Source: an uncultured Caryophanales bacterium
GTDB taxonomy: Bacteria > Bacillota_I > Bacilli_A > RF39 > UBA660
DNA: 40,385 nucleotides
Direction: 5' to 3'
Assembly (NCBI GenBank): GCA_946628005.1
Contig: CAMOWA010000011.1
Location: forward strand, 1-40,385
Shown here piece after piece: positions 1-40,385 of the stretch. The notes beneath the pieces are model-generated. The model searched no databases, had not been told where the DNA came from, and saw only the letters and a list, made by a program, of their open reading frames with translations. Every line of letters starts with the position of its first letter. Within the stretch, counting starts at the first letter, position 1. The translations under genes and the position numbers were made by a program.

Positions 1-130
1 ATCTAGCACATCCTTGTATACATTATATCTTAATATCATAAAAATTAAAATAAATAGTTTCCCATTTAATAAAAAAAGTATTAAAAATGTAAAGTAAAAA
101 AGAAGTATTAGATTAATTAAAAGGATAATT

Positions 131-181
131 TTATAAAGAAAAAATCGAACTATAAAAGTCCGACTATATCACATATTGGTA
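131..181 (-). repeat. Diverged copy of tRNA-Met 3' tail and terminator (possible att-like repeat, outer copy)
   Basis: Read on the minus strand, this holds ACCAATAT, a short spacer and a hairpin ending in a T tract. It closely matches the ACCAATAT plus hairpin plus T tract that directly follows the tRNA-Met gene at 5111-5162. The stem here has one G-T wobble, and the tRNA body is absent. The two copies are in the same orientation, about 5 kb apart, and bracket the accessory genes. It could be an integration scar, or simply a terminator duplicated by recombination. It probably terminates the HD-CYTH transcript. Confidence 0.5.
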
Positions 182-250
182 CGGATAAATAGTATATCCG
201 AAACATTAGGAATAGTTGATAAACAACTAATCACTAAATACATTTTACCA
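182..250 (-). other. Structured 3' region with two hairpins closed by a short stem
   Basis: On the minus strand this stretch, downstream of the HD-CYTH stop, has a TAGTT stem with a 7-base loop (near 213-229) and a CGGATA/TATCCG stem with a 7-base loop (182-200). TGGTA and TACCA at the two ends can also pair. The layout recalls a tRNA with arms missing, but there is no proper acceptor stem, no T-loop consensus and no D arm, so it is not called as a tRNA. It could be a decayed tRNA copy or a 3' UTR structure. Confidence 0.35.
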
Positions 251-260
251 TATATATAAT

Positions 261-2384
261 TTATTTTTGAGGTTTTTGTAACTTTTTAATTAAAACATTA
301 GGACTAGAATTTGAACCATTATTGATTATAGGCAAATTTTCTTGGGCAAATTGTTGTTGTTCTAGATAATTATGTAATTGTAATGTACGATTTATACCTC
401 TTTCATATTTGCTTTGTTTATTAACTTCTAAATTACTAAAAGTAGATGCTATAAAATCATGTATTTCATTAAGTATAATTCTATTGTTAAGTTCTCCAAT
501 AGCTTCAATTTCAATCATTCTATCAGTTGAAGAAATTTCATTTAATGCATGATTAGTATATAGACTATTATCAAAAGATAAACATACTTGAACTCCATTT
601 TTATCTAATACAATATCTTTTCTTTTTGTACGAGAATTTAAAATAGGAAATTTTAATATGTCATTAAAATTAACTGTTACCCCTGAATCAACCATCTTTT
701 GCATAAATGTTTCAAAACTATCATCTGATAAAGTTTCTTCAATTTCACTTCTTGATGAATAAACCTCACCTTTTTTTAGTGGCATTTTGCAAGTGGCTTT
801 TATTTTTTCTTTACCTTTTTGTTCAATCTTTCTTATTCGTAATGAGCCACCATTTTTATATAAATCTAAATTTCTTGTATCATAATATTCATCATTATTT
901 TCTTTTTCTGTTACTGAAACAACTCTAAATCCATTAGATGTAAATATTGAAATTATTTGATTAAGCAAAGTTTCTTGATCTAACGATTTTTCTTCATTAG
1001 GATTTTCGTTAATAATATATTTTAGTTCAAATTCTTCAGGTTTTTTATTTAATTCCTCAATCATTTTTCTTACCTCACTTTCATATTTTCTAAATTCTAT
1101 ATCACTTAAACCAAGCTCCAACCCCAACAATTGGGGGTTAAAGAAAACATATGTATCTTCTAATATTTCTTGTGGTCTTATTAAATTAGTACATTCTGTT
1201 AAATCCATAATTCTGTTTCCATTTTGAATATTTAATTTTTGTTCTTTTTTATATAGTTTTGTTTTAGTTCCAATACTAATTATCGATAGTTTATTATCTA
1301 AATTTATATTACCAAATATCTCTCTTAATTTTGTTTTAATTTTTTCTATTGAAATATCATTTTTTATTAAAATATAATCTTTTATATTATCAAAATCACA
1401 TAAGTAAGACATAATAGGATCTAAGTTTGATTCGGATAGCAATTTAAAAGAAACCTTAAAATCTTCATCTTTCATCGATAAAAAATCATTTAAATTATTT
1501 ACTCTTGAATCAGTAGCCAATATTTTAAAACTTGATGAAACAGGCATAGTGTGTAATTTCATAGTATTTCTATATCGTTCAATTATTTTTTCAAAGATAT
1601 AATCACCTAAAACAGAAACTGGACTTAAATATACATCTCGGTACATTTGATATCTTTGTAACAATACATTTTCTATGCTTGCTAGTCCTTTTCTATCAAT
1701 TAATAGTTCATATTCTTGATTGTTATTTACGACTACATTCACACTCGAAATAATTCTTTTTAAATCTATTGCAGAAGATATTCCAACATAATGTGCATCA
1801 CGAATCAAATAATCAATTCTATCTGCATCTAATTGATAGGAAACTAAATTATTAAGTAATTTTGTAAAACTATCTTTTCCTAATTCTTGACTATCATTAA
1901 TTTCTGCTATAAAACTAGCAATTTTTTTAACTTTTTGCTTTCCAAAGAAATTTGTAATTACTTTGTTTACTTCTGTATCGCCAAGTAAAATATCTATAGT
2001 TCGTTTCTCATGTGAGTAATTAGTTACTAGTTCTAATGAATGAGAAAATGGGCCATGTCCTATATCGTGTAAAAGCATAGAACATAGTGCAATATCTTTA
2101 TCATCTTCACTAAGTTTTATATTAAAATTTTTCAAAATTTCTTCCAATCTTTTTAAAAATAAAGACATTACATAAAAAGCTCCAACACTATGACTTAATC
2201 TATCATTATTTTCAAGTCCTTTAAATTCCAATTGTGAAAAACCATTTTGTGAAATACCTGATAGTCTTTGCATTTCTTTTGTTAAAACTATTTCAGAAAA
2301 AGGATAAGGAACAATTATTTTTCCATAAATTGGGTCCTCTACTACTAATGAATCATTTTTATCTTTACTATATATAAATGCCAT
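261..2384 (-). CDS. HD-domain phosphohydrolase fused to a C-terminal CYTH domain
   Basis: A 707-residue two-domain protein. Residues 1 to about 400 match the COG1078 HD family (YwfO-like dNTP triphosphohydrolases): H65 in RLSHS, H106-D107 in LLHDIGH, H115, and the DADRIDYLIRD segment near 186-196 are all present. From about 449 a CYTH (triphosphate tunnel) domain begins, with the EFELK signature (E451, E453, K455), followed by YYDTRNLDLYKNGGSLRIRK and later E-rich strands. CYTH proteins bind or hydrolyse triphosphates, or act as class IV cyclases. A strong site (TAGGAGG) precedes the ATG. Only 17 bases separate it from an upstream CYTH gene, so the two are surely co-transcribed. A nucleotide-triphosphate-sensing hydrolase is a reasonable inference; substrate and role are unknown. 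Confidence 0.85.
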   Translation of the reverse strand: MAFIYSKDKNDSLVVEDPIYGKIIVPYPFSEIVLTKEMQRLSGISQNGFSQLEFKGLENNDRLSHSVGAFYVMSLFLKRLEEILKNFNIKLSEDDKDIALCSMLLHDIGHGPFSHSLELVTNYSHEKRTIDILLGDTEVNKVITNFFGKQKVKKIASFIAEINDSQELGKDSFTKLLNNLVSYQLDADRIDYLIRDAHYVGISSAIDLKRIISSVNVVVNNNQEYELLIDRKGLASIENVLLQRYQMYRDVYLSPVSVLGDYIFEKIIERYRNTMKLHTMPVSSSFKILATDSRVNNLNDFLSMKDEDFKVSFKLLSESNLDPIMSYLCDFDNIKDYILIKNDISIEKIKTKLREIFGNINLDNKLSIISIGTKTKLYKKEQKLNIQNGNRIMDLTECTNLIRPQEILEDTYVFFNPQLLGLELGLSDIEFRKYESEVRKMIEELNKKPEEFELKYIINENPNEEKSLDQETLLNQIISIFTSNGFRVVSVTEKENNDEYYDTRNLDLYKNGGSLRIRKIEQKGKEKIKATCKMPLKKGEVYSSRSEIEETLSDDSFETFMQKMVDSGVTVNFNDILKFPILNSRTKRKDIVLDKNGVQVCLSFDNSLYTNHALNEISSTDRMIEIEAIGELNNRIILNEIHDFIASTFSNLEVNKQSKYERGINRTLQLHNYLEQQQFAQENLPIINNGSNSSPNVLIKKLQKPQK

Positions 2385-2401
2385 TTTTAACCTCCTATTA
2401 A

Positions 2402-2914
2402 TTATTTGCTTATCATAAGTTGTGGATATCTTTTTTGTTCTATATTATTTAAATTTAACCCTAAATTTCTACTGTCCTTTAACAGATTATCATATTCATC
2501 AAAGAAATCATTTATAGTTCCCTTTACTTCAATTTCAATAAAATATTCTAAATTATCGACTTTATCTAAAGAAACCTCATATTTATTTTGATAAGAATAA
2601 ATCATTCTTTCTTTTTTTACCTCAGTGATGTTCTTTAAACCAATAAAATCAAGTATTTTCATCATATTATTACTATTATCAATTTCAACTTCATATTCTT
2701 CATAGTACATATTGTTGTTATATGTTTTATAAGTTAATACTTTTTTATTACCACTTAATCTAAGTCTTAAAAATTTATTACTGTCACTAATGAAATAATC
2801 TGACCCGTAATATATATCTTGTTGATTACTTTGAAGTAAAAATTTGCCAATTGATTTCATCATTTTTTTCATTTTTTCGTATTCTTCTTTGGTTAATTTA
2901 ATTTTAATTTCCAT
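2402..2914 (-). CDS. CYTH domain protein (CyaB/ThTPase-like), C-terminal part of an interrupted HTH-CYTH frame
   Basis: A 170-residue CYTH domain starting with the EIKIK form of the ExExK motif. It then has a YYGSDYFISDSNKFLRLRLS segment (substrate-tunnel arginines) and EEYEVEI, the typical alternation of charged strands. The ATG has no Shine-Dalgarno sequence ahead of it (AACATTGAA). The frame upstream is open back to a helix-turn-helix domain, apart from one TGA at 2963-2965, so this was probably the second domain of a 242-residue HTH-CYTH protein. Whether it is now made alone, by readthrough, or not at all cannot be told. It lies 17 bases before the HD-CYTH gene. Confidence 0.75.
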   Translation of the reverse strand: MEIKIKLTKEEYEKMKKMMKSIGKFLLQSNQQDIYYGSDYFISDSNKFLRLRLSGNKKVLTYKTYNNNMYYEEYEVEIDNSNNMMKILDFIGLKNITEVKKERMIYSYQNKYEVSLDKVDNLEYFIEIEVKGTINDFFDEYDNLLKDSRNLGLNLNNIEQKRYPQLMISK

Positions 2915-2962
2915 TTCAATGTTATCTTTGAAATTATCGCCATATAATAAATAACTAGCACT

Positions 2963-3130
2963 TCATTCTAATATTTCAGATAACTTAATAATCATTTCTA
3001 AACTAGGTTCAGTTCTATTTGATTCCCAACTAGAAATAGTTTTATCTGTTACATATAATTTTGATGCTAATTCTTTTTGAGTAATATTTTTACTTTGCCT
3101 AAGTTTACTAATTCTTTCACCATAACTCAT
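2963..3130 (-). CDS. XRE-type helix-turn-helix domain, N-terminal part of the HTH-CYTH frame
   Basis: Fifty-five codons starting MSYGERISKLRQSKNITQKE: a classic XRE/Cro-CI fold with helix-turn-helix through TQKELASKLYVTDKTISSWE and the usual NRTEPSLEMIIKLSEIL tail. It ends at a TGA (codon 56) where related regulators commonly have C or D before the S-x-x-YLLYG sequence. That sequence is present in frame just after the stop and leads into the CYTH domain. GGGAGG lies 9 bases before the ATG. It is likely autoregulatory, through the palindrome at 3183-3197. As it stands the product would be a bare DNA-binding domain. Confidence 0.75.
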   Translation of the reverse strand: MSYGERISKLRQSKNITQKELASKLYVTDKTISSWESNRTEPSLEMIIKLSEILE

Positions 3131-3182
3131 ACATTAATTCCTCCCTCAAAAAAATTCTAACATAATTATCTTGCCTTTTTTC

Positions 3183-3226
3183 TCTACATTTTGTAGAAGT
3201 ATTACTATTATTTAATTATCTTTCAA
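3183..3226 (-). promoter_or_regulatory. Promoter and palindromic operator of the HTH-CYTH/HD-CYTH operon
   Basis: On the minus strand, TTGAAA (3221-3226) and AATACT (3198-3203) are separated by 17 bases. A perfect inverted repeat, TCTACA-AAA-TGTAGA (3183-3197), abuts the -10 box and would cover the start of transcription. That is where an XRE repressor would be expected to bind. The -10 box is not a strong match. Confidence 0.5.
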
Positions 3227-3404
3227 AATCATCTTTTTCTTTGCTTAAATCTAATTCTTCAATATCAAACTATATTAACAACCATGATTTCAACCATAAT
3301 AAATCCTTACAATTTAATAAATACGTTTATCGTTATAACCAAGTTTTTGGTTTGATTTTGCAAGTGCAAAATGAGTTTGCCCCTATGAAAAAACTAGTGT
3401 TTAT

Positions 3405-3609
3405 ATGGGTTTGAATAGTTTAAAGGGATAATCTTTTAACTCATGAGTTAGATCATTTAGATGGAATTTTACATATGGATATAGCAGAACAAGTTTTAAA
3501 TATGCCAAAAGAAAAAAGAAAAGAATTTAGAGAACAACATCCCTATGAAATTATTTCTAAAACTTGCGATTATGATGATAATATTAAAAAACTATTTAAA
3601 ACAAAGTAA
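3405..3609 (+). pseudogene. C-terminal remnant of peptide deformylase
   Basis: From about 3428 to the TAA at 3607-3609 one frame encodes LLTHELDHLDGILHMDIAE and then a KRKEFREQHPYEIISKTCDY tail. HELDHLDG is the HExxH-type metal-binding motif of peptide deformylase, and the tail fits the longer Firmicutes variety. A GFE just upstream, in another frame, would match the residues normally preceding the motif, so small insertions or deletions separate the pieces. No start or N-terminal half (the GxGxAA and CLS motifs) is visible. A separate, apparently intact def begins at 40301. No expression is expected. Confidence 0.6.
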
Positions 3610-3714
3610 AACTATATTATAAATTAGTTAAATCTTACTTATATTCAATAGTTATTGTGAATAAATTATTATTATTGGAAATACTATATAATGTAGTACA
3701 AAAATGTCCATGGA

Positions 3715-3743
3715 TTGACTTTATATAGAATTTGTGCTACAAT
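3715..3743 (+). promoter_or_regulatory. Strong sigma-A-type promoter
   Basis: TTGACT (3715-3720), a 17-base spacer, then TACAAT (3738-3743). Transcription would start near 3750, with no convincing gene before the terminator at 3826-3857. Confidence 0.55.
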
Positions 3744-3749
3744 TCAATT

Positions 3750-3857
3750 ACTCAATGACCAAGAGTTATATGAGTCCTGGAGACGCAACTTTTAAAAGTT
3801 GCGTTATCCGTTTATACTAAAATGAAAAGCCTCTTAATTTGTTTAAGAGACTTTTTT
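3750..3857 (+). ncRNA. Candidate small RNA of about 108 nt
   Basis: A good promoter (3715-3743) is followed by a perfect palindrome at 3783-3804 (ACGCAAC pairing with GTTGCGT) and a strong terminator hairpin with a T tract. No known riboswitch or RNA family is recognised. As an alternative, one frame from 3697 to 3795 encodes 32 residues ending QLLNDQELYESWRRNF, which may be the tail of a decayed protein, in which case the promoter match would be fortuitous. The interval 3131-3842 holds only this cassette, the def remnant and the HTH promoter. Confidence 0.35.
3826..3857. terminator. Rho-independent terminator, possibly bidirectional
   Basis: Stem CTCTTAA (3831-3837) and TTAAGAG (3843-3849), extended by outer pairs, with T6 after it on the plus strand and an A/T-rich flank on the other. 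It overlaps the stop codon of the minus-strand nuclease-like gene. Confidence 0.65.
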
Positions 3858-4355
3858 ATATTTATTATATTCTTTTAATACATTTTGCAAATATCCTGGT
3901 TCATCAATTAAATATGAACTTATAATATACATATCATTTTTGTTTCTTTCAAGAATTATTATATAACTATATAAATCATTACTATACAATAATTTAGTTC
4001 TTTTAGTGTTTTTATATGGAGCAGTCCATATTTTTATTTTGCTACATTCCAAATCATCACAAGTAAGACAATTTAAATAGTTTTTTATCATTGGAGCAAC
4101 ATAATTAATAAAATATGCACGAGGTTCTTTCATTCTAATTTTTATTCCAAAATTTTTCTGCGTTTTAGTAGTCAGATGAAAGAATCCTTGCATTCTATTA
4201 TCTTCAAATGGTGCAGTAAATACTTTGATTTTCATTCCATTTATTTTTAAATCACCGTAATATATATTTTTTATAAAATAATCATATAATTCATCATCTG
4301 TAGTAGTTTCAGGTAGTGGACCATCTAATCCACATTTGTTTTTAAAGGGTATCAT
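3843..4355 (-). CDS. Small putative BECR-fold (barnase/EndoU/colicin/RelE-like) nuclease
   Basis: About 170 residues. The chosen ATG at 4355 (MIPFKNKCGL) has GGAG 8 bases upstream; an earlier in-frame ATG at 4412 lies deep inside the preceding gene and lacks a site. The C-terminal half has the look of phage-type BECR RNases: an H in FFHLTTK, two strand-like blocks with IKIRMKEPR and KIKIWTAPYKNTKR, and a final KLLYSNDLYSYIIILERN strand followed by MYIISSYLIDEPGYLQ and a KEYNKYKK helix. This assignment rests on pattern recall and is tentative. It starts inside the end of the DUF3800 gene (14-base overlap), so the two are translationally coupled. Confidence 0.55.
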   Translation of the reverse strand: MIPFKNKCGLDGPLPETTTDDELYDYFIKNIYYGDLKINGMKIKVFTAPFEDNRMQGFFHLTTKTQKNFGIKIRMKEPRAYFINYVAPMIKNYLNCLTCDDLECSKIKIWTAPYKNTKRTKLLYSNDLYSYIIILERNKNDMYIISSYLIDEPGYLQNVLKEYNKYKKVS

Positions 4356-5043
4356 CTCTTGATCTCCAAATAAATATATTAAACTTGGTATTACTACAAT
4401 ATGATGTTTCATTCAAATCATTTTGATATAATTTTTTAATTTCATTAATAATATTTAGTTTTACGCTATTACTAGAAAGATTCCTATAATAATATGATAA
4501 TGCCCCAATCATAATATCATTAATTTGTAGTATTGGTGCTTCATAAGATCTAATTGGTTGCACTTTCCTAATAGTCTTTTTATTTGTATCTTGCATTTTA
4601 ATTCTTAAATAATCAAGCATTACTTGATGATAATAATATGAATTAGTATCTTTTATATCAGGATATATATTATATGAATTACCTGGAATAATAATATATT
4701 TTAACATTTCATAATATGCTTTGTGATAGAATTCATTTTCCGTTTGATTATATTTTTCATGGTCTAATTTTGTTTTATCAATAACAATAACTCTAAATTT
4801 TAAATCATCATTATTAAAAAAATAATTAATAATATCTAAATATAATTTTTCGGTTTTTTTATCAATTTTATTCCATTTTAATTCTATTTTATTAGAAATA
4901 TTATAATTTTCCTTTAAATGTTCAATATATTCATTTACCTTTTTTACTTTAATCTTTGGACAATAAACTGCTCCAATTAACATATATTTGCTGTCATTAC
5001 TTACTAGATGGCAACTTTCATCGCAATAAATATTGTATTCCAT
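4342..5043 (-). CDS. DUF3800 domain protein
   Basis: A 233-residue protein beginning MEYNIYCDES, the N-terminal acidic signature of DUF3800 (D8, E9). It continues with the LIGAVYCP strand, a central VIVIDKTKLDHEKYN segment and the typical ending KFNIFIWRSR. DUF3800 proteins have an RNase H-like fold and are often found in mobile or defence contexts; their function is mostly unproven. AAAGGAGG sits 6 bases before the ATG. The next gene begins within its last 14 bases. It lies in the segment next to tRNA-Met and is likely accessory. Confidence 0.75.
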   Translation of the reverse strand: MEYNIYCDESCHLVSNDSKYMLIGAVYCPKIKVKKVNEYIEHLKENYNISNKIELKWNKIDKKTEKLYLDIINYFFNNDDLKFRVIVIDKTKLDHEKYNQTENEFYHKAYYEMLKYIIIPGNSYNIYPDIKDTNSYYYHQVMLDYLRIKMQDTNKKTIRKVQPIRSYEAPILQINDIMIGALSYYYRNLSSNSVKLNIINEIKKLYQNDLNETSYCSNTKFNIFIWRSRDDTL

Positions 5044-5066
5044 ATGAATCCTCCTTTGGATTATTT

Positions 5067-5075
5067 ATTATATCA
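5067..5075 (-). promoter_or_regulatory. Extended -10 promoter for the DUF3800 gene
   Basis: On the minus strand, TGATATAAT (TGnTATAAT) lies about 25 bases upstream of the DUF3800 ATG. No good -35 box is seen. Confidence 0.45.
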
Positions 5076-5110
5076 CCAATATTTTATTTTTAATATTAAT
5101 TTATATTTTT

Positions 5111-5162
5111 ATAGCAAAAAAAATCGAACTATAATAGTTCGAGTAAATTACAATATTGGTAG
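5111..5162 (-). repeat. tRNA-proximal copy of the tRNA tail/terminator repeat
   Basis: This covers the last bases of tRNA-Met (TACCA) and its terminator. A diverged copy in the same orientation lies at 131-181. Matching parts include ACCAATAT, the ATAGTTCGA arm and the T tract. Confidence 0.5.
5115..5142 (-). terminator. Rho-independent terminator of tRNA-Met
   Basis: On the minus strand, TCGAACTAT and ATAGTTCGA form a near-perfect stem followed by eight T residues, 15 bases after the CCA end. Confidence 0.8.
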
Positions 5163-5233
5163 CGAAGGAGGGGATCGAACCCCCGACCTTTCGGGTATGA
5201 ACCGAACGCTCTAGCCAGCTGAGCTACTTCGCC
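5157..5233 (-). tRNA. tRNA-Met (CAU), elongator type
   Basis: A 77-base cloverleaf with the CCA end encoded. The acceptor begins GGCGAAG and pairs with CTTCGCT. The D arm is GCTCAGCTGGCTAGAGC. The anticodon stem TTCGG/CCGAA encloses loop TTCATAC, giving anticodon CAT. The T arm is GGGGGTTCGATCCCC. The G1-C72 pair and overall sequence fit elongator tRNA-Met rather than the initiator. It has its own promoter and terminator, and the accessory segment starts at its 3' end. Confidence 0.97.
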
Positions 5234-5251
5234 ATAACAAACTGCAAATTA

Positions 5252-5280
5252 ATAATATCAAATTAGCTTTAAAAAATCAA
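5252..5280 (-). promoter_or_regulatory. Promoter of tRNA-Met
   Basis: TTGATT (5275-5280) and TATTAT (5252-5257) on the minus strand, with a 17-base spacer, upstream of the tRNA. Confidence 0.65.
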
Positions 5281-5296
5281 GTTTTTTTAAAAAATC

Positions 5297-5325
5297 TTTA
5301 CAAGAAAATTAAACCATTCTATAAT
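5297..5325 (+). promoter_or_regulatory. Promoter for the 122-residue hypothetical gene
   Basis: TTTACA (5297-5302), a 17-base spacer and a perfect TATAAT (5320-5325), 27 bases before the ATG at 5353. Confidence 0.65.
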
Positions 5326-5352
5326 AAACTAAGAAGAAAGAAGGAAAACATT

Positions 5353-5721
5353 ATGAAAATAACTTATATTGGGCCAATACATATATTAAAAATAAACTCT
5401 ATAACATTAAAGAAACAACCCCTATCCTTATATTGGAACACAACAGAAGAAAAAATAAAACCTGATGAAGAATATATCCGTGTTTTAGGGATATACATAA
5501 GTACAGAATATAAAACAAAATTAGCAGATAAAGAAGAGGCATCTGATTATTTGAATAGTCAATTAAATAATAAAGAAAAAGAAATAATTGAACATATGAC
5601 ATCAAATAATATTACTCATATAGATCAAAATAATGAATACCTAAACAATTTAAACGGAAAATGTTCTTGTATATTTTATAAAGAAAAAGAAATAAAACAA
5701 ATACAAAAAAGAAAGAAATAA
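5353..5721 (+). CDS. Hypothetical protein, 122 aa
   Basis: Not recognised. It is a small, lysine- and glutamate-rich, presumably cytosolic protein with no signal or membrane segment. The first 65 residues look beta-rich (MKITYIGPIHILKI, YIRVLGIYISTEYKTKLADK); the rest is helical and charged, with a CSCIFYKEKE segment near the end. It has its own promoter, an AGAAAGAAGG binding site and a terminator overlapping its stop, so it is a monocistronic unit between the tRNA and the converging long minus-strand operon. Confidence 0.6.
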   Translation: MKITYIGPIHILKINSITLKKQPLSLYWNTTEEKIKPDEEYIRVLGIYISTEYKTKLADKEEASDYLNSQLNNKEKEIIEHMTSNNITHIDQNNEYLNNLNGKCSCIFYKEKEIKQIQKRKK

Positions 5722-5735
5722 ATCTTTCTTTTTTT
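5705..5735. terminator. Bidirectional terminator
   Basis: AAAGAAAGA and TCTTTCTTT form a stem with A/T tracts on both sides. It lies between, and overlaps, the stop codons of the convergent genes ending at 5721 and 5734. Confidence 0.65.
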
Positions 5736-6630
5736 AATGTACACTACTCGTAAACTGCTCAACAATATCTTTAATTTTATCTGTAACATTCCTTATCTTA
5801 TTAGCAGTAATTCCCTTCATAATCTTTTGATTAGAATATTTCATTTCTAAATCAAGAATCTCCTTTAAATATTGTATTAATTCTTGAAAAGCACCTTTTC
5901 TACCAACAATATTATCAAACCACTTTTTAATTTCTAAAACATCACCAGTTAATCTGAGTTTTTCTAAAGTAGATAAGAAAGTACGATTATTTAACAAATC
6001 ACGACACACATAAGTTTGTAAGGAATAAGCATCAGAATAATACTTATTATTTGTTTCATTATTAATAGCGTAAATAGTATTTTGAATAGAAAAATCATTA
6101 GACTTGAATTTCTTTATAATATTAATAATATCAGAAGTTTGCTTAGTATTAATAATCTCCTCTAATATATATGAATCTTGTTTTTTTATAAATGATAAAT
6201 TACTTTTATTATAAATACGAAAAGTTAAACCTGTACGAAGATATATATACTTATCTCTTACAATAATTTCATTTACATAAGAATTAATTGCATGATTAAA
6301 CTCATGTATCAAATTATCTAATAATTCTACTAAATGAATTTTATCATAATTTTGAATTACCATTACTTTCTTTGATAAATACTTGCCATTATGAAAAAAA
6401 AGAGAACTAGAATAAAATGCTCTTACATAACTACTTTTTTTATTACTATGTATAATTTGAATATCTCGAAAAACATCAAGAATTAACTTTTCATTAGAAA
6501 TACCATATTTTATAATAAAAGCCGGTATCATTAAATATAGTAAATGACTAATATTATTATCATAACCATATAAATTACAAATATCTTGTATTACCTTCTT
6601 TTCTCTTTCAATAATATCTTCACTATTCAT
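5734..6630 (-). CDS. HExxH putative zinc metalloprotease-like protein
   Basis: A 298-residue protein with HEFNH at 109-113 (the HExxH zinc-ligand and catalytic-Glu motif) inside a predicted helix, and an EE pair at 157-158 that could supply the third ligand in a gluzincin-like arrangement. There is no signal peptide or membrane segment, so it would act in the cytosol. The C-terminal third is helical. GGGGGAT precedes the ATG. The gene is the last of the long minus-strand run that starts at mraZ, 10 bases after the phospholipase-like gene. Family and substrate are not known. Confidence 0.6.
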   Translation of the reverse strand: MNSEDIIEREKKVIQDICNLYGYDNNISHLLYLMIPAFIIKYGISNEKLILDVFRDIQIIHSNKKSSYVRAFYSSSLFFHNGKYLSKKVMVIQNYDKIHLVELLDNLIHEFNHAINSYVNEIIVRDKYIYLRTGLTFRIYNKSNLSFIKKQDSYILEEIINTKQTSDIINIIKKFKSNDFSIQNTIYAINNETNNKYYSDAYSLQTYVCRDLLNNRTFLSTLEKLRLTGDVLEIKKWFDNIVGRKGAFQELIQYLKEILDLEMKYSNQKIMKGITANKIRNVTDKIKDIVEQFTSSVH

Positions 6631-6640
6631 ATATCCCCCA

Positions 6641-7402
6641 TTATAAATAATTACTTATTAAATCAGAATATTCCTCACAAAATGAATCAACAACATCTAC
6701 AACAAATCTTTCTAAATCATCTGGTTCAAAAATCATCATTTCATCAGTTATTTTATTTTTAAGTATCCTTTCAATTTTATCAAAAACATCATAAATCTTA
6801 GTTATTTTAATTTCTTCCACATAGCAATTATAAGAGTATTTTTTTACATATCTACGTAATAAATCCACATTGATTTTTAAATGATATTTATTTATTAAAA
6901 AAGAATCACACTTAGAATATTCCTTATATAACCCTTGACTACTTAATTTACTAAAAAAAGTTTTAGCTTTAAGTATTTTGTTATTTTTTAAGATTTTGAC
7001 ATAATAAAAATTATCTCTTTCATCTACTTCTTCCATTTCATAATTATAAAACTTAATTACTTTAGGAAGAAAAAACTTAAAATAATAATGATCTGTATAT
7101 AAATGAAAAAGATAAGCAAAAGTTTCAATATGTTCTTTAGAATCTTCCCTATATTTTTCTAAGAATATTCTTAAATGAGGATATTCTAAAATTTTATTCG
7201 TATTTTTTCTAAAATGAGTAACTCTTTTACTTTTTTGAATATTTTTTTTATTGACAAATTCATCTAATGTATAATCAATATCTACTTGTTTAATATCGGG
7301 AACAATATTTCCAATAATAAATTTTATTTGATCTTCATGAGAAATATTTAATTTTGAAAGTAATAGTTTTGCTGTTGTAATATGTCCAATATAAGATGGC
7401 AT
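6641..7402 (-). CDS. Zinc-dependent phospholipase C / S1-P1-like protein
   Basis: A 253-residue protein with the spaced His/Asp pattern of the zinc-dependent PLC/S1-P1 superfamily: H7 in YIGHITTA, D36 in GNIVPDI, H63 in THF, H91, and H100/D104/H105 in FHLYTDHYY. There is no signal peptide, unlike secreted phospholipases, so an intracellular hydrolase role is more likely. AGGAGGGGG precedes the ATG. It follows the SDR gene by 22 bases and precedes the HExxH gene by 10. The substrate cannot be predicted. Confidence 0.65.
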   Translation of the reverse strand: MPSYIGHITTAKLLLSKLNISHEDQIKFIIGNIVPDIKQVDIDYTLDEFVNKKNIQKSKRVTHFRKNTNKILEYPHLRIFLEKYREDSKEHIETFAYLFHLYTDHYYFKFFLPKVIKFYNYEMEEVDERDNFYYVKILKNNKILKAKTFFSKLSSQGLYKEYSKCDSFLINKYHLKINVDLLRRYVKKYSYNCYVEEIKITKIYDVFDKIERILKNKITDEMMIFEPDDLERFVVDVVDSFCEEYSDLISNYL

Positions 7403-7424
7403 AATCCCCCTCCTATTCTAATTT

Positions 7425-8204
7425 CTACACTCCCATCGTCAAAGTTTCTGGAAGAGTACTCCCTCCATCAATAACAATGCCCTGAGCAGTAATATAGCTA
7501 GCTTCATCACTTGCTAAGAAAGCACACAATTCCCCTAATTCTTCTATAGTTCCAAGTCTTTTCATTGGGATAGCTGAAGCAATTCCATCAACAACTGCCT
7601 CAGGATTATCAGGAGAAGAAAGACGAGCCATATTATCAACCATAGGTGTATGAATATAACCAGGCATAATAGCATTAACTCGAATATCATCACTAACAAC
7701 TTCAGCAGCTAAGCTCTTAGTAAATCCTAAAATTGCAGCTTTTGTAGTAGCATAAGCAACCTCTCCACTATCAGCAACCATAGGACCAGTAACACTTGAT
7801 AAATTAACAATAGATGCATGATGATTTTTCATAAAAGGTAAAAATGCTTTAGTAACATTCCACGTACCTAAAATATTAATATCAAAATGATAATCTCTAT
7901 CCTCATCTGACATATCTAAGAACTTAACAAGTTTACACACTCCTGCGTTATTTACCAAGATATCAACTCTACCAAATTTAGAAGAAATTTCTGAAGCAAT
8001 TTCTAAAAGTCTACTCTTATCCCTTATATCTACCCTATAACCGAATACATTTGAATTATTTAAAGTAGAAATAGTATCATCTATTTGATTTGAATAGTCT
8101 AAAATAATAACCTTAGCCCCATACTTTAAAAAGACTTTTACAATTCCAAGCCCATTTCCCATTGCTCCACCAGTTACAACAGCAATTTTTCCATCTAATT
8201 TCAT
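7425..8204 (-). CDS. SDR-family oxidoreductase
   Basis: A 259-residue classical short-chain dehydrogenase. It has the cofactor-binding glycine motif TGGAMGNGLGI near residue 11, NNAG near 87, the SSVTG serine, the YATTKAA catalytic Tyr/Lys, and a C-terminal YITAQGIVIDGG typical of the FabG/UcpA group. D at the end of the second strand (ILDYS) suggests NAD(H) preference. Length is typical. It begins 1 base after the tag stop codon (tag ends at 8206), so the two are coupled. The substrate cannot be assigned; 3-oxoacyl-ACP reductase is one possibility, but no fatty-acid genes are nearby. Confidence 0.85.
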   Translation of the reverse strand: MKLDGKIAVVTGGAMGNGLGIVKVFLKYGAKVIILDYSNQIDDTISTLNNSNVFGYRVDIRDKSRLLEIASEISSKFGRVDILVNNAGVCKLVKFLDMSDEDRDYHFDINILGTWNVTKAFLPFMKNHHASIVNLSSVTGPMVADSGEVAYATTKAAILGFTKSLAAEVVSDDIRVNAIMPGYIHTPMVDNMARLSSPDNPEAVVDGIASAIPMKRLGTIEELGELCAFLASDEASYITAQGIVIDGGSTLPETLTMGV

Positions 8205-8205
8205 A

Positions 8206-8757
8206 TTAATTATCCTCTCTTTCTAAACTTTTAAAACAATCAGAATCATGAGAAAAAATAATACCAATTGCTTGTAAATAGGAATAAATAATTGTACTTC
8301 CAACAAATTTCATTCCTCTACTAATTAAATCTTTTGAAATAGAATCAGATAAATCATTAGTAGTACAATTCCTTTCTATAATAACTTTACCATTAGTAAA
8401 ATTAAGTAAATAATTAGAAAAACTTCCAAACTCTTTTTGAATACTTTTAAAAACTTTAGCATTTTCTATACTAGCCTTAATTTTTAAACGATTCCGTACA
8501 ATTGAAGAATTTTCTCTTAATTCAGCAATTTTATCATCATCATACAAAACAACTTTATCAATATCAAAATAATCATAAGCCTTACAAAAAGCATCTCTTT
8601 TATTTAAAATACATTCCCAAGAAAGTCCAGCTTGAAAAGATTCTAGAATAAGCATTTCAAATAAATATTGTTCATCTAAACATAAAACTCCCCACTCCTG
8701 ATCATGATAAGTAACATACTTTTCATTTTTTAAATTACACCAACTACATCTATTCAT
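8206..8757 (-). CDS. tag: DNA-3-methyladenine glycosylase I
   Basis: A 183-residue Tag protein removing 3-methyladenine from DNA in base excision repair. It begins with RCSWC, and the predicted zinc ligands are C4, H18, H170 and C174. The HDQEWGV segment and the ESFQAGLSWECILNKR helix-hairpin region with E39 are diagnostic. The binding site AAAGGAC overlaps the end of the preceding gene. Its placement in a division-gene operon is not usual in model Firmicutes. Confidence 0.93.
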   Translation of the reverse strand: MNRCSWCNLKNEKYVTYHDQEWGVLCLDEQYLFEMLILESFQAGLSWECILNKRDAFCKAYDYFDIDKVVLYDDDKIAELRENSSIVRNRLKIKASIENAKVFKSIQKEFGSFSNYLLNFTNGKVIIERNCTTNDLSDSISKDLISRGMKFVGSTIIYSYLQAIGIIFSHDSDCFKSLEREDN

Positions 8758-8766
8758 ATTAGTCCT

Positions 8767-9294
8767 TTATCTTGATTTAGCAAGTATATTAGCCTGAAAA
8801 GAAAAACTCTTGGTAGAAACAGGTAATGTAGAAGGCATGTAATAGGCTGTTACTTTATATTCTATTTCTTCTTTAGGAGGAATAATCTTTCCCTTTAAAT
8901 CAGTGGTGGTAACCTCAACTGAAGCAATTTGTTTTTTAAAATCACTATTTACATAATCAGGAGATAATATAACATCAACTATTTCACAAGATGTATCACT
9001 ATTATTTTTAATAGTCGCTAAAAAAGTTATTTCATCATGAATAGAAGATAAAGAAAAATCAAAATTTAAACCCATTTTTTGATTAATAATCTCTGCTTTT
9101 CCAAAAGGTTCTTTAGAAGAACCTTTTACAGAGCTAGACTTCTCTACATTTTCAAAATTAACTTGAAAAACGAAATCAGCTTCCTTCTCTTTTTTTAACT
9201 CAATAGAAAGAATAGAAAATCCAATACATAAAACAATAATAGTAGTACATAAAATTACAATAATATTATTACGAACATTAATTTTATTTAACAT
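8767..9294 (-). CDS. Membrane-anchored extracytoplasmic protein, unknown function
   Basis: A 175-residue protein with a single N-terminal membrane segment (about 11-33) and no cleavage site evident. The outside domain looks beta-sandwich-like (alternating hydrophobic strands, KNNSDTSCEIVDVILSP, PPKEEIEYKVTAYYM). This could be an Ig-like fold, resembling the TasA/CalY-like style of small Gram-positive surface proteins, but the similarity is weak. It directly follows the PBP gene by 10 bases, so a cell-wall-related role is possible by context only. Confidence 0.6.
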   Translation of the reverse strand: MLNKINVRNNIIVILCTTIIVLCIGFSILSIELKKEKEADFVFQVNFENVEKSSSVKGSSKEPFGKAEIINQKMGLNFDFSLSSIHDEITFLATIKNNSDTSCEIVDVILSPDYVNSDFKKQIASVEVTTTDLKGKIIPPKEEIEYKVTAYYMPSTLPVSTKSFSFQANILAKSR

Positions 9295-9304
9295 AAAATT
9301 CCCC

Positions 9305-11452
9305 CTATTCTATTGTATATTTAGGCATAAGAGATAAATTAATTTCCATTCCCTCTGTTATAGGAGTTCCCTCGGGAATAGATTGATTAACAACATATCC
9401 AACTCCATCTAGATTTACCTTAACATTTAATTGTTCTAAAATACTCTTTGCCACTTTAGAAGAAAGTCCTAATACATTAGGAATAGTAATATTAGAATCA
9501 TTCGTAATTAAATAAACAACATCTCCTGATGTGATTATATCATTTGCATATGGAGTCTGTCTCATAACTTTATCTCCATTTCCTAACAAAATATATCTTA
9601 CTCCATTTGCTTGTAATAAAGTAGTAACTTTTTCCACTTTTTGATTGATAAAATTATCTACTTTATAATCTTGAATAACTAAACTTGAGGTATCAGAATC
9701 TTGATTACCAAAATACTTTGAGATGTTAGTCACAATTTCTTTTACTGTATTACTAACTGGTTTTTGACTACCACCACTAGGTTTAGCAACAGACGCATAA
9801 ATAATAATTTGAGGATTGCTTTTTGGATAAATACCTGAAAAAGATGAAATAATATCTTCTTTTCCAGAAAGATACCCCCCTCTTTTCTCATTAGCAATCT
9901 GAGCAGTTCCAGTCTTTCCTATTAATTCTCCACTATCAATGCGATATCCACTACCAGTATTTCCAATACCATTAACACAATCACTCATTAATTCAATCAT
10001 TTTTTGGACAGTTGTAGTAGAAGCAACTCTCTCTAATTCTTCTCTTTTATTATCTAAAACAACTTCACCAGTATCTGAATTAACTATTTTTGATACGATA
10101 AATGGTTTTAAAAGCATCCCATCATTAGTAAGAGGAGTCATAGCTTTAACATTTTGAATTGGAGTAGTAGTAATACCTTGACCAAAACCAGCATTATATA
10201 TTTCAGTTTCATATTTAAATTCTAGATTACCCTTAGATTCGTTAGGTAACTCAATACCACTCTTTCTGCCAAATCCAAGTTTTCTAAAATATTGACGAAG
10301 CATAACACTAGACATATGCCTATTAATAATATTTATAACCCCAACATTACTACTCATAGCATATCCTTTATCAAAACTAATAACACCCCAACCATTACGA
10401 TTCCAATCTCCTATTTCAGTTCCATCGGATGTAGTATAGACACCAGACTTATAAGTTTCACTACCATTATAAACACCATTTTCCATAGCAGCCATATAAG
10501 TAAATGTTTTCATTGTACTTCCTGGCTCATAAGGAGATGATATCAATAAATCTAAATAATTAGTTATATTTCTTTTATTAGGATCAAACGAAGGAGAAGC
10601 AGAAGTAGCAAGAATTGCCCCAGTCTTAGCATCCATAATAGTTACAGTAAACCATTGCCAATCATATTCCTTATCGGCATTATGCATAGCTTGTTCAACA
10701 AAAAACTGAATATTAGAGTCAATCGTTAAATAGATATCTTTTCCTTGTACAGCATCTTTTACTTCAATAGGAGTATTTGGTATCTTATATCCTTGCAAAT
10801 CCTTTTGATATCTACTATAACCATCCTCTCCTTTTAATAATTCATTGTATTCCTTTTCAATACCCATTTCACCTTTAATGGTATTATCCTCATCACTAGA
10901 CTCTTTTGTATAACCAATTGTATAAGAGGCAAAATCTCCTTTAGGATAATATCTTTTAAAGCTTTCATAAAAAGCAAGTCCCGGTAAATTTAAATCATCT
11001 ATTTGTTTCTTTACTAATTCTGATAATCCCTTACCTTTTACACCAAACTCTGTTTGATAAACATTTTCTTTACTTAAATATCTTAAAACCTCAGCCTCTT
11101 CCATTCCTAAAATAGGAGCAAGTTTTCTAGCAGTATCTTCTTTATCAACTACATGCTGAGGCTTTTTCTTATTAGTCGTCCTTTTAGGATCCAAATATGC
11201 AATCAATTTATAAGAGGAAACATTTTGAGCTAGAATATCACCATTTACAGAATAAATAGAACCTCTTTTAGCCGATACCACATCTGTTTTAGTAGTTCTA
11301 CGACTCGCTAATTCTTGTAAATTAACACCATCTATTTCTTTAGAAGTAGCAATTTGAGATACTCTACCAATCATAAGACAAAACAAAAAAAGAGAAATTA
11401 CTATAAATAATTTCGAATATTTAATACTATTTTTTCTCTTTTTTGACTTCAA
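9305..11452 (-). CDS. ftsI: Class B penicillin-binding protein with PASTA domains (FtsI/SpoVD-like)
   Basis: A 715-residue septal transpeptidase candidate. It has a cytoplasmic basic tail, a membrane anchor (about 14-32) and a dimerisation domain beginning RRTTKTDVVSAKRGSIYS. In the transpeptidase domain, S312-T-M-K315 is the SxxK nucleophile motif, SSN is at 367-369 and KTG at 513-515. Two PASTA-like repeats (about 596-655 and 656-715) end the protein. Class B enzymes of this type cross-link peptidoglycan with FtsW-family partners. It follows an ftsL-like gene by 15 bases in the classic mraZ-rsmH-ftsL-pbp order. The PASTA pair is as in B. subtilis PbpB and related SpoVD proteins; which of the two it serves cannot be told. 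Confidence 0.93.
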   Translation of the reverse strand: MKSKKRKNSIKYSKLFIVISLFLFCLMIGRVSQIATSKEIDGVNLQELASRRTTKTDVVSAKRGSIYSVNGDILAQNVSSYKLIAYLDPKRTTNKKKPQHVVDKEDTARKLAPILGMEEAEVLRYLSKENVYQTEFGVKGKGLSELVKKQIDDLNLPGLAFYESFKRYYPKGDFASYTIGYTKESSDEDNTIKGEMGIEKEYNELLKGEDGYSRYQKDLQGYKIPNTPIEVKDAVQGKDIYLTIDSNIQFFVEQAMHNADKEYDWQWFTVTIMDAKTGAILATSASPSFDPNKRNITNYLDLLISSPYEPGSTMKTFTYMAAMENGVYNGSETYKSGVYTTSDGTEIGDWNRNGWGVISFDKGYAMSSNVGVINIINRHMSSVMLRQYFRKLGFGRKSGIELPNESKGNLEFKYETEIYNAGFGQGITTTPIQNVKAMTPLTNDGMLLKPFIVSKIVNSDTGEVVLDNKREELERVASTTTVQKMIELMSDCVNGIGNTGSGYRIDSGELIGKTGTAQIANEKRGGYLSGKEDIISSFSGIYPKSNPQIIIYASVAKPSGGSQKPVSNTVKEIVTNISKYFGNQDSDTSSLVIQDYKVDNFINQKVEKVTTLLQANGVRYILLGNGDKVMRQTPYANDIITSGDVVYLITNDSNITIPNVLGLSSKVAKSILEQLNVKVNLDGVGYVVNQSIPEGTPITEGMEINLSLMPKYTIE

Positions 11453-11467
11453 AATATCACATCCTAA

Positions 11468-11767
11468 TTAGTTATCCTCAACAACTGACTTTATATTACT
11501 ATTATTATAACTCAATCCTTGTTCTTCTGCAACTTCTTGAATTTTTGTTAAGGATGCTAATTCATCAATTGTCATTTCTAATGATTCATTTGTTTTCTTT
11601 TGCTTTTCAATCTCTTTCTTTTGTTTTTCTACTTCAAAATTAATTTTAGAAAGCGTTGCTTTTGAAAAAACAATACAGATAGGAGAAGCCAATAACAAAA
11701 TAATAGCAAAAGAATATAACAATTTTTCAAACTTAGACATTTTTACTTTTTTCTTTACTTTTTTCAT
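11468..11767 (-). CDS. ftsL: FtsL-like septum protein
   Basis: A 99-residue bitopic protein: basic N-terminus, one membrane segment (about 16-35), then a lysine/glutamate-rich coiled coil (about 45-75) and a short tail (KIQEVAEEQGL, as in FtsL). FtsL bridges FtsQ/DivIB and the septal PBP. Sequence conservation in this family is low, so the call rests on size, topology and position between rsmH and the PBP gene, which is the canonical order. Confidence 0.8.
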   Translation of the reverse strand: MKKVKKKVKMSKFEKLLYSFAIILLLASPICIVFSKATLSKINFEVEKQKKEIEKQKKTNESLEMTIDELASLTKIQEVAEEQGLSYNNSNIKSVVEDN

Positions 11768-11776
11768 ATTTCCCTC

Positions 11777-12706
11777 CTATTTTATTCTTTGTATAACCCT
11801 AAGTTTAGCACTTCTTGCTCTAGGGTTTTCTTCTATTTCTAAATTGCTAGGTAAGATTGGTTTAGTAGTAACCAAAGAAAAATCTGGTAAATACTCATTA
11901 GGAATATTAGGCATACCTTTTAATTTAGGATCTACCATACATTTTTCTTTAAAATAATTTTTTACCAATCGATCTTCTAAAGAATGGAATGTTATAACTG
12001 CAACCCTACCTCCAACTTTCAATAATGAAAGAGCTTGTTCCAATGCCGGCTCAATAACATCTAATTCATGATTTACTTCAATACGAATTGCTTGAAAAAT
12101 TTGTTTTGCCGGATGCTTATCCAAGCGAAATTTCATAGGTACTGCACTTTTTACTATATCAACTAATTCTAATGTAGTCTCAATTGGTTTATTATCACGA
12201 TACTCAACAATCTTTTTAGCAATATTATTAGCAAATTTATCTTCACCATATTTTTTAAATATTCTACTTAATTCATCCTTAGTATAAGTGTTAACAACAT
12301 CATAAGCAGATAGATTTTGACTCTGATCCATTCTCATATCAAGTTTAGCATCTTGATGATAAGAAAAACCTCGTTCTTTGTCATCTAACTGTGGAGAGGA
12401 AACTCCTAAGTCAAATAAAACACCATCTACTTTTTCTACACCTAATTCTAATAATTTTTCTCTCATATTAAAAAAATTACTTTTTATGATAGTGAAGTTA
12501 GTACCAATCTTAGAGAGACGACTGGTACTATGCCGAATTGCTTCACTATCTTGGTCAAAGGCGAATAAGTAACCCTTTTTTATTCTATCCAAGATGTAAC
12601 TACTATGTCCTCCATAGCCTAGTGTAGCATCTACTATTATATCATTATCTTTCAAATTTAGGGAGGAAATTGCTTCCTGTAATAATACACTTTTATGTTT
12701 TTCCAT
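11777..12706 (-). CDS. rsmH: 16S rRNA m4C1402 methyltransferase
   Basis: A 309-residue RsmH (MraW): KHKSVLLQEAI at the start, the SAM-binding VDATLGYGGHS motif (25-35), LFDLGVSSPQLDDKERGFSY, VITFHSLEDRLVK and the C-terminal NPRARSAKLRVIQ are all family hallmarks. It methylates N4 of C1402 in the 30S P site. The start overlaps the mraZ stop codon by one base (TAA/ATG), so translation is coupled. Confidence 0.97.
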   Translation of the reverse strand: MEKHKSVLLQEAISSLNLKDNDIIVDATLGYGGHSSYILDRIKKGYLFAFDQDSEAIRHSTSRLSKIGTNFTIIKSNFFNMREKLLELGVEKVDGVLFDLGVSSPQLDDKERGFSYHQDAKLDMRMDQSQNLSAYDVVNTYTKDELSRIFKKYGEDKFANNIAKKIVEYRDNKPIETTLELVDIVKSAVPMKFRLDKHPAKQIFQAIRIEVNHELDVIEPALEQALSLLKVGGRVAVITFHSLEDRLVKNYFKEKCMVDPKLKGMPNIPNEYLPDFSLVTTKPILPSNLEIEENPRARSAKLRVIQRIK

Positions 12707-13143
12707 TAAAAGCTCACACTCTCATCAAATAAATTTTCGGCTATATCTGACATATTTTCTTTCGTAGAATCAAAGAAACTCATCCATTCATCAAGAGCCC
12801 ATATTTCTAATCTGTCTCCTGTTCCAATAATTACGCATTCTTTTTCTAACTTTGCATATTGAACTAATGGAGCTAAAATATTAATCCGTCCTTGTTTATC
12901 TAATTCTACGTTCGTAGCGCCTGACATAAAGAAACGATTAAAAGTTCTCGCATCTTTTTTAGTAAAAGGTAAAGCATTAAGTTTAGTAGTAATCATATCC
13001 CATTTCTCATTTGAGTATACAAATAAACAATTATCAATTCCACGAGTAACAATAAAATTATTACCTAGTTCTTCACGAAACTTAGCTGGAATAATAATTC
13101 TACCCTTTTCATCAATTGTATGGTGATATTCTCCTATAAACAT
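12706..13143 (-). CDS. mraZ: Transcriptional regulator MraZ
   Basis: A 145-residue SpoVT-AbrB-fold protein with the two conserved halves: [20 protein letters not shown] and [18 protein letters not shown]. The start is set at the ATG of MFIGEYHHT, which is the family's usual N-terminus and has GGGGG 6 bases upstream; the GTG four codons earlier would overlap that site. MraZ represses its own dcw operon by binding repeated GTGG-type boxes, and four such boxes lie directly upstream. Confidence 0.96.
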
Positions 13144-13148
13144 ATAAT

Positions 13149-13215
13149 CCCCCACTTTTTACCACTATCTACCACTACTTACCCATATAATACAAAAAAC
13201 AAGAATTATTGTAAA
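13149..13215 (-). promoter_or_regulatory. mraZ promoter with four-box MraZ operator
   Basis: On the minus strand: TTTACA (13210-13215), a 17-base spacer and TATTAT (13187-13192), then ATGGGT, AGTGGT, AGTGGT and AGTGGG boxes spaced exactly 10 bases apart (13149-13186). They end just ahead of the ATG and include the likely Shine-Dalgarno sequence. Tandem TGGG/GTGG boxes are the known MraZ binding pattern. Confidence 0.75.
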
Positions 13216-13255
13216 GATAGATTAAACTATTTTTTTAAATGTTTACAATTAATTG

Positions 13256-13281
13256 ACAAAAAAACAGTATAAAAATATACC
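13256..13281 (-). terminator. Rho-independent terminator after the HAD gene
   Basis: CGGTAT and ATACTG (one G-T pair) form a stem around an AT-rich loop, followed by seven T residues on the minus strand. It separates the HAD gene from the mraZ promoter. Confidence 0.65.
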
Positions 13282-13284
13282 GTC

Positions 13285-14004
13285 TTATAAAACTCTTTGT
13301 AAATCTTTAAATTCAGTTATTGTAGCATCCGAACAATTAATAATATTCATTATCTCTTCTGTAATATTTTCAGGTAATAATCCATATTTTAGATAAATAT
13401 TTTTAAGTCCTAAACTTTTACTAGGCACATCTACTAAAGAATCTCCTACATGACAAATATATCTAGGATCAAAACCAATATTTCTATAAAACCTATCAAA
13501 ACCATATTTATGTTTTAAAGAGAAATTGTCAGAAGCATAAACTTTTGAAAAATACTTATCCAAATGATGTATTTGTAATTTTTTAATTGCTTGATCATAA
13601 AACCAATTCGTAAAACAAAATAATTTCTCATATTTTTTATATAAATATTCCAATGTTTCAATACAATCTTCTGTAATATAAGTATAATCAGCTTCTCTTT
13701 TAAACATAGCTTCAACTAACTCATAGCCACTTCTATGATGGAGTCTAAGAGCATCCACATTATCTTCCAAGCACCAACTGTAATTGTGAATACCATAATC
13801 ACCAGAAATCATTCCAATTAATTCTCTATCATGCATAGCTTTAAAGATTTGTCCTTTCATTTCATCAGAATAACTAATTCCAAGCTCTTTTAAAGATAAT
13901 TCAAAAAATTCATCAATATTCTTCCATCTAGTAATTGTTTCATCAATATCAAAACTAATACACTCTATATCAACAAAATGATTACTTATAGATAAAACTA
14001 TCAA
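13285..14004 (-). CDS. HAD-superfamily hydrolase
   Basis: A 239-residue phosphatase-like protein: motif I FDIDETI (D19, D21, T23), motif II in KLFCFTNW, a lysine-containing segment (SLKHKYG), and motif IV HVGDSLVDVPSK. The helical cap insertion (about 25-120) is typical of subfamily I HADs. There is no upstream ATG; the start is a TTG with AGGATGTGA 5-7 bases ahead, and the next in-frame Met would cut off motif I. Nearest relatives are phosphoglycolate-phosphatase-like enzymes; substrate unknown. Confidence 0.8.
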   Translation of the reverse strand: MIVLSISNHFVDIECISFDIDETITRWKNIDEFFELSLKELGISYSDEMKGQIFKAMHDRELIGMISGDYGIHNYSWCLEDNVDALRLHHRSGYELVEAMFKREADYTYITEDCIETLEYLYKKYEKLFCFTNWFYDQAIKKLQIHHLDKYFSKVYASDNFSLKHKYGFDRFYRNIGFDPRYICHVGDSLVDVPSKSLGLKNIYLKYGLLPENITEEIMNIINCSDATITEFKDLQRVL

Positions 14005-14035
14005 TATATCACATCCTATAGATTAACATAAAATA

Positions 14036-14857
14036 CTATTTTCTAGAATAAGTCTTTGGCCTTTCATCCTCTAAATTAGTTTCAGAACGACTTATAGAAT
14101 CAATATAAGAATCTAAAAAAGCATCTACATAAGTATTATTACTTTGAGATACATTTTGATTACTCAAATTATTGCTAGAAATCTTTGAATTTTTATCGTT
14201 AGATATCTTTGAAGGTTTACTCTTGTTTTTATTTTTAGAAATCATTTCCTCATAAAAACAATTATCAAAACTAATCTTATTAATATCAATTCTAGTCTTA
14301 TTATAATCTTTACATAATTTAAACAATTTTACGAAGTATGAAATAGCAATAATAGCGGAAACTCCACCAAAGGCTCCTACACAAAATAAAAATGAAGATA
14401 TATTTATAAAATCATGAACTAATAAAGACAAACAAAATAATAAAAGAGACAAAATCAAAGAATTAGTATTTTGATTAATTTTCTTATCCAAATCTTTTTC
14501 CTTTTTTTCTAAATTTTCTTGTTTTCTTTTGTTTTTGTTATAATTATTTTCAATACTATTATTATTAGAAGAAGACAAATCAATAGATGAAGTTTTTTCT
14601 ACATGTTTAAGAAAATCTTTCGCACTTCTTCCATTTACTAGAGAAGATTCCAAATAAAAAAACGATAAAATAGCATAAAGAAATAATAAAGGAGATGATT
14701 GAATAAAAAAAATAACAAAACATCCCATATTCATAATAAAACACATAAAGGAAAAGTTAGCAGATTTTAAATCATCTTTCAGATGTTTTTTTACTTCTTC
14801 AACCTTTTTCTCATAACTAATATCTTTTTCAAAAATATCTTTTAACCAATCACTCAT
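14036..14857 (-). CDS. Membrane protein, unknown function
   Basis: A 273-residue protein with two hydrophobic hairpins: about 34-70 (FSFMCFIMNMGCFVIFFIQ and LLFLYAILSFFYLE) and about 133-175. Between them is a charged coiled-coil stretch (NKRKQENLEKKEKDLDKKIN). The C-terminal 60 residues are low-complexity Ser/Asn/Lys. It has its own promoter and a GGGGG site before the ATG, and is followed by the HAD gene after 31 bases. Not recognised. Confidence 0.55.
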   Translation of the reverse strand: MSDWLKDIFEKDISYEKKVEEVKKHLKDDLKSANFSFMCFIMNMGCFVIFFIQSSPLLFLYAILSFFYLESSLVNGRSAKDFLKHVEKTSSIDLSSSNNNSIENNYNKNKRKQENLEKKEKDLDKKINQNTNSLILSLLLFCLSLLVHDFINISSFLFCVGAFGGVSAIIAISYFVKLFKLCKDYNKTRIDINKISFDNCFYEEMISKNKNKSKPSKISNDKNSKISSNNLSNQNVSQSNNTYVDAFLDSYIDSISRSETNLEDERPKTYSRK

Positions 14858-14883
14858 TGCTTTTCCCCCATTAATCAGTGCAT

Positions 14884-14912
14884 ATTGTACTACAAAATCA
14901 AGTAAAAGTAAA
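14884..14912 (-). promoter_or_regulatory. Promoter for the membrane protein/HAD unit
   Basis: TTTACT (14907-14912), a 17-base spacer and TACAAT (14884-14889) on the minus strand, just downstream of the yqeH terminator. Confidence 0.5.
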
Positions 14913-14913
14913 G

Positions 14914-14941
14914 AAAAACATGCTAAAGGGCATGTTTTTTA
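14914..14941 (-). terminator. Terminator of yqeH
   Basis: The AACATGC/GCATGTT stem with a T-rich tail begins at the yqeH stop codon. Confidence 0.65.
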
Positions 14942-15949
14942 AATTAAACTTTTTCTAGTAAAAGAATCAATTTCCTTATCCATATAAATATCTATAACAC
15001 CTTTATTAACTATTTTAATAAACCCTAATCCATTAATAACTAAATCTTCATCATACTTCATTTGATAAGTAGTTTTATTTTTATCCTTTAAATCTTCATT
15101 ATTAAATAAATTTAGAAGTCTTTTTACTTTTAAATCATTAGAAATAAAACAAGTGAAACTATTTTTTTCTCCTTCAACATAATCAATACGAATAAAATCT
15201 TCTATAATAAGAGATTGATTCTTTCTTAATTGATAAGTACGAGGTTTAATTTCCTTCTTAGGAGATATCTTTTTTACCATTTCCGGACTAACTCTATTTA
15301 AAATAGAACCCATATCGACAAGTCCTGGTGTATCTATTAAAGTTAAATAATCATTTATTTGAATACTAACAGTATTTAAAGTTGTAGAAGGAAGAGGAGA
15401 CATTGTTAATTCTTGAGAATTATCAGAATAATTTTTAATAAGTTTATTAATTAAACTACTTTTACCAGCATTCGTATGTCCTATTACATAAACATTTTTA
15501 CTAGTCTGATAAGTTTTTATTCTTTTAAGTAAATAATCAATATTATAATTTTTATTTACTGATATAACGATTACTTCTTCAAATTTTATATTTTTTTCTT
15601 CTAAATATTTAATAAGTTTAGTCTCTTTTACTGATTTTGGTAAAACATCTTTTTTATTTAATACTAAAATCATTTTATTAGAAATAATATTTCTTATCTC
15701 TTCAATATTCTCTTCTAGATTTAATAAATCAGTAATATATAAAACTAAATCTTTTGTTTTAGAAACATCTTCTAATATTTTAATATACTCATCATTTGAT
15801 TTTGTAATTACTTGATAATCACCATAGTTTTTCATACGGAAACATCTTTGGCAAATATCATTTTCTAAATTAGTAGTATACCCCTCTTGCAGGACATTCT
15901 CATCTTGTAAAACCACTCCACAACCTTTACATCTTTTTTCACTATTCAT
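14939..15949 (-). CDS. yqeH: Ribosome biogenesis GTPase YqeH
   Basis: A 336-residue circularly permuted GTPase acting in 30S assembly. It has an N-terminal zinc finger with C7, C10, C33 and C36, then the permuted order G4 (LNKKDVLP), G5, G1 (GHTNAGKSSL), G2 (PSTT) and G3 (DTPG), and a C-terminal RNA-binding part. The start is taken at MNSEKRCKGC, with GAGGAAGG 5 bases before it; an upstream in-frame ATG has no site. It overlaps the yqeG stop by 8 bases, the same order as in B. subtilis. Confidence 0.95.
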   Translation of the reverse strand: MNSEKRCKGCGVVLQDENVLQEGYTTNLENDICQRCFRMKNYGDYQVITKSNDEYIKILEDVSKTKDLVLYITDLLNLEENIEEIRNIISNKMILVLNKKDVLPKSVKETKLIKYLEEKNIKFEEVIVISVNKNYNIDYLLKRIKTYQTSKNVYVIGHTNAGKSSLINKLIKNYSDNSQELTMSPLPSTTLNTVSIQINDYLTLIDTPGLVDMGSILNRVSPEMVKKISPKKEIKPRTYQLRKNQSLIIEDFIRIDYVEGEKNSFTCFISNDLKVKRLLNLFNNEDLKDKNKTTYQMKYDEDLVINGLGFIKIVNKGVIDIYMDKEIDSFTRKSLI

Positions 15950-16460
15950 AATACCTTCCTCTTTCAAACAAACCTTTTTTTTCATAATGCTTTATTATTA
16001 ATTTTTCTATTTTTCGATTTAATCCAGTAATCTTTAAATCTTTTTTACCTAATGGATCAACTAATATAGTTTTAATTCGAAAACGGTTTCCCGCTAAAAT
16101 ATCTGTAACAATCTGATCACCAATAATACACATTTCTTTTTTCTTAAAATGATATTTAGTCTTCAAGTATATTAAAGACTTAATAGAAGGTTTCATACTC
16201 CACGATAACCCCTCAATACCAAGTTCATCTAAATATGGTTTTATTCTTTTTTTAGTATTGTTAGAACAAATAAAAACCATAAAATCTTTTTTTAATTTTT
16301 TAATTAATTTCTTTGTTTCTGGTGGACATTTCTTATGAGACATTAAACCTAAAGTATTATCTAAATCAAATATTAAACATTTTACTCCCGATTCTTTTAA
16401 TTTATCATAATTAATATCTTGAATATTTTTCTTATAGATTTTTGGACGAAATAATCCCAT
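15942..16460 (-). CDS. yqeG: YqeG-family HAD phosphatase
   Basis: A 172-residue HAD IIIA phosphatase with FDLDNTL (D32, D34, T36), the ICSNN motif II, KPS lysine region and a GDQIVTDILAGNR motif IV. The start at MGLFRPKIYK has AGGAAGTG upstream and matches the family; the longer frame adds a hydrophobic tail without support. It is translationally coupled to yqeH. B. subtilis has the same pair; the phosphatase's substrate is not firmly known. Confidence 0.92.
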   Translation of the reverse strand: MGLFRPKIYKKNIQDINYDKLKESGVKCLIFDLDNTLGLMSHKKCPPETKKLIKKLKKDFMVFICSNNTKKRIKPYLDELGIEGLSWSMKPSIKSLIYLKTKYHFKKKEMCIIGDQIVTDILAGNRFRIKTILVDPLGKKDLKITGLNRKIEKLIIKHYEKKGLFERGRYYE

Positions 16461-16495
16461 GAAATCACTTCCTAATATATTATACAATATAACTA

Positions 16496-16522
16496 AAAAA
16501 AAGTCCAAAACTTTGGACATTT
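16496..16522 (-). terminator. Terminator of the polysaccharide deacetylase gene
   Basis: GTCCAAA and TTTGGAC form a 7-bp stem followed by eight T residues on the minus strand. A TTGGAC within it and a TATAAT 18 bases further on could be the yqeG promoter. Confidence 0.75.
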
Positions 16523-16523
16523 A

Positions 16524-17972
16524 TCAATTATTAACACGCTGAGTTATCATTTCTGTTTCCATAGTAATTTTTTCAAAAGAATAACCATTTTCTTTTCCAT
16601 AATGGATAATATCTCGAAGAGCATCTCGAGTATATGATTTAATATCATGCATTAATACCATGTTTACTCTATCATGACTAAGGTTTGAAATAACATTATT
16701 ATATACTCCACTAGCCTCAGTTGTAGAACCCGCATCCCCACTACTTAAATTCCAATCATAATATTTAAATCCTCTGTTTAATACTTCTTTAGTAATTCTA
16801 CTCATAATTCCACTAGAATACCTTCTACTAACTGTATTACTACTACCTCCAGGGAAGCGAATAATCTTACTTTCAAATCCAGTTATTCTTTTTACTCGAT
16901 CTTGTACACTATATAAATCATTAAAATAAGCTTCATCTGATGCATATAAAGTAGCATAATCATGAGAAGCTGTATGAAGAGCAACAGTATGTCCCTCATC
17001 ATATTCTCTTTTTATTAAATCATCTGGTCCCTTATTTGTAACAAAGAATGTAGCTTTAACATTTTCTTCTTTTAAAATATCTAAAATAACATTAGTAGTA
17101 CCACTATTTGGACCATCATCAAAAGTTAAATAAATTGTGCCGTTCTTTCCTCTTTCACTAACAACAACATTTCTATTTATAGACACTTCGTTACCAAATG
17201 AATCTTTAACAGAATAAGTAATACTATATTCTCCAGGTTTACTAGTATCCACTTCTCCAGTACGAATAACTTTTGAAGAAAGATCATCATCACAATTATC
17301 TGAAACTTCTATTCCAGGATCCTTCCACTCATCTCCAACAAATAAGAAAAGTGTTTCATTACCAATTAACTTCAAAATAGGCTTTTCAATATCCTTATAA
17401 ATAATCTTTTTAGAAACTTCTGAAAGATTACCACTTTTATCTCGAACACGATATATAATAGAATCATTACCCTTACCAATAATATGTTCAACCTTACTAC
17501 TTAAATCTCCATCATAATTATCAGTAGCAGAAACTTTTTCTGGGACAACCTCATCTCCAGGACATAAATAAATATCTGAAGAATCAATATTAATAATTGG
17601 TTTTTTTGTATCTCTTACATGAATAACTCGAACAGTTTTCTTATGAAGAGGTCCAACTGAAACATGATAAATTATCTTATAAGTTCCTAATTTTTTTTCA
17701 TTTACTTTTCCATGAACATCTACATCTTTTGTAATATCTTTTCCAAAAAAACTTGCTTCATATCCCTTTTCAACATATTTTTCTTTATAAGATAAAGTAG
17801 TATTATGGTGCCCCTTTAAATGAATTTGTGGAAGAAAAACATTTTGAATAAGAATAAAAACAAGTATAAAACAGAAAAAGACCCCTCCAATCATTTTTAA
17901 CATCTTCTTAGTTAAAATTTGATTTTCAAGCATCCTTCTAATTTTTCTCTTAGACCATAATTTAACACTCAT
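16524..17972 (-). CDS. Membrane-anchored polysaccharide deacetylase with Ig-like domains
   Basis: A 482-residue protein. There is an N-terminal membrane segment (about 27-46), then three tandem Ig-like/DUF5011-type modules (about 55-120, 121-192, 195-272) each with a D-x-x-D-G-D-L or similar turn. A NodB homology domain follows: TFDDGP (D285, D286), HTASHDY (H333, H337) and RFPGG (from 372). That domain removes acetyl groups from GlcNAc or MurNAc in the wall. It has a good promoter (17992-18020) and ends with TGA then TAA. The outer-face Ig stalk would place the enzyme near the wall. Confidence 0.88.
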   Translation of the reverse strand: MSVKLWSKRKIRRMLENQILTKKMLKMIGGVFFCFILVFILIQNVFLPQIHLKGHHNTTLSYKEKYVEKGYEASFFGKDITKDVDVHGKVNEKKLGTYKIIYHVSVGPLHKKTVRVIHVRDTKKPIINIDSSDIYLCPGDEVVPEKVSATDNYDGDLSSKVEHIIGKGNDSIIYRVRDKSGNLSEVSKKIIYKDIEKPILKLIGNETLFLFVGDEWKDPGIEVSDNCDDDLSSKVIRTGEVDTSKPGEYSITYSVKDSFGNEVSINRNVVVSERGKNGTIYLTFDDGPNSGTTNVILDILKEENVKATFFVTNKGPDDLIKREYDEGHTVALHTASHDYATLYASDEAYFNDLYSVQDRVKRITGFESKIIRFPGGSSNTVSRRYSSGIMSRITKEVLNRGFKYYDWNLSSGDAGSTTEASGVYNNVISNLSHDRVNMVLMHDIKSYTRDALRDIIHYGKENGYSFEKITMETEMITQRVNN

Positions 17973-17991
17973 ACAACCACTCTCTTTATAA

Positions 17992-18020
17992 ATTATATAA
18001 AATAATATAATATTTGTAAA
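17992..18020 (-). promoter_or_regulatory. Promoter of the polysaccharide deacetylase gene
   Basis: TTTACA (18015-18020), a 17-base spacer and TATAAT (17992-17997) on the minus strand. Confidence 0.65.
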
Positions 18021-18060
18021 GTAAATCGTCTAAGTTTATTTATTACCCAAAAAAACAATT

Positions 18061-18750
18061 TTATACTTCTTTATTATTCTTTAAAAACTCTCTTAATAAC
18101 TTTGTAATAGCTCTTTTTTCAATACGAGAAACATAACTTCTAGAAATACCCATCTTTTTAGATATTTTTTTTTGTGTTGTTTCATCTTTATTATATAACC
18201 CATATCGATTCTCTATAATTTTTCTTTCTCTAGGAGTGAGAATATCCATATACTGATATAAACATTTAATTTTATCTTTTAAATCAATATCTTCACTAAA
18301 ATCTTTATAATCAGTAATTAAAATATCTTCTATTTCTATCTCATTTCCATCTTTATCAAATCCAATAGATTCATTAATAGAAACATCTTTAGAATATTTA
18401 TTATTCTTTCTAAAATACATAAGTATTTCATTTTCAATACACCTAGCACAATAAGTAGTAATTTTAACATTCTTATCTGGAGAAAATGTATCTACTCCCT
18501 TAATTAGACCTATTGTACCAATACTTATTAAATCATCTTGTTCAACATATTTAGATTCATATTTCTTAGCAATATGAGCAACTAACCTTAAATTATGTTC
18601 TATTAATTTATTTCTTGCAACCTTATCCCCATTCATCTTTTTTTGAATACAAACATCCTCTTCTTCTTTAGAAAGTGGTTCTAAAAACACATCATTAGAA
18701 TAACTACCAGTAAAGAAAAACAATTTATGAAATAGTTCAAATAAAAACAT
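18061..18750 (-). CDS. sigK: Sporulation sigma factor K (pro-sigma-K)
   Basis: A 229-residue sigma-70 family protein matching SigK along its length: a hydrophobic pro-sequence ending FFFTGS-YSND (likely cleavage at S16-Y17, as in B. subtilis S20-Y21), region 2 ARNKLIEHNLRLVAHIAKKY and QDDLISIGTIGLIKG, YCARCIENEILMYFRK, and region 4 LTPRERKIIENRYGL with the SRSYVSRIEKRA helix-turn-helix. The frame is continuous, not split by a skin element. It directs late mother-cell transcription in spore formers. A CATATAAT just upstream resembles a sigma-E -10 box, which would fit known sigK control, but this is weak. No other sporulation genes are in view. Confidence 0.9.
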   Translation of the reverse strand: MFLFELFHKLFFFTGSYSNDVFLEPLSKEEEDVCIQKKMNGDKVARNKLIEHNLRLVAHIAKKYESKYVEQDDLISIGTIGLIKGVDTFSPDKNVKITTYCARCIENEILMYFRKNNKYSKDVSINESIGFDKDGNEIEIEDILITDYKDFSEDIDLKDKIKCLYQYMDILTPRERKIIENRYGLYNKDETTQKKISKKMGISRSYVSRIEKRAITKLLREFLKNNKEV

Positions 18751-18787
18751 ATAATCACCTAAGTCATTATATGTCGAATTATAAAGA

Positions 18788-20200
18788 TTATACTCTTTTT
18801 TTTATTTTAGAAAATATACTTTTCTTAATAGACAACAATAAATCTTTATTAATAATAATAGCATAAATACAAGCTAAAATTAAGCTAAATATTTTTAAGT
18901 ACAAATTAGAATTATAATAGAAAAATATAGAAATAATAAACATACAAATCGTCTTTAAAATTAATCCATTTTCTATTTTAATTGTTACATATTTTTTCAA
19001 TTCAAAATGACGATAAATCATCATAACAAAATAAGAAATCATTGTAGAGATAGCCGCTGCATAAAGACCAATTTTTTTAATAAATAAAACATTTATAACA
19101 ATATTAATAATTGCTCCCATAATAGTAGTTGAAGCTACTTTTTTAGACAATTTTTTAGCTAAATAAACCTGACTATATAAACAGATTACTACATTAAAAA
19201 CACATCCTAAGACTAAATAAGGAATATACTGATATGCTTCCTGAAACTTAGAATGAATAAAAAGAGGAAATACAAAAGGCATACAGGCAATCATACCAAT
19301 TCCAAGAGAAGTAAAAAGTTTAATTACAGTATTCGTAATATCAGAAAAAAACTCATCTCGATCAGGACTATCTATATGTAAGGCAGCACTTTCACTCCAA
19401 CTAAGATTAAATACACCTGTTAAGCTTGAAATAATAGTTGGAAATTTGTTACTAATAGCATATAATCCATTTGCTCCAGAACCTAAAACAAAAGAAACAA
19501 TACTCCTATCACTAGCATTAACTATCCACCAACTAATTCCATTAGGAATTAAAGGAATAGAATACTTATTCATTTCTTTAATTAACTTTTTATCTACTAA
19601 TTTAAATTGAACATATTGCCACATTTTTAATCGAAGAAACAAATAAAGAGAGCAGACAAAATTAGCAAGCATCATCGAAAAAATCATACCCTCTGCACCC
19701 ATTTTAAAAACACAGATAGTAATAATATTAGAAAGAATAGTAACTACTCCAGTTAAAATACAACTAATAGAATAATCAATTGTACGACCAAACCCCCTTG
19801 TAATTTGTAAAAAGTTCCCTGATAAAACACAAACTATTATGTCTAAAAGAATTAACCATCTAAATGGAATAGATATAAAACTTGTAAAAATAATATATAA
19901 AATACTAAATAATCCTAAAGAAATACCTAAAATATAAAAATTATTACTCATTAAAACCTTAGTATTTTTCTCTTTTCCTCTTGAATCAATTAAATAACGA
20001 AAAATACTCATTTCTAATTCTAATGTTATTACAGGTACTAATAAAGTAACATAAGTTTGTATTAAATCTACTAATCCATACTCTTTAGTTTTTAAAAAAG
20101 ATGTATACAAAGGTAATAAAAAATAAGAAATTAACTGAGTACAAACTCTTCCCATAAATATAATAATAGTATTCTTTGCTAATTGTTTTTTCTTATTCAT
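18788..20200 (-). CDS. Polysaccharide/lipid-linked oligosaccharide flippase (MOP superfamily)
   Basis: A 470-residue polytopic membrane protein with about 12-14 hydrophobic segments. It begins KKQLAKNTIIIFMGRVCTQLISYFLLPLYT, the signature of Wzx/RfbX-type exporters, and has SWWIVNASDRSIVSFVLG in the middle. It would flip a lipid-linked sugar polymer unit across the membrane. AAGGAGG precedes the ATG, and it starts 3 bases after the vanZ-like stop. No glycosyltransferases are near, so the cargo is unknown. Confidence 0.85.
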   Translation of the reverse strand: MNKKKQLAKNTIIIFMGRVCTQLISYFLLPLYTSFLKTKEYGLVDLIQTYVTLLVPVITLELEMSIFRYLIDSRGKEKNTKVLMSNNFYILGISLGLFSILYIIFTSFISIPFRWLILLDIIVCVLSGNFLQITRGFGRTIDYSISCILTGVVTILSNIITICVFKMGAEGMIFSMMLANFVCSLYLFLRLKMWQYVQFKLVDKKLIKEMNKYSIPLIPNGISWWIVNASDRSIVSFVLGSGANGLYAISNKFPTIISSLTGVFNLSWSESAALHIDSPDRDEFFSDITNTVIKLFTSLGIGMIACMPFVFPLFIHSKFQEAYQYIPYLVLGCVFNVVICLYSQVYLAKKLSKKVASTTIMGAIINIVINVLFIKKIGLYAAAISTMISYFVMMIYRHFELKKYVTIKIENGLILKTICMFIISIFFYYNSNLYLKIFSLILACIYAIIINKDLLLSIKKSIFSKIKKRV

Positions 20201-20203
20201 TTA

Positions 20204-20644
20204 TTATTTCCTCCTTATAAAATAGTAGAAACAAGAACCACAAAATCCTCCAAATGAGTCTAATAAAACATCAAAAACTTCTCCACTTCTACCAACTACA
20301 AATAATTGATGAATCTCATCACTACAAGCATATAAAAATACTAAAAAGGTAGAAATAAAAACTAATTTGAAAGAAAGAATTTTATATTCTTTTAATAAAC
20401 TAAGTACAAAAACACCCAATAAAAAATAAATAGTAAAATGGGCACTTTTACGAACAAACACCACATAAGTATCAATATATTTTTTTCTTAATGAAGAGTT
20501 TAAGCGTCTCCCTTTTACTGTCTCTATCACCCTAATAATAAGGCCATCGCTTTTTCTTGATGAAGATGATCCTGTATCACTAGAAAACATGAAAATACTT
20601 ACTAAACAAATAATAATTAAAATAATTTTTAATATTTTTTTCAT
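20204..20644 (-). CDS. VanZ-like family protein
   Basis: A 146-residue membrane protein with an N-terminal membrane segment (3-20), FSSDTGSSSSRKSDG, FVRKSAHFTIYFLLGV and CSDEIHQLFVVGRSGEVFDVLLDSFG. These are the conserved polar segments of VanZ-like proteins (K-x-x-H, D-E-x-H-Q, D-x-x-x-D). VanZ gives low-level teicoplanin resistance in enterococci; most chromosomal homologues have no proven role. It lies between murE and a flippase on one transcript. Confidence 0.88.
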   Translation of the reverse strand: MKKILKIILIIICLVSIFMFSSDTGSSSSRKSDGLIIRVIETVKGRRLNSSLRKKYIDTYVVFVRKSAHFTIYFLLGVFVLSLLKEYKILSFKLVFISTFLVFLYACSDEIHQLFVVGRSGEVFDVLLDSFGGFCGSCFYYFIRRK

Positions 20645-20671
20645 AATAACCCCTAAATAAAGAAAGGAAAG

Positions 20672-22114
20672 TTATTCACTCTCTCGAATTTGTCTTTTAG
20701 CAACTGCATGATAAGCTTCTTCAATATCATTAAAATAAATAACCTCATCTTTTAGTTTTTCATAGGTCTCATTTCCTTTTCCAAGTATTAATACCATATC
20801 CTTCTCATTTGCCATATCAATTGCTTTTTGAATAGCTTCTCTTCTATCAATTACAATTTCATAATTAGTATGATCTACTTTTAATTCACTAATTATATCT
20901 TCACAAATCTTTTTTGGATCCTCACTTCTAGGATCTTCATAAGTAAAAATAGCATAACTTGCATTATTTACAACTGTATTTCCAACTTTAGGTCTTTTAA
21001 TACTATCTCTTTCTCCAGCTTGTCCAATAACAACAATACTTCTATTAATATCCAAAGTATGAACAAAATTTAATAATCTAGCTATTCCATTAGGAGTATG
21101 AGCATAATCAACCATTATATAGTATGGAGTATTCGTATTTAATAATTCTAATCGACCACTAATTTTTATATCTTTAATTCTTTCTAAAATAACATCAATT
21201 GGTATTCCAAGAGATATAGTACATAAAATAGCACAAGCTAAGTTATAAACATTAAAATCTCCCATTAAAGGACTAACAATATTATAAGACTTATCTTTAT
21301 AACGAAAAGTAATATTTGTTTTTCTAGGACATATTTCAAAATTTTCAATAACTAAGTCATTATCATCTCCTAGTCCATATGTCAATATTTTACCATTACA
21401 TGCTTCTTTAAATTGCTCATAATATAGATCATCTTTATTTAGGATACAATATCCATCTTTTTTTGTTTGACGAAATAACATCAATTTAGAAGATAAATAG
21501 TTTTCAAAAGACCCATGAATATTTAAATGTTCACTTGTAACATTTGTAAAAGCAGAAACATCAAATTGCATAGCTTGAAGTCTTCCTCTAAAAAATGCCT
21601 CACTGCTAGCTTCCATAGAAACATATTTACAACCAAAGCGAACAAACTCATCTAAATATAGATAAAGATTTTGAGCATCAGGAGTAGTATTTGGATTATC
21701 CCCACTAAATTTAGCACAGCTTCTACCATTGGTTCCAATATAACCACATAAATCACTCCCAATTAAAGTTTGAATAATAGTTGTAACACTAGTCTTTCCA
21801 TCCGTACCAGTAACCCCTATCATTTTCATTTTTTGATCAGGATAATCATAAAACTTTTGACATAAATATGGTAATTCTCTATTTGTATCAGGGACTTTAA
21901 TAACAGGAATATTTACATTTTTTACATCTTTACTAACAACAACAGCACTTGCCCCATGCTTAATAGCATCATCTATAAAATCATGTCTATCTGCAGTAAC
22001 TCCCATAGTACAAACAAATAAATCTCCCTCTTCAACTTCTTTAGAATTAATTTTAATACCTCTAATTAAAACATCAGATGAAGCACCTGGATACAATTCA
22101 GTTAACTTTTTCAT
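20672..22114 (-). CDS. murE: UDP-MurNAc-tripeptide synthetase (MurE)
   Basis: A 480-residue Mur ligase adding the third stem amino acid to UDP-MurNAc-L-Ala-D-Glu. It has the TGTDGKTS ATP loop (102-109), the DNPNTTPD and MEASSEA segments, and the C-terminal amino-acid site motif, here EDPRSEDP. The Arg in that motif is the residue that favours meso-diaminopimelate over lysine, but the usual leading D-N is E-D, so specificity is not certain. The start is set at the ATG at 22114; an in-frame TTG four codons earlier abuts AGGAG too closely. vanZ and the flippase follow on the same transcript. Confidence 0.94.
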   Translation of the reverse strand: MKKLTELYPGASSDVLIRGIKINSKEVEEGDLFVCTMGVTADRHDFIDDAIKHGASAVVVSKDVKNVNIPVIKVPDTNRELPYLCQKFYDYPDQKMKMIGVTGTDGKTSVTTIIQTLIGSDLCGYIGTNGRSCAKFSGDNPNTTPDAQNLYLYLDEFVRFGCKYVSMEASSEAFFRGRLQAMQFDVSAFTNVTSEHLNIHGSFENYLSSKLMLFRQTKKDGYCILNKDDLYYEQFKEACNGKILTYGLGDDNDLVIENFEICPRKTNITFRYKDKSYNIVSPLMGDFNVYNLACAILCTISLGIPIDVILERIKDIKISGRLELLNTNTPYYIMVDYAHTPNGIARLLNFVHTLDINRSIVVIGQAGERDSIKRPKVGNTVVNNASYAIFTYEDPRSEDPKKICEDIISELKVDHTNYEIVIDRREAIQKAIDMANEKDMVLILGKGNETYEKLKDEVIYFNDIEEAYHAVAKRQIRESE

Positions 22115-22138
22115 ATATTTGTTCAACTCCTACCCTTA

Positions 22139-22167
22139 ATTATACAGTAAATAACTTGATTTTTAAA
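22139..22167 (-). promoter_or_regulatory. murE promoter
   Basis: Perfect TATAAT (22139-22144) with a weak TTTAAA (22162-22167) at 17-base spacing on the minus strand. Confidence 0.5.
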
Positions 22168-22175
22168 GGTTTTTC

Positions 22176-22204
22176 TTGAACGTTTCCCTATTTTACGTTA
22201 AAAT
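22176..22204 (+). promoter_or_regulatory. Promoter of the arginase-family gene
   Basis: TTGAAC (22176-22181), a 17-base spacer and TAAAAT (22199-22204). It lies inside a possible longer reading frame, which argues for the downstream start at 22239. The murE promoter is divergent from it, 9 bases away. Confidence 0.6.
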
Positions 22205-22238
22205 GAATATGGTGAAAATAAGAAAAGGTGGTATAGGT

Positions 22239-23144
22239 ATGAGAACAATGATTTTTGGTGCTGGAACAGACTTAGGTGTACATATTGATGGAGCAAGCTT
22301 AGGTCCAGTACAACTAATGAATGATTTAAAAGCTTTCTATAAAGGTGAAAGCATGTTATTTGAACAAGATAAAGAAATAATTAAAAGTAGGAATTTATCA
22401 GATAGAAGAAAAAATGAATATGAAATAGAAAAATTTAATACAAATTTATATAAAAACATAGTAGAAAAAATAAAAGAAGAATATTTTCCGATTATGATTG
22501 GAGGAGATCACTCAGCAGCAATTGCATCAGCTTTAGCATCAGCAAAAGTAAATATAGATGTAGGATTAATATGGATTGATGCCCATACTGATTATAATAC
22601 TTTTGAAACAACCGTAACAGGAAATATACATGGACTACCATTAGCCGCAATAAATGGATATAAAAATCAAGAACTACGATACTTTCATCAAGGTAAAATA
22701 ATACAACCCTCTAAAACAGTTATAATTGGAGCAAGAAGTATTGATGAAAAAGAAAAAGATAATGTTCGCTACTCAGGCGTTACCGTTTTTTCAACAGAAG
22801 ATATAAAAGAAAAAGGAATAGATGCCATAATGGATGAAGCCTTTAAAATAGCTGGATTTAAAACAAAAGGAATTCATATTAGCTATGATTTAGATGTAAT
22901 TGACCCAGAAATAGCTCCAGGAGTAAGTATCCCCGAATTTGATGGAATCACTGAAGAAGAAGCAATGAAAATAAATGAATATTTAGTTAAACATATGAAA
23001 GATATTATATCTTTTGATTTAGTAGAATTTAACCCACTTAGAGACATAGAAAGAAAAACAGAACAAATAGCCCTAAATATCTTAGCACAAATTATAAGAG
23101 CCGCCGAAAACAAAAAGAAAGTTGAATATAAATCATATGAGTAA
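22239..23144 (+). CDS. Arginase/agmatinase-family ureohydrolase
   Basis: A 301-residue ureohydrolase. The two-manganese site is complete: H91 (GGDHS), D114, H116 and D118 (DAHTDYN), and D217 and D219 (SYDLDVIDP), with N120 and the following TGNIHG as in arginases. The start at MRTMIFGAGT follows AGGTGG and lies downstream of the promoter; longer starts begin before the expected transcript. The family cleaves arginine, agmatine, formimidoylglutamate or guanidino compounds to release urea or an analogue. The substrate cannot be read from the sequence, and the neighbours (murE, a repeat protein) do not help. Confidence 0.9.
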   Translation: MRTMIFGAGTDLGVHIDGASLGPVQLMNDLKAFYKGESMLFEQDKEIIKSRNLSDRRKNEYEIEKFNTNLYKNIVEKIKEEYFPIMIGGDHSAAIASALASAKVNIDVGLIWIDAHTDYNTFETTVTGNIHGLPLAAINGYKNQELRYFHQGKIIQPSKTVIIGARSIDEKEKDNVRYSGVTVFSTEDIKEKGIDAIMDEAFKIAGFKTKGIHISYDLDVIDPEIAPGVSIPEFDGITEEEAMKINEYLVKHMKDIISFDLVEFNPLRDIERKTEQIALNILAQIIRAAENKKKVEYKSYE

Positions 23145-23161
23145 ATATCATATGTTTTTTT
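23134..23161 (+). terminator. Terminator of the arginase-family gene
   Basis: CATATGA and TCATATG form a 7-bp stem around the TAA stop, followed by seven T residues. The 200 bases from here to 23344 hold only this and the next promoter, as far as can be seen. Confidence 0.7.
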
Positions 23162-23289
23162 AAGGAATAAAATTAAAAAATTACATTAAATAATCAATAA
23201 TTATTCATTATTACTGCAATAAGAGAATTATCAAACAAAACTCAAGAAGAAATAATAAAACACAAAAAATGTAATTATAAATTATTTTC

Positions 23290-23318
23290 TTTTCAAAATA
23301 ATAAATATGTGATATTAT
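23290..23318 (+). promoter_or_regulatory. Promoter for the repeat protein gene
   Basis: TTTTCA (23290-23295), 17 bases, TATTAT (23313-23318), then GAGGGAAG before the ATG at 23345. Confidence 0.45.
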
Positions 23319-23344
23319 TCACATAGAAAAGAGGGAAGAATACA

Positions 23345-25084
23345 ATGGATTACATATATTTAAATGAAAATAATCGTTTATTATTTCAAGATGACATAAT
23401 AAAAAAAACAAATCTTAGTTATAAAGAAATACAAGAATTAATAAAATCAAAAGAAGGAATAAAATATATAATAAAACTATTATCAAATAATATTGAAGAA
23501 AATCCTGAATATTCATATTATTCATTTCAAGGACTACTTCATTTAATAGAATTTGTAAAAGATGATGAAATAATAAATAACTATATTTATAATAATGATT
23601 ATATTTATAATAGAATTATTAATGGCCAGAAAAATTATTATAATAACATAACAAGTATAATTTGTATCATCCAATCAGATGAATTAAAATTGAAAGTTTT
23701 AAAGAAATATAAAAAAATATTTACAACTGAACATTATAAATATGGAAAAATACCATACGATACGCAAAATTATATTGAGATTATTTTTTCTTTTAACTCA
23801 CCAGAATTTATTAAAGAAGTTTTAAAAGATGAAACAACATCATTTATATTAAATTACGTTCCATTAGAAAGACAATTTGAAATAATAGATGAAATAACTA
23901 ACAAACAAACAGATAATGAAAAAAGAAAATGTATTATACCAGAAGTAATAAAGTTTATAGAGCCATGTCATAGAGGTAAACCAATATTATCAATAGAATC
24001 TGATTCTGTAAAAAAAGAATGTCTAAATGATAGTGATATATTAAAAATTATTAGAGAAGAAGATTCATGGAGGGGAATAAAATATCATACTTATGCTCAC
24101 ATCTGTGCCTCATATAAAGAAAATAATAATAAAGAAGAAGTTATTGAAGAAGGATTAAACAAAGATTACCTTGATGGAGAAGACTTAGCAATCATAATAA
24201 GTTCTATAAAAGGTGATGCCAAAAAAACAGAATATCGTAACGATGAGAGAATAAAAAAGAAACTTAATAAAGATGAAGAAGCCACAATAATTGAGTCATA
24301 CAATGAAGAAAATGCAGATAAAACAAAATATGAATATATATATAATAAAATTATTAAAGAAGCCAAAATGCTTAAATCTCTAGGATTAGCTGATGAAGGA
24401 ATAAAAAGTATTTATCAAGAATCTCTAACTATGATACTATGTTCCATGAATGATCCAATAAAAATTGAATGTATATATGATGAACAAATAAAAAACCTTT
24501 TAAGTTTTAATAATATTTGTAAAGTTGTTATATCTTCTGAAGATGACAATGCTAAGTTTAAGTTTATTAAAGAAAATATAAATGAACTAGCTATAAGAGA
24601 TAATTACTTATTAAGAGAATTAGTTCTAACAATGAAAACGAAATACAAAAAACAATGTCTAGAAGATGCTGATATAGTATCAATATTAAAAGCAAACAAA
24701 GAAAAAAACGAAGGTGGATTAAATATTATAGATATTGTAAAATCAAATTATAGCTATTGTAAAAAAGAATACCCATACAAAGGAAAAGAAAAATTTGAAA
24801 AAATCCCCACTGAACAACTTCAAAAAGAATTAGAGGAAGAAGATTCATTTAAAGATGAATTTCTAAGAAAAGAATATCAAAATTTATCAGAAAATAAATT
24901 ATGCTGCATAACAAAATCATTTAACAACCAAGAATTAATGCTAAAATGGGTTATATATTTTGCAGAAAATAATATAATGGACTTTAATGGTATTTATAAT
25001 ATTATAAGAATAATTGACACAAATGAATACAGAATACAATTTGATGAAGACGAAATCAAACCGATTTCATATACTCATAAATAA
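23345..25084 (+). CDS. Large helical-repeat protein, unknown function
   Basis: A 579-residue soluble, highly charged (Lys/Glu/Asp/Asn-rich) protein with no signal or membrane segment. About eight degenerate units recur at roughly 35-60 residue spacing. Each has a hydrophobic helix ending in I-x-S, then a D/N, a K two to four residues on and a Y/C/L, for example IIQSDELKLKVLKKY, ILSIESDSVKKECLND, IISSIKGDAKKTEYRND, ILCSMNDPIKIECIYD, VISSEDDNAKFKFIKE and LVLTMKTKYKKQCLED. This looks like an alpha-solenoid, so a binding or scaffold role is likely. No enzyme motif is seen. It is monocistronic with its own promoter and terminator. Confidence 0.65.
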   Translation: MDYIYLNENNRLLFQDDIIKKTNLSYKEIQELIKSKEGIKYIIKLLSNNIEENPEYSYYSFQGLLHLIEFVKDDEIINNYIYNNDYIYNRIINGQKNYYNNITSIICIIQSDELKLKVLKKYKKIFTTEHYKYGKIPYDTQNYIEIIFSFNSPEFIKEVLKDETTSFILNYVPLERQFEIIDEITNKQTDNEKRKCIIPEVIKFIEPCHRGKPILSIESDSVKKECLNDSDILKIIREEDSWRGIKYHTYAHICASYKENNNKEEVIEEGLNKDYLDGEDLAIIISSIKGDAKKTEYRNDERIKKKLNKDEEATIIESYNEENADKTKYEYIYNKIIKEAKMLKSLGLADEGIKSIYQESLTMILCSMNDPIKIECIYDEQIKNLLSFNNICKVVISSEDDNAKFKFIKENINELAIRDNYLLRELVLTMKTKYKKQCLEDADIVSILKANKEKNEGGLNIIDIVKSNYSYCKKEYPYKGKEKFEKIPTEQLQKELEEEDSFKDEFLRKEYQNLSENKLCCITKSFNNQELMLKWVIYFAENNIMDFNGIYNIIRIIDTNEYRIQFDEDEIKPISYTHK

Positions 25085-25127
25085 AATATTTATTTAATAA
25101 TTATGTAGATGATATCAATCTAAGATT

Positions 25128-25158
25128 AGAAGTAAGTTTATAAAACTTGCTTCTTTTA
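25128..25158 (+). terminator. Terminator of the repeat protein gene
   Basis: A 12-bp stem (AGAAGTAAGTTT with AAACTTGCTTCT, one T-G pair), an ATA loop and a T-rich tail. Confidence 0.75.
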
Positions 25159-25164
25159 GTTATA

Positions 25165-25206
25165 ATCAAAAAAAAACAACTCAAAAGAATTGTTTTTTTA
25201 AAAATT
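25165..25206 (-). terminator. Terminator/repeat copy 1
   Basis: On the minus strand, AACAAT and GTTGTT pair around TCTTTTGA, followed by a long T run. It terminates the 187-residue gene. The hairpin and flanks recur almost identically at 25803-25838, after ftsZ. Confidence 0.7.
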
Positions 25207-25761
25207 CGTTTTTCTAGGAAGAACACCACCTTTAGGTCTCCTAGTCCTAATACGTTCATTCTTATTATTGGAATACATCTCTTCCCAACGCTTAGAAAGC
25301 ATATAAATAATGTACTCATCTTCCATAGAAAACTCTTCACGAATATCTGGATCATTTGCTAAATCTAATAAAACACTTAATTGATCATAAGAAAGATTTT
25401 TGAAGACATTCAATATGTCATTCAATTCATCTAATTCTTTTTCTGAAAACTTACTATTAATAACTTCCATCAAATTAGGGGCTTTATTATCTGTCTCACT
25501 AAAAAAACACATAACTTCAAATCGCTCATCTAAATTTGCTTCATTCTTTTCTACTTTTTGCAATAACTCTAATATATGATTTAGATAATTTTTTCTTTTT
25601 TCATACTCAAAATAATCAGGAAAACTTTTCATTTTCTCTTCCATTTGTTTTTGATAATCTGATTCAAAAGATAGCCACTTAAGCCAGTTATAAAAATCAG
25701 GTATTGGTTTACCTCCTAATCTAGCATCTAAACGAAGCTTTCTCTTTTCCCAAGATTCCAT
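25198..25761 (-). CDS. Hypothetical cytosolic protein, 187 aa
   Basis: Not recognised. The start is set at MESWEKRKLRLDARLGGKP, with AGAGGTGAG six bases ahead; a frame start eight codons earlier has no site. It is acidic and helix-rich (FPDYFEYEKRKNYLNHILELLQK, ELDELNDILNVFKNLSYDQLSVLLDLA), with a basic C-terminal tail (RIRTRRPKGGVLPRK) that could bind nucleic acid. It follows ftsZ after a terminator and has its own TTGTTT/TATAAT promoter, so it is not strictly part of the division operon. Confidence 0.55.
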   Translation of the reverse strand: MESWEKRKLRLDARLGGKPIPDFYNWLKWLSFESDYQKQMEEKMKSFPDYFEYEKRKNYLNHILELLQKVEKNEANLDERFEVMCFFSETDNKAPNLMEVINSKFSEKELDELNDILNVFKNLSYDQLSVLLDLANDPDIREEFSMEDEYIIYMLSKRWEEMYSNNKNERIRTRRPKGGVLPRKTNF

Positions 25762-25802
25762 AAATAACTCACCTCTAATAAACATATTATAAATAAGAAA
25801 AA

Positions 25803-25838
25803 AGAAAAAAACAACTCAAAAGAATTGTTTTAAAAATT
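25803..25838 (-). terminator. ftsZ terminator/repeat copy 2
   Basis: Same hairpin and flanking AAAAATT as at 25165-25206; it overlaps the ftsZ stop codon. The promoter of the next gene (TTGTTT, 17 bases, TATAAT) begins in its 3' arm. Confidence 0.65.
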
Positions 25839-26960
25839 ACGATCTCTTAAAAAAGATGGCATTTCAATATCAACACTTCTTCCAGAAGAACCATCATCAT
25901 CATCACTAAGTATTTCAGTTTGATAATTATAATCATCTCTAGAAGAAACTCTTCTTTGTGGCTGTTGAGAAACAGGATGTTGTTCAATTTGAGCTTGTTG
26001 TTGTTTTTTTGCTTTATCAAAACCAGTTGCTATAACAGTAACAATTACCTCATCATTTAAATGTTCATTAATAACAGAACCAAAAATTGTATTAATATCA
26101 GTATTAGCCGCACTTCTAACAACTTCAGCAGCTTGTTCTGCTTCAAATAATGTTAAATTAACTCCACCCGTAATATTGATAATAGCATCTGTAGCTCCTT
26201 CAATAGAAGTCTCCAAAAGTGGAGAAGAAACAGCTTGTTTAGCAGCCTCAAGTGCACGTTCTTCACCCATACCAATACCAATACCAATAATAGCACGACC
26301 ACTCTTCTCCATTACAGCCTTAACATCAGCAAAGTCCAAATTAACAAGACCAACAACTGCAATCAAATCAGAAATAGACTGTACTCCACGTCTTAAAACA
26401 TTATCAACCTCTTTAAAAGCTTCTAACATAGGAGTAGATTTATCAATTATCTCTCTCAATCTATCATTTGGAATAACAATTAAAGTATCAACATGTTTTT
26501 TTAACTCTTCAATTCCCTGTGTAGCATTTTCCATTCTTCTTTTTCCTTCAAAAGAAAATGGTTTAGTAACAATTGCAACAGTAAGAGCTCCTAAACCTTG
26601 TGCAATTTCAGCAACAATACTAGCTGCACCTGTTCCAGTACCGCCTCCCATACCACAAGTAATAAAAACCATATCAGCACCAGAAAGAGCATCTTCTATT
26701 TCCTTTTTTGATTCAACAGCAGATTCTTTTCCAACCTCAGGCTTACCACCTGCTCCAAGACCATCTGTTAAAGATGCCCCAATTTGTATTTTTACATCTG
26801 CTTTTGAAGTATTCAAAACTTGTAAATCGGTATTGGCAGCAATAAACTCTACCCCTTTTACACCAGATTCAACCATTCGATTAATAGCATTACCTCCGCC
26901 ACCACCTAAACCAATGACTTTGATTTTTGCTAATTGATCCATTTCCAATCCGCCTATCAT
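25830..26960 (-). CDS. ftsZ: Cell division GTPase FtsZ
   Basis: A 376-residue tubulin homologue forming the Z ring. It has the tubulin signature GGGTGTG (105-111), the N-terminal [15 protein letters not shown] nucleotide-binding loop, the T7 catalytic loop NLDFAD (207-212), a variable Gln/Ser-rich linker (about 325-360) and the C-terminal tail [11 protein letters not shown] that binds FtsA and other partners. The start at MIGGLEMDQ is supported by AAGGAGG 7 bases before it. It is 12 bases downstream of ftsA. Confidence 0.98.
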
Positions 26961-26972
26961 ACCTTTTCCTCC

Positions 26973-28208
26973 TTAATGTTCAAAAAAATGTCCAAACACT
27001 TTACTAATCATATTTTCATTTGAAATACTAGAATCAATTGATAATATTGTATCAACATCATCGCTAGAAAACATTTTATAAGTTTTTCCTCTTAAAGTCA
27101 ATTTATCATCAAAATATTTTATAATTCCAAAGCAACTACTAAAACTATTATGTCGAACTCCAAGTGTTGTCATATTGTTAACCTTTGCAACAAAACCAAA
27201 CTCTTCTTCTACAATACGAGAAAAAAGAGACAATTCGGTCAAGCCACCTGTTATAATTATATAACGTATTTCTCTATTTGTTAAGTTTTTTATTTCATTT
27301 TTCGCAAGTTTTAATAATTCTCTAATTCTTGCTTCAACAACTTTAGATACTCCTAATTGATTAACATCTTTCTTAGTATCTTTATCCAATTCAAAAGAAT
27401 ATATATCATTACTATCTGCATAATTAGCAACAGCAACTGCAAAGTTTTCTTTAATTTTTCGAGATTCACTCATTTTAGATTTAAAAACATAGGTAAGATC
27501 TTTATCAACATTATAACTTCCTACTGGTATTGTAGAATTTTTAATTTGAATTCCTTTATTAAAAACAGATACATTAGTACTCTCTTCACCAATATTAATA
27601 ACTGCACCAACCAACTCATCATACTTTTTATTTTTAATAGAATAGTAATCTCCAACTGATTGAAAAGAAATATCTACAGTTTCCAACCCACTTAATTTTA
27701 AAACTTCCAATATTCTATATAATGGTTCTTTTGGAACAGTACTTATTACTACTCTAGTTTCTAAAATAGTCCCCTTCATACCCTTAGGATCAGAAATATT
27801 ATTCTTACTATCGACAATAAAACTTATCGGCATAGCAGTAACCAATTCATCAGTTGAAAAGTCTTCATTCTTTATAGCATTTAGTAAAACATTACTAACA
27901 TCTGTACCAGTAATCTCATTATAATCAATTACATTAGTTTGTCCCATAACAATATTCATAGAACAATTAGAAGACGGTACAGCAGCAACTACCTTTGTAA
28001 TTTTTACTCCTAGTAATTCATTTATTTTTTTAATAGCTGTCTTGACACTTGAAACAGCTAATCTTGTATCCTCAATAAAACCATTTTTTATACCATTAGA
28101 AGGACTTGATACAGAGGCAAGAACATAAAATTTATCATGAACTTTTTCTGAAACCACTATCTTAATACTATCAGTACCTAAATCTATACCAGTATAAATC
28201 TCACCCAT
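26973..28208 (-). CDS. ftsA: Cell division protein FtsA
   Basis: A 411-residue actin-fold ATPase anchoring FtsZ to the membrane. It has phosphate-1 GIDLGTDSIKIVV, the 1C-domain insertion, AVINIGEESTNVSVF (phosphate 2) and IIITGGLTELS (adenosine motif). The C-terminal SNENMISKVFGHFFEH is the amphipathic membrane-targeting helix. AGGAGG precedes the ATG, and there is a TATAAT at 28233-28238. A terminator separates it from ftsQ, so ftsA-ftsZ form their own unit. Confidence 0.96.
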   Translation of the reverse strand: MGEIYTGIDLGTDSIKIVVSEKVHDKFYVLASVSSPSNGIKNGFIEDTRLAVSSVKTAIKKINELLGVKITKVVAAVPSSNCSMNIVMGQTNVIDYNEITGTDVSNVLLNAIKNEDFSTDELVTAMPISFIVDSKNNISDPKGMKGTILETRVVISTVPKEPLYRILEVLKLSGLETVDISFQSVGDYYSIKNKKYDELVGAVINIGEESTNVSVFNKGIQIKNSTIPVGSYNVDKDLTYVFKSKMSESRKIKENFAVAVANYADSNDIYSFELDKDTKKDVNQLGVSKVVEARIRELLKLAKNEIKNLTNREIRYIIITGGLTELSLFSRIVEEEFGFVAKVNNMTTLGVRHNSFSSCFGIIKYFDDKLTLRGKTYKMFSSDDVDTILSIDSSISNENMISKVFGHFFEH

Positions 28209-28232
28209 ACAATCCTCCTATCATTAAAAACT

Positions 28233-28238
28233 ATTATA
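28233..28238 (-). promoter_or_regulatory. -10 box of the ftsA-ftsZ promoter
   Basis: Perfect TATAAT on the minus strand, 24 bases before the ftsA start; the -35 box is poor (TTTCAT at 17 bases). Confidence 0.45.
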
Positions 28239-28280
28239 CTATAGAAATAACAATTATGAAAGATTTAATTCAAAAAACTA

Positions 28281-28310
28281 AAAAAAAAGAAAAAATAATT
28301 TCATTTTTTC
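28281..28310 (-). terminator. Terminator of the murG-murB-ftsQ unit
   Basis: A GAAAAAAT/ATTTTTTC stem followed by about nine T residues on the minus strand, shortly after the ftsQ stop. Confidence 0.65.
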
Positions 28311-28321
28311 CATTTAAATTA

Positions 28322-29011
28322 CTACTCCTTAATTTGAAAATGATTACCACTATCTAAATATAGTATACCCTTATGATTATCAAGTTGCTTATATACTTCA
28401 TTATAATGATTTATCATTTTAAATTTAGTTAAAGTAAGATAAACCATATTTCCATCATCCATATATAAAAGGAAACGATCCTTATCATAATCATTAGGTT
28501 GATATTCAATATCACTAATTTTAGATATAATACTATCATTAATTTTAGCCATTCCAGTAACAAATTTTTTATACTTATCATCTGGTACATAATTAATTAA
28601 CCGTGGGATACGAAAAGAATAAGTATTATTATTAATATCCATACTCTTTCCATTATGAAAAACAATAGTATTTTTATTATTATCATAAAAAACCGGATGA
28701 TTTTCAACTACATCTATCAAAAGAATAAATCCGTATTTCTTTTTTATATGAACATCTGAAACATAAGGACTATTCATAATCCTTTTTTTAACTTGATTTT
28801 TATTTAAAAGAAAAAACTTAGGATATTTTTCTAATTTAGCTAGATATATTAATTCATCATCATTTATATAGCTTGTATTTTTTATTACAATATTTTTTGT
28901 ATTAACATTAAGAATATAATAAATACCTAAACTCAAAAAACACAATACAAAAAGAAATATAATAAAACCTTTTATCTTAATTTTTCTCTTCTTTTTTATT
29001 GTCTTACTCAT
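28322..29011 (-). CDS. ftsQ: Cell division protein FtsQ/DivIB
   Basis: A 229-residue bitopic protein: basic cytoplasmic tail, membrane segment (about 15-34), then a POTRA domain (TKNIVIKNTSYINDDELIYL through SPYVSDVHIKKKYGFILLIDV) and a beta domain ending YLDSGNHFQIKE. It works with FtsL and DivIC in activating septal synthesis. It begins 2 bases after the murB stop, the usual murG-murB-ftsQ order of Firmicutes. Confidence 0.92.
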   Translation of the reverse strand: MSKTIKKKRKIKIKGFIIFLFVLCFLSLGIYYILNVNTKNIVIKNTSYINDDELIYLAKLEKYPKFFLLNKNQVKKRIMNSPYVSDVHIKKKYGFILLIDVVENHPVFYDNNKNTIVFHNGKSMDINNNTYSFRIPRLINYVPDDKYKKFVTGMAKINDSIISKISDIEYQPNDYDKDRFLLYMDDGNMVYLTLTKFKMINHYNEVYKQLDNHKGILYLDSGNHFQIKE

Positions 29012-29013
29012 AA

Positions 29014-29922
29014 TTACTCCCAGTTTACAAATTCTTGTTCAATTTTTAATTCAATACCATACTTTTTCAATACTTCATCATGACAATAATCTATTACATA
29101 TTTTATATCTTCACTAGTAGCATTATCATAATTTACAATAAAATTAGCATGTTTATCACTAACCATTGCTCCACCATGACGGAATCCTTTTAATCCGCAA
29201 TCTTCTATTAATTTTCCAGCAAAATTATCCTCCGGATTTCTAAAAACACTTCCTGCAGATGGATACTCTAAAGGCTGAGATGAAAGCCTTCTTTCACGTC
29301 GATCACGAATAACTTCCATGATAGCATCCTTTTTACCCTTTTGAAGTTTAATAACCGCTTCAATACAAATATAACCTGGATGAGTTTTTAAAAAAGACGT
29401 ACGATAATGAAAATCCATTTCACGATTTTCCAAACGAATAATTTTTAATTCAGGAGTCAAAACTTTAACACTTTCAACAATATACCCCATATCAGATTTA
29501 TAAGCACCAGCATTCATAAAAACAGCCCCACCAATCGTACCAGGTATACCTGATGCAAACTCTAACCCCGTAAAACCTTTTTTAGCTGTTAAAAGACTAA
29601 GCTTTATTAATGATACACCTGCTCCAACTCGAAACTTTCCTCTACCTAAAAATTCAATTTGATTAAAGTCATCTAATCGAATCAAAACACCTTCAAAAAC
29701 TTTATCACTAAATAATAAATTTGAACCATTTCCTAAAATTTTAAAAGAAATATCTTTACTTTTTAAAAAATGAACTAATTTAACAAAACACGCAACATTT
29801 TTAGGATATACAATACATCTAGCAATACCACCAGTACGATAAGTAGTATAGTTTTTTAAAGAGCAATCTTCTTCTACTTTCCCAATATTTAAATTTTTAA
29901 TATCATGAAGATAATCCTTCAT
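29014..29922 (-). CDS. murB: UDP-N-acetylenolpyruvoylglucosamine reductase
   Basis: A 302-residue FAD enzyme completing UDP-MurNAc synthesis. It has the YTTYRTGGIA opening, the FAD-binding LGNGSNLLF and GIPGTIGGAVFMNAGAY, the catalytic serine segment YPSAGSVFRNP, and the C-terminal IEQEFVNWE acidic residue region. It lacks the extra C-terminal fold of the E. coli type, matching Gram-positive type II MurB. The ATG at 29922 has AGGAAGGA nine bases before it; an upstream TTG directly abuts that site and is rejected. Confidence 0.96.
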   Translation of the reverse strand: MKDYLHDIKNLNIGKVEEDCSLKNYTTYRTGGIARCIVYPKNVACFVKLVHFLKSKDISFKILGNGSNLLFSDKVFEGVLIRLDDFNQIEFLGRGKFRVGAGVSLIKLSLLTAKKGFTGLEFASGIPGTIGGAVFMNAGAYKSDMGYIVESVKVLTPELKIIRLENREMDFHYRTSFLKTHPGYICIEAVIKLQKGKKDAIMEVIRDRRERRLSSQPLEYPSAGSVFRNPEDNFAGKLIEDCGLKGFRHGGAMVSDKHANFIVNYDNATSEDIKYVIDYCHDEVLKKYGIELKIEQEFVNWE

Positions 29923-29944
29923 AATAATCAATCCTTCCTAAAAA

Positions 29945-31024
29945 TTATTTTTTTATAATCTTCTCTATCTCATTATAAATTCTAGTAGCAGAATCCATAA
30001 TTCCTAAAGATTTACTATTCTTAACCATATCTAAATAAGACTCTTTATTATCAAATATTTTATCAATCTCATCTATAATTTTATCTTTAGAAAAATCCTT
30101 TTCTTCTATAATTTTACAAGCATTAACCTCTTCAAGCTCTAAAGCATTTTTTAATTGATGATTATTTGTAACATAAGGAGATGGAACCAATATTGCAGGA
30201 AGACCAATAGCTGTAATCTCAGCAATTGTACTAGCACCAGCTCTTGATACAATTAAATCACTACTCTTTAACAATTGAATTAAATTATCCATAAAAGGAA
30301 GTATTTTTACATTATCTGGAACATGAATACTAGAATAATCATCAAAATAAGATTTACCAGTAATAATTAAAACCTGATAATTTTTATTTTGAAAAGAAGG
30401 AATCGTCTCCTTTAATTTTTCTGTCATAGTAGTACTTCCTAAAGACCCCATAACAAAAACCACTAATTTTTTATTATCACTAAAACCCAAACTAGATTTA
30501 GAAATCTTAGAAACAGAAAGAATCTCTTCACTTCTAGGATTACCAGTATATACTACTTTATCTTTTGGAAATAAATTAACACTTTTTGGTAGGGAAACAC
30601 ATATTTTATCTGCAAATTTACTTATAAACTTATTACTAATTCCTGGAGTAGAATTCTGTTCATGAATTAAGATAGGAATATGGCACTTATGAGCTGCATA
30701 TAAAACTGGCGCTGTAATATATCCACCTGCTCCAATAACAATATCAGGATGAAAATCTAATATAATTTTTTTAGCTTCTTTAATTGCTTTAGAATACATT
30801 GAAAAAACTTTTATATTAGAAAATATATTTTTCCTATTTAATCCTTTCATTTCTAATCCAATAAAACGATATCCCAGTTTAGGAATAATATCTTTCTCCA
30901 TTCGATCAGTTGTACCAATATATAAAATTTCCGAATCAGGATTTTTTTCTTCTATCTTATGAATAATTGCAAGAGCAGGATAAATATGTCCACCAGTTCC
31001 CCCTGCTACTATAATAGCTCTCAT
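29945..31024 (-). CDS. murG: UDP-GlcNAc:undecaprenyl-PP-MurNAc-pentapeptide GlcNAc transferase
   Basis: A 359-residue GT28 glycosyltransferase making lipid II. It has the GGTGGHIYPALAI loop (8-20), HEQNSTPG, FVMGSLGSTTMTE and the UDP-binding SRAGASTIAEITAIGLPAILVPSP. The start is MRAIIVAGG with GGAGGAG five bases ahead; the longer frame would start upstream of the promoter. It is a peripheral enzyme on the inner membrane face. It leads the murG-murB-ftsQ unit. Confidence 0.97.
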   Translation of the reverse strand: MRAIIVAGGTGGHIYPALAIIHKIEEKNPDSEILYIGTTDRMEKDIIPKLGYRFIGLEMKGLNRKNIFSNIKVFSMYSKAIKEAKKIILDFHPDIVIGAGGYITAPVLYAAHKCHIPILIHEQNSTPGISNKFISKFADKICVSLPKSVNLFPKDKVVYTGNPRSEEILSVSKISKSSLGFSDNKKLVVFVMGSLGSTTMTEKLKETIPSFQNKNYQVLIITGKSYFDDYSSIHVPDNVKILPFMDNLIQLLKSSDLIVSRAGASTIAEITAIGLPAILVPSPYVTNNHQLKNALELEEVNACKIIEEKDFSKDKIIDEIDKIFDNKESYLDMVKNSKSLGIMDSATRIYNEIEKIIKK

Positions 31025-31046
31025 AGAAACTCCTCCATATATCAAG

Positions 31047-31055
31047 ATTATAACA
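31047..31055 (-). promoter_or_regulatory. Extended -10 promoter of murG
   Basis: TGTTATAAT (TGnTATAAT) on the minus strand, about 23 bases before the murG start; no good -35. Confidence 0.5.
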
Positions 31056-31146
31056 CATTTTTCAATTAATAATCGATAATAAAAGAAAAATAGAAACACT
31101 TTACATATAATTTTATTCTAAAAAGGATTAGAATTATACCTCATTA

Positions 31147-31175
31147 TTGTATAAAAAAATAAATCATGATAAAAT
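31147..31175 (+). promoter_or_regulatory. Promoter of the tmcAL-gmk unit
   Basis: TTGTAT (31147-31152), a 17-base spacer and TAAAAT (31170-31175), then GAGGAA before the ATG. Confidence 0.55.
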
Positions 31176-31199
31176 ACCCTAAAAGAAAAGAGGAATAAC

Positions 31200-32357
31200 A
31201 TGAAATCAATTGGAATAGTATGTGAATATAATCCTTTTCATAATGGACATATATATCAAATCAATAAAATAAAAGAAAAATACAAAGACTATACAATAAT
31301 TGCAGTAATGAGTGGACATTTTATGCAACGTGGAGATATTTCCATAATTGATAAATGGAAAAGAACAGAAATTGCCCTAAAAAATGGAATAGACCTAGTA
31401 ATAGAACTTCCTTTTCCTTTTGCTACCCAATCAGCTGATTTCTTTGCAAATGGAGCTTTAACAATACTAGAAGAATTAAAAGTAGAAAAAATTATTTTTG
31501 GATCAGAATCAGATAATATAGAAGACTTAAAATTAATTGCTAAAACTCAAATAGATAATCCTATATTTGATAAACTAGTAAATTATTATTCCAAAGCAGG
31601 ATATAATTACCCTACTGCCCTATCAAAAGCATTAGAAGAAATAACAAAGAAAAAAATAGATAATCCAAATGATTTATTAGGAATAAGTTATATAAAATCA
31701 ATATATAAAAATAACTATAAAATAATACCAGAATCTATAAAAAGAACAAATAATTATCATGATAAAACAATAACTTCCTCTATTTCATCCGCAACATCTA
31801 TAAGAAACGCTATAAAAGAAAAAATATCTATAGATAACCAAATACCAGAAAATGAAAAAGAATATCTAAATAATTATCATTTTATAGAAGAATTCTTTGA
31901 ACTATTAAAATACAAAATAATAACAGAAAAAGACCTATCCATATATCAAACAGTAGATGAAGGAATTGGTCCATTAATAAAAAAAAATATAGATAAAACA
32001 AACTCCTTAGAAGAATTAATAAACTTAACAAAAAGTAAAAGATATACTTATAATAAAATAAAAAGAATGATGATTCATATTCTATGTAATTTTACAAAAG
32101 AAAAAGCAAAAAAAATGAATAAAATAACTTATATTAGAATACTAGGTTTAAATAATAAAGGAAGAAGTTACTTAAATAAAATAAAAAAAGAGGTAACTCT
32201 ACCAATTATAAGTAAAATAACAAGAGAAAAAGATGACATGTTATCTTACGAAATAGAAACTACTAAAATAGTTGATATTATTTTTAAAAGTAATCTAGTA
32301 AAAAGAGAATTTAATAGTATAATTTATTTAGGAGATGAAAAATATGATAAAGAGTAA
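31200..32357 (+). CDS. tmcAL: tRNA(Met) cytidine acetate ligase TmcAL
   Basis: A 385-residue nucleotidyltransferase-fold protein (YlbM family) that forms N4-acetylcytidine at the wobble base of elongator tRNA-Met from acetate and ATP. It has VCEYNPFHNGH with the HxGH motif (14-17), AVMSGHFMQRGD, ELPFPFATQSADFFA, FGSES, and SSISSATSIRNAI. Its tRNA substrate type is encoded at 5157-5233. gmk overlaps its end. Confidence 0.95.
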   Translation: MKSIGIVCEYNPFHNGHIYQINKIKEKYKDYTIIAVMSGHFMQRGDISIIDKWKRTEIALKNGIDLVIELPFPFATQSADFFANGALTILEELKVEKIIFGSESDNIEDLKLIAKTQIDNPIFDKLVNYYSKAGYNYPTALSKALEEITKKKIDNPNDLLGISYIKSIYKNNYKIIPESIKRTNNYHDKTITSSISSATSIRNAIKEKISIDNQIPENEKEYLNNYHFIEEFFELLKYKIITEKDLSIYQTVDEGIGPLIKKNIDKTNSLEELINLTKSKRYTYNKIKRMMIHILCNFTKEKAKKMNKITYIRILGLNNKGRSYLNKIKKEVTLPIISKITREKDDMLSYEIETTKIVDIIFKSNLVKREFNSIIYLGDEKYDKE

Positions 32358-33027
32358 AAAGACAGGACAATTAATTGTTATAAGTGCTCCATCAGGAGCA
32401 GGAAAAGGTACAATTATAAAAGAATTATTAAAAAACAAGCCTAAAGAAAGATGGTTATCCGTATCCGCAACTAGTAGAAAAATAAGGCCTTTAGAAAAAG
32501 AGGGAATTGACTATTACTATATCAGTAAAGAAGAATTTGAAAAAAGAATTAAAGAAGATTATTTTTTAGAATATAACTACTACTCAGATAATTATTATGG
32601 AACACCAAAAGGATATATTAAAGAAAAACTTAATGAAGGAATAGATGTAATACTGGAAGTAGAAATAAATGGTGCTAGTAATATTAAAAAAATAATACCA
32701 GAAGCACTATTTATATTTATTATGCCACCATCACTACAAGAAATGATAAAAAGAATAAAAAAACGTGGTACCGAAACAAATGAAAAAATTATAAAAAGAT
32801 TTCATACAGCATATAAAGAAATAAATGAAGTAACAAAATACAACTATGTAGTAGTAAATGATAATTTAGAAGAAGCCGTTGATAAAGTAGAAGCAATCAT
32901 TAAAGCAGAAAAATGTCGAGTAGATCGTATAGAAGAAGTATACTTAGATACCAAAGAAGAAGAACTTCATGAATTATTAATGAGTGAAGAATTTAATAAT
33001 ACTCCTCTAGGAGAAAAAATACAATGA
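32344..33027 (+). CDS. gmk: Guanylate kinase
   Basis: A 227-residue kinase converting GMP to GDP with ATP. It has the P-loop SAPSGAGKGT (14-23), the GMP-binding region (SVSATSRKIRPLEKEGIDYYY, Y-G-T-P-K) and an LID segment with KRGTETNEKI. The start at MIKSKKTG has GGAG nine bases before it. It overlaps tmcAL by 14 bases and ends with a TGA shared with the next ATG. It is about 20 residues longer than E. coli Gmk, with an acidic C-terminal tail. Confidence 0.96.
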   Translation: MIKSKKTGQLIVISAPSGAGKGTIIKELLKNKPKERWLSVSATSRKIRPLEKEGIDYYYISKEEFEKRIKEDYFLEYNYYSDNYYGTPKGYIKEKLNEGIDVILEVEINGASNIKKIIPEALFIFIMPPSLQEMIKRIKKRGTETNEKIIKRFHTAYKEINEVTKYNYVVVNDNLEEAVDKVEAIIKAEKCRVDRIEEVYLDTKEEELHELLMSEEFNNTPLGEKIQ

Positions 33028-33347
33028 AAATTAAATTAAAAGATTATATAAAAGAATTAGAAGAAAAAATAAATCATAAAAAAATAGAAAAAGAAGAAAT
33101 AGAAAATTTATATACTTGGATATTATTCTTTCAACATGAAAGACTAGTCCATTTAATAGTAACTTTTTTTACAGGAATTAGTACTATATTATTCTTATTA
33201 GGATTATTATACTTTAGTACTATTCCCCTTCTTCTACTATTTTTAATAACACTATGTTTATTTATTCCATATATATTTTACTATTATTATTTAGAAAATG
33301 GAGTACAAAAACTATACGATTTATATTTTCAAGCAAAAAAAATCTAA
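33024..33347 (+). CDS. Small membrane protein, 107 aa
   Basis: Unknown. The charged N-terminal half is coiled-coil-like (KDYIKELEEKINHKKIEKEEIENLY). Two close membrane segments follow (about 45-63 and 66-87), forming a hairpin, with a short tail. Its ATGA start overlaps the gmk stop, so it is translationally coupled and depends on the tmcAL-gmk transcript. Confidence 0.65.
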   Translation: MKIKLKDYIKELEEKINHKKIEKEEIENLYTWILFFQHERLVHLIVTFFTGISTILFLLGLLYFSTIPLLLLFLITLCLFIPYIFYYYYLENGVQKLYDLYFQAKKI

Positions 33348-33365
33348 AAAGGAAGGGATTCGGTT

Positions 33366-34226
33366 ATGATAAAAAAAATAACATTTAAAGGAGATTGTCC
33401 TCTCTATATCGCAACTTATGAAAGAAAAGATAATATAACTCCTGAGGAAATCTATATTCAAGAAGAATGTATATACGCTACAAAAGATAATGAAATAATT
33501 ATATTAGGAAATAACACTAATAAAATACTACTTCCATATAATAATCATAAAATAGATGAATTATCTATTTCAAATCATTATAATGACACTCTAATTGAAA
33601 TTAGTGATAAAAAACATAATTTAGAAATATTTTCTCAGTCAGGTAATATAATATTAAATAATACAAATTTAAATGAATGTAAAATAATATCTTTAGCTGG
33701 AGGAATAATAATAATTAATTCATCATTTAATAAACTAGAAGCAACAGGCTTTTCAGATTCTATAAATATAGAAAACTCTATAATAAATAAACAAGCTATT
33801 TTAAGAAATTCATATGGAGAAATTAATATAAACAAAAGTAATATAAAATGGTCTAAAATAAGAACAGATAGTGGAGATATTACAATTAATGATTGCAATA
33901 AAACAAATGAACAAATAGTTAATGTACGTTCAGCTAATGGACTAATTAAAATAAATAATTCTGAGATGATAGGAACAAATATACATACATTGCTAGGTAC
34001 AATAACAATTAATAATTCCAAAATAAAAGAAGCAGTACTAGGATTATATAGAGAAGGAAATAATATAATTCTTAAAAAATCACAAATTGAATCATTACTA
34101 ACAGAAAGTTATTTACCTCCTAAAATAATAGAGTCTGAAATTAATAATCATAAATCAACTATATTAGAAGATCTATTACCAGAAGGAGATTTTAAAACGT
34201 CACCAAAACTTTTAGTACTAAGATAA
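33366..34226 (+). CDS. Beta-repeat protein (DUF4097-like)
   Basis: A 286-residue protein, mostly tandem beta strands: runs such as GNIILNNTNLNECKIISLAG, GIIIINSSFNKLEATGF, GEININKSNIKWSKIRTDSG, DITINDCNKT and GTITINNSKI alternate G-x-I-x-I-x-x-S with I-x-T/S-x-x-G turns, about 20-25 residues apart. This is the pattern of DUF4097/right-handed beta-helix proteins. There is no signal peptide or membrane segment, so it appears cytosolic. AAGGAAGGG precedes the ATG, 18 bases after the small membrane protein. Function unknown. Confidence 0.6.
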   Translation: MIKKITFKGDCPLYIATYERKDNITPEEIYIQEECIYATKDNEIIILGNNTNKILLPYNNHKIDELSISNHYNDTLIEISDKKHNLEIFSQSGNIILNNTNLNECKIISLAGGIIIINSSFNKLEATGFSDSINIENSIINKQAILRNSYGEININKSNIKWSKIRTDSGDITINDCNKTNEQIVNVRSANGLIKINNSEMIGTNIHTLLGTITINNSKIKEAVLGLYREGNNIILKKSQIESLLTESYLPPKIIESEINNHKSTILEDLLPEGDFKTSPKLLVLR

Positions 34227-34250
34227 AAATAGAGATAATTCTCTATTTTT
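34225..34250. terminator. Bidirectional terminator
   Basis: A perfect AAAAATAGAGA/TCTCTATTTTT stem with a TAAT loop, between the convergent genes ending at 34226 and 34255. Confidence 0.8.
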
Positions 34251-34254
34251 ATTA

Positions 34255-34605
34255 TTATTCATAAGACACTAATTCAGGAAAATCAGAACGGCTTCCATTA
34301 GCATAATCAATTATTTTTGGCATAACATTCAAATATATTTCATTATGAAGACCATCCTCATAAACATTATATAAATCATTAAAAACAACCGAAAAAGAAG
34401 GATGTTCTCTTCCTATAATTCTAAGTATCAAATAATAACGATCAAATTTATCATCATTTGATACTTTATCATCAACAGGAAGGGTATTTTCACTAATATC
34501 TCGTATTAAAAAATCTTCAATTTCAGGATAAGCATCTTTAATCTCATGAAAAACAAACTCTACTCTTTCATCAAAATCAAAATCAGAATTATATTCAAAT
34601 CTCAT
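34255..34605 (-). CDS. Hypothetical protein, 116 aa
   Basis: Unrecognised, acidic and aromatic-rich (MRFEYNSDFDFDERVEFVFHE, DKFDRYYLILRIIG, FSVVFNDLYNVYEDG). No membrane segment. AGGGGG lies 10 bases before the ATG, and the ATG overlaps the stop of an AAA+ remnant (TAATG), so it was once, or still is, translationally coupled to it. Probably cytosolic. Confidence 0.6.
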   Translation of the reverse strand: MRFEYNSDFDFDERVEFVFHEIKDAYPEIEDFLIRDISENTLPVDDKVSNDDKFDRYYLILRIIGREHPSFSVVFNDLYNVYEDGLHNEIYLNVMPKIIDYANGSRSDFPELVSYE

Positions 34606-34837
34606 TATTTAACAACCCCCTTTCGAATATATACTTCTTGTGACTTAGCTAGTATTTCATCAGTAAGTTCTATTTCACTAATGTTTTTATTTCGAAGAAG
34701 AGGTAATATTACATTTCTCATCCCATTAACAACAGTTTGTAATGTCTAGCACCAGTATCACTTTCTAAAGCTAAATCAGCTATTTTATCTATTAAAGCAT
34801 CATCAAAAACCTTAAACTTTAGTCTTTCATCTACCTC
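34605..34837 (-). pseudogene. Frameshifted C-terminal domain of a ClpX-like AAA+ ATPase
   Basis: Directly after the pyk TAG the same frame reads DERLKFKVFDDALIDKIADL, then ALESDTGAR-H. One base appears to be missing near 34735-34745, after which a different frame continues QTVVNGMRNVILPLLRNKN and then ISEIELTDEILAKSQEVYIR to a TAA. The ALE-x-x-TGAR-x-LQT pattern is the small C-terminal domain of ClpX/HslU-type unfoldases. No N-terminal ATPase part and no valid start exist here. A GAGGTAG resembling a ribosome site follows the pyk stop, but leads to ATG AAA GAC TAA. Family call from memory of the motif. Confidence 0.55.
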
Positions 34838-36241
34838 CTACAATTCTTCAATCCGAATAAAATTAGTCATTCTAGTTTTTCCTAAAGGGAATCCTCCAGT
34901 GATAATTATAAGATCTCCTGTTTCAAGATTTAGTTTTTCACGAGCATATTTTTTAGATGCAACTATCATTTCATCAGTAGAATCATAAACATCCGTAACA
35001 ATAGGTTCTACTCCAAAATTAAGCATAACTTTCTCTGCAATATGGTTTGAAGGACAACAAGCAAGAATCGTACAATTAGGTCTTAAATTACTAATTTTTC
35101 TTGCGGTAAACCCAGTCATAGTGGTAGTAACAATTGCTTTAATATCAGCATATTCAACTGCATCTACAACAAGTTTTGCTATTGTATCAGAAACCCCAAT
35201 TTTTCTCTTATACGTAGTATGTTTTGTATAGTCAATAGTACTTTCTACATATTTACATATTCTACTCATATAAGAAACTGCTTGAACAGGATATTTTCCA
35301 ACTGTAGTTTCTCCAGATAACATAACACAATCCGTTCCATCCAATACAGCATTCGCTATATCAGAAACTTCAGCCCGAGTAGGTCTAGGACTAGTATACA
35401 TAGAAGCAAGCATTTCAGTCGCAACAATTGCAAACTTACCATTTTCACGACACTTTTTTATAATTCTTTTCTGAAGCATCGGAAGTTCTTCCATAGGAAG
35501 TTCTACCCCTAAATCCCCACGAGCAATCATAATTCCATCAGAAACTTCAATAATACTATCAATATTTTGAATACCTAAATTACTTTCAATCTTAGAAATA
35601 ATTCTAGCATCTCCCCCACTATCTTCAATAATCTTTTTAGCTTCTAAAACATCATCCCGAGAATTAACAAAAGACAAAGCTAAATAGTCACAAGAATGAG
35701 TTGCTGCAAAAGAAATATCCTTCTCATCTATTTGACTAATAAATGGTAGATGCAAGTCCACTCCTGGAACATTAATCGTTTTATGAGACTTAATCTCGCC
35801 ATCATTTAAAGCACGTAGTAGAACATACTCCTCCCCTTTTTCAATAACCTCTAAATCCAATAATGCATTATCTACCAATACATGATTTCCAATTTGAATT
35901 TGTGCAATAGCATCCGTATGATTTACAGAAAAAGACTCCCGAGTTCCAATAGATGAAAAAGTATCCATACGTATCGTATCTCCAACATTTAAAAATACCC
36001 CTTCACCATCAAAATCCAATGTACGAAACTCAGGTCCCTTCGTATCATACATAATCGCAACAGGGACACCAGTCCTACGTCTTACTTCACGAACAACTTC
36101 AATAGTTTCTAAACAACTATCATAATCAGCATGACTCAAATTAATACGAACACAATTAAGTCCATTTAAAACTAATTGTTCTAACACCTCTACATTATTA
36201 CTAACTGGTCCAATACTCCCAATAATTTTAGTTTTTTTCAT
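34838..36241 (-). CDS. pyk: Pyruvate kinase
   Basis: A 467-residue glycolytic enzyme (phosphoenolpyruvate + ADP to pyruvate + ATP): KKTKIIGSIGPVSN at the start, NLSHAD, MYDTKGPEFR, the KIES lysine, ARGDLGVELPMEELP, TEMLASM and the C-terminal allosteric domain. It lacks the extra PEP-utiliser domain of Bacillus pyruvate kinases. The ATG at 36241 has AGGGTGA before it; a GTG three codons earlier lies within that site. There is no terminator after the stop, so it runs into the ClpX-like remnant and the 116-residue gene. Confidence 0.97.
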   Translation of the reverse strand: MKKTKIIGSIGPVSNNVEVLEQLVLNGLNCVRINLSHADYDSCLETIEVVREVRRRTGVPVAIMYDTKGPEFRTLDFDGEGVFLNVGDTIRMDTFSSIGTRESFSVNHTDAIAQIQIGNHVLVDNALLDLEVIEKGEEYVLLRALNDGEIKSHKTINVPGVDLHLPFISQIDEKDISFAATHSCDYLALSFVNSRDDVLEAKKIIEDSGGDARIISKIESNLGIQNIDSIIEVSDGIMIARGDLGVELPMEELPMLQKRIIKKCRENGKFAIVATEMLASMYTSPRPTRAEVSDIANAVLDGTDCVMLSGETTVGKYPVQAVSYMSRICKYVESTIDYTKHTTYKRKIGVSDTIAKLVVDAVEYADIKAIVTTTMTGFTARKISNLRPNCTILACCPSNHIAEKVMLNFGVEPIVTDVYDSTDEMIVASKKYAREKLNLETGDLIIITGGFPLGKTRMTNFIRIEEL

Positions 36242-36276
36242 AATTTTCACCCTAACATGATTTTATCAAGAAACAA

Positions 36277-36304
36277 AAAAAAAAGAAAGCAAAGCTTTCT
36301 AATT
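36277..36304 (-). terminator. Terminator of the 558-residue membrane protein gene
   Basis: An AGAAAGC/GCTTTCT stem with a TTT loop and ten T residues on the minus strand. Confidence 0.8.
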
Positions 36305-36315
36305 TACATAATTAA

Positions 36316-37992
36316 TCATTTCTTTTTACGTTTAACAACACCACATTCTTTATCTAATTTATCACTAATAATATCACCATACTTCTTTTCATATAATTCT
36401 ATTTCATGAATAAGTCTTTCTCTTTCATCATTTAACTCTAACATTTGATCAACTAAATCGTCTACTTTAGTTTCTTCATCATGAATTTTATATTTAATAT
36501 TATTAAGGCGTCTATTTAAATCATACAAAGCATTATGCAATAAAACCCAACCAATAGCAATAGAAATGGCAGAAATTATAGAACCACGTATTAAATGAAA
36601 CATCAAATATTTAGTAGTAGGCTTTGAATTCTCTTTGTTTTGAAAAGTTTCAATAACCTGTACACCAGTTTTTTCCATACTATCATTTACATCTAATTCT
36701 TCTTTATGTTCTGTATATTGATATTTTAATTTCATTCTATCTTCGCCAGACTCAATATCATCTATAGAAATATGATAATCTTCTAAAACATTACTAGGAA
36801 TAGAATACTCATAAGCATAAACTTCTCTCGTATAACCACTTCCTAATTTATTTTCCACCCAAGGATCATAAATCATAACTGTTGCAACATAAGAAGTTTT
36901 TACATCATCATAAATAATAAAATCATTTCCAATCTGTTTTCCAGTATTCAAATCAACTGTACGAGTAATAGTCTGATATGAAGGAGTATTATAAGATTTT
37001 CTAATACCTAAAAGTGCCGAAAGAGATAAAATCACACCAGGGACAAGAACAATAGGACTAGCAGATAAAAGAGTACGAAGTAATTTCTTTTTATTATCAG
37101 AAATTACATTATTAGTCTCTAAAAGATCACGTTCTAATAATCTTTTATTATAATTATAAAAATCTATCTTTGAAGAAAGAGAATTTTTGTCATATTTTTT
37201 TTCATTATTAAGTTCTTCATATAGCTTATTAAATCTGATTTTAGAAATTTTACCTAAAAAATCAGAACTTAAAAAGTCATATCCAATTCCCTCTTCTAAA
37301 TGATTAATATAATCATCATCTAAATCATTCTTTTCTAATTCACCATTTTTTAAATAACGAGAAACTCTACTTCTCAAAATTTTACTTAAAGCCTCTCTAG
37401 AATAATTATCATTATCTTCTTTTAAATATACCAAAATATCATTAAAACCAAATGTTTTTTCAAATAATAAAGTATCAAAAACAATCATATAAGATTCTTT
37501 TATTAATTCAGATACTTTAATAGTTTCACTCTCATATAAACGAAGTCTTTTTAATTCTTTCAATAATTTAATAGTATACTCTTCAATCTTTTCAATATTA
37601 GCATCCTTACTATCTATAATTAGTTCATTTATTCTACGCATTAATTTATAAGTATTATAAACAGGACCAACTTCATCTTGTAATTTTGAAGTAAGCTTTA
37701 TTAAATCTGTATTAACAGAAGAATAAACTAAATTTTCAATAAACTCACGAACATTCTCTCTATTAACACTACTATTATAATTAAGCGTATCACTAACAAT
37801 TTGTTTTTTCTCAGGAAGCTTATCAAGAATAGAATTAAAACTATTTAAATAAGGTGTAATATCTACATAGTCTCCCATTTCATCAATTTTATCAAGACAA
37901 GCATAAAAATTATCAATTAGTGCTTCAGTCTGTTTAGCACCAGCTTGCATTATATCAAAATCATTTGGTAATGCAAATTGTTCATTACTCAT
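36316..37992 (-). CDS. Large membrane protein with coiled coils, 558 aa
   Basis: Not recognised. About 300 N-terminal residues are cytosolic and helical (for example IDNFYACLDKIDEMGDYVDI, KLLKELKRLRLYE). They are followed by a membrane segment (308-328), an outside beta-like domain (about 335-460; TRTVDLNTGKQIGNDFIIYD, YAYEYSIPSNVLEDYHISI), a second membrane segment (about 466-488) and a long coiled coil (490-545). The tail is basic. It has a strong promoter and its own terminator, hence a monocistronic gene. It ends in TGA, followed by TAA four codons later. A structural or envelope-linked role is guesswork. Confidence 0.65.
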   Translation of the reverse strand: MSNEQFALPNDFDIMQAGAKQTEALIDNFYACLDKIDEMGDYVDITPYLNSFNSILDKLPEKKQIVSDTLNYNSSVNRENVREFIENLVYSSVNTDLIKLTSKLQDEVGPVYNTYKLMRRINELIIDSKDANIEKIEEYTIKLLKELKRLRLYESETIKVSELIKESYMIVFDTLLFEKTFGFNDILVYLKEDNDNYSREALSKILRSRVSRYLKNGELEKNDLDDDYINHLEEGIGYDFLSSDFLGKISKIRFNKLYEELNNEKKYDKNSLSSKIDFYNYNKRLLERDLLETNNVISDNKKKLLRTLLSASPIVLVPGVILSLSALLGIRKSYNTPSYQTITRTVDLNTGKQIGNDFIIYDDVKTSYVATVMIYDPWVENKLGSGYTREVYAYEYSIPSNVLEDYHISIDDIESGEDRMKLKYQYTEHKEELDVNDSMEKTGVQVIETFQNKENSKPTTKYLMFHLIRGSIISAISIAIGWVLLHNALYDLNRRLNNIKYKIHDEETKVDDLVDQMLELNDERERLIHEIELYEKKYGDIISDKLDKECGVVKRKKK

Positions 37993-38018
37993 ATCATATC
38001 CCCCTAAAAATCTAGAAT

Positions 38019-38047
38019 ATTATATCTCATAATCTTCAAATAGTCAA
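38019..38047 (-). promoter_or_regulatory. Promoter of the 558-residue membrane protein gene
   Basis: TTGACT (38042-38047), a 17-base spacer and TATAAT (38019-38024) on the minus strand; AGGGGG precedes the ATG. Confidence 0.75.
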
Positions 38048-38080
38048 GTTAAACGACAGAATAATGTCAAATAATAGCAC

Positions 38081-38109
38081 TTGATTTTAAACAACACTTG
38101 TGTTATAAT
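38081..38109 (+). promoter_or_regulatory. Promoter of the lipoprotein gene
   Basis: TTGATT (38081-38086), a 17-base spacer and TATAAT (38104-38109), the spacer ending in TGT (partial extended -10). Confidence 0.7.
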
Positions 38110-38135
38110 AAGTCACTAGTAAAAGAGGAATCGAA

Positions 38136-38921
38136 ATGAAAATAAATAATTTAAAAATATTCACACAAAATATGATACCAGTTTTATTACTACCAATAAT
38201 TATATCAGGATGTAGTGAAAAATCTGATTGTACTTTTCCAAATAGACATATGCATCAATATAAAAAAATAATAAGTGTAAATGATCAAAATAATCCAAAT
38301 GATGATTTGGTTATAAAAAGATATTTTAATGGGGAAAATTTAGAAATGTCAGATTATCAGCAAACAAACAATATAATAGAATTAAATAAAGAAGATGAAT
38401 CATTTTACAACTTGATAGTTAATAATGAGCTATATTATGGAATAGATAACTGGGAATATCTCTATCATGTAATGAAAAAAAATCACAAAGATCATCTAGA
38501 ATTTTATTACTACTATACGACAACACATGTATATTTTACAACAGATTCAAAGGGGCACATACACTCTCATACTAGAATAGTAACTCATAGTGGATGGAGT
38601 AAAGATCCAAAACATAGAGGAAATACAGGAAAAGTTGCATATATTCATAAAATGTATTACGGATATAAAATAGAAGAAGAAAATGGCAAACTAACTATAA
38701 TAGAAAGTCCATTATGTGAAGATATAAGAAATATAATAAAAACTTATCCATATTTTAAAGAAGATCCAACAAAAAAACAATCAGTAGAAAAAATGTTTCC
38801 TAAAAATCAATTATCAGATGTTACATTAAGTGACTTTAATAATCCATTTGGAAAACCTAATTTAGAAGATAAAAGTTTAGGAAACAAATTTATAAATAAA
38901 CCAAAAATATATAAAAAATAA
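38136..38921 (+). CDS. Lipoprotein, unknown function
   Basis: A 261-residue predicted lipoprotein: N-terminal signal (MIPVLLLPIIISGC) with a lipobox ISG-C26. The mature part has many His, Tyr and Cys residues, including HMH near residue 38, HIHSH in the middle (a GHIHSHTRIV strand) and THSGWSKDPKHRG. These could bind metal, but no known family is recognised. It has its own promoter and terminator. The C-terminal 50 residues are Lys/Asn/Pro-rich and probably unstructured. Confidence 0.7.
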   Translation: MKINNLKIFTQNMIPVLLLPIIISGCSEKSDCTFPNRHMHQYKKIISVNDQNNPNDDLVIKRYFNGENLEMSDYQQTNNIIELNKEDESFYNLIVNNELYYGIDNWEYLYHVMKKNHKDHLEFYYYYTTTHVYFTTDSKGHIHSHTRIVTHSGWSKDPKHRGNTGKVAYIHKMYYGYKIEEENGKLTIIESPLCEDIRNIIKTYPYFKEDPTKKQSVEKMFPKNQLSDVTLSDFNNPFGKPNLEDKSLGNKFINKPKIYKK

Positions 38922-38947
38922 CGATATTAACTATCGTTTTTTTTATA
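38921..38947 (+). terminator. Terminator of the lipoprotein gene
   Basis: ACGATA and TATCGT stem with TTAAC loop and eight T residues. Confidence 0.8.
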
Positions 38948-38978
38948 TAAATGTTATATTAAAATAAAGGAGACTAAT

Positions 38979-39743
38979 ATGAATAGTATAATAAGTATCT
39001 TAATAATCATAACTAGTTTATTAAACTCAATATTTGCTAGTAACTTTAAAAGAAAAAATTATATATATGGCTTAATATGTTATCTATTAATGGGATTAGT
39101 AGCCTATAAAAATCAAATATATGGAATGTTTTTCTTCTATATATTTATCTTTTCTCCTCTACAAATATTTGGTTTTATAAATTGGAATAAAAAAGATAAA
39201 AACAATAACTTAGAAGTAAGATGCTTCTCTACTAAAAATAGAATACTTACAATTACATCATGTATAATACTAAGCCTATCTTTTGCATTTATCCTACAGA
39301 AAATACCAGATGCAAAATTCACATATTTAGATGCCTTTTCTAACATAATAAATCTATGTGGAGTAATACTTCTAGCACTAAGATTTAATGAGAGTTGGTG
39401 GTTATGGTTAATTAATAATGTATTAGATGTTATACTATGGACAAATGTATATCATATATCAGGAGATTATTCCATGACTATGTTAACTTCATCAATAATA
39501 TATTTAATAGTAAATATATATGGTATATATAAATGGAATAAAAAAAGTATAATTTTTGACATAGTAAAAATAGAAGAAAAAAATCAAATAATAACAATAG
39601 CCTATATTGCAAATATAATATCAAGTATCTGTTATCTAATTATAACAAACTATATAGGTTTAATAGTATCCATCATGGATATAATAATAAGTCTATTAGA
39701 TTCCATAAAAATAAATAAAATAATAATAACAATCACAGCGTAG
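38979..39743 (+). CDS. pnuC: PnuC-family nicotinamide riboside transporter, N-terminal part of an interrupted PnuC-YgjV frame
   Basis: A 254-residue polytopic membrane protein. The first 190 residues look like PnuC: QIYGMFFFYIFIFSPLQIFGFINW, and RFNESWWLWLINNVLDVILW with the W-x-x-x-N substrate residues. PnuC takes up nicotinamide riboside. After about 195 a second membrane domain starts (ITIAYIANIISSICYLIITN). This resembles YgjV-like inner membrane proteins and is cut by a TAG at 39741-39743; the same frame stays open for 89 more codons. AAGGAGAC precedes the ATG. Confidence 0.8.
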   Translation: MNSIISILIIITSLLNSIFASNFKRKNYIYGLICYLLMGLVAYKNQIYGMFFFYIFIFSPLQIFGFINWNKKDKNNNLEVRCFSTKNRILTITSCIILSLSFAFILQKIPDAKFTYLDAFSNIINLCGVILLALRFNESWWLWLINNVLDVILWTNVYHISGDYSMTMLTSSIIYLIVNIYGIYKWNKKSIIFDIVKIEEKNQIITIAYIANIISSICYLIITNYIGLIVSIMDIIISLLDSIKINKIIITITA

Positions 39744-40010
39744 ATAACCATAATTATATTAATAATATCACCTATAACAAAAACTTGGATAGATTATTTA
39801 CCATTAATAGATTTGTTATTATACTCATTTATTCCAATAATAAAAAGAACCAAAAATATTCAAATAATTGGTCTTATAAATATTATAATATTTACAATAT
39901 TTGATTATAAAATAAAATTATATAACTTGCTAATTATAGATATATTTATATTTATACTATTCTTCTATAGAATATTAAAAAATAATAAAACAAGAAAACA
40001 TATTGAATAA
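39744..40010 (+). pseudogene. Downstream half of the YgjV-like domain, in frame after the TAG
   Basis: Same frame as the PnuC gene, 88 codons to a TAA. It encodes three or so membrane helices (ITIIILIISPITKTWIDYL, LLLYSFIPIIKR, GLINIIIFTIFDYKIKLYNL) that complete the second domain's pattern. It has no separate ribosome site. The transcription terminator lies only after this part, so the original gene very likely ended at 40010. Either a nonsense mutation or readthrough. Confidence 0.6.
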
Positions 40011-40026
40011 ACAATATGTTTTTTTA
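39997..40026 (+). terminator. Terminator of the PnuC-YgjV unit
   Basis: AACATATTG and CAATATGTT stem spanning the TAA at 40008-40010, followed by seven T residues. Confidence 0.8.
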
Positions 40027-40245
40027 ACTAGATGCCAATACAACATAAGGATTTTCCATACTTCCATCTCCATCAGAATAAAGGATGCCTGGTGTCAGTG
40101 AAACTGCCGGACGCACGCCGTGAACGCCGGTGATGCCGAAATAGTAAAGCGAAGCAAGCCAATACCACTGTCCTGTTTTTCGAGCGTTACTATTATTTAA
40201 AATATTCATCTTCGGAAGTGTTTTAGATATTTTATTATTATTGAC
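40024..40245 (-). pseudogene. Fragment of a GVRP-VSL surface domain, GC-rich (possible diversified region)
   Basis: The open frame has 12 codons before the first ATG (40209) and encodes QWYWLAS, a short variable run, GVRPAVSL and then SDGDGSMENPYVV to a TAA at 40024. This is the C-terminal domain of surface/pilin-like proteins common in gut Bacilli (WLAS...GVRPVVSL...GDGT..NPY). The N-terminal part and a ribosome site are absent, so it is a fragment. About 85 bases (40085-40180) are visibly richer in G+C than anything else here, and 11 codons in a row (40117-40149) end in C or T. Compare the finding on this region. Confidence 0.55.
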
Positions 40246-40269
40246 TTACATATTATAAGGAAATATAAT
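40241..40269 (+). promoter_or_regulatory. Promoter of def
   Basis: TTGACT (40241-40246), a 17-base spacer and TATAAT (40264-40269); GAGGAG precedes the ATG. Confidence 0.75.
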
Positions 40270-40300
40270 ATCTATTAAATAAACATTGAGGAGAATATAA

Positions 40301-40385
40301 ATGAATATAGAAAGAAAAACAATAAAAGATGATGAAGAATTTTTAAGGCAAGTATCATCCCCTGTATTTAAAGATGATCCTATAG
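40301..40385 (+). CDS. def: Peptide deformylase, N-terminal start (runs off the window)
   Basis: Only 28 codons are visible. MNIERKTIKDDEEFLRQVSS followed by PVFKDDPI fits the N-terminus of Firmicutes peptide deformylases (I-x-x-D-x-x-x-LRQVS). GAGGAG lies 7 bases before the ATG and a strong promoter lies upstream. The catalytic motifs are outside the window, so the call is tentative. It would be the functional counterpart of the decayed deformylase end at 3405-3609. Confidence 0.6.
   Translation, partial: MNIERKTIKDDEEFLRQVSSPVFKDDPI

Follow-up and report, generated by a model that had tools for sequence, protein, structure and literature searches.

One gene in the stretch of DNA analysed here (the window, 40,385 nucleotides) encodes a protein, HD-CYTH, in which an HD domain of the EF1143/COG1078 dNTPase type is joined to a CYTH domain (triphosphate tunnel). 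It lies downstream of a gene for another CYTH protein, XRE-CYTH, whose tunnel follows a DNA-binding domain and whose reading frame is interrupted by a stop codon. We suggest that HD-CYTH is an enzyme with two active sites and that XRE-CYTH is an autoregulated protein that has been interrupted in the window, an account that we hold to have an even chance of being right as a whole. The features are these.

261..2384, minus strand: HD-CYTH, 707 aa, N-terminal EF1143/COG1078-type HD dNTPase and C-terminal CYTH (ORF, Pfam, alignment, fold search).
1065..2384, minus strand: HD part, residues 1-440 (alignment, Foldseek).
264..1064, minus strand: CYTH/TTM part, residues 441-707 (16-row alignment, fold search).
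2402..3130, minus strand: XRE-CYTH gene, interrupted (ORFs, frame reading, Pfam, relatives).
2963-3130, minus strand: HTH part of XRE-CYTH, 55 aa and TGA (table 11 frame).
2963..2965, minus strand: TGA in frame with XRE-CYTH, at its codon 56 (table 11 reading; relatives intact).
2402-2914, minus strand: CYTH part of XRE-CYTH, table-11 ORF of 170 aa (ORF list).
3154..3164, minus strand: extended -10 promoter element TATGTTAGAAT (sequence; similar position after the operator across the family).
3183..3197, no strand assigned: palindromic operator TCTACA-TTT-TGTAGA (sequence; other contig; family upstream regions).

The Pfam matches of HD-CYTH are all above cut-off: HD (32.4 bits), HD_assoc_2 (26.3) and CYTH (37.8), the last spanning profile positions 22-136 of 179. 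Foldseek ranks 2o6i first for the HD part (E 8.7e-21, TMt 0.77); together with 3irh and 4lrl it represents EF1143, the Enterococcus faecalis dNTPase that we take to be of the COG1078 type. The two proteins share the HD fold and four metal ligands, but the EF1143 chain is shorter (480 aa in PDB) and HD-CYTH adds 267 C-terminal residues with the CYTH tunnel. The ligands H65, H106, D107 and D188 align with EF1143 H66, H110, D111 and D183 (numbering from PMC8177086) and are invariant in all 16 rows of the alignment, one of which (L097) begins only at residue 51. Also invariant in 16/16 rows are the CYTH residues ExExK 451-455, R516, R518, K529, K533, E547, E549, R588, D605, E625 and E627. Judged by the motif rules in PMC8233210, this is a tripolyphosphatase pattern: ExExK, RxR and a C-terminal ExE are present, and there is no HF and no W/Y before RxR. 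The domain is also predicted to fold as a tripolyphosphatase-like tunnel, a fold common to cyclases and polyphosphate polymerases as well. With its predicted TTM barrel, ExExK, RxR and second ExE it resembles YgiF, NeuTTM and SaTTM, but YgiF is fused to CHAD rather than to a dNTPase-type HD domain and the sequences are very divergent. Profile comparison with solved CYTH proteins gave a best E of 0.035, and a search of the PDB with the CYTH part by itself, as a single sequence, brought up nothing beyond MarR matches at chance level (E 0.17, 0.24). The sequence-only reading had named both domains and had placed H65, H106-D107 and E451/E453/K455 correctly; its expectation of triphosphate-site residues in the tunnels is borne out in both CYTH domains.

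XRE-CYTH was found in 28 of 288 genomes searched, including that of the window and one split copy (G210); these are strong matches across both domains, and weaker ones in G226, G035 and at a second G061 site are uncounted. It is otherwise intact in relatives, and the genomes among the matches listed all belong to one family. The tunnel residues are invariant in 18/18 rows save for K/R variation at the ExExK lysine, and the nearest solved relative is SaTTM. TIGR00318 (CyaB) scores 78.5 bits against a cut-off of 57.95, but we reject an adenylate cyclase identity on motif rules. According to section 10 of PMC8233210, CyaB has HFxxxxExExK and Ala replaces the second Glu of ExE, whereas XRE-CYTH has no HF before E72, and E199 and E201 are both invariant (18/18). 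Nor was a recent common origin of the two CYTH domains seen, as their profiles fail to align (hhalign probability 0.3%, both profiles being shallow, Neff 2.5-2.9).

Directly 5' of an extended -10 promoter, most of the XRE-CYTH genes examined carry TTCTACA-NNN-TGTAGAG, a recurrence that places the palindrome beyond chance. The upstream regions came from 28 genes in 27 genomes (two genes in G000); G040 was omitted because L071 lacks its 5' end, and L074-L077 (partial or CYTH only) were also omitted. Some of these regions are akin (L049/L072 92% over 200 nt, L057/L059 72% over 151, L047/L049 72% over 163, L047/L072 71% over 131), other pairs sharing about 16-73 nt. Since the motif was derived from the window and from G007, the sole other genome found with the XRE-CYTH and HD-CYTH pair, those two are not independent tests. 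The shared promoter with a palindromic operator, proposed earlier for the window, is indeed there, and the operator is identical in the G007 contig. Exact matches occur in 16 genomes, and in 13 of these the site at XRE-CYTH's own promoter is the only one. XRE-CYTH is therefore very probably an autoregulated family. Like autorepressors of the P22 C2 and SinR type it has HTH_3, a sequence match and a palindrome at its own promoter, and most members combine this domain with this putative binding site as expected of XRE regulators; unlike P22 C2 and SinR, its C-terminal domain is a CYTH tunnel. In relatives, intact XRE-CYTH would bind one palindrome that covers the -35 region in the promoter of its own gene, and its CYTH domain would make it respond to a triphosphate-like ligand.

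XRE-CYTH may instead be a trigger enzyme, a working triphosphatase repressing its own gene only, with HD-CYTH beside it by accident of one horizontal transfer. We consider this a serious possibility, if on balance a doubtful one. It would agree with the sole operator at its own promoter, with the invariance of the tunnel and with the preference of SaTTM for PPPi over nucleotides. It is harder to reconcile with the further operators that G000, G112 and G023 have ahead of small uncharacterised genes, with a recurrent partner family (c3) beside XRE-CYTH in seven loci and with an AAA_28 protein in L070 that has an overlapping sub-threshold CYTH match (the neighbourhood overview leaves out L058-L067 wholly or partly).

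How constant is the pair? HD-CYTH is a separate gene, patchy across Bacilli and Clostridia, and two peptide patterns retrieved at least 16 loci. Among 15 with both domains, one (G007) adjoins XRE-CYTH, 12 with upstream room do not, and two (L097, L101) end too near to judge. Conversely, HD-CYTH lies in the stretches around XRE-CYTH genes in 2 of the 28 genomes, the window's included. The G007 contig, which is the same sequence as CALVRD010000070.1, has an intact regulator, and its pair is 77/88% identical to that of the window. Recurrence, as the sequence-only reading had anticipated, is thus real in one other contig; since 12 loci with room lack the pair, it does not amount to a conserved module. 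HD-CYTH would have come to sit downstream in the XRE-CYTH operon in the lineage of the window and one related genome, and would there have been co-regulated. The neighbours of HD-CYTH, identified by eye from N-termini rather than by HMM, vary between loci and resemble ordinary chromosome genes. A tRNA-Met is present at 5157-5233, in keeping with the tRNA-linked segment described earlier; a tRNA within about 0.5 kb of HD-CYTH occurs in just 2/16 loci (L091, L100), so tRNA linkage as a rule is weak. Phage origin was rejected, as ten viral-contig loci carry HD-type relatives and none has a CYTH match. Of 249 phage records matching the XRE-CYTH read-through none covers 80% (the best 15 match the HTH end only), and the same is true of 31 plasmid records matching HD-CYTH (best 15, HD part only).

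These distributions bear on the original proposal of a nucleotide-depletion defence or a nucleotide-stress module, in which XRE-CYTH would sense a triphosphate and thereby govern HD-CYTH, an enzyme that may process a related one. In its favour are the common operon, the operator conserved between the window and G007, the conserved tunnel residues in both families and the patchy distribution. Support for a defence role is circumstantial only: window neighbours match PADLOC candidates (a DUF3800 protein PDC-M04A, 244.8 bits; another PDC-M04B, 83.7 bits), and the HTH part matches the PADLOC models RmrA and HTH_VI (45.5 bits each) and capH (31.6), for the most part inside the HTH segment and the sequence flanking it. 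However, pairing occurs in 1 of 13 HD-CYTH loci with room, the regulator is interrupted in the window, and the locus-specific neighbours look ordinary. The exact operator is missing from four other HD-CYTH genomes, which lack XRE-CYTH (and from two with CYTH-only relatives), and the PADLOC dGTPase match of HD-CYTH is just 22.8 bits. Anti-phage dGTPase profiles score far below their cut-offs (NF003701 19 bits vs 383, NF041026 18.2 vs 400). We consider the proposal unlikely.

For HD-CYTH itself we favour two coupled reactions. The HD domain, as an EF1143-type dNTP triphosphohydrolase, would convert dNTP to deoxynucleoside and PPPi, and the fused tunnel, as a tripolyphosphatase, would split PPPi into PPi and Pi. 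If correct, dNTP would be wholly consumed without a build-up of PPPi. No description of such a coupled mechanism was found in the literature searches made, nor one of an XRE and CYTH combination. Fusion of HD to CYTH has itself appeared in print. The mention of such fusions reportedly stems from Iyer and Aravind in 2002. HD-hydrolase/CYTH fusions, the same kind of architecture as HD-CYTH, and nucleotidyl-kinase/CYTH fusions appear in PMC8233210, citing its reference 1; the passage names no organism, enzyme type or coupling. A term search of the text of PMC12565409 (XRE motifs), and PMC1524935 likewise, yielded nothing relevant.

Alternatively, the tunnel of HD-CYTH could be an allosteric sensor in which bound PPPi, NTP or a nucleotide signal toggles the HD dNTPase. 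HD dNTPases are known to be controlled by nucleotides: EF1143 is under dGTP control (PMC8177086), and CloA of the Clover system is switched by p3diT and dTTP (PMC12265719). Yet the metal-site glutamates and RxR arginines are kept in 16/16 rows, beyond the needs of mere binding, and CYTH survives without HD in three loci. This reading too seems improbable to us. Our literature search on EF1143 led to Clover and SAMHD1 papers. Clover (CloA dGTPase and CloB nucleotidyltransferase) likewise has an HD dNTPase beside a regulatory gene, but its partner is a nucleotidyltransferase, whereas that of HD-CYTH is a putatively DNA-binding CYTH protein; 'CYTH' is absent from the main text of PMC12265719. Membership in Clover was rejected: there is no adjacent CloB-type nucleotidyltransferase, the neighbours being XRE-CYTH, the PDC-M04B match and DUF3800/PDC-M04A, with the other side limited by the window edge at 260.

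In the window itself two adjacent CYTH proteins had been described, 17 bases apart; the domains are real and the gap (2385-2401) is confirmed, but no single intact regulator is encoded there, the TGA at codon 56 having been read through in that description. The window copy, unlike the intact ones of relatives, has no complete HTH in an open frame, and the CYTH ORF at 2402-2914 has no evident ribosome-binding site. TGA in the window is a normal stop. It ends 3 of the 36 window ORFs examined, which contain 47 TGG codons. Profile search gave one release factor 2 gene above cut-off (501.9 bits, with another match under it) and no SelB above cut-off (three GTPase-type matches below); both results are for the bin, which measures 2.2 Mb and has an estimated contamination of 8%. 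Selenocysteine is ruled out by the SelB result, and code 4 (TGA = Trp) by stop usage, TGG codons and RF2. A full-length regulator made by readthrough of a recoded TGA would suit the frame, which stays open past the stop with its CYTH part well preserved, but the RF2 and SelB results, the use of TGA as a terminator and the lack of internal stops in the other full-length members listed, except the split G210 copy, make it very improbable. XRE-CYTH has presumably lost its function here. Since TGA stops its frame, the operon has probably been freed from XRE-CYTH control, and HD-CYTH retains its own strong ribosome-binding site.

Whether living cells contain PPPi at all is raised as a question in PMC3440374, and there is no agreed source of substrate for the specific PPPi-ases of the CYTH superfamily. 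One bold suggestion, which we regard as quite unlikely, is that PPPi is a regulated metabolite: HD-CYTH would make and destroy it, XRE-CYTH would be a PPPi-responsive factor with its own operator, and the operon of the window and G007 would join producer, consumer and sensor. If HD-CYTH does join a PPPi-producing dNTPase to a CYTH domain of the tripolyphosphatase type, it would give a PPPi-ase both a source of substrate and a purpose. XRE-CYTH, for its part, offers a family of regulators whose candidate operator is defined and whose candidate sensor domain is unusual.

Two genes with a CYTH (triphosphate-tunnel) domain open the following list of features in the window.

261-2384, minus strand: HD-CYTH, 707 residues, with Pfam HD, HD_assoc_2 and CYTH each above cut-off
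start at 3130, minus strand: XRE-CYTH frame, HTH_3 (53.4 bits) followed by CYTH (65.3 bits) when translated through a TGA
3843-4412, minus strand: match to PDC-M04B, a PADLOC phage-defence candidate
4342-5043, minus strand: match to PDC-M04A (DUF3800), a PADLOC phage-defence candidate
5157-5233: tRNA-Met, next to the PDC-M04 pair

The XRE-CYTH frame lies upstream and ends 17 bases before the start of HD-CYTH, which is itself preceded by a good ribosome-binding site (AGGAGG). The sequence-only reading had described a single HTH-CYTH regulator here. This was not borne out. Codon 56 of the frame is TGA, which terminates three of the 36 window ORFs examined (TGG codons in those ORFs number 47); an RF2 gene was found in the bin, and no SelB above cut-off. 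The XRE start has a good ribosome-binding site (GGGAGG), and none was evident for the CYTH half (ATG at 2914). Since the TGA is in frame and is a stop there, and the CYTH half has no evident site, we regard the gene as interrupted. Bin-wide gene counts call for caution, because the bin (2.2 Mb, estimated contamination 8%) is larger than the four other listed genomes of the genus (1.0-1.3 Mb) and may be mixed.

Strong XRE-CYTH matches across both domains were found in 28 of the 288 genomes searched, counting that of the window and a split copy in G210. The latter (locus L072) is spread over two frames with stops, yet has an exact operator upstream; it looks like a second decayed regulator copy. 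The closest relative (G007, 77%) has no internal stop, and the window's own genome holds an intact paralogue (43%, contig C25). In an alignment of 18 of the genes found, E72, E74, R122, K135, E145, E147, K173, R175, D189, E199 and E201 are invariant and span the published triphosphate-tunnel motifs. NCBIfam labels this domain cyaB, but its motifs speak against an adenylate cyclase. According to section 10 of PMC8233210, the HF motif and the ExE glutamates separate cyclases from triphosphatases; because HF is missing and both ExE glutamates are kept, the domain fits the triphosphatase type. The best solved relative of the profile is SaTTM (E 1.5e-26), a tripolyphosphatase that, according to a published figure legend, prefers inorganic triphosphate over nucleotides.

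Of 28 XRE-CYTH upstream regions, 19 have the palindrome TTCTACA-NNN-TGTAGA(A/G), with at least 11 of 14 matches, beginning 60-68 nt ahead of the start codon, and two more have 10 of 14, giving 21. For 17 of these 19, base-shuffled sequences score as high no more than twice in 300; for L069 and L073 they do so in 3-4% of shuffles. Most of the 21 regions continue with an extended -10, a Shine-Dalgarno sequence and the start at similar spacing, and pairs of regions mostly have only the palindrome block in common (up to 73 nt; four longer matches). The remaining seven (L056, L060-L063, L065, L066) lack it at the usual place; three of them have an exact copy close by, ahead of the first gene of the unit in L056 and in the L063 locus (read as L134), and just downstream in L060.

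Genome-wide, exact palindromes occur in 16 of the 28 XRE-CYTH genomes, in none of six with HD-CYTH or its CYTH but without XRE-CYTH, and in four of 59 controls (Fisher p 6e-7), three of these four belonging to the window's own genus; the pattern read backwards occurs in 2/34 and 6/59. Five of the six control sites were viewed, and four lie inside ORFs. For 13 of the 16 genomes the single exact match is at the XRE-CYTH promoter. G023 has it at the head of a five-gene unit whose last gene is XRE-CYTH, G000 (the window's bin) has three and G112 two, the extra sites preceding small uncharacterised genes. Because the palindrome sits over the -35 region, we infer that XRE-CYTH would bind it and would repress rather than activate.

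A C-x-H ... C-x-x-C-G motif of weak similarity recurs in genes of operator-linked units in L132 (4405-5292), L056 (9270-9848) and L134 (3550-4002), where BLAST linked two pairs (E 5e-4 and 0.011); these genes are possible further targets of XRE-CYTH. Immediately after XRE-CYTH in L066, L067, L068, L069, L071 and L073 comes c3, an uncharacterised protein family of about 180 aa (L064 is counted by cluster membership only); in several loci the two genes overlap by 4 nt, and three c3 members scanned had no Pfam family above cut-off. In L070 (2171-3274, minus strand) XRE-CYTH overlaps the gene of an AAA_28 P-loop protein whose CYTH match falls below cut-off (20.5 of 23.2 bits), possibly a second instance of a CYTH regulator next to a CYTH-like enzyme. 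In the window, the plus strand at about 3300-3560, lying between operator and PDC-M04 genes, resembles by eye a decayed coding sequence with a peptide deformylase-like HELDHLDG and contains no ORF of 80 aa.

HD-CYTH is patchy in distribution. At E <= 1e-40 it was found in eight of 288 genomes, the window's included: both domains in G007, G132, G035 and G183 (cut at a contig end), the HD part only in G100, and the CYTH part only in G036 and G275. With the threshold at E <= 1e-8, the six genomes that carry it show no further HD of this kind, and all 21 other genomes that were tested lack one. A GTDB contig scan turned up 16 loci in MAGs of Bacilli and Clostridia and in Mycoplasma-named ones (best-segment identity 51-87%; gut sites named for three), 15 of them with both domains. 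In the other, L105 (788-1579), the first 22 or so residues join the CYTH domain directly and HD is missing in frame. Neighbours vary, and perhaps the gene has moved horizontally, because in L091 an integrase fragment and two tRNAs adjoin it.

Does the regulator, then, sense a triphosphate and control the enzyme, possibly in defence, as was proposed? The recurring operator and the conserved tunnel residues speak for part of this, and for defence there are the adjoining PDC-M04 matches (71-nt overlap) and a PADLOC dGTPase match that is weak (22.8 bits); the HTH end also matches the RmrA, HTH_VI and capH models, as expected of a general HTH. Against it, the CYTH domains of the two proteins could not be aligned as profiles, the window's regulator is interrupted, and the pairing is rare: it recurs once among 15 HD-CYTH loci (L090, identical to the G007 contig), is absent from 12 with room for it, and two are uninformative. 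We therefore consider the proposal unlikely. The pairing looks like one event common to two lineages and is of limited generality. The original observation is confirmed in part and its interpretation partly supported.

The HD-CYTH architecture is already in print, since PMC8233210 mentions fusions of CYTH to HD hydrolases and to nucleotidyl kinases; the literature searched, which left most subscription papers outside its scope, contained no description of XRE-CYTH, its operator or a dNTPase/PPPi-ase coupling. HD-CYTH is of interest as a predicted tandem enzyme. Since the palindrome recurs at XRE-CYTH promoters and seldom elsewhere, XRE-CYTH is probably an autoregulated family with few targets, and the palindrome its candidate operator.
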